Assembly: GCF_028994805.1 (NCBI RefSeq)
Contig: NZ_JAJQQP010000002.1
Location: 186,001-250,000, forward strand
Source of the DNA: Promicromonospora iranensis
GTDB taxonomy: Bacteria; Actinomycetota; Actinomycetes; Actinomycetales; Cellulomonadaceae
Reading direction: 5' to 3'
Length of the DNA stretch: 64,000 bases
Position numbers and translations under genes: made by a program. Of this stretch, positions 1 through 64,000 are shown piece by piece. Numbering within the stretch: the stretch's first letter is position 1; each line of letters starts with the position of its first letter. Under the pieces are notes generated by a model, which was not told the origin of the DNA, searched no databases, and was given only the letters and a program-made list of their open reading frames with translations.

Positions 1-2
1 TT

Positions 3-584
3 CCCGCCACTGCCGACTGGTTCGACGACATCGCCCGCGTCATCAACCCGACCGGGCGTGAGCAGGCGTGCTGGTGCATGCACTGGCGGGCGCCCGCCAG
101 GGAGGACATCACGACGCGCGGGGCCCGGCTGCGCGAGCTCACCGAGCAGGAGCCGGCCCCAGGAATGCTCGCGTACCTCGTCGCCGCGGGATCCGACGCG
201 GACGTGGCCGGCTGGCTCGGGTTCTCGCGGCGGTCGGACGCCAGACCGTTGCAGCGGTCCCGTGTGCTGCCCGTGGGCGATCCGGAGACCTGGTCCACCA
301 CCTGGGTCTTCCTGTGCGTGACGGTCCGCGCGGGCTTCCGTCGGCAGGGGGTCGCCCAGGCACTGCTCGACGCCGGGGTCGACTACGCCGCCGGTCACGG
401 GGCGACGGCGCTCGACGCGTTCCCGGTCGAGCCCGAGCCCGGCCGCCGGGTGCCGGTGAGCGCAGCCTTCGTCGGCACCGTCGGCATGTTCGAGCGGGCG
501 GGGTTCGACCGGCTGGCGCCCACGGACGCGACGAGCGGCCGGCTGACCCGCTGGCACATGCGGCGCGAGCTCACGCCGGGCTGA
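3..584 (+). CDS. GNAT-family N-acetyltransferase, 5' end missing
   Basis: Open reading frame already open at the left edge; 193 residues are visible. A Cys-Trp-Cys-Met-His-Trp-Arg stretch (visible residues 23-29) followed by a GNAT-like core ('VTVRAGFRRQGVAQALLDAG', where RRQGVA is the acetyl-CoA pyrophosphate-binding loop) and a late 'GMFERAGFDRL' strand are typical of the small acetyltransferases with an N-terminal CWCM signature. The in-frame ATG at 78 is the M of that signature, so it is internal and not the start. Substrate cannot be told. The gene is convergent with the NTF2-like gene that follows, with only about 20 bases between the two stops. Confidence 0.8.
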   Translation, partial: PATADWFDDIARVINPTGREQACWCMHWRAPAREDITTRGARLRELTEQEPAPGMLAYLVAAGSDADVAGWLGFSRRSDARPLQRSRVLPVGDPETWSTTWVFLCVTVRAGFRRQGVAQALLDAGVDYAAGHGATALDAFPVEPEPGRRVPVSAAFVGTVGMFERAGFDRLAPTDATSGRLTRWHMRRELTPG

Positions 585-605
585 TCACCGCCTGCGCGGC
601 GGGTG

Positions 606-1001
606 CTACTCCTCGACCGGAACGACCACGCACAGCTCGAACGTCTCCCGGCCACGGCGGAGCAGGTACCGCACGCGCTCCGCGGTCTCCTCCGCCGCGT
701 TCTCGTCCTTGTAGCTCCAGCGCACGTCGACCCACAGCAAGGTGTCGCCGACCTGCTCGACGGCGCGCACGTCCGGCACGGCGGCGACCAGCCCTTGCTC
801 CCGGTAGGCGGCGAGCATGCCGCCGAGCGCCTCGCGCGCTGCCTCGGCGTCGGGCACGACGAGGGACCGTTCCGCCTCGACCACCACCGACGGGTAGGCG
901 AGGCTCTCGGTCACGGTCTCCAGGTCGCCCGACCCGAGCGCGACACCGTAGTCGACGAAGAACGTGACCAGGTCGTCCTGGTCGTACGGAGTACTGGGCA
1001 T
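606..1001 (-). CDS. SnoaL/NTF2-like small protein
   Basis: 131-residue acidic protein beginning MPSTPYDQDDLVTFF. Its length and pattern (N-terminal helix 'VTFFVDYGVALGSGDLETVT', then 'YPSVVVEAERS' and later strands 'LLWVDVRWSYKDE' and 'ETFELCVVVPV') suit the NTF2-like cone fold (SnoaL or DUF4440 type), which serves as a small-molecule pocket or enzyme; no active-site set is recognisable. The ATG at 1001 is preferred to an ATG 12 codons further up because it follows a GTGAAGG ribosome-binding site at good spacing. It sits alone between a convergent acetyltransferase and the trans-sulfuration enzyme gene. Confidence 0.65.
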   Translation of the reverse strand: MPSTPYDQDDLVTFFVDYGVALGSGDLETVTESLAYPSVVVEAERSLVVPDAEAAREALGGMLAAYREQGLVAAVPDVRAVEQVGDTLLWVDVRWSYKDENAAEETAERVRYLLRRGRETFELCVVVPVEE

Positions 1002-1070
1002 GCCTTCACCGTAGGCGGACACCAGGCTCCGCACCACGCCGCGTCTCGCACCACGCCGCCTCGCCGAGTC

Positions 1071-2231
1071 TCAACGCGTGGGTTGGTCGAGCGCCTCGGA
1101 CAGGTCGGTCCAGAGGTCCTCGACGTCCTCCAGGCCGACCGACAGGCGAACCAGGTCGGGGGAGATGCCCGCGTCCTTGCGGGCGACCTCCTCCATGATC
1201 CGGTGCGTCAGGGAAGCCGGGTGCTGGATCAGGCTGTCCACGCTGCCCAGGCTCACCGCGGGGGTGATCAGGCGGACGGCGGCGACCAGGGCCACGGGGT
1301 CGACGGACGTCTCGAACGACACCATCGCACCGCCCAGGCTGGGGTAGTGCACCCGCGTCACCCGGTGGTGGGCGGCCAGCCGGCGGGCCAGCTCCGCTGC
1401 CGTGGCCGACGCCGCGCGCACGCGCACCGGGAGCGTCGCCAGCCCGCGCAGGAGCTCGTAGCCCGCCATCGGGTGCAGCATGCCGCCGGTGACGAACCGG
1501 ACCTGCCGCAGCCGCCGGGCGAAGTCCTCCGCGCAGGCGATGACGCCGCCCATCACGTCGCCGTGCCCGCCCAGGTACTTGGTGGCGCTGTGCAGCACGA
1601 GGCTCGCCCCGAGCGTCAGCGGACGCTGCAGCACCGGCGTGGCGAACGTGTTGTCCACCAGGAGGGGTACCGGGCCGCAGGCGTCGGCCAGGGCGCGCAG
1701 GTCGACCTCGGTGAGGGTGGGGTTGGCAGGGCTCTCGACGACGACCAGCCCGGTCCGGTCCGTGATGGCCGATGCCACCTCGTCGGGTGTCGCCCACGTC
1801 ACCGAGTTGCCGAGCAGGCCGGACTCGAGCAGGTGGTCCGTGGTGCCGTACAGCGGCCGCACACCGACCACCTCCGGCTTGCCCGCCGTGACCTGGGCCA
1901 GCAGGCAGGCCGACAGGGCGGCCATGCCGCTCGCGAACGCGACGGCGGACTCCGCGCCCTCGAGCTCGGCGAGCGCGGTCTCGAAACGGCGCACCGTCGG
2001 GTTCGCGACGCGGCCGTAGACGGGCGGGCCGCCGTCGTCGTGCCCCGCCGCGAACTCGTCCAGGCGCTCGGCCTCGCCGACCACGTCGTACGACGGGTAG
2101 GTGGTGGACAGGTCGATGGGCGGGGCGTGCAGGCCCAGGGCGGCCAGGTCGTCCTTGCCGGCGTGGACGGCGCGCGTGTTCCAGGAGTGTGTCGTGGTCC
2201 GGGAGTGCGTGCTCCCTGAAGGCATGGTCAT
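1071..2231 (-). CDS. Cys/Met metabolism PLP enzyme (trans-sulfuration family)
   Basis: 386-residue fold-type I PLP enzyme of the cystathionine gamma-synthase / gamma-lyase / methionine gamma-lyase family. Visible family marks: 'YGRVANPTVRRFE' (71-84), 'ASGMAA' (100-105), 'PLYGTT' (127-131, Tyr129 stacking on PLP), 'LVDNTFATP' (Asp193) and the Schiff-base lysine Lys218 in 'SATKYLGGHGD'. The C-terminal 'VRLSVGLEDVEDLW' is canonical. The divergent Lrp-type regulator is the arrangement seen with methionine gamma-lyase genes, so Met or Cys breakdown is favoured, but the Cys typical of methionine gamma-lyase after LYG is Thr here and the exact reaction is open. About 16 residues usually found between the YPGL and GGMxSFE motifs are absent near residue 299. 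Confidence 0.85.
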   Translation of the reverse strand: MTMPSGSTHSRTTTHSWNTRAVHAGKDDLAALGLHAPPIDLSTTYPSYDVVGEAERLDEFAAGHDDGGPPVYGRVANPTVRRFETALAELEGAESAVAFASGMAALSACLLAQVTAGKPEVVGVRPLYGTTDHLLESGLLGNSVTWATPDEVASAITDRTGLVVVESPANPTLTEVDLRALADACGPVPLLVDNTFATPVLQRPLTLGASLVLHSATKYLGGHGDVMGGVIACAEDFARRLRQVRFVTGGMLHPMAGYELLRGLATLPVRVRAASATAAELARRLAAHHRVTRVHYPSLGGAMVSFETSVDPVALVAAVRLITPAVSLGSVDSLIQHPASLTHRIMEEVARKDAGISPDLVRLSVGLEDVEDLWTDLSEALDQPTR

Positions 2232-2290
2232 GGAGGACTATCGGCATCCGAGAGGGCTCATACCGGTCAGGCATGCTAGAAATTCGGCCT

Positions 2291-2761
2291 ATGGGCCAGA
2301 ACGTGATCCTGGATTCGGTAGATCGTGCGCTGCTGGACGAGCTGCAGAAGGACGGCCGCCTCTCCAACAAGGCGCTCGCGCAGCGGGTGGGCGTCGCGCC
2401 GTCGACGTGTCTGGCCCGTACGCAGCGGCTGCAGAACGCCGGGGTGATCCGCGGCTACCGTGCCGAGATCGACCCGGCCGCCGTCGGCCGCGGGCTGCAG
2501 GCCATGCTGATGGTGCGGCTCACCACCCACTCCCGGCCCCTGCTGGGCCCCTTCGTCGAGTGGGTCCGGCAGCTCCCGCAGACGCGAGCCGTGCACCACG
2601 TCTCCGGTCCCGACGACTTCCTGATCCATGTGGCCTGCGTCGACACCGACGAGCTGCAGCGCCTGGTCCTCGATCTCACGGCCCGCGGTGAGGTGGGCCG
2701 CGTGCAGACCGATCTCGTGTTCTCCTCCTGGACCTGCGGTCCGGTCACCCCGGCGGAGTGA
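2291..2761 (+). CDS. Lrp/AsnC-family transcriptional regulator
   Basis: 156 residues: N-terminal winged helix ('LDSVDRALLDELQKDGRLS', 'KALAQRVGVAPSTCLARTQR') followed by a ligand-binding RAM/ACT-like domain ('GLQAMLMVRLTTHSRPLL' and 'DFLIHVACVDTDELQRLVLD'). Such proteins sense amino acids and usually control the adjacent gene, here the divergent trans-sulfuration enzyme 59 bases away. The ATG at 2291 gives the standard Lrp N-terminus; an in-frame ATG at 2273 is possible. Neither has a strong ribosome-binding site, so a near-leaderless message is plausible. A weak Lrp-box-like stretch (TAGAAATTCGGCCTA) overlaps the start. The gene ends before a long hairpin at 2818-2871. Confidence 0.88.
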   Translation: MGQNVILDSVDRALLDELQKDGRLSNKALAQRVGVAPSTCLARTQRLQNAGVIRGYRAEIDPAAVGRGLQAMLMVRLTTHSRPLLGPFVEWVRQLPQTRAVHHVSGPDDFLIHVACVDTDELQRLVLDLTARGEVGRVQTDLVFSSWTCGPVTPAE

Positions 2762-2817
2762 CCGGACCGACGGAACGATCGAGGGCGGTCGGTCGAGGGC
2801 GGCCGGTATCGCCCTTC

Positions 2818-2871
2818 GAGGTCTAAGTTTCTCCGCTCTGAATCGCTTCAGAACGGAGAAACTTAGACCTC
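2818..2871. terminator. Long bidirectional hairpin terminator
   Basis: Two 25-base arms (2818-2842 and 2847-2871) pair with a single mismatch around a TCGC loop. It lies between the convergent Lrp gene and RIO-kinase gene, so it can stop transcription from both sides. The arms are visibly poorer in G+C than the flanks and there is no U tract, as is common for actinobacterial terminators. Confidence 0.8.
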
Positions 2872-2940
2872 AAAGAGGAGCGGCAGCAGCGGGGGGCAGC
2901 GGGGGCCGGGGCAGGCGCGGGCGGGGGTCGGGAGTCGGCG

Positions 2941-4032
2941 TCAGAAGGCCTGGGCCAGCAGGTCGGCGAACAGCGCGTCCGCGTCGACGTCCAGGCCGCG
3001 GGCCGTGAACCAGGCGCACACGGTGCGGCAGTCCCGCAGCAGCACCTCGCTCGCGAAGGGGTTGGACGCGAGGTCCACGACCTGCGGCAGGTCGATGATG
3101 ACCAGCCGCTCGCCGTCGGCCAGGATGTTGTACGGCGACAGGTCGCCGTGCGCGAAACCGAGCCGGGCCAGCACACCCATCCCGCCCGTCAGCTGCTCCC
3201 AGTACGACTCGAGCAGATCGTCCGACGGGCGCTCCCGGGTCAGCCGCGGCGCGGCGACGGCCTGGACGCGGCCCGCCTCGTCGGACACCTCGGTCCCGAT
3301 GAACTCCATGAGCACCTCGGTGCCGTCGATCTGTACCGGGTAGGGCACCGGAGCACCGGCCGACCAGAGATCGCGCAGGGCGACGAACTCGGCGTCGGCC
3401 CACTGGGTGGCCGAGACCGCACGGCCCCACGCGGACTTGCGGTCCTCCATGGCGCGCTGGTCACGTGTGCGGCGCGTCCGGCGCCCCTCGGTGTACTCGG
3501 TGCCGCGGTGGAACTGCCCGTGCTCGAGGCTGCGGTACCGCTTGGCCACGAGGAGACAGCGCTCGGCCTGGTCCGACGGCGCGTCGCCGGCGGGTAGGCC
3601 GCCGTCCGGTCCGCGGTCGGACGGCGTGACCCCGCCCGGCGGTACCGCACGTTCCAGCAGGAAGGCGTCCGCCTCCTTGCCCGTCTTGAGGATGCCGAGC
3701 TCGGTGTCGAGCGCGGCGTCCCGGGTGACCACCCACCCGGGCACGGGATCGGGCCCGCGCTGACCCTTGGCGACGGAACGCCAGGTGGACCAGCGCTGCC
3801 CCGGCCCGGGCTCGCTCGGGTCGGCCTGCCTCGGGTCGGCGTGAGCGGCACCGGAGTCGACGGCGTCCACCCCGAGCGCGCTCGGGTGCGGACCCTCCAG
3901 GTCCTCACGGCCGACCCGGGCGCGTCGGTTCGCGGCCAGCTCGTCAGGGGTCGGCCGGGCGCTGTACTGCTTGGTGGTCCTCTTCGCGGCCTGGACCAGG
4001 AGGGACTTCGGTGTTTCGGGAAAATGGGGCAA
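2941..4032 (-). CDS. RIO-type (RIO1-like) atypical serine kinase
   Basis: 363-residue protein with a RIO kinase domain in its C-terminal two thirds. The catalytic loop is 'HGDLSPYNIL' (His295, Asp297, Asn302) and the metal-binding motif 'IIDLPQ' (Asp314), the RIO replacement for DFG. 'GILKTGKEADAFLLE' is the ATP-binding loop and 'VAKRY' supplies the ATP lysine. An Arg/Lys-rich stretch around 'TEGRRTRRTRDQRAMEDRK' is where RIO1 proteins have their flexible loop. Bacterial RIO kinases have no settled target; eukaryotic and archaeal ones act in ribosome maturation. The start is a TTG at 4032, chosen because AAGGAG lies 7 bases upstream. A 23-codon reading frame with its own strong ribosome-binding site lies just upstream. 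Confidence 0.88.
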   Translation of the reverse strand: MPHFPETPKSLLVQAAKRTTKQYSARPTPDELAANRRARVGREDLEGPHPSALGVDAVDSGAAHADPRQADPSEPGPGQRWSTWRSVAKGQRGPDPVPGWVVTRDAALDTELGILKTGKEADAFLLERAVPPGGVTPSDRGPDGGLPAGDAPSDQAERCLLVAKRYRSLEHGQFHRGTEYTEGRRTRRTRDQRAMEDRKSAWGRAVSATQWADAEFVALRDLWSAGAPVPYPVQIDGTEVLMEFIGTEVSDEAGRVQAVAAPRLTRERPSDDLLESYWEQLTGGMGVLARLGFAHGDLSPYNILADGERLVIIDLPQVVDLASNPFASEVLLRDCRTVCAWFTARGLDVDADALFADLLAQAF

Positions 4033-4065
4033 GACGGTGCTCCTTGATGCTGGAGCACGACCGGG

Positions 4066-4137
4066 TCAGTTCCGGGTGCTCCTGGTGACAGTGGCGTCTG
4101 CTGCCACGGAGGCAGCTGCGCGAACGACGTCGTCCAT
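4066..4137 (-). CDS. Possible 23-residue leader peptide or small protein
   Basis: Short frame starting MDDVVRAAASVAADATVTR, 23 residues, with one of the best ribosome-binding sites in the window (GGAAGGAGGCAGTC then ATG). It ends 33 bases before the TTG start of the RIO kinase gene on the same strand, which fits an upstream leader or a co-transcribed small protein. No family is recognised and the composition is simple, so coding status rests on the ribosome-binding site and position only. Confidence 0.35.
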   Translation of the reverse strand: MDDVVRAAASVAADATVTRSTRN

Positions 4138-4156
4138 GACTGCCTCCTTCCTGTCC

Positions 4157-4171
4157 GCACTCCCGGAGTGC
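4157..4171. promoter_or_regulatory. Perfect 15-base palindrome upstream of the leader frame
   Basis: GCACTCC-C-GGAGTGC is a perfect inverted repeat about 20 bases upstream of the small frame that precedes the RIO kinase. It could be an operator or a small RNA stem. The 4172-4312 stretch between it and the kinase-membrane gene end shows no other recognisable gene. Confidence 0.3.
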
Positions 4172-4312
4172 CTGGCCCCGACCGCATCGGCCGGGGATCC
4201 TGCTACCTGCGTTGGCCGGTCATCAAGCGCCTCGAAGAGCAGGCTCGGTGACCGTGCGACGAGCATGGCACGACCGCGTCGCGGACCGCACCTGTTTTTC
4301 CTGGGGCTGCGG

Positions 4313-6607
4313 TCAGTTCCAGGGCAGAGCGTTCTCGATCGACTCCCAGACCGAGTCGCGCACGTCCTCGGTGGTGTCCTGGACGCCCTGCTCGAGGTCG
4401 TCCTGGATCTGCTCCCGCTGCTGCTCGAACGAGTCGCGCGCGTCCTGCGTCACCTGCTGGGCGTAGCCGACCGCACCCTGCACGGCGATCACGATCACCC
4501 ACACCACGACGACGAGCCAGAACGGCCACGTACGCCCACCGCGGCGCCTCCGCACCGCCCGGAAGAGGCCCACGAAGGCAGAGGTCACGATGCCGAGCAG
4601 CGGGATCGACAGCTCGGCCATGCGGGGCAGCCAGACCGGGTCGAGGCTGAGCGTGGACACCGCGAGGCCGCCGAGCGCCGCGAACAGCGGCAGGCCGGCC
4701 GCACTGGGCATGGCGTCGAAACCCGGGACGAGGCGCACCAGCTGGTAGAGCGCGAGAGCGAGCAGCACGCGCGGGACCCAGCCGATGATGGTCGCCAGGA
4801 CGCCCAGGCCACCTCCGGAGCCGCGCCGGTCCGCATCCCGGCCGGTGTCGTTCGGGCCGGCACCGTCGTCGCGTCGCGCGGTCGGCCCTGGGGCCCCGGC
4901 CGGCTGAGCCGGGGGCTGGACGGGCGACTGCGGCGGGGTGCCCGGCTGCGTGCCCGTGGAAGACATCGGGCGCTGCGCCGGGGCGGGTGTCGGTGTGGGC
5001 ACCGGTGCGGTGCGTGCGCCGGGCGCCGGACCCGGGCGGAACGCGGGCGCCACCTGCGTGGCCTGCTGGTTCGTCAGGGGTGCCATGCGCTGGGCCGGGT
5101 GGCTCGACTGCCTGCGGGGCGGGGGCGTCGCCGTCGGGCTGCCAGGGAGCGGCAGGCCGTGGCGCCGGCGGTAGGCGATCCAGCCGTCGAACGTGTCCTG
5201 GTACCCCTCGGGCGTGAAGGCGGGGGCCCAGCGCATCGCCGCCCACAGGTAGTCCTTGATCTCGGCGGGCGCCCGCCCACCGGCTCTCTGCGGCCCGACG
5301 GCGGCCAGGTACGTGGAGATGACCTCCTCGGCGGCGCCGTCGAACCCGTCGCCGTGCACCTGGTGCAGGCGGCCCATGAGCTGCTGGTCGTAGACCAGGT
5401 TGGTGATGGGCTCGCCCTGCCGTACCGGGTTGCTCACGAGCACGCTGGCCGCCGTGACGGTGGCCGCGGCGGCCCCGCTGCCGGTGAGGACCTCGGTGAC
5501 GAGGCCGCGCTCGATGGTCGTGACGCCCGCGGCGGCGAGCAGCGCCGGGTCCAGCGCCGCGCTGTCGTTCGCGAGCTGGGCCACGGTGCGGGACAGGTTG
5601 TGCAGCGGTGGGCGGTCCTCGGGCCGGTGCCGGGTCATTGCGAGGACGAGCGGGAGCAGCCGGGGGTCCACCGGTCCGATGTCGGCCGCCGTCAGGTCGC
5701 GCCCTGCGAAGTTGAGGTCGTTGGGCAGCACGCCGGTGGCGAGGAAGATCAGCAGCAGGCCCAGGCTGTACACGTCGGAGCGGGCGTGCGGCTTGCGCAC
5801 GAACAGCTCGGGCGCCATGTACGAGATGGTGCCGGCGGCGTGCGTCGAGGTGGTGGTGCCGTGCCCCTTGGCGATGCCGAGGTCGATGAGCACGTACCGG
5901 TCGGGCGCGGCGATGATGTTCGCCGGCTTCACGTCCCGGTGCAGGAAGTGCTCCTCCTGGAGCACCGCGAGGGCGTCGAGCACGTCGTCCGCCACGCGCA
6001 GCACGTCCCGCAGCGGCAGCGGCCCGTCCGCGGCCACTCGCTGGGACAGGGTGGGGCCCGGCACGAGCTCCATGGCGAACCACGGTGTCGGCGACTGCAG
6101 GTCGGCCGTGACGAGCCGCGGGAACCCGCGCCCACCCAGCCGCTCCAGCAGCGCGGCCTCGCCGACGAACCGGTCCAGCGAGCCGGACTCGGAGTTGGTG
6201 AGCACCTTGAGTGCTACCTCGCCGCCGGGCCCCGTGGCCCGGTAGACGTGCGCGAACCCGCCGTGGCCGAGCGAGCCGACCAGCTGGTACGGGCCGAGCA
6301 CCTCGCCGGTGGCCGGGATGCGCTGGGCGGTTCCCTGTCCCGTGCGGGGACCGGGATCGCCCTGCCGGACCGAGGGCGCTCCGACGGCGCGCGACCCCGC
6401 CGTGTGCGACCCGACCGGGTGGCCGGCACCGGAGGGCTGCACGGCCTGCGTCGGCGCCGTCGGCGGTGGGGCCATCGCGGTCGGCCCGGCCGGCGTCACC
6501 ACCCGCGTGGGCGACGGCGGCGGAGGGACGGCGGCGGCCTGTCCGCCACCCCGGGCCGGTGGGCCGGCGGGGGGTAGGGCCGTCGTGCGGGTGGTCTCGT
6601 CGGACAA
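4313..6607 (-). CDS. Membrane-anchored Ser/Thr protein kinase with paralogous C-terminal membrane module
   Basis: 764 residues. Order: Pro/Ala-rich N-terminus (about 10-100); protein kinase domain about 105-345 with glycine loop 'GSLGHGGFAHVY', ATP lysine in 'VALKVL' (Lys134), catalytic loop 'HRDVKPANI' (223-231), metal motif 'DLG' in place of DFG (242-244) and 'MAPEL' (264-268); an unassigned region with 'DYLWAAMRWAPAFTPEGYQ'; a Pro/Ala-rich linker; and a C-terminal membrane module about 602-764 with three hydrophobic segments and an acidic coiled-coil-like tail. That last module is repeated in the next gene (6709-7809). The start is TTG at 6607, 7 bases after GAGGAG. The kinase looks catalytically intact. 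Tail topology and target are unknown. It likely shares a transcript with the upstream membrane-protein gene. Confidence 0.9.
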   Translation of the reverse strand: MSDETTRTTALPPAGPPARGGGQAAAVPPPPSPTRVVTPAGPTAMAPPPTAPTQAVQPSGAGHPVGSHTAGSRAVGAPSVRQGDPGPRTGQGTAQRIPATGEVLGPYQLVGSLGHGGFAHVYRATGPGGEVALKVLTNSESGSLDRFVGEAALLERLGGRGFPRLVTADLQSPTPWFAMELVPGPTLSQRVAADGPLPLRDVLRVADDVLDALAVLQEEHFLHRDVKPANIIAAPDRYVLIDLGIAKGHGTTTSTHAAGTISYMAPELFVRKPHARSDVYSLGLLLIFLATGVLPNDLNFAGRDLTAADIGPVDPRLLPLVLAMTRHRPEDRPPLHNLSRTVAQLANDSAALDPALLAAAGVTTIERGLVTEVLTGSGAAAATVTAASVLVSNPVRQGEPITNLVYDQQLMGRLHQVHGDGFDGAAEEVISTYLAAVGPQRAGGRAPAEIKDYLWAAMRWAPAFTPEGYQDTFDGWIAYRRRHGLPLPGSPTATPPPRRQSSHPAQRMAPLTNQQATQVAPAFRPGPAPGARTAPVPTPTPAPAQRPMSSTGTQPGTPPQSPVQPPAQPAGAPGPTARRDDGAGPNDTGRDADRRGSGGGLGVLATIIGWVPRVLLALALYQLVRLVPGFDAMPSAAGLPLFAALGGLAVSTLSLDPVWLPRMAELSIPLLGIVTSAFVGLFRAVRRRRGGRTWPFWLVVVVWVIVIAVQGAVGYAQQVTQDARDSFEQQREQIQDDLEQGVQDTTEDVRDSVWESIENALPWN

Positions 6608-6708
6608 GCAAGGACTCCTCAGGAGGGCACCGGAACTTCCGGCTGGACCAGAGGAAATCTATCAGCGACCCGCCGCGCCGGTCCGCAAGGAGCCCGAGCT
6701 GTGACCTG

Positions 6709-7809
6709 TCAGCCGTTCCCGCCGGGCAGGGCGTCCTCGAGCTGCTCGGTCGCGTTCTGCCTGGCATCTTCCATGCCCTGCTCGACCTCCTGCTCGACCG
6801 ACTCCCGGGCGTCCTGCTTCGCGTCCTCGACGCTCTCGTCCACCGAGTTCTGGACGTCCTGCTGGATGTTCTCGGTGGCGTCCTGGGCATAGCCGACGAT
6901 GCCGCCGACGGCGAACACCACGATCCAGGCGATGATCACGAGCCCGTAGGGCCAGACCGCGAGCGACGTGTTCAGCGAACGGATCGTGTTGAGGAGCCCG
7001 GCGAGCGCTATGCCGAGCGCCGGGATCGTCAGGTTGGCGGCCTGGTCGGACCACTCGGGATTGAGGTTGAGCATGCCGAGCACACCGTCGCCGATGCCGC
7101 GGAACAGCGGGAACTGCGAGACGTCGGGCATGACGTCGAAGCCCGGGATCAGCCGGACGAGCTGGTAGACGCTCAACGCGAGCAGGATCCGGGGGATCCA
7201 CGCCAGGACCGCGCCCGCCGCAGAGCCGCCACCGGGGGAGTCGGCGTCCCGCTCCCGGCGCGGTGCCGGCGGCGTCGGCTGGGGTGCCTGAGGGCTGTAG
7301 CCCTGGTCATAGGGCGGCTGGCTACCCGGCAGCTGACCCGGCTGGTGCTGGCCCGGCTGCCCGTAGCCCGGCTGCTGGCCGTGGGCCTGCGTCGGCTGGC
7401 CGTAGGCGGCCTGCCCCTGTCCGTAGCCCGGCTCGCCCGGAAACGCGCCCGGCGGTTGCGCCTGCGTGGGCTGCCCGGTCTCGTACGGGCGGTACGGCCG
7501 GGCCGGGGGCGGGGTGGTGGCCCGGAAGTCGCGGCCCGGGTCGCCGCCCTGCTGGGGCATTCCCGACGGCGGCAGCACCTGCGTCTGGTCGCCGTACCCC
7601 GCGTTCCCCTGGGGCGTGCCGACCGGGGGCATCATCTGCGTCCGGTCGCCGTAGCCCGCGCCACCCTGGACCGCGTCCATCCGCTGCGTGGAGGCATACG
7701 ATGACTGCGCGCCCGGCTGCGTACCCGGGCGATCCGGGCGAGCGGGCGGCCGCTGGATCTGCGTAGGGTCGTCCGCCGGAGGGATTCGGCGGGTGGGCTC
7801 GTCGGACAC
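6709..7809 (-). CDS. Gln/Pro/Gly-rich membrane protein, paralogous to the kinase C-terminus
   Basis: 366 residues. Residues 1-195 are a low-complexity cytoplasmic-type segment rich in Pro, Gln, Gly, Tyr and Thr (for example 'GYGQPGQHQPGQLPG'). Residues about 199-366 are a membrane module: hydrophobic segments at 'IPRILLALSVYQLVRLIPGF', around 'IPALGIALAGLLNTI' and at 'GLVIIAWIVVFAVGG', then a charged helical tail with repeated 'ESVEDAKQDARESVEQEVEQ' patterning. The module matches the C-terminus of the adjacent kinase nearly motif for motif (YQLVRLxPGFDxMP, then a PLF motif, IPxLGI, VGYAQ). The start is GTG at 7809 after GAGGAG at 7 bases, and the N-termini of both proteins begin V/MSDE-T-R. 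Function is unknown. The long unsplit frame reaching 8547 is antisense to the ATPase gene and not used. Confidence 0.8.
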   Translation of the reverse strand: MSDEPTRRIPPADDPTQIQRPPARPDRPGTQPGAQSSYASTQRMDAVQGGAGYGDRTQMMPPVGTPQGNAGYGDQTQVLPPSGMPQQGGDPGRDFRATTPPPARPYRPYETGQPTQAQPPGAFPGEPGYGQGQAAYGQPTQAHGQQPGYGQPGQHQPGQLPGSQPPYDQGYSPQAPQPTPPAPRRERDADSPGGGSAAGAVLAWIPRILLALSVYQLVRLIPGFDVMPDVSQFPLFRGIGDGVLGMLNLNPEWSDQAANLTIPALGIALAGLLNTIRSLNTSLAVWPYGLVIIAWIVVFAVGGIVGYAQDATENIQQDVQNSVDESVEDAKQDARESVEQEVEQGMEDARQNATEQLEDALPGGNG

Positions 7810-7975
7810 GCGGAGGCTCCTCGGTTGTGGTCCCGGTTTCGACAGCTGTTTGCGCGAGAACCTACCAGGTGGGGTGATTGCCCCGTTGGGCTGGCCAGGC
7901 GGGCGAACATGTCCGACCCTTGCTTCGGGGGCGAACCACGCGATGCCGCCTACCCAGGAACTTCGGAGGAAACGC

Positions 7976-9892
7976 ATGAGCTCTGACACCGTGCCCCGCT
8001 GGCCTCGGATCGACGCGATCGTCCGGGAAGACGGTTCCGGCGAGGTGACGATCGACGGGACGTTCCATCCCATCACCACGGGCAGCCTGGAAGAGGCGCG
8101 GGTGGAGGTGCTGCGCCGGGTGACGGAGAACGCCGCGAAGGTCGGTCGGCCCGTGCGCGCGTCCGCGACCGGACCGGAAGGACTGTGGAACCTGATCGTG
8201 CACCCGGACGGGACCGTGGTCCCGGAGGAGGACGAACTCGTGCCGCCGTCGACCCCGACGCCGCAGGTGCCGGACCCGGTGCCCGGCACCGCGTCGGCCC
8301 CGACGCATGGTGGGATGCCCGGAGGCACGCCTGAGGTGGACCCCGGCCCGACGGCGGCACCGGGACCGGTGTTCGAAGGCACGCCGGTCGTGGACCTGCC
8401 TCCCCGGGGCGAGCAGGACGACCTGCTCGGCGCAGCGGACCCGCTCGACACGACGCACGCGGCCGGTACGACCGGAGCGTCCGGCAGCACCGGTGGTACG
8501 GGCTCCGACCCGCTCGCCTCCGGGGTCGAGATCGACCCGGAGGACACGGTGCGGCGCGTGCCGAGAACGCCCGTGGCGCCGGATGCCGGGGGACCGGGCT
8601 TCGCAACACCGGACTCCGCAACACCGGACTCCGCGCCTCGCGACTCCGCGACCGCCGGTCCGGCGACGCCCGGATTCGCGCCGCCCGGATCCGCGACACT
8701 CGGGTATGTCTCCTCCGGAGCCGCGTCCGCCTATCCGGCGAACGGCGCGCCGCCCGAGGCGGACGGCGGTTCCCCGGTCGCCGACTGGGTACGCGAGCAC
8801 GCGTCGGACGACACCCGGATCAGACCTGCGGGAGGCCAGCCGGGCGGCCTGGCGACCCCGGTGTCCGGACCGGTCGACGCGGTGCCGACCGCGGGATACA
8901 CCAGCGGTGGGCTGTCGGCGCCGCCGTCGGACCCGACGCCCGTGACGGACGGCGACGCGCCGCGCTCCCGGCGCGAGGCGCGTCAGTCGTTCCTGACGCA
9001 CCAGCAGGACGAGGACCCGGCCACGCGTGGGTTCCGCGGGATGCTCACCAAGGTCGGCATCCGGGTGGGACCGAGCGAGTCGGAACGGGCCGAGCGCGCC
9101 GACGAGCGCGCCGTCAGCCAGCACTGGCCCGGTCCGCGCACCATCTCGATAGTGAACGGCAAGGGCGGTGCGGGGAAGACGCCGTCCACGGTGCTGCTCG
9201 CGGCGGTCTTCGCGCAGTTCGGCGGTGCGGGCGTCGTGACGTGGGACAACAACCAGACGCGCGGCACGCTGGGCTGGCGTACCGAGCAGGGGCCGCACGA
9301 GGCCACGCTGCTGGACCTGCTGCCGCAGGCGGACCGCCTCCTCGGCCCGTCGGCGCAGGCCGCCGACCTGGCACGGTACGTGCACCACCAGACCCGCGAC
9401 CGGTTCGACGTGCTGCGGTCCAAGCCGATCGCCATGGCGAACGAGCAGCGGATCGAGCCGCGGGACGTGGACGCCATCCACTCCGTGCTGTCGAAGTACT
9501 ACCGGATGATCCTGATCGACTCCGGCAACGACGAGTCCGATCCCATGTGGCAGCGGATGATCGACCTGACCGATCAGCTCGTGGTGGCCACCACGACGCG
9601 CGACGACCACGCGGAGGCCGGCGCGCTGCTCCTGGAGGCGCTCTCGACCCGGGACGGCCGGTCGGCCTACCTGGCGCAGCAGGCGGTCGTGGTGGTGAGC
9701 CAGGCCGACCAGAAGGAGCCCGCGAGCGAGCTGGAGAAGGTCGCCGACGGGTACCGGTCGCTGGCCCGGGAGGTGGTCACCATCCCGTTCGACCCGGCGA
9801 TGGTCGACGGTCACCTGCGGTACGGCGCGCTGCGCACGGACACCCGGAGGGCCTGGCTCAAGGCGGGGGCCGCGGTGGCCGGCGGTCTGTGA
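7976..9892 (+). CDS. MinD/ParA-like ATPase with novel N-terminal domain and long linker
   Basis: 638 residues. Residues 1-85 form a small folded domain ('WPRIDAIVREDGSGEVTIDG', 'WNLIVHPDGTVVPEEDE'); 86-370 are a Pro/Ala/Gly/Thr-rich linker with short repeats; the rest is a deviant-Walker ATPase. The P-loop is KGGAGKT with the signature lysine Lys396 and Lys401; 'ILIDSGNDESDP' supplies Walker B. There is no clear C-terminal amphipathic MinD membrane helix. Such ATPases place or partition cargo, or serve secretion systems; proteins of this layout occur near actinobacterial type VII loci, but no WXG100 or EccC gene is in this window. ATG 7976 follows GGAGGA at 5 bases. It is divergent from the Gln-rich membrane protein gene across 166 bases, which suggests common control. 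Confidence 0.85.
   Translation: MSSDTVPRWPRIDAIVREDGSGEVTIDGTFHPITTGSLEEARVEVLRRVTENAAKVGRPVRASATGPEGLWNLIVHPDGTVVPEEDELVPPSTPTPQVPDPVPGTASAPTHGGMPGGTPEVDPGPTAAPGPVFEGTPVVDLPPRGEQDDLLGAADPLDTTHAAGTTGASGSTGGTGSDPLASGVEIDPEDTVRRVPRTPVAPDAGGPGFATPDSATPDSAPRDSATAGPATPGFAPPGSATLGYVSSGAASAYPANGAPPEADGGSPVADWVREHASDDTRIRPAGGQPGGLATPVSGPVDAVPTAGYTSGGLSAPPSDPTPVTDGDAPRSRREARQSFLTHQQDEDPATRGFRGMLTKVGIRVGPSESERAERADERAVSQHWPGPRTISIVNGKGGAGKTPSTVLLAAVFAQFGGAGVVTWDNNQTRGTLGWRTEQGPHEATLLDLLPQADRLLGPSAQAADLARYVHHQTRDRFDVLRSKPIAMANEQRIEPRDVDAIHSVLSKYYRMILIDSGNDESDPMWQRMIDLTDQLVVATTTRDDHAEAGALLLEALSTRDGRSAYLAQQAVVVVSQADQKEPASELEKVADGYRSLAREVVTIPFDPAMVDGHLRYGALRTDTRRAWLKAGAAVAGGL
8603..8702 (+). repeat. Short tandem repeats in the ATPase linker
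   Basis: A perfect 15-base direct repeat (GCAACACCGGACTCC at 8603-8617 and 8618-8632) is followed by degenerate copies encoding an ATPDS-ATPDS-APRDS-ATAGP-ATPGF-APPGS-AT pentad series. It lies inside the disordered linker of the MinD-like protein. Confidence 0.7.
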
Positions 9893-9976
9893 CGCGTCGC
9901 CGTCGCGGTTCCCGTGCGAGTGGACGCCGCTCGTCGCATGCTGGGCGTTCCGATCGACGTCGACAGGGAGTTGCAC

Positions 9977-10867
9977 ATGTCGGACCAGACCACGCCACAG
10001 GACCCCGCCACCCAGGAGCCGCGACCGGAGCAGCCTGCCGACGACCTGCAGCCGCCGGGTCGCACGGGCGACATGTCGCAGGAGCCGGACCACGGAGAAT
10101 CCACCTATGAGGGGGCCGGCCGGCTGGACGGCAAGCGGGCGCTGATCACGGGCGGCGACTCCGGCATCGGGCGTGCCGTCGCGATCGCCTTCGCACGGGA
10201 GGGCGCCGACGTCGCGATCTCCTACCTGCCGGAGGAGGAACCGGACGCGCGGACGACGGCGCGCTGGGTCGAGGATGCGGGCCGCAAGGCGGTGCTGCTG
10301 CCCGGCGACATCCGGGACGAGGAGTTCTGCGGCCGGCTCGTCGCCGACGCGGTAGGCGGCCTCGGGGGGCTGGACATCCTCGTGAACAACGCCGCCTACC
10401 AGATGGCCCAGGACGACGGGCTGCGCGACATCACGACGGACCAGCTCGACCGGGTGCTGAAGACCAACGTCTACGCGCTGTTCTGGATCACCAAGGCGGC
10501 GCTGGACCACCTGCCGGAGGGCGGGTCGATCATCAACACGACGTCGATCCAGGCGTTCGAGCCCAGTCCTCAGCTGCTCGACTACGCCACGACGAAGGCG
10601 GCGATCCTCAACTTCACGAAGGGGCTGGCGCAGCAGCTGGCGCCCGAGGGCATCCGCGTGAACGCGGTGGCGCCGGGACCCATCTGGACACCCCTGATCC
10701 CCGCGACGATGCCGGACGGCAAGGTGGAGCAGTTCGGCGGCGACACGCCGTTGGGTCGCGCCGGCCAGCCCGCCGAGCTGGCCCCGGCGTACGTCTTCTT
10801 CGCCTCCCAGGAGTCGAGCTACATCACCGGCGACCGCATCGGGGTGACGGGCGGCCGGCTGCTGTAG
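9977..10867 (+). CDS. SDR-family oxidoreductase (YghA-like)
   Basis: 296-residue short-chain dehydrogenase of the longer N-terminally extended type. Residues 1-45 are a charged, flexible leader; the Rossmann motif is 'TGGDSGIG' (58-65), 'NNAA' is 137-140, and the catalytic set is Ser190 ('INTTSIQ'), Tyr203 and Lys207 ('YATTK'). The closing 'SSYITGDRIGVTGGRLL' is the usual SDR C-terminus. These enzymes reduce sugars, aldehydes or other carbonyls with NAD(P)H; the substrate cannot be fixed from sequence. ATG 9977 follows AGGGAG at 6 bases and is preferred to an upstream in-frame start at 9914. Its stop codon abuts the stop of the convergent DUF457 gene with no spacer. Confidence 0.88.
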   Translation: MSDQTTPQDPATQEPRPEQPADDLQPPGRTGDMSQEPDHGESTYEGAGRLDGKRALITGGDSGIGRAVAIAFAREGADVAISYLPEEEPDARTTARWVEDAGRKAVLLPGDIRDEEFCGRLVADAVGGLGGLDILVNNAAYQMAQDDGLRDITTDQLDRVLKTNVYALFWITKAALDHLPEGGSIINTTSIQAFEPSPQLLDYATTKAAILNFTKGLAQQLAPEGIRVNAVAPGPIWTPLIPATMPDGKVEQFGGDTPLGRAGQPAELAPAYVFFASQESSYITGDRIGVTGGRLL

Positions 10868-11689
10868 CTAGCCGGGGAAGAGTGCCACGACCTGGTACCA
10901 GACCGCCATGGTGTCGTAGCCCATCTGGTTCAGCAGCGCCCACACGATGCCGACGATCGCGTAGAGCGAGATCGGGACGAGCAGGATCCACTCGCGCACG
11001 GACCCGGCGTCGCCGATGATCGGGACCGAGAGGTTGCCACCGGTCCGCCACATCCAGTCGAGCTCGATGCCGCGCTTGTTGCGCATCCAGTAGGGGGACC
11101 GGAACTTCAGCGGCCACAGCAGCGGCACCCCGGCGGTCGTGATCAGGTCGCCGAGGACGTGCACGATGCAGCCGAGCGCCACGCTGAACGGCATCCAGTA
11201 CCACTCCTCGGGCGCGAAGATCGCGATGAGGACCGCCAGCGTGACGGACATGGTCCACGGGAAGATCTTCGTGTCCCGGGTGATCTTGAGCGCCTTGAGG
11301 GCGAACGCGACGAGCAGCACGCACATGATGCCCGGGCCGATCAGGATCGCGCCGAACTCCTCGGTGCCGGTGTCGATGCTCAGGAAGCTGAGCGCCCAGG
11401 CGATGGCCGTGAACACCGCGATGCCGAGGATCGAGTGCGTGCCCTTGCGGTGCCCGCCCGAGATCGCCTCGATGCCCTTCACCACCACGTTCGAGACCGG
11501 CTTCAGCGAGTTCGCGATGGTGCCCGAGTGGTGGTCGGCGTCGGGCAGCAGCGCCGCGCCCGCACAGACCAGGGCCCCGGTGAACACGCTCGCGTCCGAC
11601 ACCGGGTACCAGCCGAAGGCGATCGGCGTCGATGCCGTGACTGCGACCCAGGCCGCGGCTCCCGACGCGGCGTGGTGGCCTCCCATCAT
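10868..11689 (-). CDS. YdjM/DUF457-like membrane-bound metal-dependent hydrolase
   Basis: 273-residue polytopic protein. The N-terminal 'MMGGHHAASGAAAWVA' and 'LLPDADHHSGTI' plus 'GGHRKGTHSILG' supply the His/Asp set of the DUF457 (YdjM) family, predicted membrane metal-dependent hydrolases. At least six hydrophobic segments follow. Near the C-terminus 'GCIVHVLGDLITTAGVPLLW' is another conserved His/Asp motif. Start is one of two adjacent ATGs at 11689 and 11686; longer frames upstream lack family similarity. The substrate is unknown. Confidence 0.78.
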   Translation of the reverse strand: MMGGHHAASGAAAWVAVTASTPIAFGWYPVSDASVFTGALVCAGAALLPDADHHSGTIANSLKPVSNVVVKGIEAISGGHRKGTHSILGIAVFTAIAWALSFLSIDTGTEEFGAILIGPGIMCVLLVAFALKALKITRDTKIFPWTMSVTLAVLIAIFAPEEWYWMPFSVALGCIVHVLGDLITTAGVPLLWPLKFRSPYWMRNKRGIELDWMWRTGGNLSVPIIGDAGSVREWILLVPISLYAIVGIVWALLNQMGYDTMAVWYQVVALFPG

Positions 11690-12016
11690 GGTGGTGTGCG
11701 CTCCAGTTCCCGGGTCTCCCCGACGTGGTTCGGCGGCCCGGCCGACGGCGCTCCGACGTCCTGCCGGAGCTGCGATGGGCGTGCCTGTCTGACCGGGTTT
11801 GTCCCCGGCCGGAGGAAACCCTAGCGCGGGGGACCGACACCCGCGGCGACGGCGCGCCCAGTCGTCCGGGCACGGTCCACGCACCGGCCGGGCACTCCTG
11901 CAAAAGGTCCCTGAGCAGGCCGGACGTACTCCTCGCGCCCAGGGGCAGACCCCCGGGCCACCGGAGTGTCCTGAGGGCCTGCCCCGCCGGCTCTCACCGG
12001 TCGACGAGGGGAGCGG
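11690..12016. other. Gene-free stretch with a small stem
   Basis: About 327 bases between the start of the DUF457 gene and the end of a GNAT gene, both on the minus strand. It contains a 5-base-pair stem (CCGGG/CCCGG, 11793-11808) that would fall in the DUF457 leader. No gene is supported; the open frames here are Arg/Pro-rich shadows. It presumably carries the DUF457 promoter and the GNAT terminator. Confidence 0.4.
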
Positions 12017-12505
12017 TCAGGCGCCCGTCACGTACGCGTAGTGGTGGAAGTGCTGGTCGCGCACGAAGCCCTCCGACTCGTACAGGCCCTGCGCCGCGAC
12101 GTTGTCCCACGCGGTGGCCAGCGACACCCGGATGGCCCCGGCGTCCTTGGCCCGACGGCACGTGTCCTGGACCAGAGCGCGCGCCGCGCCCGTCCCGCGC
12201 GCGGCGGGGGCGACGAACAGGTCGTTGAGGACCCACGACCGGCTCAGGCTCACGGACGACCACGTGGGGTAGCTCTGGGCGAAGCCGACCACCTCCTGGC
12301 CGGCGACCGAACCCTGGGGTCCGTCGCCCCCCGGCCGGAGCGCTGCGACCAGCAGCACGCTGTCGCCCGCGTCGCGGCGGGCGGTCAGATAGGCGCGCGC
12401 TTCGGCGTCGGGCACCTCCTGGTCGTAGAACCTGAGGTACTGACGGAATAGGTCGACCACGGCGTCGACGTCGTCGTCGGTCGCGGGGCGCACATCAACA
12501 GACAC
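12017..12505 (-). CDS. GNAT-family N-acetyltransferase
   Basis: 162 residues with a full GNAT fold. 'MSVDVRPATDDDVDAVVDLF' is strand 1 and helix 1; 'WVLNDLFVAPAARGTGAARA' is strand 4 with the acetyl-CoA loop (RGTGAA); 'LATAWDNVAAQGLYESEGF' is the usual N-x-x-A-x-x-L-Y-x-x-x-G-F ending. The start is GTG at 12505. A closely placed ATG lies in another frame and would not give this protein. It is divergent from the luciferase-like gene across about 137 bases. Acceptor unknown. Confidence 0.87.
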   Translation of the reverse strand: MSVDVRPATDDDVDAVVDLFRQYLRFYDQEVPDAEARAYLTARRDAGDSVLLVAALRPGGDGPQGSVAGQEVVGFAQSYPTWSSVSLSRSWVLNDLFVAPAARGTGAARALVQDTCRRAKDAGAIRVSLATAWDNVAAQGLYESEGFVRDQHFHHYAYVTGA

Positions 12506-12642
12506 CTCACGATCATGTCAGGCCCGAGGGGGTCGGCGCCATGACCTTCGGCGATAACGCCACCGTCCCGCGGGTGGTAAGCGCGTGCGACGCGCGAGCC
12601 GACCTCGGAACACGCCAGGCCCGAGAACGGTTGACAGAGGCG

Positions 12643-13704
12643 ATGAACACCCAGCCTCGCTTGTCCGTCCTTGACCTCGTGCCCGTCCGTTCGGGCCAGA
12701 CCAGCGCCCAGGCCCTGTCGGCCTCGCTCGAGCTGGTGGCGCTCGCCGACCGCCTCGGCTTCGAGCGCTACTGGTTCGCCGAGCACCACAACATGGCCGC
12801 CGTCGCGGCGTCGTCGCCGCCCGTCATGATCGCCGCCGCGGCCGCGCGCACGTCGCGCATCCGGGTCGGTTCCGGCGGCGTGATGCTGCCGAACCACGCT
12901 CCGCTCGTGGTCGCGGAGCAGTTCGCGGCGCTGGAGGCCGTCGCGCCCGGCCGGATCGACCTCGGCATCGGCCGTGCGCCCGGCAGCGACCCCGTGGTCA
13001 CGTCCCTCCTTCGGGCCACCGGTCCGACGGCGGACGTGGACCGGTTCCCGCAGCACGTCACCGACATCCTGAGCCTCATGGGGCCCGACGGCGCCCGCCT
13101 GCGGCTCGTCTCCGGCGACATCTACGACGTGCGGGCCACGCCCGCCGCCGCGAGCGTCCCCACCGTGTGGCTGCTCGGCTCCAGCGACTACTCCGCGCGC
13201 CTCGCCGCGGAGCTCGGCCTGCCGTACGTGTTCGCCAACCACTTCTCCGGCCAGGGCATGGACCAGATCCTCGCGCTGTACCGGGACGGCTACCGCCCGT
13301 CGGAGGAGCACCCGGAGCCGCGCACCTTCCTCACGGCCAACGCGGTGGTCGCGCCGACGTCGGACGAGGCGCACGAGCGCGCCCTGCCGCAGCTGCGCCA
13401 GATGGCCAGGCTGCGGTCGGGTCAGAAGCTCGGCCCGCTGGAGACCGTCGAGGACGCGGTGCGCGCGACCGCCGACGAGCCGGCCGACGGCCTGCTCGTC
13501 CAGTCGATCGAGGGCATGCGGACACGCTGGCTGATCGGCGACGCCGAGCACGTGGCCGCCGAGGTACGGGGCCTGGCCGACCGGCACGGCGTCGAGGAGG
13601 TCATGCTCGTACCGGTCGCCGGTTCGCGTGCCGACGAGCCCTTGGACGCGACACCCGGCCGGGCGCAGACCCTGGAGCTCCTGGCGGCTGAGCTGAGCGG
13701 CTGA
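12643..13704 (+). CDS. Luciferase-like (LLM class) flavin-dependent oxidoreductase
   Basis: 353-residue TIM-barrel monooxygenase of the bacterial luciferase superfamily. 'LSVLDLVPVRSGQT', 'YWFAEHHNM' and 'RIDLGIGRAPGSDP' are marks of the LLM subgroup annotated MsnO8 or YwcH/YtmO-like, and 'SGGVMLPNHAPLVVAEQFA' is the flavin-side segment. It probably uses FMNH2 from a separate reductase; substrate unknown. ATG 12643 gives the conserved N-terminus; an in-frame ATG at 12541 would add 34 residues that look unrelated. No reductase gene is adjacent. It ends shortly before a strong hairpin. Confidence 0.85.
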   Translation: MNTQPRLSVLDLVPVRSGQTSAQALSASLELVALADRLGFERYWFAEHHNMAAVAASSPPVMIAAAAARTSRIRVGSGGVMLPNHAPLVVAEQFAALEAVAPGRIDLGIGRAPGSDPVVTSLLRATGPTADVDRFPQHVTDILSLMGPDGARLRLVSGDIYDVRATPAAASVPTVWLLGSSDYSARLAAELGLPYVFANHFSGQGMDQILALYRDGYRPSEEHPEPRTFLTANAVVAPTSDEAHERALPQLRQMARLRSGQKLGPLETVEDAVRATADEPADGLLVQSIEGMRTRWLIGDAEHVAAEVRGLADRHGVEEVMLVPVAGSRADEPLDATPGRAQTLELLAAELSG

Positions 13705-13748
13705 GCTCAACGGCTAACCCGTGCGACCTGCCGGGCACCGGCAGCTGG

Positions 13749-13795
13749 AAAGGGTCAGGTGACCGGCACTCGAGTTGCCGATCACCTGACCCTTT
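13749..13795. terminator. Bidirectional hairpin terminator
   Basis: Arms 13749-13768 and 13776-13795 pair over 20 positions with one mismatch, around a 7-base loop. The outer AAA/TTT pairs give a U-rich end on either strand. It separates the convergent oxidoreductase and HNH genes. Confidence 0.85.
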
Positions 13796-13816
13796 GCCGA
13801 CCTCACCGTGCCCGGG

Positions 13817-14287
13817 CTACGCCGCTCGAGCCGCCCGGTGCCGGATGGCGCGCGCGTACTCCGCTCGCGGAACGTGCGGCGTCACGTGGAGCACCATGCC
13901 GGCCTCGGCCGGAGTGCGGTTCGCCTTGAGCGAGTTGCACTCGTAGCAGGCGGCCACGAGGTTCATCCACGTGGAGGGGCCCCCGCGGGAACGCGGCAGG
14001 ATGTGGTCCACGGTCTCGGCGGGGCCGCCGCAGTACGCGCACAAGCCGTCGCGCCGCTTCACGCCCTGCTTGGTGCACGCGGGCGCCCCGCCCGACTTGT
14101 AGAGCCACCGCATCGTGACGTACCGGACCAGCCGCAGCACGCGCGGTAAGGGGAACGGTCCGAAGGAGCGGCCGTCGACCGCCTCCTCCACGACCGCGAC
14201 CTCGCGCACGAGCATGTGGATGGCGTGCCGGACCGATACCCGGTGCAGCGGCTCGTAGCCGGCATTGAGGACTAGGACGTCGGCCAC
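13817..14287 (-). CDS. HNH endonuclease
   Basis: 156 residues. The N-terminal part 'VLVLNAGYEPLHRVSVRHAI' is the standard beginning of the actinobacterial single-copy HNH family. The zinc pairs are Cys83/Cys86 ('CAYCG') and Cys114/Cys117 ('CYEC'); the active site is 'DHILPRSRGG' (Asp94, His95), Asn109 and Asn118/Asn123. GTG 14287 follows GGAAGGAG at about 7 bases and gives the conserved start; the frame extends upstream but without similarity. The role is unknown; proteins of this family are widespread in actinobacteria and not tied to phage. Confidence 0.88.
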   Translation of the reverse strand: MADVLVLNAGYEPLHRVSVRHAIHMLVREVAVVEEAVDGRSFGPFPLPRVLRLVRYVTMRWLYKSGGAPACTKQGVKRRDGLCAYCGGPAETVDHILPRSRGGPSTWMNLVAACYECNSLKANRTPAEAGMVLHVTPHVPRAEYARAIRHRAARAA

Positions 14288-14378
14288 GGGCCTGCTCCTT
14301 CCGGTGAGCTTGTCGTTCTCGTTCTTCTCGTGATCTCTCGGTGTCGCTGTGCTGTCCGAACTGCTCCCGGGACGACAA

Positions 14379-14411
14379 GAGCCGCCCGGGAAAGGCATCC
14401 CGAGGCGGCTC
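14379..14411 (-). terminator. Terminator-like hairpin upstream of the HNH gene
   Basis: On the minus strand GAGCCGCC pairs with GGCGGCTC, with an inner CGGGA/TCCCG extension (one bulge) around a 6-base loop, followed by TTGTCG. It lies ahead of the HNH gene, so it should end a separate minus-strand transcript coming from 14412-14836. Confidence 0.6.
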
Positions 14412-14437
14412 ACGTTCACTGGTCCGGCAGAACCGGA

Positions 14438-14572
14438 TCAGCGGCGTATGGCGCCTCGTATGGCCTCACGGCCGTCCCGCAGGTGCATGGCAGTGGTCGG
14501 GTAGGACGACGCGGTGGCAGCACTGACCTTGCACAGGTCTGACGCCTGGAGCGCAACGCTGGTGCGGACCAT
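14438..14572 (-). CDS. Possible 44-residue small protein
   Basis: Frame starting MVRTSVALQASDLCKVSAAT and ending REAIRGAIRR. It follows ATG 14572, with GGAAGG about 12 bases upstream, and is itself followed by a terminator-like hairpin on the same strand. No homologue is recognised. The position between a terminator and an upstream gene suggests a discrete transcript, which might equally be noncoding. Confidence 0.25.
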   Translation of the reverse strand: MVRTSVALQASDLCKVSAATASSYPTTAMHLRDGREAIRGAIRR

Positions 14573-14836
14573 CGTGGTTCTCGTCCTTCCGTCTCGTTCT
14601 GATCTGACTGTATGAATGTGTCTCGTAGTGGTGCTCCGGCAGGACCACAGACACACAACCTGCCGCCACGACACGAGTCCGTGTGTGAAGAAAGGTACAA
14701 CGAGGGCTTGGCCTCGTCTATGGCTTTTCCGGAACTGCAACCCAAGGATGCATCAAGTGCTCGGCGTGGCGTGACTCGGCGGCGTGTCGCGGCGCCTGTA
14801 GATCTCGCCGGCCAGATCTCGCCTGACCGAGGTTGC

Positions 14837-15679
14837 TCATGGCGCTACCGCGACCGGCGAGGCCTCGGGCTCCGGGCGTTCCGTCCGTGAGGCGGCGAGC
14901 TCGGCCTGGAGGGTCACGAGCTGCGCCCGGATGGCGCGCAGCTCGTCCATGACCTCGGCGTCAGACTGCTCCTCGTGCTCGGCGAGCTCGTCGATGCTCT
15001 CCATGCCGCTCACGACCACCGCGATGAAGAGGTTCAGCACGGCGAACGAGACCACCAGGATGAAGACGACGAAGAAGAGCCACGCCGTCGGCTCCTGCCG
15101 CATGACGTCGTCCGCGATCTCGGGCCAGGCCTCGCCCGTCATGACCTGGAAGAGCGTGAACGCGCTGGTCCCGAGGTCACCGAAGTGCTCGGGCGCGATG
15201 GCGCCGTACAGGTTGGTCGCGATCACCACCGACACGTACATCGCCAGCACGAGGAGCGCCCCGACGGATCCCATGCCCGGCACCGCGGCGACCAGGCCGT
15301 TGACGACCCGCTTCATCGACGGCACGGAGTCCGCCAGCCGCAGCACGCGCAGGATCCGCAGGGCGCGCAGCACGGACATCGGACCGGTGGCGGGGATCAG
15401 GGCGATCCCGACCACGACCAGGTCGAAGACGTTCCAGGGGTCACGGAAGAACCGCAGGCCGTGGGCGACCAGGCGCAGCAGGATCTCGGCGACGAAGAAC
15501 CACAGCATGGCGTCGTCGATGACCTGGAGCACCTGGTCGGCGGGTCCGGCGACAAAAGCGGTCTCCAGCCCCAGGACGACGGCGTTGGCGATGATCACGC
15601 CGAGCACCGTCCGCTGGAACCAGCGGTGCTCGACCAGCCTGCGCAAGCGTTCGCGCACCGTCCCGCCACCGACCGACAT
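14837..15679 (-). CDS. Voltage-gated ion channel, NaChBac-like
   Basis: 280 residues with six membrane segments. S4 carries Arg105, Arg108, Arg111 and Arg114 at every third position ('RALRILRVLRL'). The pore loop is 'FTLFQVMTGEAWPE', so the filter is T-G-E183-A-W185, with the ring glutamate of bacterial sodium channels but Gly-Glu-Ala instead of the classical Leu-Glu-Ser. S6 ('VVFILVVSFAVLNLFIAVVV') precedes a C-terminal acidic neck and heptad coiled coil ('VMDELRAIRAQLVTLQAELA') that would tetramerise it. ATG 15679 has AAAGGAG upstream. Ion selectivity (Na, Ca or mixed) is not settled by this filter. Confidence 0.9.
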   Translation of the reverse strand: MSVGGGTVRERLRRLVEHRWFQRTVLGVIIANAVVLGLETAFVAGPADQVLQVIDDAMLWFFVAEILLRLVAHGLRFFRDPWNVFDLVVVGIALIPATGPMSVLRALRILRVLRLADSVPSMKRVVNGLVAAVPGMGSVGALLVLAMYVSVVIATNLYGAIAPEHFGDLGTSAFTLFQVMTGEAWPEIADDVMRQEPTAWLFFVVFILVVSFAVLNLFIAVVVSGMESIDELAEHEEQSDAEVMDELRAIRAQLVTLQAELAASRTERPEPEASPVAVAP

Positions 15680-15734
15680 CCGGACTCCTTTCAGGGGTTT
15701 TGTCCGGGATGCAGGGTAGCGGCCGTTCCGTCCT

Positions 15735-17012
15735 CTACCAGCTGACGGGGTCCCTGATGATCGGGCAGGTCATGCAGTGCCCGCCGCCTCGGCCGCGGCC
15801 CAGCTCGCCGCCCGCGATCTCGATCACCTCGACACCGGCCTTGCGCAGCAGGTCGTTGGTGGTGGTGTTGCGGTCGTAGGTGAACACCACGCCGGGCTCG
15901 ACCGCCACCGAGTTGTTGCCGCTGTCCCACTGCTGGCGCTCGGACTCGTAGACGTCGCCGCCGGTCTCGATGACCCGCAGCTCGCCCAGCCCGGAGGTCC
16001 GCCCCACGACGTCGAGGAAGGAGGAGCCGCCGGCGTCCGTCACCGAGACGCCGAGCGGGCCGGAGTCCGGGCGCAGCACGAACGGGTGCACGCGGTCCAC
16101 GATCCGCGGGTACACGGTGACGGTGTCGACGTCGACGAACGTCATGATGGTGTCCAGGTGCATGGCCGCCCGCAGCCGCGGCATGCCGGCGACCACGATC
16201 TGCTCGGCCGCGCCCTGCTCGAACAGGGACGCCGCCACCTGCGTGATCGCCTGGCGCGACGTGCGCTCGCTCATACCCATCAGGACGGTGCCGTTGCCGA
16301 TCGGCATGATGTCGCCGCCCTCGAAGGTCGCCTCACCGTGGCTCGCCTCCGGGTCGCCCCACCACACGCGGCTGCCCACGAAGTCGGGATGGAACGCGTA
16401 GACCGCCTTCATGAGCAGGGTCTCGTCGCGGCGCGCCTGCCAGTACAGCGGGTTCAGTGTGAGGCCGCCGTAGATCCAGCAGGTGGTGTCCCGTGTGAAG
16501 AGCGTGTTGGGCAGCGGCGGCATGAGGTACTCGCGGGCGTCCGGGCTCATGTCCGCCAGGGCGCGAAAGCCCGGCGGCAGCTCCGGTACGTCGGCGACCG
16601 CGAGGCCGCCGATCAGGTACCGGGCCAGCTCGTGCTCGGGCAGTGACTCCAGGTACTCGCGGGTCGCCTCGACCAGGCCGTTGCCGACGATCTCCGGCAC
16701 GATCTTGCGGTCCAGCAGCCAGTCACGCGCTCCGGGCACGCGGAGCGTCTCCGCCAGCAGGGCGTGCAGCTCCACGACGTCGACGTCGCGGCTGCGTAGC
16801 TCGGCCACGAAGTCGGCGTGGTCCTGCTGCGCGCGTTCCACCCACAGGACGTCGTCGAACAGCAGGTCGGCCGAGTTGGACGGGGTGAGGCGCTGATGTG
16901 CCAGGCCCGGGGCGCAGACCAGGACCTTGCGCAGGCGGCCGACCTCGGAATGGACGCCATAGGCCGACGAGGGTGCGTCGGCGGGGGGCGGTGTGATGTC
17001 GATGGTGTTCAT
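15735..17012 (-). CDS. arcA: Arginine deiminase
   Basis: 425 residues, the usual length. It hydrolyses L-arginine to citrulline and ammonia. '[20 protein letters not shown]' opens the fold; 'FTRDTTCWI' supplies the guanidinium-binding Asp; 'GEATFEGGD' and '[11 protein letters not shown]' carry catalytic Glu and His; the nucleophile is Cys413 in 'GGGHCMTCP' near the end. No ornithine carbamoyltransferase, carbamate kinase or antiporter gene is in the window, so this is an isolated arcA. It lies 16 bases after a VIT-like gene on the same strand, hence possibly the last member of the DUF1684-VIT operon. No strong ribosome-binding site is visible before ATG 17012. Confidence 0.93.
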
Positions 17013-17028
17013 CGGGCGCTAACGGTAC

Positions 17029-17787
17029 TCAACCGGCCGCCGTCGTGCCGAGCAGGGAGCCGACCGCGAAGGTCGCGCCCAGGGCGAGCGCCCCGCCGAC
17101 GACCACGCGCGCCGTGGCGCGCACCCGCGGTGCGGCGCCGATCCACGCAGCGACCCAGCCGGTCCCGGCGAGCGCCGCCAGCACCACGGCAAAGGTCACG
17201 CCGACCCGCCAGGGCTCAGGGATCAGGAGCACCGCGGCGAGCGGCAGCACGGCACCGAGCGTGAAGGCGACGGCCGAGGCGAGCGCGGCGTTCCACGGGC
17301 TGACCACCTCGTCCTCGTCGATGCTGAGCTCTGCCTCGAGGTGCGCCGAGAGGGCGTCGTGCTCGGTGAGCTCGACGGCTACCTGGCGGGCGGTGGCGGG
17401 GGAGAGGCCCTTGGCCTCGTAGAGCTCGGCCAGCTCGGCGAGCTCCTCCTCGGGCATCTCCGCGAGCTCCTTCTTCTCCTTGGCGATGAGCGCCTTCTGG
17501 GTGTCGGACTGGCTGGAGACCGACACGTACTCGCCCAGTGCCATCGAGATGGCGCCGCCGACGAGGGCGGCGAGCCCGGCGGTGAGGATGGGGGCGGTCT
17601 GCGCCGTCGCTGCCGCGACGCCGACGGTGACCGCCGCGACCGAGACGATCCCGTCGTTCGCGCCCAGCACGCCGGCGCGCAGCCAGTTCATTCGCTCGGC
17701 GAGTCCCTCGGTGTGCGGTTCGTCGGCGTGCCCCGCGACGGGGCCACCGGCGCGGGAGACGTTCCGCTCGGACGGTTCGGCGGGCAT
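17029..17787 (-). CDS. VIT1/CCC1-family transporter
   Basis: 252 residues. 'MNWLRAGVLGANDGIVSVAA' is the first membrane helix signature of the vacuolar iron transporter family, 'GGAISMALGEYVSVSSQSD' the second, then a cytoplasmic acidic metal-binding hairpin ('KKELAEMPEEELAELAELYE') with conserved Glu, and three more helices at the C-terminus. The family moves Fe(II) or Mn(II) out of the cytoplasm. It starts three bases after the stop of the DUF1684 gene, implying translational coupling. Confidence 0.87.
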   Translation of the reverse strand: MPAEPSERNVSRAGGPVAGHADEPHTEGLAERMNWLRAGVLGANDGIVSVAAVTVGVAAATAQTAPILTAGLAALVGGAISMALGEYVSVSSQSDTQKALIAKEKKELAEMPEEELAELAELYEAKGLSPATARQVAVELTEHDALSAHLEAELSIDEDEVVSPWNAALASAVAFTLGAVLPLAAVLLIPEPWRVGVTFAVVLAALAGTGWVAAWIGAAPRVRATARVVVGGALALGATFAVGSLLGTTAAG

Positions 17788-17790
17788 GGG

Positions 17791-18495
17791 CTACGCGTTC
17801 TTGGCCGGGGTGCGCTCGCCCACCGGGACCTCGACGTCGAGCGTGTTGCCGGGCTGCGCGAGCGGGCACGTCCATGCCGGGTCGTAGGCGCAGGACGGGT
17901 TGTACGCGAAGTTGAGGTCGAGCACCAGGTCGCCGACGCCTGCGTCGTAGCCGGGCGTGTGGCCGTCCGTGCCGCCCTCATGGCCCAGCCAGGCGCCCTT
18001 GATGGTGTCGAGGAGGTACCGGCCGCCGCCGTAGGTGCCGCCGGGGGCACCCGCGAGCGCATCCTTGACCGGCACGAACAGGCCGCCGCCGTAGGAGGCG
18101 AGACGCCAGACGTCGAGCGTGCCCAGTCCGGGCAGGAGCACCGTGCCGAGCAGCTCGAACGGCACCACCCCGTCGGTCCCGGTGGGCACCTCGAGGCGGC
18201 GCGGGGCGCCGTCGGGCCCGGGCTCGGCGGGCACCACCGGGGCGGTCAGGCGCCAGGCGGGGTCGTACGGAGCGACCGAGAGGCCGGTGAAGCCGGCCTT
18301 GTCCTCCGGCAGGACGGGCGACGCCGGATGGGTCGCGAAGAGCTCGTCGCGCATCGTGGTCCAGTAGGCGTGCGCGGCGGCCGGGTCCTCGGCCGCACGG
18401 ACCCGGACGCCCGCATAGAGCGCGAAGACGCGCCGCCGCCAGTCAGCGGTCTGCAGGGCTGTGGTGACCGGGGCGGTGGTGGTGGCGTGCGTCAT
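17791..18495 (-). CDS. DUF1684 domain protein
   Basis: 234 residues. 'LQTADWRRRVFALYAGVR', 'YWTTMRDELFATHPASPV' and the C-terminal 'YNPSCAYDPAWTCPLAQPGN' are the hallmarks of DUF1684, including the conserved Tyr-Asn-Pro-Ser-Cys-Ala-Tyr motif. Function is unknown; the family is cytosolic and often encoded beside metabolic or transport genes. Its ATG at 18495 overlaps the stop of the preceding gene (ATGA) and the longer upstream frame is therefore rejected. Order is hypothetical protein, DUF1684, VIT, arcA on one strand. Confidence 0.82.
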   Translation of the reverse strand: MTHATTTAPVTTALQTADWRRRVFALYAGVRVRAAEDPAAAHAYWTTMRDELFATHPASPVLPEDKAGFTGLSVAPYDPAWRLTAPVVPAEPGPDGAPRRLEVPTGTDGVVPFELLGTVLLPGLGTLDVWRLASYGGGLFVPVKDALAGAPGGTYGGGRYLLDTIKGAWLGHEGGTDGHTPGYDAGVGDLVLDLNFAYNPSCAYDPAWTCPLAQPGNTLDVEVPVGERTPAKNA

Positions 18496-18983
18496 GCGTC
18501 CGACACTACCGACCGCGGTGGTGACCGGCGCTCGAACAGCTCGTGGACCCGCCCGAGGCGGTGATAGGCGTCGTCGAACCACTCGTCGGACACCGGCACG
18601 GCGGTCGTCACGTCGGTGAGCAGGCCCATCCGGTCACGGACGGTGACGACGAGGAGGTCGTCCTCCTCCCAGCGGACATGCACCTCGGTCGCTCTCAGGT
18701 TCTCGCGCCAGGCGATGTCGTATCCCATGTCCAGCGAGTCGAGGACCTGTTGCCAGGCGTCCACGTCCTCGCTGCCGACGAAGGTCGGCATGATGCCCCG
18801 GACGCCTCGACCGGCGGACAGGTTGCCGCAGTCGATCTCGATCGTGCCCCGTGCCTGGACGGCGGTGCCGTCGGACCGGTGGTCCAGCGAGTCGAGGCGG
18901 AGCACCACCGTGTTCCAATCGTCCTCGAAGCGGAAGAGCTCGCACGGCAGCTCTGCAGGCCGAACCGCATCCTGTGATGTCAC
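18492..18983 (-). CDS. Conserved hypothetical protein, possibly DUF5959-like
   Basis: 163-residue acidic protein with alternating beta strands ('RFEDDWNTVVLRLDSLD', 'GTIEIDCGNLSAGRGV', 'LRATEVHVRWEEDDLLVVTV') and no membrane segment or signal. The pattern 'DVDAWQQVLDSLDMGYDIAW' resembles the DUF5959 family of actinobacteria, stated with reserve. GTG 18983 is the start. Its last codon overlaps the ATG of the DUF1684 gene by four bases, so the two are likely co-translated. Confidence 0.6.
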   Translation of the reverse strand: MTSQDAVRPAELPCELFRFEDDWNTVVLRLDSLDHRSDGTAVQARGTIEIDCGNLSAGRGVRGIMPTFVGSEDVDAWQQVLDSLDMGYDIAWRENLRATEVHVRWEEDDLLVVTVRDRMGLLTDVTTAVPVSDEWFDDAYHRLGRVHELFERRSPPRSVVSDA

Positions 18984-19018
18984 GCGGGCGAGTCAACCAC
19001 GGTCGGGCCGGACACCGT

Positions 19019-19474
19019 TCAGGTGGTGGGTGTCAGCTTGATGACGGGGATCTTGCGGTCGGTCGTCTCCTGGTACTTGCGGAACTGTGCGGTCGTGGTG
19101 ACGATCTGCTGCCAGGCGCGCTCACGCTCGGCGCCGTGCAGCTCCTCGGCCGTCACGGCGACCGTGCGGCCGCCGTGCTCGGCGGTGACCTGGTCGGGGT
19201 GGGCCGCCAGGTTGAGGTACCAGGCCGGGTTGGCCGGGGCGCCGCCGGCGGAGGCGACGACCAGCCAGCTGTCGTCCGGGCCCGGGAACCATGCCAGCGG
19301 CGTCTGGCGGGGCTGCCCGCTCTTGCGGCCGACGGTGGTCAGGACCAGGAGGTTCATCCCCATGGTCGTCCCGTCCGCGCGGCGCGCCCGCCCCATGATC
19401 AGGCGGTTCATCCAGCGGAACATGCGGCCCGGCTGCTTGGCGCCGCGCGTACCGGTCGGGTGGGTGAAGCTCAT
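19019..19474 (-). CDS. Ddn-like F420-dependent nitroreductase-family protein
   Basis: 151 residues of the deazaflavin-dependent (Ddn/AclJ) split-barrel family. 'LLVLTTVGRKSGQPRQTPLA' and 'WLVVASAGGAPANPAWYLNL' are its two signature blocks and bind coenzyme F420; the C-terminal 'FRKYQETTDRKIPVIKL' is also typical. The activity is probably F420H2-linked reduction of quinones or other acceptors. ATG 19474 is preceded by GGAAGG. A second, more distant member is at 45924-46355. Confidence 0.87.
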   Translation of the reverse strand: MSFTHPTGTRGAKQPGRMFRWMNRLIMGRARRADGTTMGMNLLVLTTVGRKSGQPRQTPLAWFPGPDDSWLVVASAGGAPANPAWYLNLAAHPDQVTAEHGGRTVAVTAEELHGAERERAWQQIVTTTAQFRKYQETTDRKIPVIKLTPTT

Positions 19475-19559
19475 GGCGATGCCTTCCGGTATGGACAGAT
19501 GCTGTCATTGTTGCCTACGGCGACCGGCCACGGCCACGGCCACGACCTACGATCGCGAG

Positions 19560-19952
19560 ATGCTGCGACTCTCCGATGTCACCTACCTCGTCCTCGACCA
19601 CGACGAGGCGATCGCGTTCTTCGTCGAGGCCCTCGGGTTCGTCGTCCGTCAGGACGAGACCGACGAGTCCGGCTGGCGCCGGGTGGTGGTCGGCCCCGGT
19701 GAGGGCGGGACCGGTCTCGTGCTCGCACTGTCCAGCGGTGCAGGCACCGCGGGCGCCGTCGGGCGGCAGGCCGGCGGGGATGTCGCGTTCTTCCTGGAGA
19801 CCGACGACTTCGCCGCGCAGCACGCGCGGATGACGGCGGCCGGCGTGCGGTTCCGCGAGGAGCCCCGGCACGAGGTGTACGGGACGGTGGCGGTCTTCGA
19901 GGACCTGTACGGCATGCCGTGGGACCTGATCGAGCCGCCGGCGGACGCCTGA
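19560..19952 (+). CDS. Glyoxalase/VOC-superfamily protein
   Basis: 130 residues making one VOC unit of two beta-alpha-beta-beta-beta repeats: 'VTYLVLDHDEAIAFFVEALG' and 'DVAFFLETDDFAAQHARMTA', ending 'VFEDLYGMPWDLIEPP'. Metal-ligand candidates are the Tyr and Glu positions rather than a complete His/Glu set, so enzymatic or binding roles are both possible. ATG 19560 is used; the longer in-frame start is antisense to the Ddn gene. It is divergent from that gene and ends at a strong terminator. Confidence 0.82.
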   Translation: MLRLSDVTYLVLDHDEAIAFFVEALGFVVRQDETDESGWRRVVVGPGEGGTGLVLALSSGAGTAGAVGRQAGGDVAFFLETDDFAAQHARMTAAGVRFREEPRHEVYGTVAVFEDLYGMPWDLIEPPADA

Positions 19953-19962
19953 CGGCTCGGAG

Positions 19963-20010
19963 CAAGCGGTCGCGCATGCTCTCGCGTCGGAGAGCATGCG
20001 CGACCGCTTG
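19963..20010. terminator. Perfect 21-base-pair hairpin terminator
   Basis: Arms 19963-19983 and 19990-20010 are perfectly complementary with a GCGTCG loop, followed by TT. It stands between the convergent glyoxalase-like and M23 peptidase genes and can act in both directions. Confidence 0.88.
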
Positions 20011-20039
20011 TTCGCGGCAGACCGCGGTGCGGGGTCCGG

Positions 20040-20987
20040 TCAGCCGCAGTGCTCGAACGGGCTGGTGTAGGTGGTGCTGCCCACCGAGCCACCCCACTTG
20101 ACGCACGTGCCGGGTGCGGACCGCTTGACCGGGCCGGCGTAGTACGAGTAGCTGCCGGAGTCGGTCGTGCGGGAGGAGCCCTGCGGCTCCAGGAAGGCCG
20201 ATACCGCGCTCGGCGTGCCGATGCTGGTGGACTTCAGGGTGACGACGCAGTTCACGCCGGTCCCTGAGTTGTACAGCAGGTAGCTACGGCCGACGGTGCC
20301 GAGCGCCGCCTGGTCGATCACCGAGAAGCCGCTGCCGCAGACCTCCGTCGGGGTGTACGGGTTGCCCGAACCGCCGCACCCGTTGGTGCTCGTGACCGCC
20401 TTCTTCTGACCGACCGACACCGTCACACCCTCGACGGTGGGAGTGGTGTCGACGACTCCGGACGAGCTGCGCTGCTCGTAGTGCAGGTGCGGAGCCGTCG
20501 AGCCGCCGGTGGAGCCGACGGTCCCGATGACCGTGCCCCGGCTGACCGACATGGTCTGACCGGGAGCCCGCACCATGGTGGCGAGGTGGGCGTAGCGGGT
20601 GCGGGTCCCGTCGCTGTGCACGATCTGCACCCACTGGCCGTAGCTGGTGCTCCCCTCGTTGTCGAAGGTGGCGGTGCCCGCCGCGGTGGCCCGGACGGTC
20701 TCGCCGTTGATGGCGTCGCCGCCGTAGCTCTGCCAGTCGATGGAGCCGTTCGGGCTGTGGCCGCCGCTCCAGTTGTTCGCGTAGAAGGTCTTGCTGCAGT
20801 TGAACGGCGACCTGTGTGCGGTCGCCAGCACGCCGACGTCGTCCGCCGCCGTGACCGACGTGTTGACCGGGGCGGAGGCGGACGGCGCCGCCGATGCGGA
20901 CGGCGCCGCGACGAGGGTGAGGGCGGCCATGGCCGCGAGCGCCCAGTACGTGGTGGTTCTTCTGCGGATCGGGGAGATGACTGACAT
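20040..20987 (-). CDS. Secreted M23-family peptidoglycan metallopeptidase
   Basis: 315 residues. The N-terminus ('SPIRRRTTTYWALAAMAALT' then Ala-rich to 'SASAAPSA') is a Sec signal peptide with a cleavage site near residue 33-35. The LytM-type Zn site is His77 and Asp84 ('HSPNGSIDW') plus His169, with catalytic His134 ('YAHL') and His167 ('HLHYE'). A C-terminal Ser/Thr/Gly-rich domain of about 120 residues, with Cys pairs, follows and may bind the wall. It most resembles actinobacterial beta-lytic endopeptidases that cut peptide cross-bridges. ATG 20987 follows a GGAGAG ribosome-binding site. Confidence 0.87.
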   Translation of the reverse strand: MSVISPIRRRTTTYWALAAMAALTLVAAPSASAAPSASAPVNTSVTAADDVGVLATAHRSPFNCSKTFYANNWSGGHSPNGSIDWQSYGGDAINGETVRATAAGTATFDNEGSTSYGQWVQIVHSDGTRTRYAHLATMVRAPGQTMSVSRGTVIGTVGSTGGSTAPHLHYEQRSSSGVVDTTPTVEGVTVSVGQKKAVTSTNGCGGSGNPYTPTEVCGSGFSVIDQAALGTVGRSYLLYNSGTGVNCVVTLKSTSIGTPSAVSAFLEPQGSSRTTDSGSYSYYAGPVKRSAPGTCVKWGGSVGSTTYTSPFEHCG

Positions 20988-21162
20988 TGGTGCTCTCCAT
21001 CCAGGTGGTCCGACTCTTGGCCTGACGCGGGAAGGCTGACACGGCCGGTATGCGGTGCCCATGGGTAGTGCTGCCCCTGGACAACGACGGGTCCGGATGC
21101 TGTCGACCCTCTGCCGGCCTCCTACCGGCCCGTCTCGGCGCTCCTCCGGCGGAGGCTGCAGC

Positions 21163-21498
21163 TCACGCCGTGACCAGCCCGGCGGAGCCGTCCACCGTGA
21201 CGGTCTCGCCGTCGCGCAGCGTGGTCATCGCGCCGGGTACCGCGAGCACCGCGGGGACGCCGTGCTCGCGGGCCACGATCGCCGCGTGCGAGAGCACACC
21301 ACCGGTCTCCGTGACGACGGCGGCGACGACGCCGAACAGGGCGGTCCACGCCGGCTCGGTGAACCGGCACACGAGCACGTCGCCGGGCTGGACCCGTCCG
21401 AAGTCGTCCGGGCTGCGCACCACGCGTGCCGGCCCGGACGCACGCCCTGCGCTCCCTGGTGTCCCCGCGATGCTCGTAGTTGCTGCGTGGTCCGACAT
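21163..21498 (-). CDS. Stand-alone PEP-utilising enzyme swivel (mobile His) domain
   Basis: 111 residues consisting only of the phosphohistidine swivel domain of PPDK, PEP synthase and rifampin phosphotransferase. The active histidine is His71 in 'TETGGVLSHAAIVAREHG', followed by 'VPAVLAVPGA' and 'GETVTVDGSAGLV'. There is no ATP-grasp or PEP-binding domain in the gene or nearby, so it must act with a partner in trans or as a regulatory or binding domain. A very strong ribosome-binding site (GGGAGGAAGCC) sets ATG 21498. It is divergent, across 57 bases, from a winged-helix-like protein gene. Confidence 0.85.
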   Translation of the reverse strand: MSDHAATTSIAGTPGSAGRASGPARVVRSPDDFGRVQPGDVLVCRFTEPAWTALFGVVAAVVTETGGVLSHAAIVAREHGVPAVLAVPGAMTTLRDGETVTVDGSAGLVTA

Positions 21499-21555
21499 GG
21501 CTTCCTCCCTAGGCGTACCCACCTGCGTTGACACCAGCCACCGGGAGGATGCACG

Positions 21556-22212
21556 GTGCAAAATATGACGCGCAACCCGGTGCTCGGCCGATCCTCTCAG
21601 CCCGAGCTGCTCGTGCTCCACTCGGTCCGGATCCAGGGCATGGCGGACGACGACGCCGTCGCCGTGCGTTTCGGTCTCGACGAGGCGGAAGCTCGCGAGC
21701 TCCTGCTCGACGACGAGGCCTACGGCTGGATCAGGCAGGCGGCGTTCGGACGTACGGCGGGCTGGTCCATGACGGACCGTGGCCGCGCCGAGGACGACCG
21801 GCGCCTGGCCGAGGAGCTGGCCGACGCGGGCGCCCGGCCCGTCGTCGAGCAGGTCCACGAGGCGTTCGGGCCGCTGAACGCCCGGCTGCTGCAGGCGTGC
21901 ACCGACTGGCAGCTGCGCCCGGAGGACGGCGACCGCCTGGCCCCGAACACGCACACGGACCCGGACTGGGACGCGGGGGTGCTCGCGGAGCTCGAGGCGC
22001 TGGACGACGAGCTGGCCCCCCTGACGCGCGAGCTGGCCGCGCAGCTCGCGCGGTTCGACGGGTACGACGAGCGCTTCTCCGCCGCGCTCGGCCACGCCCG
22101 GTCCGGGCGTGGCGAGTGGGTCGCCGGGACCGGCATCGACTCGTGCCACGCCGTGTGGATCGAGCTGCACGAGGACCTGATCTCGACCCTCGGTGTCCAG
22201 CGCGGCGCGTAG
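21556..22212 (+). CDS. Winged-helix-like protein paired with the swivel domain
   Basis: 218 residues. The N-terminal 80 ('LLVLHSVRIQGMADDDAVAV' to 'GWSMTDRGRAEDDRRLAEEL') read as a winged helix: helices, a recognition helix with 'EARELLLDDEAYGW', and a GWSMT-x-x-GR wing. The remaining 130 residues are helical and acidic ('QVHEAFGPLNARLLQACTDW', 'DSCHAVWIELHEDLISTLG'). Genes of this layout accompany stand-alone swivel-domain genes in actinobacteria as far as I recall, so it may be their regulator or partner. GTG 21556 follows GGGAGG at 7 bases; ATG 21565 is an alternative. Confidence 0.6.
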   Translation: MQNMTRNPVLGRSSQPELLVLHSVRIQGMADDDAVAVRFGLDEAEARELLLDDEAYGWIRQAAFGRTAGWSMTDRGRAEDDRRLAEELADAGARPVVEQVHEAFGPLNARLLQACTDWQLRPEDGDRLAPNTHTDPDWDAGVLAELEALDDELAPLTRELAAQLARFDGYDERFSAALGHARSGRGEWVAGTGIDSCHAVWIELHEDLISTLGVQRGA

Positions 22213-22225
22213 TAGGTGCGCCGTC

Positions 22226-22245
22226 GGCTCGCTGCCCGAGGCGAG
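22226..22245. terminator. Weak hairpin between convergent genes
   Basis: GCTCGC pairs with GCGAGC around an 8-base loop in the 40-base gap between the winged-helix gene and the NUDIX gene. Confidence 0.35.
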
Positions 22246-22252
22246 CTATCCG

Positions 22253-22714
22253 CTACCTGATGAGACCTGCCCAGCGGCGGGACAGGTCGACGAGCGGCAC
22301 CCGGTCGAGAGTGTCGATCTCCGCCGGCGTGTGCCAGGCGACGTCGTCCGTGGTGCCGTCCTCCTCCACGCGCAGCTCGCCGCCGGTCACGTGCGCGCGG
22401 TACACGATCCGCAGGGCCTGCATCGGCCGGCCCGACGGGTGCACGCGCTCCGGGCCGGGGATCACGGAGCTGTCGACACCCAGCACGCCGTCCAGCTCGA
22501 CGTGATAGCCGGTCTCCTCGAAGACCTCCCGGACGGCGGCGTCGGCGGGGTGCTCGCCCGGGTCCACCCCGCCGCCCGGCATGGTCCAGCCGCTGTGCCT
22601 GTGCTCGCTCCAGTGGGGCAGGAGCATGCGGCCCTGGTCGTCGGTGATCACGGCGTAGGCGGCGACCCGGAGGTCGAGCCCGGCTTCTGTGCTGGTGAAC
22701 ATGGTGCACATCAT
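22253..22714 (-). CDS. NUDIX hydrolase
   Basis: About 153 residues, with the Nudix box G-x5-E-x7-R-E-x2-E-E-x-G read in 'GGGVDPGEHPADAAVREVFE' followed by ETG. 'YAVITDDQGRMLLPHWSEH' precedes it. These enzymes hydrolyse nucleoside diphosphates linked to other groups; the C-terminal 'WHTPAEIDTLDRVPLVDLSR' suits a housecleaning type. ATG codons at 22714, 22711 and 22702 are all possible and none has a clear ribosome-binding site; upstream extension to 22948 is antisense to the next gene and rejected. Confidence 0.83.
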   Translation of the reverse strand: MMCTMFTSTEAGLDLRVAAYAVITDDQGRMLLPHWSEHRHSGWTMPGGGVDPGEHPADAAVREVFEETGYHVELDGVLGVDSSVIPGPERVHPSGRPMQALRIVYRAHVTGGELRVEEDGTTDDVAWHTPAEIDTLDRVPLVDLSRRWAGLIR

Positions 22715-22772
22715 GTCGCCCGCAAGCGTGCGCACCCACCAGGAGGCTACCGGGCGGTGTCCGGCGTGCCGG

Positions 22773-23273
22773 TCAACCCCTACCTTCGGTGATCTCGAGG
22801 CGCTCGGCGACGATGATGGACTCGCCGGCGTACTCGTCGAAGATGTTCGGGTCGTAAGGAATGGCGTAGTCCTCCTGGAACTCGCCGAGGGAGAGTCGTC
22901 GGACAGTTCCGGTGACTTCGACGACGGTCTCCTCCTCGACGAGCACATCGGTCACGTCGAGGCCGAGGTCGACGAAGTCGGTCGACGGGCTCAGCACGAG
23001 GACCTCCGGCTCCAGCACGCCAGGGTCGCCGATGAGGAAGGCGCCGGGGTCGAGCACCTGACGTACCTCGCCCTGGATCGTGACGACGCGCTCGGCGAGC
23101 CCTGTCTCGTTCTCCTCACCTTCATCGCCCTCCGGTATCTCTGCTTCGGCGACGTCCTCCAGGGTCACATCCTCGCCGGGCGCGGGCGTCTCGTCGCCGC
23201 ACGCCGTAAGTGGCCACACAAGGGTCACGAGCAGCACTGCCGCAAGGAGCCGTCGGTTTCTTGTCATCGACAT
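22773..23273 (-). CDS. Lipoprotein with one OB-fold-like repeat
   Basis: 166 residues. The signal peptide ends in a lipobox 'PLTAC' (Cys25), so it is exported and lipid-anchored. An acidic stretch (about 30-58) is followed by one copy of a domain also found twice in the lipoprotein at 28465-29217: 'VVTIQGEVRQVLDPGAFLIG', then 'VEVTGTVRRLSLGEFQEDYA' and 'FDEYAGESIIVAE'. The pattern of five strands looks OB-like, as in small exported domains sometimes annotated DUF4131-like or BOF. No enzymatic motif. Both genes are on the minus strand and bracket the 23.4-28.1 kb block. Confidence 0.75.
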   Translation of the reverse strand: MSMTRNRRLLAAVLLVTLVWPLTACGDETPAPGEDVTLEDVAEAEIPEGDEGEENETGLAERVVTIQGEVRQVLDPGAFLIGDPGVLEPEVLVLSPSTDFVDLGLDVTDVLVEEETVVEVTGTVRRLSLGEFQEDYAIPYDPNIFDEYAGESIIVAERLEITEGRG

Positions 23274-23478
23274 GGCGTCTCATTTCCTCGGCATCGGGGG
23301 CATCCGAAGATCCTGCTGCTTCCAGTCTTGCCACATCGTCCTGCCGGTCGCGACCCGCGGGCTCATGGCGTTCAGGTCGCCCGGATTCGCGGTGGCATGC
23401 GGCCGTCCAGGAGCCGTTGACCGATGCGGTGTGGGTGCGGTGGCGTGAGCCACGGCGCCCGCCCGGTTCAGGTTCGGG

Positions 23479-24234
23479 TCAGCGCCCGCGATCTTCGACG
23501 CAGGTGGGCCGACCGAGCGCAGATGTGGCCTTGAACGGGGCGGACATGGCGAGGGAAGCGTTCGACCACCACAGTCCTAGGTGTCGTCCTGACGGCATCC
23601 AGCGGGCCAGTGATTGCCGTGCGGCCACGTCGACCTCGATGCGCGAGAGGCGCGGGAACCCCGAGATCGTCGCTCGATAGCGGCCGAGGGTCTGGTCCGG
23701 TCGTACCTGCACACCGTGCATCGCTGCTCTGATCGGTAGCCGAGGCCCGTACGGGCGTGCCCGTGCGTTCACAGACCACCCGTCGGCGGCGGCTCCCCAG
23801 GGATCGGACGGGCCGCGGCCGCCCTCGAAGGCGGCCAAGGTCTTCGGCAGTGCCCAGTTGGCTCGTCCCGCGCGGAGGCTTGGCAGGGAGTCCACGGCCA
23901 TGAAGGGCGTGTGCAGGACGAGCCGGGGCCCCTTGCGCACCAGGGCTGCCGCGAACAGTTCCGAGTAGGGCCCGACGGGGGAGTCGGTGTAGTGCACGAA
24001 GGCACCGACGAGCCAGCGGACCGACGTGCCCCGCCGTAGCCGTGCGGGGAGCACCGGTCTGACGGCCGGGCCGCATCGTTGGACCCAGACCAACCCGTTG
24101 AACGTACAGTGCCAAGGGGCAACGGGCGCTGTCGCCGGCAGCCTGCGTGCCAGATCGGACGTGAGCACCGACTCGGGCGCGCACTCGAGCAGCGCCAGCT
24201 CGTCGGACGACAGCGGTAGTAGCGGACCAGACAT
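23479..24234 (-). CDS. Acetoacetate-decarboxylase-like protein
   Basis: 251 residues. 'VGPYSELFAAALVRKG', 'HTPFMAVDSLPSLRAGRANW' and the following 'LPKTLAAFEG' match the acetoacetate decarboxylase superfamily, where the Pro-Lys position supplies the Schiff-base lysine region. The C-terminal half ('LGRYRATISGFPRLSRIEVD') matches that fold. It may be a decarboxylase/aldolase-like enzyme or a pigment/lipid-pathway protein; no substrate can be given. ATG 24234 is chosen because GGGAG sits 6 bases upstream; ATG 24240 is too close to it. Confidence 0.7.
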   Translation of the reverse strand: MSGPLLPLSSDELALLECAPESVLTSDLARRLPATAPVAPWHCTFNGLVWVQRCGPAVRPVLPARLRRGTSVRWLVGAFVHYTDSPVGPYSELFAAALVRKGPRLVLHTPFMAVDSLPSLRAGRANWALPKTLAAFEGGRGPSDPWGAAADGWSVNARARPYGPRLPIRAAMHGVQVRPDQTLGRYRATISGFPRLSRIEVDVAARQSLARWMPSGRHLGLWWSNASLAMSAPFKATSALGRPTCVEDRGR

Positions 24235-24454
24235 CTGCATCTCCCGATCGTGATGTCGTGAGCTCTGCCCTGCGGCGACGCTCGTGCGACGTGCCGGGCT
24301 GAACCCGTGAGCAGCGTCTGCGCCTGACCGAGGGTCCGATCTTAGATGTTGGTGCTGTGCGCGTGCGCTGCCGGTCGCCGGGATCGAGCAAGACCCTGGG
24401 CATCGCTGAACGGGCTCTTTCGCTGCGCCACCGAGACCGCCTGCCCTGGCCTTG

Positions 24455-24856
24455 TTACATGGGTGTGAACCCGGCGATCCCCACACGCAGGTCCACGTTC
24501 GGTCGTTCTGGGTCCGTGGTGAAGACGAGGGCGACTTCACGGTGGCTGTCGGGTGGCACGTATCCGATGGTCGTACTGGCCGTGTCGACCACTGTGTTTT
24601 CCCGCGTGATCTCGCCTGTGACGTGCACGCCTTCCGCCGTCCGGCCGCCGGTGTTCTCGACGACGACCGAAGCGGCGTATCCGGCGTCGGTGCGCTGCAC
24701 CTGCGTGATCTGCGTGGTGAGTCGTGGTGGGCCGTGCCAGGTCACGGCCTGGTGCACCAGGACGGTCAGCATGGCGCACACCACGAGCGCCCCGAGCACC
24801 CCAACGGCGCGTTCGCCTGGTGACGAGGAGGGGGAGTGGTGGTCGTTGTCGCTCAT
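24455..24856 (-). CDS. TIGR02588-family membrane-anchored protein
   Basis: 133 residues. A single N-terminal membrane helix ('GVLGALVVCAMLTVLVHQAV') is followed by an exported beta-sandwich-like domain ('AGYAASVVVENTGGRTAEGV', 'VALVFTTDPERPNVDLRVGI'). This is the small partner (TIGR02588) that typically sits next to a TIGR02587 integral membrane protein, exactly the arrangement here. Function unknown. AAGGAG precedes ATG 24856, 13 bases after the stop of the partner. Confidence 0.78.
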   Translation of the reverse strand: MSDNDHHSPSSSPGERAVGVLGALVVCAMLTVLVHQAVTWHGPPRLTTQITQVQRTDAGYAASVVVENTGGRTAEGVHVTGEITRENTVVDTASTTIGYVPPDSHREVALVFTTDPERPNVDLRVGIAGFTPM

Positions 24857-24869
24857 GGGGCTCCTTCGG

Positions 24870-25673
24870 TCAGACGATGAGGCGTGCCGCTGCTGCGCCG
24901 ATGGTCGCGGGCAGGGCTAGCACGAGTGTCTCGATCAGGGCGGGCCCCAGAGCGGTGCCGTCGAACCTGCCGAAGGACCACAGCAAGTACGCGCTGACAG
25001 CACAGGCGATCACGTACCCGACCACCGTGTACGGCAGCAGCACGCGAGCGAAGTCGTGGCTCGTGGCGCCGCCCTTGAACTCCACCGCGTACACGAACGC
25101 ATGCATGACGACGAGCTCGAGTGCGATGAGCCCGAGGGCGTGTCCCGGCTCCATAGCCCCGGCCAGCAGGACCACTTCCTCGGTGGGTGCCACGTTCGCG
25201 GCGAAGACAGTCGCACCGGCCGTCATGAGGAACAGCTCCTGACGGTAGCCCTCGGAGGCTCGGCCGGTGCTGTCCAGGCCCAGCTGCGACCGGGCGAACG
25301 ATGCTCCGATGGTGGCCGGCAGCGCCGCGAGGGCGACCACAGCAACCGCCTCCCCCCACGCCGCGACGGGCTCCAGCACCGCGAAGATGCTCAGCACCAC
25401 CGCCGCCGCCGCGATACCGGCGGTGAGCGCGATCGCGGTGTCCACCACGGAGGCGAGAGGGCTGTCCGGCTCACCCTGACGGAGCCCGAGATGCCGTTCC
25501 ATCGTGAAGGCGAGGACGATGGTCAGCAGGTACAGGAGCAGCAGTCGCCACCGGTCCATGCCAGCGGCGAGGCGCCAGATCTCCATCGTCATGAACAGGG
25601 GCAGTGCGAACAGCAGTGCCCCGCCGAACGCTCGGCCGAGGCCCTTGACCAGCCGGCTGGTGTCGGCGTTCAT
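24870..25673 (-). CDS. TIGR02587/DUF2391-family integral membrane protein
   Basis: 267 residues with about seven hydrophobic segments. 'LGRAFGGALLFALPLFMTME' and 'ANVAPTEEVVLLAGAMEPGH' are the family motifs; the Thr-Glu-Glu in a membrane segment is conspicuous. Found as a pair with TIGR02588 proteins in bacteria; no biochemical role is established. Its ATG overlaps the stop of the metallophosphoesterase gene by four bases, placing it in the same operon. Confidence 0.8.
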   Translation of the reverse strand: MNADTSRLVKGLGRAFGGALLFALPLFMTMEIWRLAAGMDRWRLLLLYLLTIVLAFTMERHLGLRQGEPDSPLASVVDTAIALTAGIAAAAVVLSIFAVLEPVAAWGEAVAVVALAALPATIGASFARSQLGLDSTGRASEGYRQELFLMTAGATVFAANVAPTEEVVLLAGAMEPGHALGLIALELVVMHAFVYAVEFKGGATSHDFARVLLPYTVVGYVIACAVSAYLLWSFGRFDGTALGPALIETLVLALPATIGAAAARLIV

Positions 25674-26590
25674 GCTGCTTCCCGGCCAGTTCGGCCACCA
25701 GCTCGAGGCGACGGCGACGGCGACGGTGTGTGGAGCGTGAAGAAGGCGACCTCGGGTGGTGCGTTGATGCGCACCGGGGCGAGGCTGAATCCGATGCCGC
25801 AGGTCACGAAGAGCCTGTTGCCGTCGGCGCCGTACGTGGGCGGGGCCCAGTGGTCGGCGACGACCTGCTCCTTGTCCGTGAGCGCCAGGTACGACCAGTG
25901 CGAGGGACCTGGCAGTGCGACCTGGCCGCAGTGGGTGTGGCCGGCGACCGCGAGCGGTGCTGACCCTTCCGGCAGGCGCTGGAACACCGTCGGGTTGTGC
26001 ATCATGACCAGCCGCGGGGCGTCCGGAGGCACACCGGACAGAGCGGCGTCGACGTCGGTGAGCCCGGGACGGGTAGCGGCGAGGCCGACGACGTGCAAGT
26101 GCGCACCACCGCGTCGCGTCACCTCGAGCGCGTCATTCTCCAGGACCGGGATGCCGAGCTCCTCCAGCGCTCGTGCGATCTCGTCTGCGCCGCCGGTGGC
26201 GTGGTCGTGGTTGCCCAGGACAGCGACGGTGGGGATCTGGGCGTCGACGAGCGGTCGCAGCTGGTCGACGACCGTCTGCACCTGGTGTTCGATCGAGGGG
26301 TCCTCGCTGTAGAGGAAGTCGCCTGGAAGCAGCACGAGGTCCGGGTCCTCCTCCACGACCGTCCGTACCGCACGGTCCACCATGTGCGTGTTCGCCCACC
26401 ACATCCCGGTCTGCATGTCGGACAACGCGGCGACGGTCGCGCCATCCCACGACTCGTCCAGCCCGGGGATCGTGACGTCGTGACGCGGTGTCGCGAGGAT
26501 GAGGCGCGGCTCGATCGCTACGCCGTAGATGGTGAGCGCGGCGAGGAGGACGGTGAGGGTGAGGGCGATCTTCTGCAGTGCTCGTCTCAT
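25670..26590 (-). CDS. Membrane-anchored metallophosphoesterase (YkuE-like)
   Basis: 306 residues. An N-terminal membrane helix (about 7-28) precedes a calcineurin-like phosphoesterase domain: 'ALSDMQTGMW' (family position DxH carries Gln), 'LPGDFLYSED', 'LGNHDHATG', 'MMHNPTVF' and 'AGHTHCGQV' supply the two-metal site. The domain would lie on the outer face of the membrane. YkuE-type enzymes remove lipid-linked phosphates such as UDP-sugar or lipid head groups. The start ATG 26590 overlaps the stop of the PAP2 gene, so phosphatase and phosphoesterase are co-translated. Confidence 0.87.
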   Translation of the reverse strand: MRRALQKIALTLTVLLAALTIYGVAIEPRLILATPRHDVTIPGLDESWDGATVAALSDMQTGMWWANTHMVDRAVRTVVEEDPDLVLLPGDFLYSEDPSIEHQVQTVVDQLRPLVDAQIPTVAVLGNHDHATGGADEIARALEELGIPVLENDALEVTRRGGAHLHVVGLAATRPGLTDVDAALSGVPPDAPRLVMMHNPTVFQRLPEGSAPLAVAGHTHCGQVALPGPSHWSYLALTDKEQVVADHWAPPTYGADGNRLFVTCGIGFSLAPVRINAPPEVAFFTLHTPSPSPSPRAGGRTGREAA

Positions 26591-28131
26591 GGGGCTGCCT
26601 TTCGCGGCCGGCTGCGCTCGTCGCCGTTGTCCCGTCGCCTGTGTGGCGTGGCCAAGGGGCTGTCGTCGACGTCGCGTCGGCGCGGGATGACCCACGCGCC
26701 GTCGAGCAGGTGACGGTGCAGCGCTGTGAGCCAGAGGACGCCCAGGAGGATGCCGACGGCCACGTCCGTCGGATAATGGGCGGCGGTGTACAGGCGCGCC
26801 CACGCGGTGCCGACCACGACGGCGACCATGACGGCGACACCGACCCATCTCCACCATCGCCGGGTGACCATCAGGAGCAGCAGGGCCGCGCCGCCGTAGG
26901 TCACCACGGCGGCCGCCAGGTGCCCGGAGGGCCAGCTGGCACCCGTCGGGAGACTGTGGGTCAGGTCCGGCACGTCCGGCCGGGCGCGCGCGACGATCGC
27001 TGCCGACCCGAGGTAGAGGGCCAGCTCTCCGACGATGGCCAGGAGCGCGAACACGACCGGGCGCCACGAGCCCGTCCAGGCGAGTGCCAGGGCGGCCTGC
27101 GCGGTGATGACGACGACGATGCCCCACAGGCCCGCCAGGACGTTCACCCGCAGGGCGACCTCGGTGAGTGGCGGTGTCCGGGTGTCCACGAGCCGGTCGG
27201 CCACGTACTGGTCCCAGGAACCCAGCGCCGTGGCTGCGAGGGGACCGGTGACGAGAAGACCCAGGCTGGCGATGATGATCAGGACAACCACGAAGTCCCG
27301 CGTCAGCAGCCCGACGGACCGGCGTCCGCGCGGCCAGACCGGTTGGCCTGAGGGAGCCAGCGCGGCACTGAGCCCGGCACGTCTGCTGCCCGGCTCGCGG
27401 TGCGGTGTCGCTCCGGGTGCGTCGGGTGGCCTCTCACCTGGCCACTGCCACGTCCGGAACCCGGCCGTGGTGACGGCGAGCCATGCGCCGGCCAGTGCCC
27501 AGCCGGCGAGCACGTCGCTGAGGAAGTGCACGCCCAGCGCGAGGCGCGTGAAACCCACCAGGATGATGATCGCCGCGGCGCTCCCGACCACGGCCCACCG
27601 GATCGCTCCGCGCGTGTGGGGGAGCGCGATGAGCGCGAGCAGGCCCCACGTCGCGAAGGACGTCATGGCGTGTCCGCTGGGGAAGCTCGCATTGGTCGGC
27701 AGCTCCACGACGGGGAGGGCGACCTCTGGGCGTGTCCGGCCCACGAGCGCCTTGCTGACGGGCACGAGCACCAGCAGACCGGCACCGGTGACGGCCGCGT
27801 ATGTGGCCAGTCGGCGACGTCCGCGGACGAGCAGCGCGACCGCGGTGAGCCCGACGATGTAGCCGGCGGTCGCCCCGCCGCCCGCTTCCGACAGGATCTC
27901 GAGTATCCGTACCGCTAGTGGCCGCGTGGCGACGGCGGAGTTGAGCGTGTCGGCGATTCCTTGGTCGAGGCGGGCGAGCGGTGCCCATTCGCTCTTGAGA
28001 AGAGCCAGCAGGCCGAGGAACGGCACGGCACCCAGGACGAGGGCGACCAGGCCGAGCGTCGCCAGCTCGGTGAACCGGCCGGCGCCCGGCGGGGGCGCCT
28101 CGCCGGCGCGACCATCGCTCTCGTGCGACAC
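26587..28131 (-). CDS. Membrane protein with two tandem PAP2 phosphatase domains
   Basis: 514 residues. Domain 1 (about 20-235) has the full lipid phosphatase signature: 'KALVGRTRP', 'PSGHAM' and 'TRLALGVHFLSD'. Domain 2 (about 275-490) has 'ARARP', 'PSGHLA' and 'ARLYTAAHYPTD', but the lysine six residues before Arg-Pro is Ala, so its C1 motif is incomplete. Each domain has about six membrane helices. Such enzymes dephosphorylate undecaprenyl pyrophosphate or phosphatidylglycerophosphate. GTG 28131 is chosen on GGGAGG at about 8 bases. It heads an operon with the metallophosphoesterase and the TIGR02587/TIGR02588 pair. Confidence 0.85.
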   Translation of the reverse strand: MSHESDGRAGEAPPPGAGRFTELATLGLVALVLGAVPFLGLLALLKSEWAPLARLDQGIADTLNSAVATRPLAVRILEILSEAGGGATAGYIVGLTAVALLVRGRRRLATYAAVTGAGLLVLVPVSKALVGRTRPEVALPVVELPTNASFPSGHAMTSFATWGLLALIALPHTRGAIRWAVVGSAAAIIILVGFTRLALGVHFLSDVLAGWALAGAWLAVTTAGFRTWQWPGERPPDAPGATPHREPGSRRAGLSAALAPSGQPVWPRGRRSVGLLTRDFVVVLIIIASLGLLVTGPLAATALGSWDQYVADRLVDTRTPPLTEVALRVNVLAGLWGIVVVITAQAALALAWTGSWRPVVFALLAIVGELALYLGSAAIVARARPDVPDLTHSLPTGASWPSGHLAAAVVTYGGAALLLLMVTRRWWRWVGVAVMVAVVVGTAWARLYTAAHYPTDVAVGILLGVLWLTALHRHLLDGAWVIPRRRDVDDSPLATPHRRRDNGDERSRPRKAAP

Positions 28132-28464
28132 GCGGTTCGCCTCCCTCTCGGGTACTCCTGGACGGGTGCCGTTCCACCGTCTCCGGGGTCGTGTCTGGTC
28201 GCCACCCGGCGGCGTGAGGCGGAAGAGGAACACCACTGGGCCTCACGCCACGTTCCGGTCGCAGGACCTCCTCGTTACCGTTGAGAAGAGTCAGGGAGCG
28301 GCTCGTCGGTGACCGTCCCTCTCTGTCGCCGCCTCGACTGGCCCACTACGGTGCCGCTGGCACGACCCGAGGACCGTGCCACAAGCAGGCGGCGCCCCGT
28401 AACCGGCGACCGACCCCGGCACCGCTCCGACCGGCGGAGGCCGGGGCGGGCGCGGTGCTGCTGA
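28132..28464. other. Gene-free stretch upstream of the double-PAP2 operon
   Basis: About 333 bases between two minus-strand genes. It contains a terminator-like stem for the upstream lipoprotein gene at 28424-28446 and should contain the operon promoter. No gene is supported here. Confidence 0.45.
28424..28446 (-). terminator. Candidate terminator of the double-repeat lipoprotein gene
   Basis: CCCCGGC (28424-28430) pairs with GCCGGGG (28440-28446) with a short inner complementarity, about 20 bases after the lipoprotein stop. Confidence 0.45.
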
Positions 28465-29217
28465 TCACTCGACCGGTTCGATGGGCTCAACGGTCTCGGC
28501 GACAAGGACCAGGCGGCCCTCGTAGTCCTCGTAGCGCCCGTCGTCGAGGTCGAGGCTGTAATCCTCCTCGAACTCCGCGACGTTCATCTGGCGGACGGTG
28601 CCGGTTACCTGGACGGTGTTCCCGGCTTCCACCGCGGCCTGCTCGGCGTCCAGCACGATGACGTCCCACCCGGTGCCGGCCAGACGGAACGCGACAGTGC
28701 TCAACACGTCGGACACCTCGCCCGAGATCGTGATGTTCTCCCCGGCCAGCGTCGAGACGTCCTCCGCCACGATGACCGCCTCACCCTCGAGCTGCTCCAG
28801 GGCGTCGTCGTCCAGGTCGATACCGTGCTCTTCCTCGAAATCGGTCAGGACGAACTCTTCGACCGGGCCGGTCACCTGCACGACGGTGTCGTCCTCGGCC
28901 AGGCCTTCAGGGTCCTGGATGTCGAACTCGGTGAAGTCACCGGTGGCGCTGACCACCGGTGCACCCTCGTCGAACCAGTCGTTTCCGCCGAGCCAGAACG
29001 CACTGTCGGCCGCCACGGCGTCGATCTCGCCACTCACAGTGACCGTCCGGCCAACAACGTCGGGACCGACCATGTCGTTCTGGTCCGGATCGGCATCTTC
29101 GACGTCATCCACGGACGTGCCCTGCTCGGGTCCGGCACTGTCGTTGCACGCGGTGAGGGTCAGGGCGGCCACCAAGGCGATCGGGGCCGCGAGAGCGCGC
29201 TTGCGCAGAGACTTCAT
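28465..29217 (-). CDS. Lipoprotein with two OB-fold-like repeats
   Basis: 250 residues. A Lys/Arg N-terminus and lipobox 'TLTAC' (Cys24) mark an exported lipid-anchored protein. Two copies of one domain follow: about 57-140 ('TVTVSGEIDAVAADSAFWLG' to 'EGEAVIVAEDV') and about 141-245 ('NITISGEVSDVLSTVAFRLA' to 'YEGRLVLVAETV'). Each includes a V-x-V-T-G-x-V core and a 'F-E-E-x-x-x-L-D-L-D' acidic patch that could bind cations. The lipoprotein at 22773-23273 has a single copy. GGAAGG precedes ATG 29217. It is divergent from qcrB. Confidence 0.78.
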   Translation of the reverse strand: MKSLRKRALAAPIALVAALTLTACNDSAGPEQGTSVDDVEDADPDQNDMVGPDVVGRTVTVSGEIDAVAADSAFWLGGNDWFDEGAPVVSATGDFTEFDIQDPEGLAEDDTVVQVTGPVEEFVLTDFEEEHGIDLDDDALEQLEGEAVIVAEDVSTLAGENITISGEVSDVLSTVAFRLAGTGWDVIVLDAEQAAVEAGNTVQVTGTVRQMNVAEFEEDYSLDLDDGRYEDYEGRLVLVAETVEPIEPVE

Positions 29218-29325
29218 GGTGGTGTTCCTTCCGTCGTCGAGACCCGAAGGTCTCTCGGTCGTTCGGACCCTTCCACCGTGTGACCGCCTCCAGTCACTCG
29301 CTAACCCAAACGAGAGTCACGGTTT

Positions 29326-29345
29326 GATCGTGATCCGATCGTGAT
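29326..29345. promoter_or_regulatory. Direct repeat, candidate regulator-binding site
   Basis: GATCGTGAT occurs at 29326-29334 and 29337-29345, an 11-base period equal to one helical turn, in the A/T-rich gap between the divergent lipoprotein and qcrB genes. This is the layout bound by OmpR/PhoP-type regulators; no such regulator is adjacent. Confidence 0.45.
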
Positions 29346-29506
29346 TCTCTTCAAATTTGGTCTAGAAGTGCTCTCCACGGGTGCTTTATCGGGGTAACCG
29401 CTGCGCTCGTGCACGCCGGCCGACGCGAGGGCGCGCGGTGGAACCGTGACCGGTCTCCGTGTCTACTGGAAAGGGTCCTTTCCATCTCCTAGCGCGGGGT
29501 GATTGC

Positions 29507-31180
29507 GTGGTACAGCGGCAGCGCCGACCGAACGCGGTCGGCAAAGCGGCGGACTACCTCGACCAGCGCACCTCCGTCGGCCTTGCCGTCAAGGAGTTCG
29601 CGCGCAAGGTCTTCCCGGACCACTGGTCGTTCATGCTGGGCGAGATCGCGCTGTTCTCGTTCGTCGTGCTGATCGCGTCGGGCTTCTTCCTGACGATGTT
29701 CTTCGAGCCGTCCATGGCGCTGGTGCACTACGAGGGCGAGTACCCGCCGTCGATGGAGGGCCAGCTCATGTCGGTCGCCTTCGCCTCGACCGTGGAGATG
29801 TCGTTCGAGGTCCGTGGCGGTCTGCTCATGCGGCAGATCCACCACTGGTCGGCCCTGATCTTCATGGCCTCGATCGTGGTGCACATGATGCGGGTGTTCT
29901 TCACCGGCGCGTTCCGCAAGCCGCGCGAGATCAACTGGATCGTCGGTCTCATCCTGATGATCCTGGGCCTGGCCGCCGGCTTCACCGGCTACTCGCTGCC
30001 CGACGACGTCCTGTCCGGCAACGGCCTGCGCATCACCGACGGCGTGGTCAAGGCCATCCCGGTCATCGGCGCGGAGCTGTCATACATGATCTTCGGCGGC
30101 GAATTCCCGGGTGAGCACATCATCCCGCGCCTGTTCACGCTGCACATCTTCGTGATCCCCGGCCTGCTGATCGCACTGATCGCGCTGCACCTGTTCCTCA
30201 TGGTGCTGCAGAAGCACACCCAGTACCCGGGCGGCGGCCGTACCGACAAGAACGTCGTGGGCTACCCGGCCATGCCGGTGTACGTGGCCAAGATGACGGG
30301 TAACTTCTTCATCGTGGCGGGCGTGCTGGCCCTGATGGGCGCCACGATGTCGATCAACAACGTATGGAACTACGGCCCCTACGATCCGGGGGTGGTCTCC
30401 GCCGGTGCCCAGCCGGACTGGTACATGCTGTTCCTGGAGGGTGCGCTGCGGCTGATGCCCGGCGAGGGCACCGAGTGGGTCATCGCGGGGTACACACTGT
30501 CGTGGAACGTGCTGGTCCCGGCCGTGGTCGTCCCGGGCATCCTGTTCACGTTCTTGTTCGTGTATCCGTTCGTCGAGGCCCGTGTCACGCGGGACGAGCG
30601 TGAGCACCACGTGCTGGACCGGCCGCGCAACAGGCCGGTGCGCACGGGCCTGGGTGTGGCGTTCCTGACGGCGTTCATCATCCTGGCGCTGGCCGGGTCG
30701 AACGACCTCATCGCCCTGCAGTTCAGGCTGTCGATCAATGCGATCACGTGGTTCTTCCGCATCCTGTTCTTCGTGGGGCCGGTGTTCGCGTACTACATCA
30801 CCAAGCGCATCTGCCTCGGGCTGCAGCGCAAGGACCGCGAGATCGTGCTGCACGGCCACGAGTCGGGCCGCATCGTCGAGCACGTCACGGGCGAGTACGT
30901 GGAGATCCACGTTCCGCCGTCCCCCGAGGAAGTCTGGTTGCGCACCGCGTACGACTCCCCGCAGCCGCTCGATACCGAGGCTGCCGTCGATGCAGGCGGT
31001 GTGCGGCGCACGGACCATCAGTCGGACAAGCGGTGGCAGAGGCTCTCCCGGTTCTTCTACGAGGACCGCGTCGCCCCCGTCACCCCGGCGGAGGTCCAGG
31101 CAGCACACCCGCACGGCAAGCACGACGAGGCCGAGGAGAGACCCGCAGGCATCAACAGCCGGCAGCGAACCCGTACCTAG
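29507..31180 (+). CDS. qcrB: Cytochrome bc1 complex cytochrome b subunit, isolated gene
   Basis: 557 residues (573 if GTG 29459 is used). 'YLDQRTSVGL' and 'KVFPDHWSFMLGEIALFSFV' open the actinobacterial QcrB. Helix B ('RQIHHWSALIFMASIVVH') and helix D ('HIFVIPGLLIALIALH') carry the four haem-b histidines, and 'PDWYMLFLEG' is the Qo-site PEWY variant of actinobacteria. The C-terminal cytoplasmic extension is usual. It oxidises menaquinol in the supercomplex with QcrA, QcrC and the aa3 oxidase, yet none of those genes are adjacent, so this is probably a second, orphan copy. GTG 29507 is preferred because GGGGTGA lies 5 bases upstream. Confidence 0.92.
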   Translation: MVQRQRRPNAVGKAADYLDQRTSVGLAVKEFARKVFPDHWSFMLGEIALFSFVVLIASGFFLTMFFEPSMALVHYEGEYPPSMEGQLMSVAFASTVEMSFEVRGGLLMRQIHHWSALIFMASIVVHMMRVFFTGAFRKPREINWIVGLILMILGLAAGFTGYSLPDDVLSGNGLRITDGVVKAIPVIGAELSYMIFGGEFPGEHIIPRLFTLHIFVIPGLLIALIALHLFLMVLQKHTQYPGGGRTDKNVVGYPAMPVYVAKMTGNFFIVAGVLALMGATMSINNVWNYGPYDPGVVSAGAQPDWYMLFLEGALRLMPGEGTEWVIAGYTLSWNVLVPAVVVPGILFTFLFVYPFVEARVTRDEREHHVLDRPRNRPVRTGLGVAFLTAFIILALAGSNDLIALQFRLSINAITWFFRILFFVGPVFAYYITKRICLGLQRKDREIVLHGHESGRIVEHVTGEYVEIHVPPSPEEVWLRTAYDSPQPLDTEAAVDAGGVRRTDHQSDKRWQRLSRFFYEDRVAPVTPAEVQAAHPHGKHDEAEERPAGINSRQRTRT

Positions 31181-31236
31181 TGTCCGGCTCTGGCGGCATC
31201 GGCGTGAAGCCGACGGCTCTCAGGCAGTGGAAGGTG

Positions 31237-31252
31237 CCGGTCAGCCGACCGG
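31237..31252. terminator. Short perfect stem between convergent genes
   Basis: CCGGTC (31237-31242) pairs with GACCGG (31247-31252) around AGCC, at the convergent ends of qcrB and the CDF gene, overlapping the latter's stop. Confidence 0.35.
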
Positions 31253-31873
31253 TTCGCCGTTCAGGGCCTTGGCCGCCAGGCGTTCCTCCTCGCTGACCTC
31301 CCACACCTCGTGCGCCGCGTGCAGCGCCAGCAGGATGATCGCGCAGCCGAGGACCAGGTCGGGCCACCCGGAGCCGGTCCAGACCGTGACCATCCCCATG
31401 GCGATGATCGTGACGTTCACCAGCACGTCGTTGCGGGCCGACAGGAATGCCGCGCGGCCGAGGGCGCCACCGCCGTGGTGGACCCGGGCCAGCAGCCAGG
31501 CGCTGGTCCCGTTGACGGCGATGGCCCCGAGGGACGCCAGCACGAGCGGGACGACGTCGGGCGCCGTCGGGCCGGCGAACCGCTGCACCGCCTGCCAGGC
31601 CGCTACCGCGGCCGGGCCCAGGATGATCAGCGCCATGGCCTTGCCCATCAGGGCCCGCCGGGCCAGCGGCCAGCCGAGGGCGACGAGGATCAGCACATTG
31701 ATCGCGGTGTCCTCGAGGAAGTCGACGCTGTCGGCGAGCAGCGAGACCGACCCGGCGGCGAGCGCCACGGAGAGCTCGACGAAGAAGTAGGCGAAGTTGA
31801 GGGCCGCGACGACCGCCACGGTCCGCCGCAGCCGGCCCGCACGAGGATCCTGAGCGCTGTTCACGGCTGCCAT
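31241..31873 (-). CDS. CDF-family cation transporter
   Basis: 210 residues with about five to six membrane helices. 'AAGSVSLLADSVDFLEDTAI' is the CDF helix-2 metal site (Asp and Asp) and 'LSARNDVLVNVTIIAMGMVT' the helix-5 site (Asn-Asp). The C-terminal cytoplasmic domain is truncated to about 25 residues, shorter than in zinc exporters. Probably exports a divalent metal by proton exchange. It is convergent with qcrB. Confidence 0.82.
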   Translation of the reverse strand: MAAVNSAQDPRAGRLRRTVAVVAALNFAYFFVELSVALAAGSVSLLADSVDFLEDTAINVLILVALGWPLARRALMGKAMALIILGPAAVAAWQAVQRFAGPTAPDVVPLVLASLGAIAVNGTSAWLLARVHHGGGALGRAAFLSARNDVLVNVTIIAMGMVTVWTGSGWPDLVLGCAIILLALHAAHEVWEVSEEERLAAKALNGEPVG

Positions 31874-31917
31874 TCTCCGCGTCCCTGGCTGTCCGCGTGC
31901 CCACCCGTCCGGCTCGG

Positions 31918-32720
31918 TCAGTCCGCCGAGCGGACCATCGCCCGGACTCCCACCACGAGTCCCAGCGCCGCGGTGGCCACCGCGGCCACCCAGCCCCAGG
32001 CCACCGCCGAGGACAGCAGGTCACCGGCGAAGGCCGCCCGGCCCGAGTCGACGACGTAGCGCAGCGGGTTCACGGACGATGCCGCCTGCATCCACGCCGG
32101 ACCGTTCTCCAGGGGCAGCAGCATCCCGGACAGCATCATGACCGGGAACAGAAAGGTCTGCTGCACGACCCAGAACATCCACTCCTGCTTGCGCACCGCC
32201 AGCGCCAGCGCGTACGACAGCGAGCCGACGCCGATGCCGAGGACTGCGAGCTGCAGCAGCGTGAGCACCGTCCCGATGGGGTCCGGGCGCAGGCCGAACG
32301 GCAGCATGACCAGGACCACGATCGCCGACTGGACGACGATCGGCACCATCTCCTTCAGCGCCCGGCCCACGAGCTGCGCGGGCCGGGACAGCGGGGTGAC
32401 GAGCATCCGCTCGTGCACGCCCGAGGAGAGGTCGAGCTGCAGGTTGGAGCCAGTGACCGACGTGCCGAACAGCGTGGTCATCGCCAGCACGGCGGGCACG
32501 AACCACAGCCAGACGTCGCCGCCGAGCGCATCTCCCGCGGAGCCGGCCAGGAGCGGGCCGAACAGTCCGAGGAACACGAGCGGCTGCACCAGGCCGAAGA
32601 CGAGGGAGAACGGGTCGCGCACCACCGGCTGGAGCTCGCGGACCAGGACGATCCGGGTGTCGCGCAGAAAGCTGCGGCGGGGGAGGGGCCGGGCGGTGCC
32701 GGGGGTCAGGGTCGCGGCGC

Positions 32721-32724
<4 letters not shown>
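31918..32724 (-). CDS. ABC-2 type exporter permease (DrrB-like)
   Basis: 268 residues, six membrane helices. 'VLVRELQPVVRDPFSLVFGL' at the N-terminus, 'SGVHERMLVTPLSRPAQLVG' in the cytoplasmic loop and 'FPVMMLSGMLLPLENGPAWM' are marks of the daunorubicin-resistance type permease. Its ATG 32724 overlaps the stop of the ATPase gene by four bases. Substrate is unknown; such pairs export drugs, lipids or polyketides. Confidence 0.87.
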
Positions 32725-33827
<1,103 letters not shown>

Positions 33828-33907
33828 GGTGTCTCCTTCTTGCGGTCTGGTTCGTCCGACTGGCTCGTCCGACGGGTTCCTGCCTGGTTACGTGTCCCAC
33901 TCTTGCG

Positions 33908-33938
33908 GCAGTAGCGGTCAGTTCCTGGCCTCTACTGC
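33908..33938. promoter_or_regulatory. Inverted repeat upstream of the WYL regulator
   Basis: GCAGTAG (33908-33914) and CTACTGC (33932-33938) form a perfect 7-base inverted repeat spaced by 17 bases, ending 16 bases before the regulator start in the divergent promoter region. A TCGTCCGAC direct repeat also lies at 33852 and 33865. Both are candidate operators. Confidence 0.4.
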
Positions 33939-33954
33939 GTGCGATGCTGCCTTC

Positions 33955-34968
33955 ATGCTCGAAACTTCCGGACGACTCCTCGCGCTCCTGTCCCTCCTCC
34001 AGGCGCGCCGGGACTGGCCGGGCGCGCTCCTTGCCGACCGGCTGGGCGTGAGCCCTCGCACGGTGCGGCGCGACGTCGACCGCCTGCGGGAGCTCGGCTA
34101 TCCCGTCAACGCCACCAAGGGGCCCGACGGCGGCTACCGCCTCGACGCCGGCGCCGAGCTGCCGCCGCTGCTCTTCGACGACGAGCAGGCGGTCGCCGTC
34201 GCCGTCGCGTTGCGCACCGGGACCATCCCCGGGGCCGAGGAAGGAGCGCTGCGGGCGCTGGCCACCATCCGGCAGGTCATGCCGGCCCGGCTCCGGGCAC
34301 GGCTCGATGCGCTCGAGGTGACCACCGTGCGACGTCGGACCGGGACGACGGGCACCGCCGAGCCGGTCGTGGACCCTGACGTGCTCCTCGCGCTCGGTTC
34401 CGCGTGCCAGGCTCGCGAGGTCGTGCGGTTCGACTACGAGGGCGGCACGATGGCCGCCATCGGCGAGGGCGAGAACGCGTTCCGGCCGCCCCGGCGGGTC
34501 GAGCCGCACCACCTCGTGACGTCGGACGGGCGGTGGTACCTCGTCGCCTTCGACCTCGACCGCGACGACTGGCGCCTCTTCCGGGTGGACCGGATGAGGC
34601 TCCGGACCGGGACCGGGCCGCGGTTCACCTTCCGGGAGGTGCCCGGTGGCGACGTGGCCGGCTTCGTCGGCTCCCGGATCAGCGGGTCGCCGTCGCCCGT
34701 GCGGGGTGAGGTCGTGCTCCACGCGCAGGCCGAGCACGTCGCGCCCTGGGTCGGCGCCCAGGGCCTGTGCGAGCCGCTGCCCGACGTCGACGGCGAGCCC
34801 CGGTGCCGGGTGGTGCTCGGCTCGTGGTCGTGGGGCGGCCTGGCCGGGCGGTTCGGGGCCTTCGACGTGCCGTTCGAGGTCGAGGGGCCGCCCGAGCTGG
34901 TCGAGGCGGTCCGCGTGCTGGCCACCCGGTACGGGGCGGCGGCACCGGACGTCATCCCCACGCAGTAG
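33955..34968 (+). CDS. WYL-domain transcriptional regulator (YafY-like)
   Basis: 337 residues. The N-terminal winged helix is 'LETSGRLLALLSLLQARRDW' then 'LADRLGVSPRTVRRDVDRLR', with 'PVNATKGPDGGYRLDAGAEL' as wing. The WYL domain is about 140-220, with 'VVRFDYEGG' and 'RRVEPHHLVTSDGRWYLVAF' (the W-Y-L itself). A WCX C-terminal domain follows. WYL domains sense ligands or nucleic acids. Being divergent from the DrrAB-like exporter it likely controls it. ATG 33955 has no good ribosome-binding site and may be leaderless. A longer upstream frame is rejected. Confidence 0.88.
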   Translation: MLETSGRLLALLSLLQARRDWPGALLADRLGVSPRTVRRDVDRLRELGYPVNATKGPDGGYRLDAGAELPPLLFDDEQAVAVAVALRTGTIPGAEEGALRALATIRQVMPARLRARLDALEVTTVRRRTGTTGTAEPVVDPDVLLALGSACQAREVVRFDYEGGTMAAIGEGENAFRPPRRVEPHHLVTSDGRWYLVAFDLDRDDWRLFRVDRMRLRTGTGPRFTFREVPGGDVAGFVGSRISGSPSPVRGEVVLHAQAEHVAPWVGAQGLCEPLPDVDGEPRCRVVLGSWSWGGLAGRFGAFDVPFEVEGPPELVEAVRVLATRYGAAAPDVIPTQ

Positions 34969-35004
34969 GTTGTGCGCGTCTCCCCGGAGACACAGCAGAC
35001 AGAA

Positions 35005-35031
35005 CAGACACCACAGACACCACAGACATCA
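35005..35031. repeat. Three tandem 9-base units
   Basis: CAGACACCA, CAGACACCA and CAGACATCA run head to tail in the 100-base gap before a conserved hypothetical gene. Confidence 0.6.
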
Positions 35032-35071
35032 CGGCACCACAGCCACAGCCGGCCCAACAGAGAGCGTGCGC

Positions 35072-35605
35072 ATGACGAACCTGTCCGACTTCAGCGAGGA
35101 CGAGCTCACCCAGATCCTGGACGCCCCCGGATCAGTGCTGAAGGGTGCCACGCTCGCCGACGGCAGGCCCGGGGCGATCCGGTTCATCCGGGAGACCGCG
35201 AGTGGCGCCAAGGTGTTCCGGGAGGCACAGGAGCACGAGAACGACTTCATCCGGTCGGTGGCGGTCGCGTTGCGGGACAGGATCAAGGACCAGGAAGCGG
35301 CCGAGCTGTCCCCGGCCGCGAAGGTCGGCACGCCGGCCGGGGTGGCCGTGCCGGAGGATCCGCGCCCGGACCCGGAGCGCGACACGGCGAAGGCCGTCGA
35401 GCTGACCGCAGCCGCGATCGCCGTGCTGCGCGAGCGGGCGGACCCGAAGGACCTGGACGCGTACGGGGAGTGGCTGCTCCGGATCGCGACGGAGGTCGCC
35501 AGGGCCACCAGCTCCAAGGAGGGCGGCTTCTTCAGCAAGCGGGTGGCGGTCAGCGAGGGCGAGCAGGCCTACCTCGACCGGCTCACGGCGGCGATCCGCG
35601 GCTGA
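35072..35605 (+). CDS. Conserved hypothetical protein
   Basis: 177-residue helical, highly charged protein starting MTNLSDFSEDELTQILDAPG. It has no signal, membrane segment or catalytic motif. The pattern 'SGAKVFREAQEHENDFIRSV' and 'WLLRIATEVARATSSKEGGF' followed by 'FSKRVAVSEGEQAYLDRL' recurs in actinobacterial hypotheticals as far as I recall, but no function can be named. ATG 35072 is the first plausible start; the ribosome-binding site is weak. It stands alone between a WYL regulator and a convergent NlpC/P60 gene. Confidence 0.65.
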   Translation: MTNLSDFSEDELTQILDAPGSVLKGATLADGRPGAIRFIRETASGAKVFREAQEHENDFIRSVAVALRDRIKDQEAAELSPAAKVGTPAGVAVPEDPRPDPERDTAKAVELTAAAIAVLRERADPKDLDAYGEWLLRIATEVARATSSKEGGFFSKRVAVSEGEQAYLDRLTAAIRG

Positions 35606-35683
35606 GCCACCGCTGAGCCGGCGGTGACGCGCCCGGGGCAGGGGGCTGGTGGCCCTGCCCCGGACGCGGGTCGGACGTGGCGG

Positions 35684-36538
35684 TCAGCCGACGCGGATGA
35701 ACGTCGGGTTGGACTGCCAGATGCTCGAGTACCGGACACTCTGCCCCGGCACGGGGGCCTCGACCTGCATGCCGTCGCCCGCGTAGATGGCGATGTGCCC
35801 GGGGCTCCAGATCAGGTCGCCCGGCTGCGCCTCGGACCACGAGACGACCGTCCCGGCGTACCGCTGCTCCGAGGACGTGCGCGGCAGGTCGATGCCGACC
35901 TGGGCGAACACGTAGGACGTGAACCCGGAGCAGTCGAAGCCCGAGGGTGTGCTGCCCGCCCACAGGTACGGCACGCCGAGGTACCGCATCGCGATGGACA
36001 CCACGGCGGAGCCCGCTGCGGACTCCGGGATCGCCGCGGCTGCCGCTGCCGCTGCCGCTGCCTCGGCCTCCGCTGCCGCCGCGGCCGCGGCCTCGGCGGC
36101 GAGCTCGGCCTGGTACTCCTCGTTCTCGGCCGCGGAGACGACGGACACTGCCGCCGACTCGGTCCTCAGCTCCGCGTCCGCGGCGACGGTGACCATCGGT
36201 GCGGCAGCGACCGCCTCCCTGGCCTGCGCGGTCAGGGCGTCGAGGTGAGCGACGTCGAGCTTCGCCGAGACGACGTCGGTGCTCGGCGCGGCCTGCGCCG
36301 GGGTGCTGACGAGGGACATCAGCAGGCCGGAGCCCGCTGCAGCCACGGCGCCGCGCCGCACGACGACCGCCAGCTGAGCGGTGGCGGTCAGGGCGAGGGG
36401 TGCCAAGGTCGCCCGGCGGGCGGCTCGGTGCCGGCCACGGCCCGGGGAGGGGACGACGGAGGAGACCGCCGGAGCGACCGTCTGGACGGTCGTGGGGTAC
36501 GCCGTGCGGGACGGCGCGGGAACGGTGTTGCGCTCCAT
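35684..36538 (-). CDS. Secreted NlpC/P60 cell-wall hydrolase
   Basis: 284 residues. A long N-terminal signal peptide ends near 'STPAQAAPS' after a hydrophobic stretch ('GSGLLMSLVSTPAQA'). A helical Ala/Glu-rich linker (about 130-170) with poly-Ala runs leads to an NlpC/P60 domain: Cys nucleophile in 'SGFDCSGFTSYVFAQ', His in 'SPGHIAIYAG', 'QPGDLIW'. It cleaves the stem peptide of peptidoglycan. The long leader before 'A-Q-A' suggests a signal peptide about 85 residues long or a mis-set start; ATG 36538 is the second in frame. I saw no c-di-AMP riboswitch pattern upstream. Confidence 0.83.
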   Translation of the reverse strand: MERNTVPAPSRTAYPTTVQTVAPAVSSVVPSPGRGRHRAARRATLAPLALTATAQLAVVVRRGAVAAAGSGLLMSLVSTPAQAAPSTDVVSAKLDVAHLDALTAQAREAVAAAPMVTVAADAELRTESAAVSVVSAAENEEYQAELAAEAAAAAAAEAEAAAAAAAAAAIPESAAGSAVVSIAMRYLGVPYLWAGSTPSGFDCSGFTSYVFAQVGIDLPRTSSEQRYAGTVVSWSEAQPGDLIWSPGHIAIYAGDGMQVEAPVPGQSVRYSSIWQSNPTFIRVG

Positions 36539-36641
36539 GGAGGGGACTGACCTTTCTGCTCGGGGTAGAACCACACACGCGGGCCCCTGGGTGGGCGCGC
36601 GCGAACGGTCGACGCCAGGGGCGCCGACTGCGTGCGGTGTT

Positions 36642-37085
36642 CTACGTCCGAGAGATCCCGAGCGCGTGCAACGACGGGGCGGTGCCCGCCGTCGTCGTGG
36701 GGAGCGCCCAGCGGGCGACCAGCGCCCAGACCGGTACCAGGCGCATGGCCACCGACCGGTTCGGGGTGGTCAGGGCCAGCAGCACGACCAGCGCCAGGAG
36801 GCACAGCGCCGCGGCGTCGTGGTGGTCACCGCAGCCGCCGTCCGAGCACCCGGCCTCGCGCGGGTGGTCGTGCGGGGCCGCGCCGACGTGGGTGTGCGTG
36901 CTGCTCGGGTCGGCCGTCAGATGGTGGTCGGCCACGGCGACCACGGGCGTGCTGTGCACGTCCGACCCACCGCTCGTGGCGTGCACGAACATGACGCCGA
37001 CCGCCAGCATCATGATCACCAGGACGCGCGCAGGGCCGCGCCGGCGAGCGGCGAGCAGCGAGCGGAACAGGATCATCAGGCGCAT
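36642..37085 (-). CDS. Small His-rich membrane protein (DUF6153-like)
   Basis: 147 residues with a hydrophobic N-terminal helix ('VLVIMMLAVGVMFVHATSGG'), an external loop rich in His and Cys ('SSTHTHVGAAPHDHP', 'GCSDGGCGDHHD') and a second helix ('LLALVVLLALTTPN'). This fits small actinobacterial membrane proteins of the DUF6153 type, often near copper genes; a metal-binding loop is the inference. ATG 37085 is preferred to GTG 37106. No copper operon is adjacent. Confidence 0.6.
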   Translation of the reverse strand: MRLMILFRSLLAARRRGPARVLVIMMLAVGVMFVHATSGGSDVHSTPVVAVADHHLTADPSSTHTHVGAAPHDHPREAGCSDGGCGDHHDAAALCLLALVVLLALTTPNRSVAMRLVPVWALVARWALPTTTAGTAPSLHALGISRT

Positions 37086-37132
37086 GACGCCCACCAGGAT
37101 AGCCACATCACGGACCGGTCACGGTCACGCGC

Positions 37133-37828
37133 TCAGGCCTGCCGTGCCCGGGCGTACTCGAGCTCCGGCCTGCCGCGTGCCCCGTAGCGCGGCGCCCGCG
37201 AGGCGACGCCGTGGTCCGCGAGGAACTCCAGGTAGCGGCGTGCGGTGATGCGTGCGAGGTGGAGCTCGTCCGCCACCTCGCTCGCCGACAGCGCGCCGGC
37301 CTGCCGGGCCAGCAGGTCGGAGACGGCATCGAGGGTGTCCTGGGAGAGGCCCTTCGGGAGCCCCGCGGCGTTGGACGTCCGCAGCGCCGCGAACGCCGTG
37401 TCCACCTCACGCTGGCTGAGCGTGGAGACCGGCGTCCGCATCTGCTCGAAGTACTTGCGGTACGCGCCGAGCTTCTCGGCGAACAGCCCGAACACGAAGG
37501 GCTTGATCAGGTACTGCACGACGCCGATGGCGACCGCCTCGCGCACCGTCTCGAGCTCGCGGGCCGCTGTCACCGCGATGACGTCCACCACCAGGCCGGC
37601 CGCGCGCAGCTGCCGGCACAGCACCAGGCCGTGCCGGTCGGGCAGGTTCATGTCCAGCAGGAGCAGGTGCACCTCCGCGCCCGCGGCCTGGGCGTCACGC
37701 AGCGCGCGCACGGTCTCGCTCGCCGTGTGCACCACCCCGGCCACCTCGAAGCCCGCCACCCGCCGCACGTACTCGCCGTGCGCCTCCGCCGTGCGGTGGT
37801 CGTCCTCCACCACCAGGACCCGGATCAC
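37133..37828 (-). CDS. Response regulator, CitB/DcuR type
   Basis: 231 residues. Receiver domain 1-120 with Glu9/Asp10, phospho-accepting Asp59 ('LLLLDMNLPD') and the conserved Lys in 'YLIKPF'. A C-terminal helix-turn-helix ('GALSASEVADELHLARITAR') of the CitB/DpiA class follows. Its GTG 37828 overlaps the stop of the sensor kinase gene (GTGA), so both are co-translated. It probably activates the adjacent divergent C4-dicarboxylate transporter gene. Confidence 0.9.
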   Translation of the reverse strand: MIRVLVVEDDHRTAEAHGEYVRRVAGFEVAGVVHTASETVRALRDAQAAGAEVHLLLLDMNLPDRHGLVLCRQLRAAGLVVDVIAVTAARELETVREAVAIGVVQYLIKPFVFGLFAEKLGAYRKYFEQMRTPVSTLSQREVDTAFAALRTSNAAGLPKGLSQDTLDAVSDLLARQAGALSASEVADELHLARITARRYLEFLADHGVASRAPRYGARGRPELEYARARQA

Positions 37829-39474
37829 GGGCGCACCCGCCCGGCGACGGCGGGCGAGCGCGGCAGCGTGACGGTGAAGACCGCCCCGGCGCCGTCGGAG
37901 ACCTCGAGGCCGCCGCCGAGGCTCTCCACCACCTGGCGCACGAGCGCCAGCCCGTAGCCGCGCCCGCCGGCCGCCGCGTCCTTGGTGCTCCAGCCGTGGT
38001 CGAAGATGCGCTCGCGGTCGGCGTCGGCGATGCCGGACCCGCTGTCGGAGACCTGGAACACCAGCGAGCCGTCGTCGCCGTTGGCGAGGTAGACCTCCAC
38101 CCACGCCTCGTCCGGCGCGCCCTCCAGGGCGCGCGCCGCCGCGGCGTCGATCGCGTTGTCGATCAGGTTGCCCAGGACCGTCACGACATCCACGGGCTCC
38201 AGCCAGTGCGTGCCGGGCGCGAGGTGCGTCTCGAAGTGCATCTCCACGGCGCGCTCGCGCGCCTGCGCCGCCTTGCCGAGCACGAGGGCCGCGATGACGG
38301 GCTCCTCGATCGCCTGCACCACGCGGTCCGTGAGCCGCTGCCCCAGGTCCCGCTCGCTCGCGACGAAGCGCAGCGCCTCGTCGCTGCGGCCCAGCTCGAT
38401 GAGGGTGGCGATGGTGTGCAGCCGGTTACTGAAGTCGTGGGTCTGGGCCCGCAGCGCCTCGGAGATGGTGCGCACCGACGACAGCTCGCCGGTGACCCGC
38501 TGCAGCTCGGTCCGGTCCCGCAGGGAGACGATCTCGCCCACGTTCCGGCCGGCCGCCGCGGCGGTGTCGCGGCCCACGAGCAGCACCCGGTCGCCCACCC
38601 GCACCGGCCCCTCGGGCGTCGCGCCGCCGAGCACGTCGCGGACGGCGGGGGACAGGCGGAGGTCGGCCACCGCGAACGGCGCCGCCAGGTCCGGGACGTC
38701 GAGCAGGCGCAGCGCCTCGTCGTTGGCCAGCACCACCGTGCCGTCCTCGACCAGCAGCATGCCCTCCTCGACCGAGTGCAGCACCGCCTCGTGCGCGGTG
38801 AACAGGTGCGCGAGCTCGTCCGGCCCCTTGCTCTCGGTGATCCGGTCCAGCCGCCGCGCGAGCAGCGTCGCGGCGACCGCGCCCGTCCCGAACGCCAGCA
38901 GCGTGCCGATCCCGACGATGACCAGGCGGGGCACGATGCTGTCCCACAGCCGGTCGAGGGTCACCCCGGCGGACACCAGGCCGACCACCTCGCCGTCGTC
39001 GGCCACCACGGGGACCACGGCGCGCACGGACGGGCCGAGCGTGCCCTCGTAGACCTCCGTGAACGTCTCGCCCCGCAGCGCGGGGGCGGTGGTGCCGACG
39101 AACGGGCGGCCGATCTGCCAGTCGTTGCGGTGCGTGTAGCGCGTCCGGTCCGTGTCCAGGACGGTCAGGTAGTCGATGCCGGTCGCCGCCATCACCCGCT
39201 CGGCGTACGGCTGCAGCTCGCCCGACGCGTCGGCGACCGAGCCCGCACGGTCCGTCGCCGCGGCGTCGTGCGCCCGGGCCACCGTGTCGATCACCAGCGC
39301 CTCCGCCGCGACGGTGGCCGCCAGGTCGGTGCTCTCCTCGGCGGCGTGCGTCTCGGCCGAGGCCCGGGCGTCGAGCGCCAGCAGCCCGAACACGACGACG
39401 GCACCGGCGAACAGCAGCGCGGTGTGCACCGCGAGGAACCACCTCGCGATGCTCGCCCCTCGTCGCTGCGTCAC
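37825..39474 (-). CDS. Sensor histidine kinase, CitA/DcuS type
   Basis: 549 residues. Two membrane helices (about 11-36 and 175-200) flank an extracytoplasmic Cache/PAS sensor with the carboxylate-binding pattern 'RYTHRNDWQIGRPFVGT'. A cytoplasmic PAS domain follows, then a DHp with phospho-accepting His in 'QTHDFSNRLHTI' and an HATPase ('LGNLIDNAIDAAA', 'SDSGSGIAD', 'GRGYGLALV'). This matches citrate/C4-dicarboxylate sensors. GTG 39474 is the likely start; the upstream extension lacks similarity. It is the partner of the response regulator at 37133-37828. Confidence 0.9.
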   Translation of the reverse strand: MTQRRGASIARWFLAVHTALLFAGAVVVFGLLALDARASAETHAAEESTDLAATVAAEALVIDTVARAHDAAATDRAGSVADASGELQPYAERVMAATGIDYLTVLDTDRTRYTHRNDWQIGRPFVGTTAPALRGETFTEVYEGTLGPSVRAVVPVVADDGEVVGLVSAGVTLDRLWDSIVPRLVIVGIGTLLAFGTGAVAATLLARRLDRITESKGPDELAHLFTAHEAVLHSVEEGMLLVEDGTVVLANDEALRLLDVPDLAAPFAVADLRLSPAVRDVLGGATPEGPVRVGDRVLLVGRDTAAAAGRNVGEIVSLRDRTELQRVTGELSSVRTISEALRAQTHDFSNRLHTIATLIELGRSDEALRFVASERDLGQRLTDRVVQAIEEPVIAALVLGKAAQARERAVEMHFETHLAPGTHWLEPVDVVTVLGNLIDNAIDAAAARALEGAPDEAWVEVYLANGDDGSLVFQVSDSGSGIADADRERIFDHGWSTKDAAAGGRGYGLALVRQVVESLGGGLEVSDGAGAVFTVTLPRSPAVAGRVRP

Positions 39475-39519
39475 CGACCCATTGTGGCGCGTGCCCGCGC
39501 GCCCGCCGTCCGCCCGGAC

Positions 39520-39546
39520 GAACGGCTCGAGAACAGAGCCGAGAAC
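39520..39546. promoter_or_regulatory. Three GAAC direct repeats in the divergent promoter
   Basis: GAAC occurs at 39520, 39531 and 39543; the last two are part of GAGAAC at 39529 and 39541, 11-12 bases apart. The array lies between the sensor kinase and dctA-like genes and is a reasonable binding site for the response regulator. Confidence 0.4.
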
Positions 39547-39626
39547 ACTATGTACGCAATGGTGGGTTCGACCGGGACCGCCAGCACTCTTGCAGCTGAC
39601 CACACAGCGTTGTGAGAGGAAGAACC

Positions 39627-41027
39627 ATGGCGGTAACGAAGCCCGCCGGCGCCGGGACCACCCCGCGCCGCCGGCTCGACAAGAGTCACTACCTGTACAT
39701 CGCGGTGATCGTCGCCGTCGTCGCCGGCGTCATCGTCGGCCTGGCGTCCCCCGGCACCGGAGTGGCGCTGAAGCCGCTCGGTGAAGGGTTCGTCGACCTG
39801 ATCAAGATGATGATCTCGCCGGTGATCTTCTGCACCATCGTGCTGGGCATCGGGTCCATCGCGAAGGCGGCGACGGTCGGCCGGGTGGGCGGCCTCGCGC
39901 TGCTCTACTTCCTCGTCATGTCCACGTTCGCCCTCGTGATCGGCCTGGTCGTCGGCAACCTGCTGCATCCCGGCGAGGGCCTGTCCGTCACCGGCACCAC
40001 CTACGAGGCCGAGGGCGAGGCATCGTCCCTGGTGGACTTCGTGCTCGGGATCATCCCCACCACTCTCGTCTCGCCGCTCACCGGTGAGTCCGTGCTGCAG
40101 ACCCTGTTCGTGGCGCTGCTGGTCGGCTTCGCCATCCAGCAGCTCGGCGCTCGCGGCCGGCCGGCCCTGGAGGCGGTGCGGCTGATCCAGGCGATCGTCT
40201 TCCGCGTCCTGACGATGATCCTGTGGGTGGCACCGGTCGGCGCGTTCGGCGCCATCGCGGCGGTCGTCGGCGAGACCGGCTGGGGCGCCGTCGTCCAGCT
40301 GGGCACGCTGATGCTCGGGTTCTACGTGACGTGCGTCCTGTTCATCGTGCTCGTGCTCGGCACCGTCCTGAAGCTCGTGTCCGGCGTGAACATCTTCCTG
40401 CTCATGAAGTACCTGGCGCGGGAGTACCTGCTGATCGTCAGCACGTCCTCGTCCGAGGCCGCCCTGCCGCGCCTGATCTCGAAGATGGAGCACCTGGGCG
40501 TGTCCAAGCCGGTGGTCGGCATCACGGTGCCGACCGGGTACTCGTTCAACCTGGACGGCACGGCCATCTACCTCACCATGGCGTCCCTGTTCATCGCGTC
40601 CGCCCTGGGGACCCCGCTGTCCGTGCCCGAGCAGATCGGCATGCTCGTCTTCATGATCATCGCCTCGAAGGGCGCTGCCGGCGTCACCGGCGCCGGTCTG
40701 GCGACCCTCGCCGGCGGCCTGCAGACCTACCGCCCCGACCTGGTCGACGGCGTCGGGATCATCGTGGGCATCGACCGCTTCATGTCCGAGGCGCGCGCCC
40801 TGACCAACTTCACCGGCAACGCCGTCGCCACGGTGGTCATCGGCACGTGGACCAAGGAGATCGACCGCGACCGGGTGAGCGCGGTCCTCTCAGGCGGCCT
40901 CCCGTTCGACGAGAGCGCGATGGACGACCCGCACGGCGCTCCCGCCGCCGAGGATCCCGCCGGCCGCCGCGCCGACGGGCAGAACACCGGCTCCCGGGAG
41001 AAGGTGGTCGAGCCGGCCGCGGTCTGA
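39627..41027 (+). CDS. dctA: C4-dicarboxylate:cation symporter (DctA type)
   Basis: 466 residues of the DAACS family. 'FVDLIKMMISPVIFCTIVLG' and the serine-rich hairpin 'REYLLIVSTSSSEAALP' are diagnostic; 'PTGYSFNLDGTAIYLTMAS' and 'DRFMSEARALTNFTGNAVAT' form the substrate and sodium sites (Asn-Met-Asp-Gly type motif as NLDG and RALTN). It imports malate, fumarate and succinate. ATG 39627 is preceded by GAGAGGA at 6 bases. It is divergent from the CitA/CitB-type sensor pair, which is typical for this transporter, and ends at a strong terminator. Confidence 0.9.
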   Translation: MAVTKPAGAGTTPRRRLDKSHYLYIAVIVAVVAGVIVGLASPGTGVALKPLGEGFVDLIKMMISPVIFCTIVLGIGSIAKAATVGRVGGLALLYFLVMSTFALVIGLVVGNLLHPGEGLSVTGTTYEAEGEASSLVDFVLGIIPTTLVSPLTGESVLQTLFVALLVGFAIQQLGARGRPALEAVRLIQAIVFRVLTMILWVAPVGAFGAIAAVVGETGWGAVVQLGTLMLGFYVTCVLFIVLVLGTVLKLVSGVNIFLLMKYLAREYLLIVSTSSSEAALPRLISKMEHLGVSKPVVGITVPTGYSFNLDGTAIYLTMASLFIASALGTPLSVPEQIGMLVFMIIASKGAAGVTGAGLATLAGGLQTYRPDLVDGVGIIVGIDRFMSEARALTNFTGNAVATVVIGTWTKEIDRDRVSAVLSGGLPFDESAMDDPHGAPAAEDPAGRRADGQNTGSREKVVEPAAV

Positions 41028-41045
41028 GGACCGCGGACCTACCGG

Positions 41046-41082
41046 CGGCGGTCCAGGCACTCTGGGGGTGCCTGGACCGCCG
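41046..41082 (+). terminator. Rho-independent-like terminator after dctA
   Basis: A perfect 15-base-pair stem (41046-41060 with 41068-41082) with a 7-base loop, followed by TCCTTCCC, starts 18 bases after the dctA stop. Confidence 0.85.
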
Positions 41083-41134
41083 TCCTTCCCGTGCCCGACG
41101 GCGGCCGCCGCGCCCGGGCGGCAGACTGGACAAC

Positions 41135-42067
41135 ATGCATCCGATCCTGCGACGGCTGGCGCCGCTGGTCGCCTCTGCCGCCCTCGTCCTGACCGCCTGC
41201 ACACCCGGCGCCGCCGACCCCGCGCCGAGCTCGACGACCCCGGCGTCCTCCGGACCGACGGCCTCGGACCCACCAGCCCCGGCGGTCGACGTCACCGCGG
41301 GGATCACCCGCCTCGAGGAGAAGTACGACGCCGTGGTCGGGCTGTACGCGGTGGACACCGGCACCGGGACGGAGGCGACCCACCGCGCGGACCGCCGGTT
41401 CGCGTACGCCTCCACGTTCAAGGCGCTGGCGGCGGGGGCCGTCCTGGAACGCAGCAGCCCGGAGGAGCTGGAGCGGGTCGTCACCTACGACGCCGGCGAC
41501 CTTCAGGAGTACTCGCCGGTGGCCGAGCAGCACGTCGACGAGGGCATGACGATGTACCAGGTCATCGACGCCGCCGTGCAGCAGAGCGACAACACGGCGG
41601 GCAACCTGCTGCTCGACGCGCTGGACGGCCCGGCCGGTCTGGAAGCCGCGCTGCGCGCGATCGGGGACGAGACCACGATGCCCGCGCGCTACGAGCCCGA
41701 GCTCAACGACGTGGCTCCCGGGGACGAGCGGGACACCAGTACGGCCCGGGCCCTTGCCCACGACCTGCGCGCCTACGGCCTGGGGGACGTGCTCGACGAC
41801 GACGCAAGGGCAACCTTCGTGGAGACGCTGCGCGGTAGCGTCACCGGCGACGAGGCCATCCGCGCCGGCGTGCCGGACGGCTGGGTGGTGGGCAGCAAGA
41901 CCGGTACCTCGGGGAACGGCGGCCGCAACGACATCGGCCTGCTCTGGCCGCCCGACGGCGAGCCGGTGGTGCTGGCGGTCCTCACCGAGAGCGAGGACCG
42001 CGAGGCGGAGCCCGACGACGCCCTCCTGGCGGAGGTCACAGCGGTCGCCGTCGAAGCCCTCGGCTGA
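41135..42067 (+). CDS. Class A beta-lactamase, lipoprotein
   Basis: 310 residues. The signal peptide carries a lipobox 'VLTAC' (Cys22), so it is probably lipid-anchored, and a Pro/Ser/Thr linker follows. All class A motifs are intact: Ser93-Thr-Phe-Lys96, Ser151-Asp-Asn153, the omega-loop Glu187-x-x-Leu-Asn191 and Lys255-Thr-Gly257. It should hydrolyse penicillins. ATG 41135 is used, since the longer upstream frame is antisense-like. No regulator gene (BlaI/AmpR) is adjacent, so expression is probably constitutive and intrinsic. Confidence 0.93.
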   Translation: MHPILRRLAPLVASAALVLTACTPGAADPAPSSTTPASSGPTASDPPAPAVDVTAGITRLEEKYDAVVGLYAVDTGTGTEATHRADRRFAYASTFKALAAGAVLERSSPEELERVVTYDAGDLQEYSPVAEQHVDEGMTMYQVIDAAVQQSDNTAGNLLLDALDGPAGLEAALRAIGDETTMPARYEPELNDVAPGDERDTSTARALAHDLRAYGLGDVLDDDARATFVETLRGSVTGDEAIRAGVPDGWVVGSKTGTSGNGGRNDIGLLWPPDGEPVVLAVLTESEDREAEPDDALLAEVTAVAVEALG

Positions 42068-42135
42068 CGCCGCTTCCCACCTGGCCGGCGAGCACCAGGT
42101 ACCTGCACGACGAACAGGGATGGCACCCTGAGCCC

Positions 42136-43077
42136 ATGACCACGCATCTCGTCGTCGGCGCAGGGCCCGTCGGCGCCGCCCTCGCGCACCGGCTGTCCCA
42201 GGCCGGGCGCACCGTCCGGGTGGTGACCCGCTCCGGCAGCGGGCCCGACCTTCCCCGTGTCCAGCGGCTCGCGCTGGACGCGACCGACGCCCCGGCGCTC
42301 GCCGCGGCCGCCCGCGGCGTCGGTGTCGTGTACAACTGCGCGAACCCCGGGCCGTACCCGGAGTGGGAGCGCGGCTGGCCGCCGCTGGCGAAGTCCGTGC
42401 TCCAGGCGGCCGAGGCCTCCGGCGCGGTGCTCGTCAGCCTCGGGAACCTCTACGGCTACGGGCCGGTCGACGGGCCGATGACGCGCCACCGGCCGCTCGC
42501 GCCGTCGGGCATCCTGGGCGAGGTCAGGGCGCAGGTCTGGCAGGACGCGCTCGCGGCGCACCAGGCCGGACGCGTGCGTGTCACGGAGGCGCGCGCCTCG
42601 GACTACATCGGGCCGACGGTGCCCGCCTCGCACGGGCTGCTGCCCAGGTATGCGGCGTCGACGCTGGCCGGGAAGACGGCGGCGGTCGTGGCGGACCCCG
42701 ACCAGCCGCACACCTGGACCGCCGTCGACGACGTGGTCTCCACGCTGATCGCGCTCGGCGCCGACGACCGGGCCTGGGGCTCGCCGTGGCTCGTGCCGTC
42801 GAACCCGCCGGCATCCGTCCGTGAGGTGCTGCGCGAGCTCGGGTCGCGGGCCGGCACGGGGGAACCCCGGCTGCGGCAGGTGCCGCGCGTCGCGCTGCGG
42901 GCCGGCGGCCTCGCGATGCCGCTGGTGCGGGAGGCGCTGGGGGTGCTCTATCAGTTCGACAGGCCGTTCGTCGCGGACGCCGCGGAGACGAGCAGCGTGC
43001 TCGGCGTCCGCCCGACGCCGTGGCGGTCCGTGCTGGACACCACGGCGCCCGCCTGGCGCGCCCGCGCGAAGCCCTGA
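42136..43077 (+). CDS. NAD-dependent epimerase/dehydratase-family protein
   Basis: 313 residues. 'LVVGAGPVGAALAHRLSQAG' is the Rossmann nucleotide-binding turn (GxGxxG as GAGPVG); 'GVVYNCANPGPYPEW' and 'SLGNLYGYGPVDGPM' are extended-SDR motifs. The Tyr of 'NLYGYGP' may be the catalytic one but the following Lys is not in the canonical place, so it could be an atypical SDR (NmrA-like). Role unknown. It lies between the beta-lactamase and the metal operon. Confidence 0.78.
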   Translation: MTTHLVVGAGPVGAALAHRLSQAGRTVRVVTRSGSGPDLPRVQRLALDATDAPALAAAARGVGVVYNCANPGPYPEWERGWPPLAKSVLQAAEASGAVLVSLGNLYGYGPVDGPMTRHRPLAPSGILGEVRAQVWQDALAAHQAGRVRVTEARASDYIGPTVPASHGLLPRYAASTLAGKTAAVVADPDQPHTWTAVDDVVSTLIALGADDRAWGSPWLVPSNPPASVREVLRELGSRAGTGEPRLRQVPRVALRAGGLAMPLVREALGVLYQFDRPFVADAAETSSVLGVRPTPWRSVLDTTAPAWRARAKP

Positions 43078-43089
43078 CCCGGCTGTTAG

Positions 43090-43107
43090 CATCGCCGTAT
43101 GGCGATG
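43090..43107 (+). promoter_or_regulatory. Inverted repeat over the ArsR-type gene start
   Basis: CATCGCC (43090-43096) and GGCGATG (43101-43107) form a perfect inverted repeat covering the start codon at 43099. ATGGCGAT recurs at 43118-43125. This is a good candidate for the operator of the CmtR-like repressor, and implies a leaderless or very short leader message. Confidence 0.5.
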
Positions 43108-43503
43108 ACAGAGACATATGGCGATCATGCCCCGGATGGTCCCGCGGCGATGGCGGTGGCGGCCTGCCTGTTCCACGGGTTCTCGGACCCGTCGCGGCTG
43201 GCGATCCTGCGGCACCTCGCTCTCGGTGAGCATCGCGTGGTCGACCTGACCGGGCACCTGGGCCTTGCGCAGTCCACGGTGTCCAAGCACCTGGCCTGCC
43301 TGCGGGACTGCGGGCTGGTCGAGTCCCGGCCGCAGGGCCGGGCATCCGTGTTCTCGCTGACCCACCCGGAGGCGACGCTCGCAGTCCTCGAGTCCGCCGA
43401 GCGGCTCCTCGGGCTGACCGGCGACGCCGTGGCGCTGTGCCCGGTCTACGGGGTCGACGGCTCCGCGGCGCACGCGCCCGTGCCCGAAGGTGCGGTGTCG
43501 TGA
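43099..43503 (+). CDS. ArsR/SmtB-family metal sensor, CmtR-like
   Basis: 134 residues. Winged helix: 'FHGFSDPSRLAILRHLALGE' and 'GLAQSTVSKHLACLRDCGLV'. Cys67 and Cys71 in the recognition helix (C-L-R-D-C) and Cys114 ('VALCP') match the three cysteine ligands of the Cd/Pb sensor CmtR (spacing 4 and 43 versus 4 and 41). It should derepress on binding Cd(II) or Pb(II). ATG 43099 or ATG 43105 start it. The next gene's start overlaps its stop, giving an operon with two CDF exporters. Confidence 0.9.
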   Translation: MAMTETYGDHAPDGPAAMAVAACLFHGFSDPSRLAILRHLALGEHRVVDLTGHLGLAQSTVSKHLACLRDCGLVESRPQGRASVFSLTHPEATLAVLESAERLLGLTGDAVALCPVYGVDGSAAHAPVPEGAVS

Positions 43504-44237
43504 GCTCGCAGCCGCAGCCGGCTCCCGAGATGCGGCCGCACGTGCAGCCCGACCCGCAGGCGACGGAGCGGCTGACGCGGCGTGGTCTGCGGCTGGCCCA
43601 GTTCACCGTCGCCTACAACGTCGTCGAGGGTGTCGTCGCGATCACCGCGGGCGTCCTGGCCGGGCTGGTCTCGGTGATCGGGTTCGGCATCGACTCCGGC
43701 ATCGAGTCGATCTCTGCGGTGCTGGTGGGCCTGCGCCTGTCCGCGCGGCTGCGGCACGGCGCGGCGGACGAGCGCAAGGAGCGGATCGCGCTGCGGCTCG
43801 TCGCGATCACGTTCTTCCTGCTCGCGGGCTACGTCACCGTCGAGGGCGTCCGCAGCCTCGTGGTCGGCGAGACCCCGGAGGGCTCGCCGGTCGCCGTCGG
43901 GCTGCTGGTCGCGTCGCTCGTCGTCATGCCGCTCCTGGCCGAGGCCAAGCGCCGTGTCGGAGTGGCCCTCGCCGACCCGCTGATCCTGGCCGACGCCGCC
44001 GAGACCCGGATCTGCGTGCTGCTCTCCGTGTCCACGCTGGCGGGCCTCTTCGTCTTCGCGCTGACCGGGGCCGGCTGGGTGGACGCAGTGGCCGGGTTCG
44101 TGATCGCGGCGTTCGCCATCCACGAGGGTCGCGAGGCGTGGGAGGGCGAGCTGGAGCATGATCACAGCCAGGGCCATCACCAGCACACCGATCATGACCA
44201 CGACACCGACCACGGAAAGACTGCCGTCGATGACTGA
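43500..44237 (+). CDS. CDF-family cation transporter, divergent type
   Basis: 245 residues. GTG 43500 overlaps the stop of the CmtR-like gene (GTGA). Six membrane helices; 'SVIGFGIDSGIESISAVLVG' is helix 2 with Asp and Glu, 'LADPLILADAAETRICVLLS' is helix 5 with Asp and Asp/Glu. The C-terminus is a His/Asp-rich tail ('HDHSQGHHQHTDHDHDTDHG') in place of the usual folded domain. Probable export of Cd(II) or Zn(II) by proton exchange. Confidence 0.87.
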   Translation: MSSQPQPAPEMRPHVQPDPQATERLTRRGLRLAQFTVAYNVVEGVVAITAGVLAGLVSVIGFGIDSGIESISAVLVGLRLSARLRHGAADERKERIALRLVAITFFLLAGYVTVEGVRSLVVGETPEGSPVAVGLLVASLVVMPLLAEAKRRVGVALADPLILADAAETRICVLLSVSTLAGLFVFALTGAGWVDAVAGFVIAAFAIHEGREAWEGELEHDHSQGHHQHTDHDHDTDHGKTAVDD

Positions 44238-45162
44238 CCACCAGCACCACCACGGCGCCCACGGCGGGGCGGGGGACGAGAGCAGCCGGCGGCGTCTGGC
44301 GGTCGCGTTCGGGATCACGGCGACCGTCTTCGTGGCGCAGGCCGTCGGGGCCGTGCTCACGGGCAGCCTCGCGCTCCTCGTCGACACCGCGCACATGCTG
44401 ACCGACGTCGCGGGCCTGGCCATCGCGCTGTTCGCCGCGTCGCTCGCGCTACGGCCGCCGTCGCCGCGCCGGACGTGGGGGTTCCTGCGGGCCGAGGTCC
44501 TGGCCGCGCTGGCCCAGGCCGCCGTGCTGCTCGCCGTCGGTGTCTACGCACTGGTTGAGGGGGTGGGCCGCCTGGTCGGTCCGACGCAGGCGCCCGGCCC
44601 TGGCCTCCTGGTGTTCGGCGTCGTGGGCCTGGTCGGGAACGTCGTGGCGCTGCTGGTGCTGGCGGGCGGCAGGTCGGCGTCGCTGAACCTGCGCGCCGCG
44701 TTCCTGGAGGTGGTGAACGACGCGCTCGGGTCGGTGGCCGTGATCGTGGCCGCCGTCGTGATCGCGACCACCGGCTGGCAGCGGGCCGACGCCGTCGCCG
44801 GGCTGGCCATCGCCGTCCTGATCCTGCCCCGGGCCGCCAAGCTGCTGGTCGACTCGGCGAACGTGCTGCTGGAGTCCACGCCCGCGGGGATCGACCTGGA
44901 ACAGGTCCGGGCCCGGCTGCTCGAGGTGGAGAACGTCGAGGCGGTGCACGACCTGCACGCCTCCCTCGTCGCCACCGGCGTGCCGACCATCAGCGCGCAC
45001 GTCGTGGTGCGGGACGCCTGCTTCCGCGACGGGCACGCGCCCCCGGTCCTGGACGCCCTGCAGCGGTGCGTCGCCACCGAGTTCGACGTGTCCGTGGAGC
45101 ACTCGACCTTCCAGCTCGAGCCGGCCGAGCACGCGCGGCACGAGGCGCCGACGCACGCGTGA
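44230..45162 (+). CDS. CDF-family zinc/cadmium exporter (CzcD-like)
   Basis: 310 residues. Start ATG 44230 overlaps the previous gene by eight bases. 'MTDHQHHHGAHGGAG' is an N-terminal His cluster; 'GSLALLVDTAHMLTDVAGLA' (His, Asp) and 'LEVVNDALGSVAVIVAAVVI' (Asn, Asp) are the standard helix-2 and helix-5 zinc sites. The C-terminal regulatory domain ('VEAVHDLHASLVATGVPTIS', 'FDVSVEHSTFQLEP') is present. The order sensor, divergent CDF, classical CDF makes a metal-resistance operon. Confidence 0.92.
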   Translation: MTDHQHHHGAHGGAGDESSRRRLAVAFGITATVFVAQAVGAVLTGSLALLVDTAHMLTDVAGLAIALFAASLALRPPSPRRTWGFLRAEVLAALAQAAVLLAVGVYALVEGVGRLVGPTQAPGPGLLVFGVVGLVGNVVALLVLAGGRSASLNLRAAFLEVVNDALGSVAVIVAAVVIATTGWQRADAVAGLAIAVLILPRAAKLLVDSANVLLESTPAGIDLEQVRARLLEVENVEAVHDLHASLVATGVPTISAHVVVRDACFRDGHAPPVLDALQRCVATEFDVSVEHSTFQLEPAEHARHEAPTHA

Positions 45163-45182
45163 CGCGGGGCGGGACGACGTCG

Positions 45183-45219
45183 GACCGGCACCGACCTGGG
45201 CCGCGTCGCGACGCCGGTC
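45183..45219. terminator. Possible hairpin between the CDF and TetR genes
   Basis: GACCGGC (45183-45189) pairs with GCCGGTC (45213-45219) over a 23-base loop that holds its own GCGTCG/CGACGC stem, between convergent genes. Confidence 0.35.
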
Positions 45220-45838
45220 AGCCCGCCGTCGTGCCCGTCGAACCGCAGACGCGCTCGACCAGGTAGCGCCAGCCCACCTCGAAGCGGGCGGTGAGCGCGG
45301 ACCGGTCCTGCTCGGGGGCGTCGAGGAGCTGGAGCAGGAGCGGCGCCTCCAGCGCGGACGCGAGCTGGCCGGTGAGCACGTCGACGTCGGCGCCCGGCAG
45401 GTCGAGCTCGCGCAGCAGCACCCGGATGTGGATCTGGGACATCGGCGGGCGCCGGCCGCCCGGCCGGCGGCCCTCGGTCGCGGCGCGGGCGATGTCCTCG
45501 TTCTCCGTGAGGAAGCGGATGCGGGCGGACCCGTAGGCGGTGAGGCGGTCGACCGGCGCAGCTCCGGGGCCGAGCGGCGGCGGGCCCGAGAGGATCTCGT
45601 GCTGCAGCGCACGCTCGTTGTCGTCCAGGAGCGCCTGGAAGATGCCCGCCCTGGTCCCGAACCGCCGGAACACCGTGCCCTTGCCCAGCCCGGAGCGCTC
45701 GGCGAGCCGGTCCATCGTGAGGCTGTCCGGTCCCGCCTCGGACAGGAGCTCGCGGGCGGTGGTGAGCAGCCGCTGACGGTTGCGCGCCGCGTCGGCGCGC
45801 TCGGGGTGCGGGGGACCCCAGGACAGCGGTGAACTCAT
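45218..45838 (-). CDS. TetR-family repressor
   Basis: 206 residues. 'RQRLLTTARELLSEAGPDSL' and 'MDRLAERSGLGKGTVFRRFG' are the DNA-binding helices. The ligand domain ('TAYGSARIRFLTENEDIARA', 'LLRELDLPGADVDVLTGQLA') is of the SbtR type. It is divergent from a Ddn-like gene, and twin palindromes lie between them, one overlapping this start codon, which suggests autoregulation and control of that gene. Confidence 0.9.
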   Translation of the reverse strand: MSSPLSWGPPHPERADAARNRQRLLTTARELLSEAGPDSLTMDRLAERSGLGKGTVFRRFGTRAGIFQALLDDNERALQHEILSGPPPLGPGAAPVDRLTAYGSARIRFLTENEDIARAATEGRRPGGRRPPMSQIHIRVLLRELDLPGADVDVLTGQLASALEAPLLLQLLDAPEQDRSALTARFEVGWRYLVERVCGSTGTTAG

Positions 45839-45858
45839 TCCCGGATGCTATCGGGAAT
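45837..45858. promoter_or_regulatory. Palindrome A of the TetR/Ddn region
   Basis: ATTCCCG (45837-45843) and CGGGAAT (45852-45858) form a perfect inverted repeat spanning 22 bases and overlapping the tetR start. Confidence 0.6.
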
Positions 45859-45862
45859 CGCG

Positions 45863-45884
45863 TAAGCGGGGTAAAGTCCGCTTA
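45863..45884. promoter_or_regulatory. Palindrome B of the TetR/Ddn region
   Basis: TAAGCGG (45863-45869) and CCGCTTA (45878-45884) form a second 22-base inverted repeat, 26 bases from the first centre to centre. A TAAAGT in its centre could be a -10 element of the Ddn gene. Confidence 0.6.
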
Positions 45885-45923
45885 TGTCGACCGGCATGGC
45901 CGACCGAGACTGTGGAGGATGAG

Positions 45924-46355
45924 ATGGCAGACATGAACAGCGAGGTCATCGACGCGTTCCGCGCCAACGCGGGCGTGCTGGGTGACGACATCGCGGGCGG
46001 GCACTTCACCGGCAAGCGCCTGGTGCTGCTGCACCACGTGGGCCGGGTCAGCGGCACGGAGCGCGTGACCCCGCTCGTGGCCGCGACCGACGGCGACGCG
46101 TACCTCGTCGTCGGGTCCTTGGGCGGCGCGCCCAAGGACCCCGCGTGGGTGGCGAACATCGAGGACGGTCCCGGCGAGACCACCATCGAGGTTGGCGACA
46201 CGACGCTTCGCGTGGCCACCACCGTGGTGCGGCCCGGGCAGCCCGACTGGGAGCGCCTCTACGGCATCTGGGCCGAGTACTGGCCGGACGCCAAGGAGTA
46301 CGAGAAGAAGACGGACCGCCCGTTCCCGGTCATCCGGCTCGAGCCCCAGGCCTGA
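45924..46355 (+). CDS. Ddn-like F420-dependent nitroreductase-family protein
   Basis: 143 residues. 'GKRLVLLHHVGRVSGTERVT' and 'YLVVGSLGGAPKDPAWVANI' are the Ddn/AclJ signature blocks for coenzyme F420, and 'YEKKTDRPFPVIRLEP' the usual C-terminus. It probably reduces a quinone or an imported electrophile; control by the adjacent TetR is likely. GGAGGATGAG precedes ATG 45924. Related to the protein at 19019-19474. Confidence 0.87.
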   Translation: MADMNSEVIDAFRANAGVLGDDIAGGHFTGKRLVLLHHVGRVSGTERVTPLVAATDGDAYLVVGSLGGAPKDPAWVANIEDGPGETTIEVGDTTLRVATTVVRPGQPDWERLYGIWAEYWPDAKEYEKKTDRPFPVIRLEPQA

Positions 46356-46360
46356 TCTCC

Positions 46361-46386
46361 CGGTCGGCCCTCGCCTCAGCCGACCG
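46361..46386. terminator. Overlapping bidirectional stem
   Basis: CGGTCGG (46361-46367) and CCGACCG (46380-46386) are perfectly complementary with a 12-base loop. The stem straddles the stop codon of the epoxide hydrolase gene and serves both convergent genes. Confidence 0.5.
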
Positions 46387-47500
46387 AGCGGACGAACTCC
46401 CGCACGCGCGCCGCCATCTCGGCCGGCACCTCGGCGACCGTGAAGTGACCGCCCTCCTCGAGACGGTCGAACACGCGCAGGTCGAGATAGTGGCGGCGTG
46501 CGAGCACCTCGGGGTAGGCCGCCTCGTGCCGCTGGATCAGCACGGCGGCGGGCACGGTCGTGGGCGGGATCGGGTCCGGCTGGTCGGCGCCCTCGTAGTA
46601 CGGCCGGAACGACGATCCGATCGTCTGGGTGGCCCAGTAGATCGTCGCCTCCGTGAGGATGCGGTCGCGGGAGATGCGGCGTTCTACCGCCCGCGGATCG
46701 CCCGGCGGCGTGTCGCTCCACTCGACCAGCTTCTCAGCGAGCCACCTCAGCAGGCCCGCGGGCGAGTCGTTGAGTGCCGTCGCGAGGGTGTCGGGCCGGG
46801 TGGCCTGCACGTGGCCGTAGGCGCCTTCGGTCTGGTGCTTCGCGGCGATGCCGTCGAAGAACTCCGTGACCTCGGGGTCGTCGAGGGCGGCGCGCTCCTC
46901 GCTGGTGGGGAAGTGGGCGTGCGTGGCCACGATCCCTGCCACCTGCTCGGGGTAGCGGGCGGCGATGAGGTCGCTGACGTTCGCGGTGACGTCCTCGCCG
47001 TACGTGAAGTACCGGTCGTAGCCCAGCACGTCCGTCATCAGCGCGTGCATGGTGGCGGCCAGCCGCTTCTCCGACATCGGCCCGGCGGCGTACGGCGAGG
47101 AGAAGCCGAACCCGGGCAGGCTCGCGACCACCACGTCGAGGTCGGGCAGCAGGTCGGCGAAGTCGAGCTGCAGCGCGAACGTGTGCGGCCAGCCGTGCAG
47201 CACCAGGAGCGCCGGGGCATCCGGCCGGTCCGAGCGCAGATGGGCGAAGTGCAGGTCGACGTCGCCGACCTCGGCGACGAACTGCGGGTGCTCGTTCAGC
47301 CAGGCCTCTCTCGCGCGCCAGTCCCAGCTGATCCAGTGGTCGACGAGCTCGCGCAGGTACCCCGCGGTCATGCCCGACGCCGGGCGCCGGGGCGAGTCGT
47401 CCGGGATCCGGCTCCGGGCGAGGCGCTCACGCAGATCGGTGAGGACCTGGTCGGGGACGTGGACCGTGAAGGGGCGTGGTGCGGTCAGCGGCTCGCTCAT
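46376..47500 (-). CDS. Epoxide hydrolase-like alpha/beta hydrolase (EHN type)
   Basis: 374 residues. EHN-type N-terminal segment 'PFTVHVPDQVLTDLRERLAR'; oxyanion 'LHGWPHTF'; nucleophile elbow 'YGEDVTANVS', in which the usual Gly-Gly-Asp-Trp/Met-Gly is altered to Gly-Glu-Asp-Val-Thr but the Asp is kept; 'TEGAYGHVQATRPDTLATAL' and 'LNDSPAGLLRWLAEKLVEWS' are shared with the paralogue at 59766-60938; the catalytic His is in 'EEGGHFTVAEVP'. It probably hydrolyses epoxides or a relative. ATG 47500 replaces a longer weak start. It is convergent with the Ddn gene. Confidence 0.85.
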   Translation of the reverse strand: MSEPLTAPRPFTVHVPDQVLTDLRERLARSRIPDDSPRRPASGMTAGYLRELVDHWISWDWRAREAWLNEHPQFVAEVGDVDLHFAHLRSDRPDAPALLVLHGWPHTFALQLDFADLLPDLDVVVASLPGFGFSSPYAAGPMSEKRLAATMHALMTDVLGYDRYFTYGEDVTANVSDLIAARYPEQVAGIVATHAHFPTSEERAALDDPEVTEFFDGIAAKHQTEGAYGHVQATRPDTLATALNDSPAGLLRWLAEKLVEWSDTPPGDPRAVERRISRDRILTEATIYWATQTIGSSFRPYYEGADQPDPIPPTTVPAAVLIQRHEAAYPEVLARRHYLDLRVFDRLEEGGHFTVAEVPAEMAARVREFVRSVG

Positions 47501-47566
47501 GAGGACGACGCTATGTCGAGCCACTGACATCGGCCGGGCGGTCCTGCCGCCCGGGAGGCCCGTGGC

Positions 47567-47833
47567 CTACGGGGTCGGTGGTGCGGCCCGCTCGAGGAGC
47601 GCCTGGGTCGCGGCGTCGACGTTCTTCACGAGCTTGTGCACCCCGTCGAGGAAGATGACGAGGCCGACCAGGAAGAGCACCACCCCGATGATCACGGCCA
47701 GCGCTGAGACGGCGGGGCCCCACAGGGCGAGCAGAGCCCCCAGGATCAGCCCGCCCAGACCGAGAGTGATCGGACCGGCGGACCGGTGGGCCGTCGTCGG
47801 CCAGGGCTTCGCCGGCTGTGTCGCGTCGGTCAT
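47567..47833 (-). CDS. Small two-helix membrane protein
   Basis: 88 residues. Two hydrophobic segments ('GPITLGLGGLILGALLALWG' and 'VSALAVIIGVVLFLVGLVIF') follow a 20-residue polar start; 'LDGVHKLVKNVDAATQALLE' is a cytoplasmic tail. A similar design occurs in actinobacterial small membrane proteins; no function is known. It stands alone between the epoxide hydrolase and a gene remnant. Confidence 0.65.
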   Translation of the reverse strand: MTDATQPAKPWPTTAHRSAGPITLGLGGLILGALLALWGPAVSALAVIIGVVLFLVGLVIFLDGVHKLVKNVDAATQALLERAAPPTP

Positions 47834-47955
47834 GCCTCACATCGTCGTGGCCGGCGAACGCCCTGGCCAGAGGCTGGACGGGTGAAACCCGCCGGCAGGT
47901 CGGCCGCAGTCGCGGCTCTCGCCGGAAGGGCTGGCGTCATCGCCGACACAACCCA

Positions 47956-48352
47956 TCAGGGGGCCTCGTGTGGTGGGTCGGCGGGCGGCAGCTCGAGGGT
48001 CCGGACCGGCTCCTCGTTGCCCGCCCGGTCGGTGGCGGTGAACTCGATGACCTGGGACTCGTCGCCCAGAACGTGTCCGGTCCCTTCCACCGGATGCTGT
48101 CCACGCCGGAGACGTCGTCCGGGGCGGCAAGGTTGACCTCGACCCTGATCTGGCTGACGACGTGGCGCTCGCGGTCCACGGCCCGCACGGTGACCGTGTG
48201 CACGCCGTCGCCGAGCCGTAGCGGCTCCGGCCCGGCCGCGACCCAGGGTCCGTCGCCGACGCGGACCTCGACGGTGGGCTCGCCGGCGTCGGCCCGTGCC
48301 GTGAGGGTGAGCTCGGCCGGCTGGTGGTACCAGCCCGAGACGGGTTGCATGT
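47956..48352 (-). pseudogene. Frameshifted remnant of a secreted multidomain protein (Ig-like repeat)
   Basis: The minus-strand frame 'WYHQPAELTLTARADAGEPT' then 'VEVRVGDGPWVAAGPEPLRL' and 'DGVHTVTVRAVDRE' is a typical bacterial Ig-like repeat of exported glycoside hydrolases and adhesins. After 'DDVSGVDSIRW' the reading changes frame near 48085-48095: the next frame continues a second repeat, 'VEGTGHVLGDESQVIEFTAT' with 'DRAGNEEPVRTLELP', up to a stop at 47956. No start or signal peptide remains at the 5' side. It is a 3' gene fragment with a frameshift, not a functional gene. Confidence 0.7.
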
Positions 48353-48511
48353 TCCGGAGCAGCGCTCCGTGCTATGTGATGCGTGATATTTTACGTAGGA
48401 TGACGGCGGTATCGACGGGGTGAATGTAGACGGCGTGTTTCCTTGCATTCAAGCCGCTCCGGGCCCTGTAGGGGCCGTCTGGCCAGGCATGCCCAGGTAC
48501 CCTCGGGTGCA

Positions 48512-48545
48512 TTGACGATGGGATTCCCGTCTCGTGTAATATACT
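48512..48545 (+). promoter_or_regulatory. Candidate promoter of the hydroxyproline operon
   Basis: TTGACG at 48512 and TAATAT/TATACT at 48537-48545 stand 19 or more bases apart, in an A/T-rich stretch about 35 bases before the GntR start. GTAATATAC here is a GTA/TAC inverted repeat of the kind bound by FadR/GntR proteins, suggesting autoregulation. Confidence 0.4.
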
Positions 48546-48576
48546 ACTAGCGTTGCCTGACCATCCAGGAGCCATC

Positions 48577-49257
48577 ATGAGCGCAGCATCCCCGACCCCG
48601 TCGGTCCGTCGTCTCCCACCGGTCGCGAGCCTGCGCGAGCAGGTGCACCGCGCCCTCGTGGCGGCGATCGTCGCCGGCGAGCTGGAGCCTGGCGAGCTCG
48701 TCTCCGTGCCGACGCTCGCCGCCCGGTTCGACGTGTCCGCGACGCCGGTGCGCGAGGCGGTGCTGGACCTGGAGCGCCGGGGGTTCCTGGAGGCGGTGCG
48801 CAACAAGGGCTTCCGCGTGACGCGCGTGAGCGACCAGACGCTGCGGCACGTCGCCGCCGTCCGCCTGGTGATCGAGCCGATCTGGATGGAGCGGCTGGCC
48901 AGGTCGTTCCCGGTCGGGCAGCTCGCGGAGTTTCGCGCGCTGGCCGACGAGATCGTCGAGGGTGCGCGGACCGGCGACCTGATCGCGTACCTGCAGGCGG
49001 ACCAGTCGTTCCACCTGCGGCTGATGGGGCTCCTGGGTAACCCGGTGGCCAGCGAGATCGTGTCCGACCTGCGGGACCGGGCACGTCTGCTCGGGCTGTC
49101 GACCATGGTCGCGAGCGGCACGCTCGCGAGCTCGGCCCAGGAGCACCACGAGCTGCTCGACCTGCTGGCCGCCGGCGACGGTCCGGGCGCCAAGGCGCTC
49201 ATGGAGCGGCACATCGGGCACTCGCTCGGTACGTGGGCGGGCAAGCCGGAGGACTGA
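48577..49257 (+). CDS. GntR/FCD-family transcriptional regulator
   Basis: 226 residues. GntR winged helix ('LREQVHRALVAAIVAGELEP', 'LAARFDVSATPVREAVLDLE') followed by an all-helical FCD ligand domain, about 95-220, with His residues for metal binding ('DQSFHLRLMGLLGN', 'EHHELLDLLAAGD', 'MERHIGH'). It precedes, on the same strand, all genes for hydroxyproline breakdown, so it is the probable pathway regulator. ATG 48577 follows AGGA at 6 bases; the longer frame from 48553 is not needed. Confidence 0.87.
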   Translation: MSAASPTPSVRRLPPVASLREQVHRALVAAIVAGELEPGELVSVPTLAARFDVSATPVREAVLDLERRGFLEAVRNKGFRVTRVSDQTLRHVAAVRLVIEPIWMERLARSFPVGQLAEFRALADEIVEGARTGDLIAYLQADQSFHLRLMGLLGNPVASEIVSDLRDRARLLGLSTMVASGTLASSAQEHHELLDLLAAGDGPGAKALMERHIGHSLGTWAGKPED

Positions 49258-49278
49258 GCCCGACGAGCAGGCCGGCTG

Positions 49279-50508
49279 GTGGTGCCGACCAGTGAGGCCG
49301 GAGAACGTGCAGCAGCGACCGAGGGGGTGGATGTGGCGGCGGACGTCGTGATCGTCGGCGCCGGGATCGTCGGTGCGGCGTGCGCGCGAGCCCTCGCCCG
49401 GGCGGGTGCCCGCGTGACGGTGCTCGACCGTGGGGCGGCCGCCGCCGGCACCAGCGCCCACGGTGAGGGCAACCTGCTGGTCTCCGACAAGGGGCCCGGT
49501 CCGGAGCTGGAGCTCGCCACGGTGTCGCTCCGCCGGTGGGCCGCGCTCGCGGAGGAGCTGGCGGACGAGCTGGGTCCGCGGTTCCCGTCCGTCGAGCACG
49601 AGGCCAAGGGGGGCCTCGTGGTCGTCACCTCCACCGAGGGCCTGTCCGGGCTGCGCCGGTTCGCCGACGCGCAGCGCGCGTCCGGCGTCGAAGCGGTCGA
49701 GATGGGCGCCGAGCAGGCACGCGAGCTCGAGCCCGACCTGGCGCCCGGCGTCGTGGGCGCCGTCCACTACCCGCACGACGCCCAGGTGCAGCCGGTGGCT
49801 GCCACCGAGGCGCTGCTCGCTTCCGCGCGCCGCGCGGGCGCCGAGGTTCGCACCGGTGTGGAGGTGACCGGCCCGCTGCTCGGCGCCGGCGGCCGGCTCG
49901 CGGGCGTCGTCACGTCGCGGGGCGAGGTGGCGGCCGACGCCGTCGTCGTGGCCGCGGGTCCCTGGTCGGCGGAGGTCGCCGAGCGGCTGGGCTCCTCGAT
50001 CCCCGTGCGGCCCCGCCGTGGCATGGTGCTGGTGACCACCCCCATGCCGCAGCGCATCCGGCGCAAGGTCTACGACGGCGACTACTTCGCCGCGACGCAG
50101 TCGGCGGGCGCGGAGCTGCAGACGTCCGCCGTCATCGAGTCGACGCAGGGCGGGACGGTGCTGATCGGCTCGAGCCGCGAGCAGGTCGGGTTCGACGAGC
50201 GCTTCCGCGCCGCGGTGCCCGCCGAGATGGCGCGGCGCGCGGTGGCGGTGTTCCCGTTTCTCGCGCAGACCAACGTGATGCGGTCCTACGTGGGCTTTCG
50301 CCCGTACATGCCGGACCACCTGCCGGTGATCGGCCCCGACCCCGTCCGTGCTGGGCTGTGGTTCGCCACCGGCCACGAGGGCGCGGGTGTCGGGCTGGCT
50401 CCGGCGACCGGTGACCTGCTCGCCGCGCAGCTGCTCGGCCTCGATCCCGCGCTCGACCCCCGCCCGTACGCCGTCGACCGGCCGACGCTCCTGGAGACCC
50501 AGTCATGA
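49279..50508 (+). CDS. FAD-dependent D-hydroxyproline dehydrogenase, catalytic subunit
   Basis: 409 residues of the DAO fold. 'ADVVIVGAGIVGAACARALA' is the FAD-binding turn; 'GTSAHGEGNLLVSDKGPGPE' and 'GHEGAGVGLAPATGDLLAAQ' are typical of the beta subunits of hydroxyproline or D-amino acid dehydrogenase complexes. In this operon it should oxidise cis-4-hydroxy-D-proline, passing electrons through the next two subunits. Start codon is uncertain: GTG 49279 and GTG 49333 (after GGGGG) are both possible. It overlaps the next gene by four bases. Confidence 0.82.
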   Translation: MVPTSEAGERAAATEGVDVAADVVIVGAGIVGAACARALARAGARVTVLDRGAAAAGTSAHGEGNLLVSDKGPGPELELATVSLRRWAALAEELADELGPRFPSVEHEAKGGLVVVTSTEGLSGLRRFADAQRASGVEAVEMGAEQARELEPDLAPGVVGAVHYPHDAQVQPVAATEALLASARRAGAEVRTGVEVTGPLLGAGGRLAGVVTSRGEVAADAVVVAAGPWSAEVAERLGSSIPVRPRRGMVLVTTPMPQRIRRKVYDGDYFAATQSAGAELQTSAVIESTQGGTVLIGSSREQVGFDERFRAAVPAEMARRAVAVFPFLAQTNVMRSYVGFRPYMPDHLPVIGPDPVRAGLWFATGHEGAGVGLAPATGDLLAAQLLGLDPALDPRPYAVDRPTLLETQS

Positions 50509-50813
50509 CCTCGTACCGCGTACCGGCCGCGAGCGACCCGGCCCGGCCGGCCGCCGACCGCCCGCTCACGATCGTGGTGGACGGCGAACCCGTGGCCGGG
50601 ACCGCCGGGCAGACGATCGCCGGCGTGCTGCTGGGAGCCGGACGGCGCGAGTGGCGTACCACCGCGGCGGGCGGCGCGCCGCGCGGCGTGTTCTGCGGGA
50701 TCGGTGTGTGCTTCGACTGCCTCGTCGAGGTCAACGGCCTGCGGGACGTGCGCGCCTGCCTGCGGCGCGCCCAGGACGGCGACGTCGTGACCCGTCAGGG
50801 CGGTACCCGATGA
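50505..50813 (+). CDS. [2Fe-2S] ferredoxin-like subunit of the dehydrogenase complex
   Basis: 102 residues with the HcnA-like ferredoxin fold. Cys64, Cys69, Cys72 and Cys85 ('FCGIGVCFDC' and 'VRACL') bind the cluster. It begins 'MTSYRVPAASDPARP' after the last bases of the previous gene. Members of this family are the gamma subunit of three-part dehydrogenases of hydroxyproline, octopine or D-amino acids. Its stop overlaps the next start as ATGA. Confidence 0.88.
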   Translation: MTSYRVPAASDPARPAADRPLTIVVDGEPVAGTAGQTIAGVLLGAGRREWRTTAAGGAPRGVFCGIGVCFDCLVEVNGLRDVRACLRRAQDGDVVTRQGGTR

Positions 50814-52327
50814 GGGACGTGGTGGTGGTCGGGGCCGGTCCCGCCGGGCTGGCCGCCGCGCGGGCGGCCGCGTCGGCGGGAGCCCTGGTCACCCTGCTCG
50901 ACGCCGCTGACGGGCTCGGTGGCCAGTACTGGCGTCACCTGCCGGCCGAGCGGCCGGCCGGTCGCGAGGGCCTGCTGCACCACAAGTGGGCCACGTTCGG
51001 CGAGCTCAGCGACGTGCTGCGGGAGCACCCGGCGGTCACGGTGCTCCCGTCGGCCCAGGTGTGGTCGCTCGAACGGCACGACGGCGGTATCCGCCTCAAT
51101 ATCCTGGTCGGAGAGCCCGACGGCGCGGGGCGGCAGGCCCTGGTGCTCGAGCCGGACGCCCTGGTGCTCGCCACCGGCGCCCACGACCGCACCCTGCCGT
51201 TCCCCGGCTGGCAGCTGCCCGGCGTCTACTCCGCCGGTGCGGCACAGGCGCTGGCGAAGGGGGAGCGGGTCGCGGTCGGGCGCCGCGTCGTCGTCGCCGG
51301 GGCCGGGCCGTTCCTGCTGCCCGTCGCGTCGTCGCTGCTGCAGACCGGCGCCACCGTCGTCGGCGTGCACGAGGCGGGCCGGATCGGCTCCCTCGCGCGC
51401 GGCTGGCTGAACCGGCCCTGGGAGCTCGCCGGGGCTGCCGGCAAGGCGGGCGAGCTGGCCGGGTACGTCGGCGACCTGTTGCGCCACCGGGTGCGGTGGC
51501 GACCCGGCGAGGCGGTGGTCGCCGCGCACGGCGACGGACAGGTCGACGCCGTGACCGTGGCCCGCCTGGACGAGCGCTGGGCACCGGTCGCGGGCACGGA
51601 GCGGCGGGTCGAGGCGGACGCCGTGTGCGTCAGCCACGGCTTCACACCGCGGCTGGAGCTGGCGATCGCCGCCGGGTGCGACCTCTCGTCGAGCCGGTTC
51701 GTGCTGGTCGACGACACCCAGGCCACCTCCGTGCGCGGAGTGTGGGCCGCCGGCGAGATCACGGGCATCGGCGGCGCCGACGCGGCGCTGGCCGAGGGCA
51801 CGGTGGCCGGCACGGCAGCGGCCGGTGGGAACGCCGGCACCGGAACGGCCCGCGCCGCGCTCCGGGCCCGGTCCCGGGCGCGGGGTTTCGCAGCGCGCAT
51901 CGAGGCGGCGCACGGTATCCGCCCCGGGTGGACCGGCTGGCTGCGCGACGACACGGTCGTCTGCCGCTGCGAGGAGACCACCTACGGGCGCGTGCGCGAG
52001 GTGGTCGAGCTGACCGGTTCGCACGAGGCGCGCTCCGTGAAGCTGACCAGCCGGGCAGGCCTCGGCCCGTGCCAGGCGCGGATGTGCGGACGGACGCTCC
52101 AGGAGCTCCTGGACGGTCCGGGTGCCCGTGGTCGCGCGGCAGGAGGCGTCGAGGGTGGTCCGGCGCCGACCGTGGACCGCCGTCCGTTCGTCGTCCCGGT
52201 CCGGCTCGGCGAGCTGGCGGCTCTGCCGGCGACCTCGACTTCCCGAACAGCCACGTCCCGCACAGCTTCTGCTCTACCGACAGCGTCATTCCCCAGTGCA
52301 TCCCAACCCGGAGGAGACCGGACATGA
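50810..52327 (+). CDS. NAD(P)/FAD oxidoreductase subunit of the dehydrogenase complex
   Basis: 505 residues (HcnB/OoxA-like). 'VVVVGAGPAGLAAARAAASA' is the FAD-binding and 'VVVAGAGPFLLPVASSLLQT' the NAD-binding motif; 'GVWAAGEITGIGGADAALAE' is the FAD-ligand end. A C-terminal BFD-like [2Fe-2S] domain has 'CRCEETTYGRVREVVE' and 'GLGPCQARMCG', giving C-x-C with C-x4-C. A 60-residue disordered tail rich in Pro, Ser and Thr follows. It links the catalytic subunit to the quinone pool. Overlaps both neighbours by four bases, consistent with strict coupling. Confidence 0.87.
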   Translation: MRDVVVVGAGPAGLAAARAAASAGALVTLLDAADGLGGQYWRHLPAERPAGREGLLHHKWATFGELSDVLREHPAVTVLPSAQVWSLERHDGGIRLNILVGEPDGAGRQALVLEPDALVLATGAHDRTLPFPGWQLPGVYSAGAAQALAKGERVAVGRRVVVAGAGPFLLPVASSLLQTGATVVGVHEAGRIGSLARGWLNRPWELAGAAGKAGELAGYVGDLLRHRVRWRPGEAVVAAHGDGQVDAVTVARLDERWAPVAGTERRVEADAVCVSHGFTPRLELAIAAGCDLSSSRFVLVDDTQATSVRGVWAAGEITGIGGADAALAEGTVAGTAAAGGNAGTGTARAALRARSRARGFAARIEAAHGIRPGWTGWLRDDTVVCRCEETTYGRVREVVELTGSHEARSVKLTSRAGLGPCQARMCGRTLQELLDGPGARGRAAGGVEGGPAPTVDRRPFVVPVRLGELAALPATSTSRTATSRTASALPTASFPSASQPGGDRT

Positions 52328-53241
52328 ACCAGCGTTTCGACCTCGGCGGCGTGATTGTCGCCACCACCCTTGCCTTCAAGCCCGACGACTCCGCACCGGC
52401 CGGGCTCGCCGTCGACTACGAGCGCTTCGCCGCGCACTGCGAGTTCCTGATCGACAACGGCTGCCGCGGCGTCGGGCCGAACGGCTCGCTCGGCGAGTAC
52501 TCGTCGCTCACCGACGACGAGCGGCGCAAGGTCGTGCAGACCGCCGTCGCGACGGTCGGCGACCGCGGTCTGGTCGTCGCCGGTGTGCACGGCGTCGGGT
52601 CGCACCAGGCCAAGCACTGGGCCGAGATCGCCCAGGAGGACGGTGCGGACGCCGTCCTGCTGCTGCCGCCCACCATCTACCGCGCGAACCGGTCCGAGGT
52701 GATCGAGCACTACACGCGCGTCAACGAGGTGGGCATCCCGATCATGATCTACAACAACCCCTTCGACACGAAGGTGGACCTCACGCCGGACCTCCTCGCC
52801 GAGCTCGCCCAGCTCGAGAACGTCGTGGCCGTGAAGGAGTTCTCCGGCGACGTACGGCGTGTGCTGGAGATCAAGGAGCTGGCCCCCGACCTCGACGTCA
52901 TCGCCGGCGCCGACGACCTGCTCTTCGAGTCGCTGGTGGCGGGCGCCACCGGCTGGTTCGCCGGCTACCCGAACGCGTTCCCGCGCGAGGCCGTCGAGAT
53001 CTACACGCTGGTCAGCGAGGGCAAGATCGTCGAGGCCCGCGAGCTGTACAAGCACCTCGTTCCCGCGTTCCGCTGGGACTCCCGGACCGAGTTCGTGCAG
53101 GCGATCAAGCTCTCGATCGACATGGCCGGGCAGAGCTACGGTGGGCCGACCCGCCCGCCCCGCGGCCCGCTCAGCGCGGAGCACGCGGCGCAGGTGCGCA
53201 AGGACACCGAGGCGGCGCTCAGCTACATCGCGTCGCGCTGA
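52324..53241 (+). CDS. DapA-superfamily pyrroline-4-hydroxy-2-carboxylate deaminase
   Basis: 305 residues. TIM-barrel lyase with Schiff-base Lys171 ('VVAVKEFSGD') and Tyr143 ('MIYNNP'); 'GPNGSLGEYSSLTDDERRKV' is the pyruvate-carboxylate-type site with GSLGE. By context it converts delta1-pyrroline-4-hydroxy-2-carboxylate to 2-oxoglutarate semialdehyde and ammonia. GGAGGAGACC precedes ATG 52324. In other contexts the family makes dihydrodipicolinate, but the operon rules that out here. Confidence 0.85.
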   Translation: MNQRFDLGGVIVATTLAFKPDDSAPAGLAVDYERFAAHCEFLIDNGCRGVGPNGSLGEYSSLTDDERRKVVQTAVATVGDRGLVVAGVHGVGSHQAKHWAEIAQEDGADAVLLLPPTIYRANRSEVIEHYTRVNEVGIPIMIYNNPFDTKVDLTPDLLAELAQLENVVAVKEFSGDVRRVLEIKELAPDLDVIAGADDLLFESLVAGATGWFAGYPNAFPREAVEIYTLVSEGKIVEARELYKHLVPAFRWDSRTEFVQAIKLSIDMAGQSYGGPTRPPRGPLSAEHAAQVRKDTEAALSYIASR

Positions 53242-53278
53242 CCGGCCGGACACAGGCGACCGGACACAGGGAGGGACC

Positions 53279-54280
53279 ATGCGCACGAGCAGGACCATCA
53301 CCGCCGTCGACTCGCACACCGAGGGTATGCCCACGCGCGTGATCACGGGCGGCGTCGGGCCGATACCGGGCGACACGATGAACGACCGGCGGCTGTACTT
53401 CATGGAGCACATGGACGAGCTGCGGCAGTTCCTCATGAACGAGCCGCGCGGGCACGCCGCGATGAGCGGCGCCATCCTGCAGCCGCCGTCGCGACCCGAC
53501 TGCGACTGGGGCGTCGTCTACATCGAGGTGTCCGGCTGCCTGCCCATGTGCGGGCACGGCACCATCGGCGTGGCCACGGTCCTGGTCGAGACGGGGATGG
53601 TCGACGTCGTCGAACCGGTCACCGAGATCCGGCTCGACACACCGGCCGGGCTCGTCGTCGCGAAGGTGGCGGTCAGCGACGGCCATGCGGACGCCGTGAC
53701 CATCGAGAACGTGCCGAGCTTCGTGACCGCCCTCGACCAGAAGGTCGAGGTGCCCGGCTACGGCACCGTCCCGTACTCGATGGCGTTCGGTGGCAACTTC
53801 TACGCACTCGTCGACCTGGACGACCTCGGGCTGCCCTTCGACCGGGCCCGGCAGCAGGACCTGCTGGCGGCCGGGCTCGCGATCATGGACACGATCAACG
53901 AGACCGCTCTGCCGAAGCACCCGGCGCTCGACGGCGTGGCGGCCTGCCATCACGTCGAGCTGATCGCCCCCGGCTCGGACGCGCGGCACTCCCGCCACGC
54001 GATGGCGATCTGGCCGGGCTGGTTCGACAGGTCACCGTGCGGCACCGGGACGTCCGCCCGCATGGCCGAGCTCTGGGCCCGCGGCGAGCTCGCGCTCGAC
54101 ACCGACTTCGTCAACGAGTCCTTCATCGGCAGCCGGTTCGTCGGCCGCCTGGTCGCCGAGACCACCGTCGCGGGCGTGCCCGCCGTCGTGCCGACCATCA
54201 CCGGGCGCGCCTGGGTGACCGGCACCGCCAACTACCTGCTCGACCCCAGCGACCCGTTCCCCACGGGCTTCGTGTTCTGA
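53279..54280 (+). CDS. 4-hydroxyproline 2-epimerase / proline racemase family
   Basis: 333 residues. Both catalytic cysteines are present: Cys91 ('MCGHGTIGVAT') and Cys254 ('SPCGTGTSA'), so it is an epimerase/racemase and not the Thr-containing trans-3-hydroxyproline dehydratase. The 'AVDSHTEGMPTRVI' N-terminus is typical of hydroxyproline 2-epimerases. It should interconvert trans-4-hydroxy-L-proline and cis-4-hydroxy-D-proline, feeding the dehydrogenase. It follows the deaminase by about 40 bases with a GGGAGG ribosome-binding site. Confidence 0.9.
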   Translation: MRTSRTITAVDSHTEGMPTRVITGGVGPIPGDTMNDRRLYFMEHMDELRQFLMNEPRGHAAMSGAILQPPSRPDCDWGVVYIEVSGCLPMCGHGTIGVATVLVETGMVDVVEPVTEIRLDTPAGLVVAKVAVSDGHADAVTIENVPSFVTALDQKVEVPGYGTVPYSMAFGGNFYALVDLDDLGLPFDRARQQDLLAAGLAIMDTINETALPKHPALDGVAACHHVELIAPGSDARHSRHAMAIWPGWFDRSPCGTGTSARMAELWARGELALDTDFVNESFIGSRFVGRLVAETTVAGVPAVVPTITGRAWVTGTANYLLDPSDPFPTGFVF

Positions 54281-54321
54281 GCCCGCCCGCCGTACCTGCC
54301 ATCTGCTGAGGAGCCGAACCC

Positions 54322-55848
54322 ATGACCGCCACCGCGGCCCCCGAACACCATGACCGCACCGTCGACGACGTCGCCCGCCGCGCCCAGGAGGTGTTCGACA
54401 GCCTGAGTCGCACAGTCCCCGGGGTGCGCGCCGCCGCTCTGCGCGGCGCGGCCACCGCCCTCGCCGACCACGCGGACGAGCTCGTCGCCCTCGCCCAGGA
54501 GGAGACCGGCCTCGCGGAGGCCCGGCTCCGCGGTGAGCTCAAGCGCACGCAGGTCCAGCTGCGCCTGTTCGCCCACGTGGTGTCCGACGGCGCCTACCTC
54601 GACGTCCGCCTCGACGAGGCCGACCCCGACTTCGTCCTCGGTCCCCGCCCCGACCTGCGCCGCAGCCTCTGGCCGGTCGGACCCGTGCTGAACTTCGCCG
54701 CGAGCAACTTCCCGTTCGCCTTCTCCGTCGCCGGCGGGGACACGGCGGCGGCGCTCGCGGCGGGCTGTCCCGTGATCGTCAAGGCGCACCCCGGGCACCC
54801 GCGGCTGTCGGAGCGCACGGCCGAGATCGTCGCCGCCGCGCTGACCGAGGCGGGCCTGCCGGAGGGCACGCTGCAGCTGGTCGCATCCCAGGACGCGGGG
54901 GTCGCGCTGGTCGAGCACCCGGCGGTCCGGGCGGCGGCGTTCACCGGGTCGCAGCGGGTGGGGCAGCTGCTCGCCGCCCGGGCCGCCGCACGGCCCGACC
55001 CGATCCCGCTCTTCGGCGAGCTGGGCAGCGTCAACCCCGTGCTCGTCTCGGCGCAGGCCCTGCACGAGCGCGCCGACGAGCTGCTCGGCGGCTACGTGGC
55101 GAGCGTGTCCGGCTCGGCCGGCCAGCTCTGCACCAAGCCGGGCTTCCTCCTCGTCCCCGAGGGCACCGACCACGACGACGCGGTGGCCCACGCCGCCGTG
55201 CAGGTGCCTGAGCACCGGCTGCTCAACCCGTCGATCGCCGACGGGTACGAGCGGCGGGTCGCGCAGGTGCTGGGGGTGGACGGAGTGCGCGTCGTGCACG
55301 CCGGCGGCGTCCGGCGCGGCGACGCCGGTGACCCGGGCAGCCCTGCCGACGGTGCGGGCCAGGCCTGGGTGACCCCGACGTTCGTCGCCGTCCCGCTCGA
55401 CCTGCTTCGCCGCGCGGGGGAAGCGCTGCTCGACGAGGTGTTCGGGCCGTTCTCCGTGATCGTGGAGTATCCCGACGGCACGGACCTGGCCGCCGTCGTC
55501 GCCGAGCTGTTCCCCGGCAACCTGACCCTGACCATGCACCTGGGGGAGCGCGAGTCCTCCGAGGAGCAGGCCGCCCTCGTGGCGCGCCTGGGCCGGCACG
55601 CGGGAAGGGTCCTGCTCGGCGGCTGGCCCACCGGTGTGGCGGTCACGCCGGCGATGCAGCACGGTGGGCCGTGGCCGGCGACGACCACGGACGGGACGTC
55701 GGTCGGCACCGCGGCGATCGGCCGGTTCCTGCGCGGAGTCGCCTTCCAGGACGCCCCACAGGAGCTGCTGCCTCCGCCCTTGCGCGACGACAACCCCTGG
55801 GGCGTGCCCCGGACGGTGGCCGCGCGTGGTGAGTCGCTGGGCTGGTGA
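54322..55848 (+). CDS. 2-oxoglutarate semialdehyde dehydrogenase (aldehyde dehydrogenase)
   Basis: 508 residues. Catalytic Cys270 in 'SAGQLCTKPG', general-base Glu in 'PLFGELGSVNPVL', NADP-binding 'FTGSQRVGQLLAA' and 'ASNFPFAFSVAGGDTAAALA'. The split 'GELGSVNP' pattern is that of the KGSADH type III family used in hydroxyproline catabolism. It oxidises the semialdehyde to 2-oxoglutarate, closing the pathway. It is the last gene of the operon and is followed by a weak hairpin. Confidence 0.9.
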   Translation: MTATAAPEHHDRTVDDVARRAQEVFDSLSRTVPGVRAAALRGAATALADHADELVALAQEETGLAEARLRGELKRTQVQLRLFAHVVSDGAYLDVRLDEADPDFVLGPRPDLRRSLWPVGPVLNFAASNFPFAFSVAGGDTAAALAAGCPVIVKAHPGHPRLSERTAEIVAAALTEAGLPEGTLQLVASQDAGVALVEHPAVRAAAFTGSQRVGQLLAARAAARPDPIPLFGELGSVNPVLVSAQALHERADELLGGYVASVSGSAGQLCTKPGFLLVPEGTDHDDAVAHAAVQVPEHRLLNPSIADGYERRVAQVLGVDGVRVVHAGGVRRGDAGDPGSPADGAGQAWVTPTFVAVPLDLLRRAGEALLDEVFGPFSVIVEYPDGTDLAAVVAELFPGNLTLTMHLGERESSEEQAALVARLGRHAGRVLLGGWPTGVAVTPAMQHGGPWPATTTDGTSVGTAAIGRFLRGVAFQDAPQELLPPPLRDDNPWGVPRTVAARGESLGW

Positions 55849-55864
55849 CCGCAGGCCGGTTCGA

Positions 55865-55904
55865 GCGCCCCGGTCGTTCCCGCCCGAGAGCGGCGACCGG
55901 GCGC
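55865..55904. terminator. Hairpin after the hydroxyproline operon
   Basis: GCGCCCCGGTCG (55865-55876) pairs with CGACCGGGCGC (55894-55904) with one bulged base and a 17-base loop, between convergent genes. Confidence 0.5.
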
Positions 55905-55938
55905 CGATACCGCGATACCGATATGACCACCGATCGAG

Positions 55939-59429
<3,491 letters not shown>

Positions 59430-59765
59430 GGCGCGGGCAGCGCAGCGCCGGGAAGCCGGCCGACCCAGCCGGCCGGCCGCATGACAAGCGGTCACCTGAG
59501 TCGGTCGTCCCGCCGCACCAGTTGTTGGACAAGGCCCGTCATCGGGATCGAGCAGCTGACGCATTCGCCTGACGGGGGCGGTTGTCGAGGTTGACCAGTC
59601 AGGCCGGTTGCCCGTGCGAGCCGGTCACCAGCCCGGTCACCAGTGCCCGTCGGCGGACCTTTCAGCGAGGCCGGTCACCGGTGCGAAAGCCAGTCACCGG
59701 TGCGACGCCGTCGGACGCCTCGACCCGTCGACAGGGCCTCGCAGCCCGCGCCCGAGTCGCGGCCG
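59430..59765. other. Gene-free stretch with short direct repeats
   Basis: 336 bases between DUF222-HNH and a minus-strand epoxide hydrolase gene. It holds a GCCGGC-type inverted repeat near 59455-59480 that may end the DUF222 transcript and four copies of GGTCACC around 59621-59705, of which two are a perfect 13-base direct repeat (59674-59686, 59693-59705). No gene is seen. Confidence 0.5.
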
Positions 59766-60938
59766 TCAGGCGGCACTGCCCCCGTCGCGGTACGGGCGGA
59801 AGAAGTCGCGCAGCTCCTGCGCGTAGAGCTCCGGCTCCTCGAACGCGGCGAAGTGTCCGCCGCGCTCGGGCTCGGTCACGCGCACCGCGTTCGTGGTGCG
59901 TTCGAGCCACGCGCGTGGCGGCCGCACCACGTCACCGCGGAACAGCGAGAATCCGGACGGCACCTCCACCCGGCGCGTGAGCTGCTCCGCGGGGATCTTC
60001 GAGTTCGCGTGGTACATCCGCATGGACGACCCGATGGTGCCCGTGAGCCAGTAGATGGTGATGTTGGTGAGGATCTCGTCCATGGTGTAGCCACGCCCGA
60101 CGCCGCCGTCGCTCCAGCCGTGGAGCTTCTCGACGATCCAGGCGGCCAGTCCGGCGGGGGAGTCGTTGAGCGCGGCAGCGACGGTCTGGGGCTTGGTGCG
60201 GTGCATCGCGCCGTAGGCACCCTCGGTAGCGGTCCAGGTCGCGGCCTCGGCGAACCAGGCCCGTTCCGCGGGTGCGAGGGTCGCGGGGTCACCGGCGAAG
60301 ACGGGCAGCCCGCCGTCGGTGCGGTGGACGGCGGCGACCCGGTCCGGGTGGTCGAGTGCGAGGTACCGGCTCACGTGGCTGCCCATGTCCCCGCCCGCCG
60401 CGCCGAACCGCTCGTAGCCGAGCCCTCGCATGAGCTCGGCCCACAGCCCGGCGACGGCGACCGAGCTCAGCGGCTGTCCGGTCGGCCGGTCCGAGTACCC
60501 GAAGCCGGGCATGTCCGGGACGACGACGTCGAACGCGTCCGCGGGGTCGGCGCCGTGCGCGCCGGGATCGGTCAGGAGCGGCACGACCTTGGAGTACCGC
60601 CAGAACGAGTCCGGCCAGCCGTGACTGAGGACCAGGGGCAGCACCGGGCCGACCGGCGCGACGGCGCGGGCGTGCACGAAGTGGATCCCCAGGCCGCCGA
60701 CCTGCGTGCGGAAGCGGGGGAGCCGGGCCAGTACCGCCTCCTGCGCCGCCCAGTCGAACCCGTCCGCCCAGTACGTGACCAGCTCGCGGAGGTAGCCGAG
60801 GTCGGTGCCGAGGGACCACCCCGCGTCCTCGGGCGCGTCCGGCCAGCGGGTCGTCCGCAGCCGCGCGCGGAGGTCTTCGACCGCCTCGGGGGCAGTCCGC
60901 GAGACGAACGGCTCGGGGGCAGCAGGGGTGTCCGACAC
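59766..60938 (-). CDS. Epoxide hydrolase (EHN type)
   Basis: 390 residues. EHN N-terminal domain ('DLRARLRTTRWPDAPEDAGW', 'YLRELVTYWADGFDW'), oxyanion motif 'LSHGWPDSF', nucleophile Asp in 'AAGGDMGSHVSRYLAL', acid from the 'TEGAYGAMHRTKPQTVAAAL' cap region, catalytic His in 'ERGGHFAAFEEP'. It hydrolyses epoxides; substrate unknown. GTG 60938 follows GGTGAGG. Paralogue of the protein at 46376-47500 but with an intact elbow. Upstream frames are antisense. Confidence 0.9.
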   Translation of the reverse strand: MSDTPAAPEPFVSRTAPEAVEDLRARLRTTRWPDAPEDAGWSLGTDLGYLRELVTYWADGFDWAAQEAVLARLPRFRTQVGGLGIHFVHARAVAPVGPVLPLVLSHGWPDSFWRYSKVVPLLTDPGAHGADPADAFDVVVPDMPGFGYSDRPTGQPLSSVAVAGLWAELMRGLGYERFGAAGGDMGSHVSRYLALDHPDRVAAVHRTDGGLPVFAGDPATLAPAERAWFAEAATWTATEGAYGAMHRTKPQTVAAALNDSPAGLAAWIVEKLHGWSDGGVGRGYTMDEILTNITIYWLTGTIGSSMRMYHANSKIPAEQLTRRVEVPSGFSLFRGDVVRPPRAWLERTTNAVRVTEPERGGHFAAFEEPELYAQELRDFFRPYRDGGSAA

Positions 60939-61080
60939 GGACCTCACCTTACGAGGTCCAGGGGGTGCGAGCGGAGCGTCTCGCCGACGGCGTGCGCGCC
61001 GGTCACCGTGCGGGTCACCGTGCGGCCCCGCTGGCCAGGGCTCGTCGAGCACCTTTGTACCGGGCCACCAGCTCGGTACG

Positions 61081-61530
61081 TCAGGGAGCCAGCTTCTGGG
61101 CCGCCTTCAGCAGGGCGCCGGTGCCCTGGATGAGCGCGCGCAGGTCGTCGACGGAGAGCAGCGCCAGGAGGTCCGGGGGCAGCTCCTCGTCGTGCGCGAC
61201 GAGGCGCCGGATCGCCTCGCTTCCCTTCTCCGTGCTGGTCACACGGCGGACGCGGCCATCGGCCGGGTCCTGCGTGCGGACGGTCATGCCGGCTGCGGTC
61301 AGCCGGTCCAGGATCCCGGAGACCGTGGCGGCGGAGACGCCGAGCGCCTCGGCGAGCCGTTGCGGTGTCGACTCGCGGTCCACCTGGACGAGCGCCAGAG
61401 CGCGCAGCTGCTGCACCGTCAGGCCGGTCTCCAGCAGGGGGCGCAGCCGCGAGGTCAAGAACTCCTCGCCGAGCCGGCGGTGCAGGTTGGCGAGCTCGGC
61501 GACGAGCTGGTCGCGGGTCTGGTCGGTCAC
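61081..61530 (-). CDS. MarR-family regulator
   Basis: 149 residues. Winged helix: 'TVQQLRALALVQVDRESTPQ' and 'LAEALGVSAATVSGILDRLT', wing 'DPADGRVRRVTST'. The C-terminal helices make the dimer. It is divergent from the RND permease across 137 bases and most likely represses it, a frequent arrangement. ATG 61530 is used. Confidence 0.88.
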   Translation of the reverse strand: MTDQTRDQLVAELANLHRRLGEEFLTSRLRPLLETGLTVQQLRALALVQVDRESTPQRLAEALGVSAATVSGILDRLTAAGMTVRTQDPADGRVRRVTSTEKGSEAIRRLVAHDEELPPDLLALLSVDDLRALIQGTGALLKAAQKLAP

Positions 61531-61599
61531 GCGCTGACTGTAGTCGGCACTTCACCCGCTCCGAACCGGAGTTGCGGGGTGGGAACCCCAGCAGGATCC

Positions 61600-61614
61600 T
61601 TTGCGTTAGGCAAA
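61600..61614. promoter_or_regulatory. Candidate MarR operator
   Basis: TTTGC-GTTAG-GCAAA is a perfect inverted repeat in the marR-RND intergenic region. A GGGGT/ACCCC stem lies at 61576-61589. Position and symmetry suit a MarR operator controlling both genes. Confidence 0.5.
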
Positions 61615-61667
61615 ATACTGCGCCGAAGGAGTCGTGGGCCCGGCGTATCCCCAGATCTGGAGGCAGT

Positions 61668-64000
61668 GTGTTTCGTCTTGCCCGCATGTCGCTCGCGAAC
61701 CGTGCGCTCGTCGCACTCGCGACGATTGCCGTCTTCGTCGTCGGCGTCTTCAGTATGGGGCAGCTCCGGCAGGAACTCATCCCGTCGATGAACGTGCCGG
61801 TGGTGGCGGTCACGGCCGCCGACCCGGGCACCTCGCCGGAGATCGTCGCGGAACGGGTCACCGACCCGATCGAGTCGGCGGTCCAGAGCATCGACGGGGT
61901 CACGGGCGTGACGTCGACGGTCTCCACCGGCGTCTCGATGACGACCGTCGAGCTGGAGTACGGCACGGACGTCGACGCGGTCGAGCAGGAGATCAGCTCG
62001 GCGGTCAACGGTCTCCAGGACCTGCCGGAAGACATCGAGCCGCAGGTCATGGCGGGCTCGTTCGACGACCTGCCCGTGATCCAGCTCGCCGTCTCGGGCG
62101 ACGGCAGCGAGCAGGAGCTGACGGACGCCATCGACTCCGTGCTCGTGCCGGAGCTGTCGGGCATCGCGGAGGTCCGGGACGTCACGGTCACCGGCGCCAC
62201 CGAGCAGCAGGTGGTGATCGAGCCCGACGACAAGGAGCTCGCCGCGGCCGGCCTCACCACCGCGCAGCTCTCGTCGCTGCTGCAGGAGAACGGCACGGTG
62301 ACGCCGGTGGGCGCCGTCACGCAGGACGGTCAGACGAACAGCGTCCAGGTGGGCACGTCCGTCGACTCCGTGAAGGAGCTCGAGAACCTGCCGATCGTCC
62401 CCGCCGCCGGAGCGTCTGCGCCAGGAGCCGAGGCACCGCAGGCCCCGGACGCCGGGGCGAGCCCCGCCGAGGTCGTCCACCTGGGGGACGTGGCGGAGGT
62501 GAGCGTGCAGGACGTGCCGCCCACCTCCTACTCGCGCCTGGACGGCGAGCCGTCGCTCGCGATCGCCCTGACGAAGACGCCGGACGGCAACACCGTGGAC
62601 GTGTCGCACGCGGTGCACGACGTGCTGGCCGACGTCGACGACGAGCTGGACGACGCCGGCGTGAGCACCGCCGTCACGTTCGACCAGGCGCCGTTCATCG
62701 AGGAGTCGATCGAGGGCCTGACGACGGAGGGCGGTCTCGGCCTGCTCTTCGCCGTCCTGGTGATCCTGGTGTTCCTGGCCTCGCTGCGGGCCACGCTGGT
62801 CGCGGCGATCTCGATCCCGCTGTCGCTGGCGGTGACGTTCGCGGCCATGAACCTGACCGGCTACACGCTGAACATCCTCACGCTCGCCGCTATGACGATC
62901 TCGATCGGGCGCATCGTCGACGACTCGATCGTCGTGATCGAGAACATCAAGCGGCACCTGTCCTACGGCGAGGACCGGGTGCACGCGATCGTCACCGCCG
63001 TCCGCGAGGTGGGCACCGCCATCACCTCGTCGACGATCTGCACGGTGGCGGTCTTCGCCCCGATCGCTCTCGTGGGCGGCATGGCCGGCGAGCTGTTCCA
63101 GCCGTTCGCCGTCACCGTGGCGATCGCCATGGGCGCGTCCCTGGTCGTCGCCCTGGTCGTCGTGCCCGTGCTGGCGTACTGGTTCATCAAGGTCCCGGCC
63201 TCCACCGACGGCGGCGCCGCCATGCGCGAGGCCGCCGAGCTCAAGGAGCGCCGCGGCGCCTGGCAGCGCGCCTACGTTCCCTCGCTCGCCGCCGCGCTGC
63301 GCCGCCCGGTCGGCACGCTCGTCGTCGCGGTGGCGCTGCTGGCCGGCACCGTCGCGCTGGTGCCGCGCATGGAGACCAACTTCATCGGGGAGGCCGGGCA
63401 GGACACGCTCTCGGTGACGCAGGAGTTCGCGCCCGGCACGTCGTTGGCCGCGCAGGACGAGGCGGCCAAGGCGGTCGAGGACGTCCTCGCGGACATCGAC
63501 GGCGTCGAGACCGTGCAGACCACCGTCGGCTCCGCGGACGGGATGGCCGCCGCCTTCGGCGGTGGTGCCGGTGGCAGCAGCGCCTCGTTCGCGATGACGC
63601 TGGCCGAGGACGCCGACGGCCAGGCGGTGCAGGACGAGGTGAACGACGCGCTCGACGAAGCGGCCCCGGACGGCGAGATCACCGTGGCCGCCGGCGACGC
63701 CGGCTTCGCCAGCACCACCGTGGACCTGGTCGTCACGGCGCCTGACGCCGAGGGCCTGGCCGACGCCGCCGGCGCGGTCGAGGAAGCGGTGACGGCCGTG
63801 GACGGCGTCGACGACGTGACGAACAACCTCGCCGCCGAGCAGACAGCCGTGCAGGTGACCGTGGACCGGGACGCGGCGGCCGAGGTCGGCCTCACCGAGG
63901 CGACGGTCTCCGGCCTCCTGGCCGGTGCGATGAACGAGTCGAGCATCGGCACGGTGGACCTGGACGGCACGTCGCTCGACGTCGTCGTGGCCGGCGACAT
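61668..64000 (+). CDS. RND-family efflux permease (AcrB/MMPL-like), 3' end missing
   Basis: 777 residues are visible and the frame remains open at the right edge, where the window stops inside the second periplasmic domain. GTG 61668 follows GGAGG at 4 bases. 'SLANRALVALATIAVFVVGV' and 'LRQELIPSMNVPVVAVTAAD' are the first helix and periplasmic start; 'NILTLAAMTISIGRIVDDSI' is the helix-4 proton-relay segment with the adjacent Asp pair, shared by AcrB and its Gram-positive relatives; 'PVGTLVVAVALLAGTVALVP' begins the second half. Exports drugs or lipids; no membrane-fusion gene is adjacent. Control by the divergent MarR is inferred. Confidence 0.88.
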   Translation, partial: MFRLARMSLANRALVALATIAVFVVGVFSMGQLRQELIPSMNVPVVAVTAADPGTSPEIVAERVTDPIESAVQSIDGVTGVTSTVSTGVSMTTVELEYGTDVDAVEQEISSAVNGLQDLPEDIEPQVMAGSFDDLPVIQLAVSGDGSEQELTDAIDSVLVPELSGIAEVRDVTVTGATEQQVVIEPDDKELAAAGLTTAQLSSLLQENGTVTPVGAVTQDGQTNSVQVGTSVDSVKELENLPIVPAAGASAPGAEAPQAPDAGASPAEVVHLGDVAEVSVQDVPPTSYSRLDGEPSLAIALTKTPDGNTVDVSHAVHDVLADVDDELDDAGVSTAVTFDQAPFIEESIEGLTTEGGLGLLFAVLVILVFLASLRATLVAAISIPLSLAVTFAAMNLTGYTLNILTLAAMTISIGRIVDDSIVVIENIKRHLSYGEDRVHAIVTAVREVGTAITSSTICTVAVFAPIALVGGMAGELFQPFAVTVAIAMGASLVVALVVVPVLAYWFIKVPASTDGGAAMREAAELKERRGAWQRAYVPSLAAALRRPVGTLVVAVALLAGTVALVPRMETNFIGEAGQDTLSVTQEFAPGTSLAAQDEAAKAVEDVLADIDGVETVQTTVGSADGMAAAFGGGAGGSSASFAMTLAEDADGQAVQDEVNDALDEAAPDGEITVAAGDAGFASTTVDLVVTAPDAEGLADAAGAVEEAVTAVDGVDDVTNNLAAEQTAVQVTVDRDAAAEVGLTEATVSGLLAGAMNESSIGTVDLDGTSLDVVVAGD

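Follow-up and report, generated by a model that had tools for sequence, protein, structure and literature searches.

In the window, the whole 64,000-nucleotide stretch of Promicromonospora iranensis DNA that was analyzed, a gene for a transmembrane Ser/Thr kinase lies beside one for a membrane protein with a matching C-terminal module (the twin), and a gene for a MinD/ParA-like ATPase lies across an intergenic region from the twin (Table 1). The coordinates given to these three genes in a sequence-only reading of the same DNA checked out, with start codons TTG at 6607 (kinase), GTG at 7809 (twin) and ATG at 7976 (ATPase) and plausible ribosome sites. That reading had also placed a divergent promoter here. 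While the twin and ATPase genes do diverge across 166 bp, no sigma-70-like promoter was found in window positions 4000-10000, the intergenic region 7810-7975 included. From dN/dS against the closest relative (kinase 0.146, twin 0.172, ATPase 0.171; kinase domain alone 0.053), all three coding sequences look to be under constraint.

Table 1. Features of the cassette and its flanks (window positions).
Feature	Position	Strand	Remarks
RIO-type kinase gene	2941..4032	-	Pfam RIO1 1.1e-27; downstream flank of the cassette, edge of the empty site in relatives
Transmembrane Ser/Thr kinase, 764 aa	4313..6607	-	
Kinase domain, residues 107-297	5717..6289	-	Pfam Pkinase 1.9e-27
Kinase middle domain, ~90 residues, undescribed	5159..5431	-	
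Kinase C-terminal membrane module	4316..4846	-	About three predicted TM helices, then an outer loop and a helical tail that is acidic
Twin membrane protein, 366 aa	6709..7809	-	
Twin head	7258..7809	-	Three [DE]xT[QR]x(hydrophobic)PP sites
Twin C-terminal membrane module	6712..7257	-	
Divergent intergenic region, twin/ATPase, 166 bp	7810..7975	.	
MinD/ParA-like ATPase, 638 aa	7976..9892	+	Conjugative-plasmid family
ATPase N-terminal domain (NTD)	7976..8257	+	
ATPase domain	9071..9889	+	KGGAGKT P-loop
YdjM-family gene	10868..11689	-	Pfam YdjM 2.6e-25; opposite edge of the empty site in relatives

The kinase is of the Hanks Ser/Thr type, with a Pfam Pkinase score of 96.8 bits (cut-off 31.7) and intact catalytic motifs (GHGGFAHV, VALK, HRDVKPAN and DLG). 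Its best NCBIfam match was PknB_PASTA_kin (4.5e-33), and identity as a PASTA kinase (PknB/Stk1) was rejected at 115.1 bits against a cut-off of 450. The active-looking kinase domain and membrane anchor are features of the PknB-type membrane Ser/Thr kinases of actinobacteria, from which the window kinase differs in its membrane module, acidic tail and middle domain and in having no PASTA match in Pfam. It is very improbable that the kinase is part of an anti-phage defence system. PADLOC models for PD-T4-6 and MADS kinases do match it, the best at 6.4e-40, but the matches listed (25 of 33) all fall between residues 89 and 352, in or at the edge of the kinase domain, where any such kinase would be expected to match. 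In this PADLOC search, which covered the kinase, twin and ATPase, no listed match went further and neither partner had a match, and this candidate was rejected.

The middle domain of the kinase is a second undescribed domain, beyond what the sequence-only reading had named. A search of 296 genomes of the phylum returned its own genome and one weak match (4.4e-4) with nothing informative in its neighbourhood; plasmid records gave no match at 0.01, and a profile search against PDB sequences stayed at chance level (best E 0.15). In Myceligenerans the domain is present on a second kinase and, in two genomes, is carried by the twin, which fits the kinase and twin forming one complex.

That the kinase and its neighbour end in a common membrane module had been proposed earlier and was borne out. 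Kinase residues 590-762 and twin residues 187-362 aligned with 73/181 identities (40%, E 7e-41), and the motifs named previously are present. Fifteen columns are invariant among 30 module sequences, so the likeness exceeds chance. A hydropathy script, run on six family proteins as a subset of the copies, predicted three membrane stretches in the module region of five proteins and four in the window kinase. The loop between the last two stretches is basic, with K/R at 6/15 positions in the window kinase and at just 1/15 in the window twin. Together, the stretches and the basic loop suggest that the acidic tails are probably extracytoplasmic, an argument that is weak in the window twin. An AF2 model of the module was poor (mean pLDDT 48.7) and was used for helix order only, and a tetraspanin identity was rejected (15 and 17 bits versus a cut-off of 32.1). 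In a tree of the module, a single branch (93/88) separated the 14 twin copies from the 18 kinase copies, which fits one duplication before the Promicromonospora-Myceligenerans split; an old duplication of which Promicromonospora retained both copies also agrees with a single kinase-twin complex. The module does not behave as a generic anchor: all 15 loci returned in a scan of genome contigs belong to Promicromonospora, Myceligenerans or Antribacter, and no match was found at 1e-3 in 72,556 plasmid records.

The head of the twin, previously described as Gln/Pro/Gly-rich and of low complexity, turned out to contain an ordered repeated motif, [DE]xT[QR]x(hydrophobic)PP, at DEPTRRIPP, DRTQMMPP and DQTQVLPP. 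Across nine of 12 Promicromonospora twins (L085, called short, and L093 and L095, missed by the gene caller, were left out) the heads hold 23 sites in 1,741 residues, a count reached in 0 of 2,000 shuffles. The background, 927 other proteins totalling 268,286 residues (re-fetched loci L102-L116 left out), had 2 sites, one of them in the cassette kinase of genome G155; this rarity is descriptive because the motif was composed after inspection of the heads. None of the eight kinases and twins checked from Myceligenerans and Antribacter has the strict motif; three carry one site each in a looser form. No site, the looser form included, was found in the window ATPase, which makes the twin the better substrate candidate. 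The suggestion that the kinase modifies either the head or the ATPase is consequently retained as plausible for the head, where we infer phosphorylation of the threonines from the repeated sites, and less favoured for the ATPase, which has none. According to the excerpted text of PMC7164672, PknA-dependent Thr sites in M. tuberculosis show enrichment of acidic residues at positions -1 and -3 through -6 and of Leu/Val at +3; Pro appears in their logo at -1 and +2, with basic residues at +4. The twin-head sites partially resemble these, but have Pro at +4 in place of the basic residues. The excerpt of PMC4389566 contained no helpful passage on motifs.

The ATPase contains a deviant Walker A motif (KGGxGKT) within NGKGGAGKT. 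It scored 25.8 bits against AAA_31 (cut-off 27), while two plasmid relatives were above the cut-off at 29.0 and 29.1. It was rejected both as a septum-site MinD proper (minD_bact, 11.2 versus 212.9 bits) and as a partition ParA proper (ParA_partition, 18.8 versus 180 bits), and a sequence search of the PDB gave no match at 0.1. The positioning role raised in the sequence-only reading is suggested by analogy with the ParA/MinD superfamily only. With respect to the N-terminal domain, its claimed novelty was upheld by the lack of a Pfam match. It was modelled (pLDDT 79.8) as a beta-beta-beta-alpha-beta-beta-beta fold; a fold search of the PDB with this model gave 0 matches at E<=0.001 (best 0.038, TM 0.41), the fold was left without a name, and a profile search against PDB sequences was at chance level (best E 0.22). 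The NTD is also found on plasmid FHA proteins, on predicted transmembrane beta-propeller proteins and on short proteins.

The NTD, the linker, homology in the ATPase part and the position in the tree put the window ATPase in a family of AAA ATPases from conjugative plasmids of Micrococcales (pRE117-1, pYJND-1 and others; also pTZC1 of Cutibacterium), whose members have the same NTD, a variable linker, a conserved pre-ATPase segment and a P-loop. The family is present on 164 plasmid records, with up to ~75% identity to the window protein over the ATPase domain. Twelve of 16 opened plasmid regions name SCO6880, TraM-recognition/VirD4-like or VirB4-like genes, and the relatives are largely conjugation-associated. 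In a midpoint-rooted tree of 60 rows (58 different; re-fetched genome copies and rows below 165 residues, including the broken second ATPase of Myceligenerans indicum, were left out) the module-linked ATPases formed one clade (95/80), which together with a second paralogue had support of 99/96. This clade lies inside a 48-row set (100/98) also holding 16 rows from type IV secretion system (T4SS) loci; no exact sister to it is fixed, and the longest branch, L101, is unreliable. The window copy differs from the plasmid proteins in its separate clade, in its pairing with a kinase and twin, and in the lack of a surrounding T4SS cluster: the 61 called window genes included none, and resemblance to T4SS-cluster proteins was limited to the ATPase and one weak 82-residue peptidase-like match. 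NTD-FHA genes adjoin three of the plasmid ATPases, which ties the family to phospho-threonine reading, while one NTD-FHA protein has relatives on just 9 plasmid records compared with the 164 of the ATPase. The cassette, of whose neighbours a part was scanned, showed no FHA gene.

These relationships raise the alternative that the chromosomal ATPase acts on conjugation itself, serving in trans or as a decoy against incoming elements of the same family. The high identity to plasmid ATPases is consistent with this, as is the presence of just one family ATPase (E<=1e-15) in a genome which also has a divergent T4SS-like element, the fetched 36 kb of which contains no such ATPase. That element is, however, distant from the ATPase-linked kind (27-34% identity), the window genes have next to nothing T4SS-like, and the cassette is present in 13/13 Promicromonospora genomes sampled, in a survey of the cassette alone. 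We consider this alternative improbable.

Strong module matches (E<=1e-36) were obtained in 17 of 99 genomes, that of P. iranensis included, from three genera only; two weak matches in the order (G035 and G021, E 0.001-0.006) fall outside this set. Module and ATPase genes were adjacent on the same contig in 15 of the 17, divergent in each, and the other two are broken by assembly: in the fragmented G157 just an N-terminal portion of the ATPase is found next to the twin, and G155 has the genes on separate contigs. The joint conservation expected of a module was thus observed, and the arrangement recurs at two further Myceligenerans loci, L110 and L116. The twin is missing from both Antribacter genomes and from Myceligenerans loci L065 and L116, so the kinase and ATPase can manage without it. 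Ten module-free relatives were searched for the corresponding site; three had no RIO match, and in all seven fetched there was no kinase or ATPase between the RIO and ydjM genes, which were adjacent in five and separated by one or two small called ORFs in two. Gene calls in fetched stretches came from our own codon-usage script in place of a standard caller, and the script missed or misplaced some genes.

The same distribution can be read to mean that kinase and twin form a signalling pair with the ATPase as a mere neighbour, the pair and the ATPase having both come to the same site, stayed adjacent through common descent and worked separately. The ATPase family (E<=1e-15) is present in 41 of the 99 genomes and on plasmids, and so is not limited to the 17 module carriers; a second kinase of the family stands by itself elsewhere in the P. 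iranensis genome and in G198, which has no ATPase match; and the ATPase has no motif site. Against this stand the adjacency across three genera, always divergent while other neighbours differ, and the single clade of module-linked ATPases. On balance we regard a neighbour-only ATPase as possible but somewhat unlikely.

Some parts of the cassette have counterparts in known systems. VirC1 of Agrobacterium is a ParA-like ATPase inside a T4SS. The ParA of the gonococcal island is likewise found within a T4SS (PMC8716806, excerpt). Both are ParA/MinD-type ATPases tied to DNA transfer and may, by analogy, serve as models for a role at the membrane, but no ParB or relaxase partner was seen here and the likeness is at superfamily level. 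In the mycobacterial PknB-CwlM-FhaA system, a membrane kinase phosphorylates threonines that are read by an FHA protein, and the phosphorylated form shifts between membrane and cytoplasm (PMC6180346, excerpt). This too is an analogy only, as the cassette differs in its lack of a visible FHA gene and in a candidate substrate anchored by the kinase's own module. Open-access literature searches found nothing joining Micrococcales conjugative plasmids, type IV secretion, ATPase and FHA, and nothing on SCO6880 with conjugative elements. Judged by title and the start of the abstract, papers on Promicromonospora kinases and conjugative plasmids contained nothing on this cassette, and none of the listed matches for actinobacterial FHA domain, type IV secretion, kinase and plasmid was on the subject.

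The cassette appears to be a previously undescribed signalling unit, assembled in part from the machinery of plasmid transfer. Our tentative explanation, for which we have a little less than even confidence, is that a sensor kinase, with a multi-site membrane substrate of its own, controls a domesticated conjugation ATPase. Promicromonospora, Myceligenerans and Antribacter, a small group of soil actinobacteria, would then share a signalling unit encoded at one site on the chromosome. In Promicromonospora, the matching membrane modules would let kinase and twin pair, and the likely surfaces for sensing or pairing would be the conserved loop and the acidic tails on the outer side. The active kinase would phosphorylate Thr in the acidic-Thr-Gln-x-hydrophobic-Pro-Pro sites repeated along the cytoplasmic head of the twin, and the head would become a multi-site phospho-platform. 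This platform, or a phospho-threonine reader bound there, may recruit or regulate the MinD/ParA-like ATPase at the membrane, the ATPase having presumably been taken over from a conjugative element; its relatives on such elements are encoded in type IV secretion loci.

A more far-reaching version, which we think rather unlikely as a whole, would have the captured conjugation ATPase under the transmembrane kinase and the twin as a phospho-antenna, with amplified Thr sites and paired via the duplicated sensor module, assembling at selected places on the membrane either the ATPase or its reader. As a bacterial signalling cassette it would then be of a new type, and the NTD a new adaptor linking type IV secretion to phospho-threonine signalling.

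For these organisms, the cassette may offer a compact and testable example of a chromosome reusing plasmid-transfer machinery, in which a kinase has its likely substrate encoded alongside with the repeated sites visible. It also points to a so far undescribed adaptor domain that ATPases, FHA proteins and predicted membrane propellers share on conjugative plasmids of Gram-positive bacteria, through which a connection of phospho-threonine signalling with plasmid transfer can be put to the test.

The three genes of the cassette, which encode a membrane kinase, its twin membrane protein and an ATPase, lie within contig 12 of a 5.84-Mb genome, and all three have purine-rich ribosome sites. As dN/dS against the closest relative was low for the kinase (0.146), twin (0.172) and ATPase (0.171), all three are under constraint. 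Measured by parts against a more distant relative, the ATPase gave values of 0.035 for its N-terminal domain (NTD), 0.051 for the ATPase domain and 0.50 for the linker. The kinase domain and the ATPase superfamily are already known; the membrane module common to kinase and twin, the middle domain of the kinase and the NTD had no Pfam or NCBIfam match at curated cut-offs.

Positions of the cassette genes and the kinase middle domain in the window
Feature	Position	Strand	Length	Remarks
Membrane Ser/Thr kinase	4313-6607	minus	764 residues	
Middle domain of the kinase	5159-5431	minus	~90 residues	after kinase domain; no Pfam match
Twin membrane protein	6709-7809	minus	366 residues	directly upstream of kinase, gap 101 bases
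MinD/ParA-like ATPase	7976-9892	plus	638 residues	divergent from kinase and twin

The sequence-only reading had proposed that the three genes form a unit, and tabulated gene neighbourhoods bore out their co-occurrence. Of the 17 genomes with strong module matches, 15 have the ATPase gene next to a module gene on the same contig; in the other two, a fragmented assembly (G157) has the twin beside only the N-terminal part of the ATPase, and module and ATPase genes are on separate contigs (G155). Ten module-free family relatives were probed for the RIO-type kinase gene (RIO) which borders the cassette on one side. RIO was found in seven, in every case close to the YdjM-family gene (YdjM) of the other border and with no kinase or ATPase between them; the two were direct neighbours in five and separated by one or two small called ORFs in two. 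The window and its nearest relative have one additional gene, dehydrogenase-like by eye, between ATPase and YdjM, and both Antribacter-genus genomes have three. The simplest reading is that the ATPase and kinase genes reached this site once, in an ancestor shared by Promicromonospora, Myceligenerans and Antribacter.

That kinase and twin end in the same membrane module, as the sequence-only reading had noticed, was confirmed by BLASTP (73/181 identities, E 7e-41). Across 30 aligned copies, 15 columns are invariant. The module was present in 1/149 genomes drawn from the order, the own genome. Among 99 relatives, own included, 19 had matches at E<=0.01 (17 strong, E<=1e-36, and two weak and partial); a genome-contig scan gave 15 loci (11 Promicromonospora, three Myceligenerans, one Antribacter), and no match was found in the plasmid collection searched. 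This distribution is too narrow for a generic anchor. In the module tree a single branch (support 93/88) separates all 14 twin copies from all 18 kinase copies, so the duplication probably predates the split of Promicromonospora and Myceligenerans. A hydropathy script was run on six proteins: five showed three membrane stretches in the module region, and the window kinase showed four. A further hydrophobic stretch flagged within the kinase domain was read as domain core. Basic residues between the last two membrane stretches (6/15 in the window kinase; 4/14, 6/20 and 5/14 in three relatives) suggest that the kinase is inside, with the PGFDxMP...PLF loop and acidic tail outside. In the window twin only 1/15 of these residues is basic, and the structure model of the module was too weak to confirm membrane topology.

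The middle domain is carried by the kinase in Promicromonospora and Antribacter. The Myceligenerans module kinase is without it; there two genomes (L066/L112 and L110) carry the domain on the twin, and at loci L065, L110 and L116 it belongs to a second, adjacent kinase. Its shift from one protein to the other points to kinase and twin working together. The domain occurs in 18/99 relatives, a fourth genus among them, and in a phylum survey of 296 genomes was found in the own genome alone, plus one weak match. The own genome has a second middle-domain kinase on contig 12 (L143:5730-8195), ~16 kb from the cassette kinase and 52% identical over 414 residues, with a shortened membrane end and no acidic tail. 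A gene a few kb from it appears to encode an error-prone DNA polymerase.

With respect to the N-terminal head of the twin, the motif [DE]x(0-2)T[QRK]x[ILVMF]PP, typically VDESTQVMPP, occurs 23 times in 1,741 residues of nine heads. No shuffle of 2,000 reached this count, and the 268,286 residues of 927 further proteins encoded at these loci held two copies, one in the G155 cassette kinase. As the pattern was written after the heads were seen, these figures describe rather than test. Independent support comes from two published site analyses: in M. tuberculosis, the threonine sites that disappear when PknA is depleted show enrichment for acidic residues at -1 and at -3 to -6 and for Leu/Val at +3 (PMC7164672), and in M. 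smegmatis the PstP-sensitive sites are found close to acidic residues and to protein termini (PMC6554272). Counting against this resemblance, the PknA-depletion logo shows Pro at positions -1 and +2, with basic residues at +4 (PMC7164672). Amplification of the motif is a Promicromonospora trait: none of the eight kinases and twins checked in Antribacter and Myceligenerans has the strict form, and three of the eight carry one looser site. The window ATPase has no such site.

Related ATPases were found in 41/99 relatives (E<=1e-15) and on 164 plasmid records, of which 65 are typed as conjugative, 40 as mobilizable and 59 as non-mobilizable, the commonest hosts being Arthrobacter and Paenarthrobacter. 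Sixteen plasmid regions were selected among the 30 top rows and opened: in 12 the fetched flank named SCO6880, TraM-recognition/VirD4-like or VirB4-like genes, another two combined DUF6668 and a peptidase or transglycosylase, and in the last two the neighbours are unnamed. At a relative's locus (L070), Pfam confirmed a TraG/TraD coupling domain, an M23 peptidase and DUF6668; a VirB2-like pilin match was below threshold. The family recurs beside two kinds of type IV secretion system (T4SS), SCO6880-type and CD1110-type, the latter at L119 (pTZC1, Cutibacterium acnes), L126 and L129, and thus travels between different secretion types. In a midpoint-rooted tree of 60 ATPase domains, module-linked ATPases form one clade (95/80) which joins a second chromosomal paralogue (99/96), both nested in a 48-row set (100/98) to which 16 T4SS rows and four other chromosomal rows also belong; the tree does not settle the exact sister. 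The most economical interpretation is that the window ATPase descends from a conjugation-associated family. When the 61 called genes of the window were compared with 47 T4SS-cluster proteins, the ATPase itself was the sole match apart from a weak one over 82 residues.

The second, older paralogue lies several kb from the cassette in 7/13 sampled Promicromonospora genomes and in Myceligenerans (for example L063:17283-19004, L065:7712-9043 and L110:3918-5423); in M. indicum it is broken into pieces (L066:7506-8256). In other family members (L080, L081, L098, L099) the neighbours of distant ATPase copies are an ECF-type sigma factor and a conserved protein of ~500 residues that lacks a Pfam match (by Pfam on L080 only). 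Contig 8 of the own genome holds a divergent T4SS-like element (L136, L137) with a TraG-type coupling protein and SCO6880-type cluster relatives at 27-34% identity; no ATPase of this family was seen in its fetched 36 kb.

The NTD, without a Pfam match, was found on 109 plasmid records (E<=1e-3). It heads FHA-domain proteins whose genes adjoin that of the plasmid ATPase (L123, L124, L126; FHA above the Pfam cut-off) and occurs in short nearby proteins (L117, L118, L130). Relatives of one NTD-FHA protein were on only nine plasmid records, so the FHA link of the family is real yet not general. Modelling predicts a beta-beta-beta-alpha-beta-beta-beta fold for the NTD (pLDDT 79.8), for which the PDB gave no convincing match. 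The NTD is also borne by predicted membrane proteins (membrane stretch by eye) with a propeller-like end, strongly in L078:7691-9655 and L097:7576-9540, both from Promicromonospora genomes, and more weakly in L075, L077 and L120 (E 0.0002-0.003); "propeller-like" reflects a below-threshold PQQ_2 match to L078. No T4SS-cluster relatives were among the called neighbours of the L078 and L097 proteins.

On the strength of several sequence features, kinase and twin are taken as a putative sensor paired with a dedicated multi-site substrate at the membrane. The pair would control or place the ATPase, a link drawn from joint conservation and from the FHA genes that adjoin some of the plasmid relatives. 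Published work describes phospho-threonine switching of membrane association in actinobacteria (PknB-CwlM-FhaA; PMC6180346) and ParA-like proteins acting inside T4SS (PMC8716806). By analogy with these, our guess is that the process controlled may be cell envelope or pole-related work.
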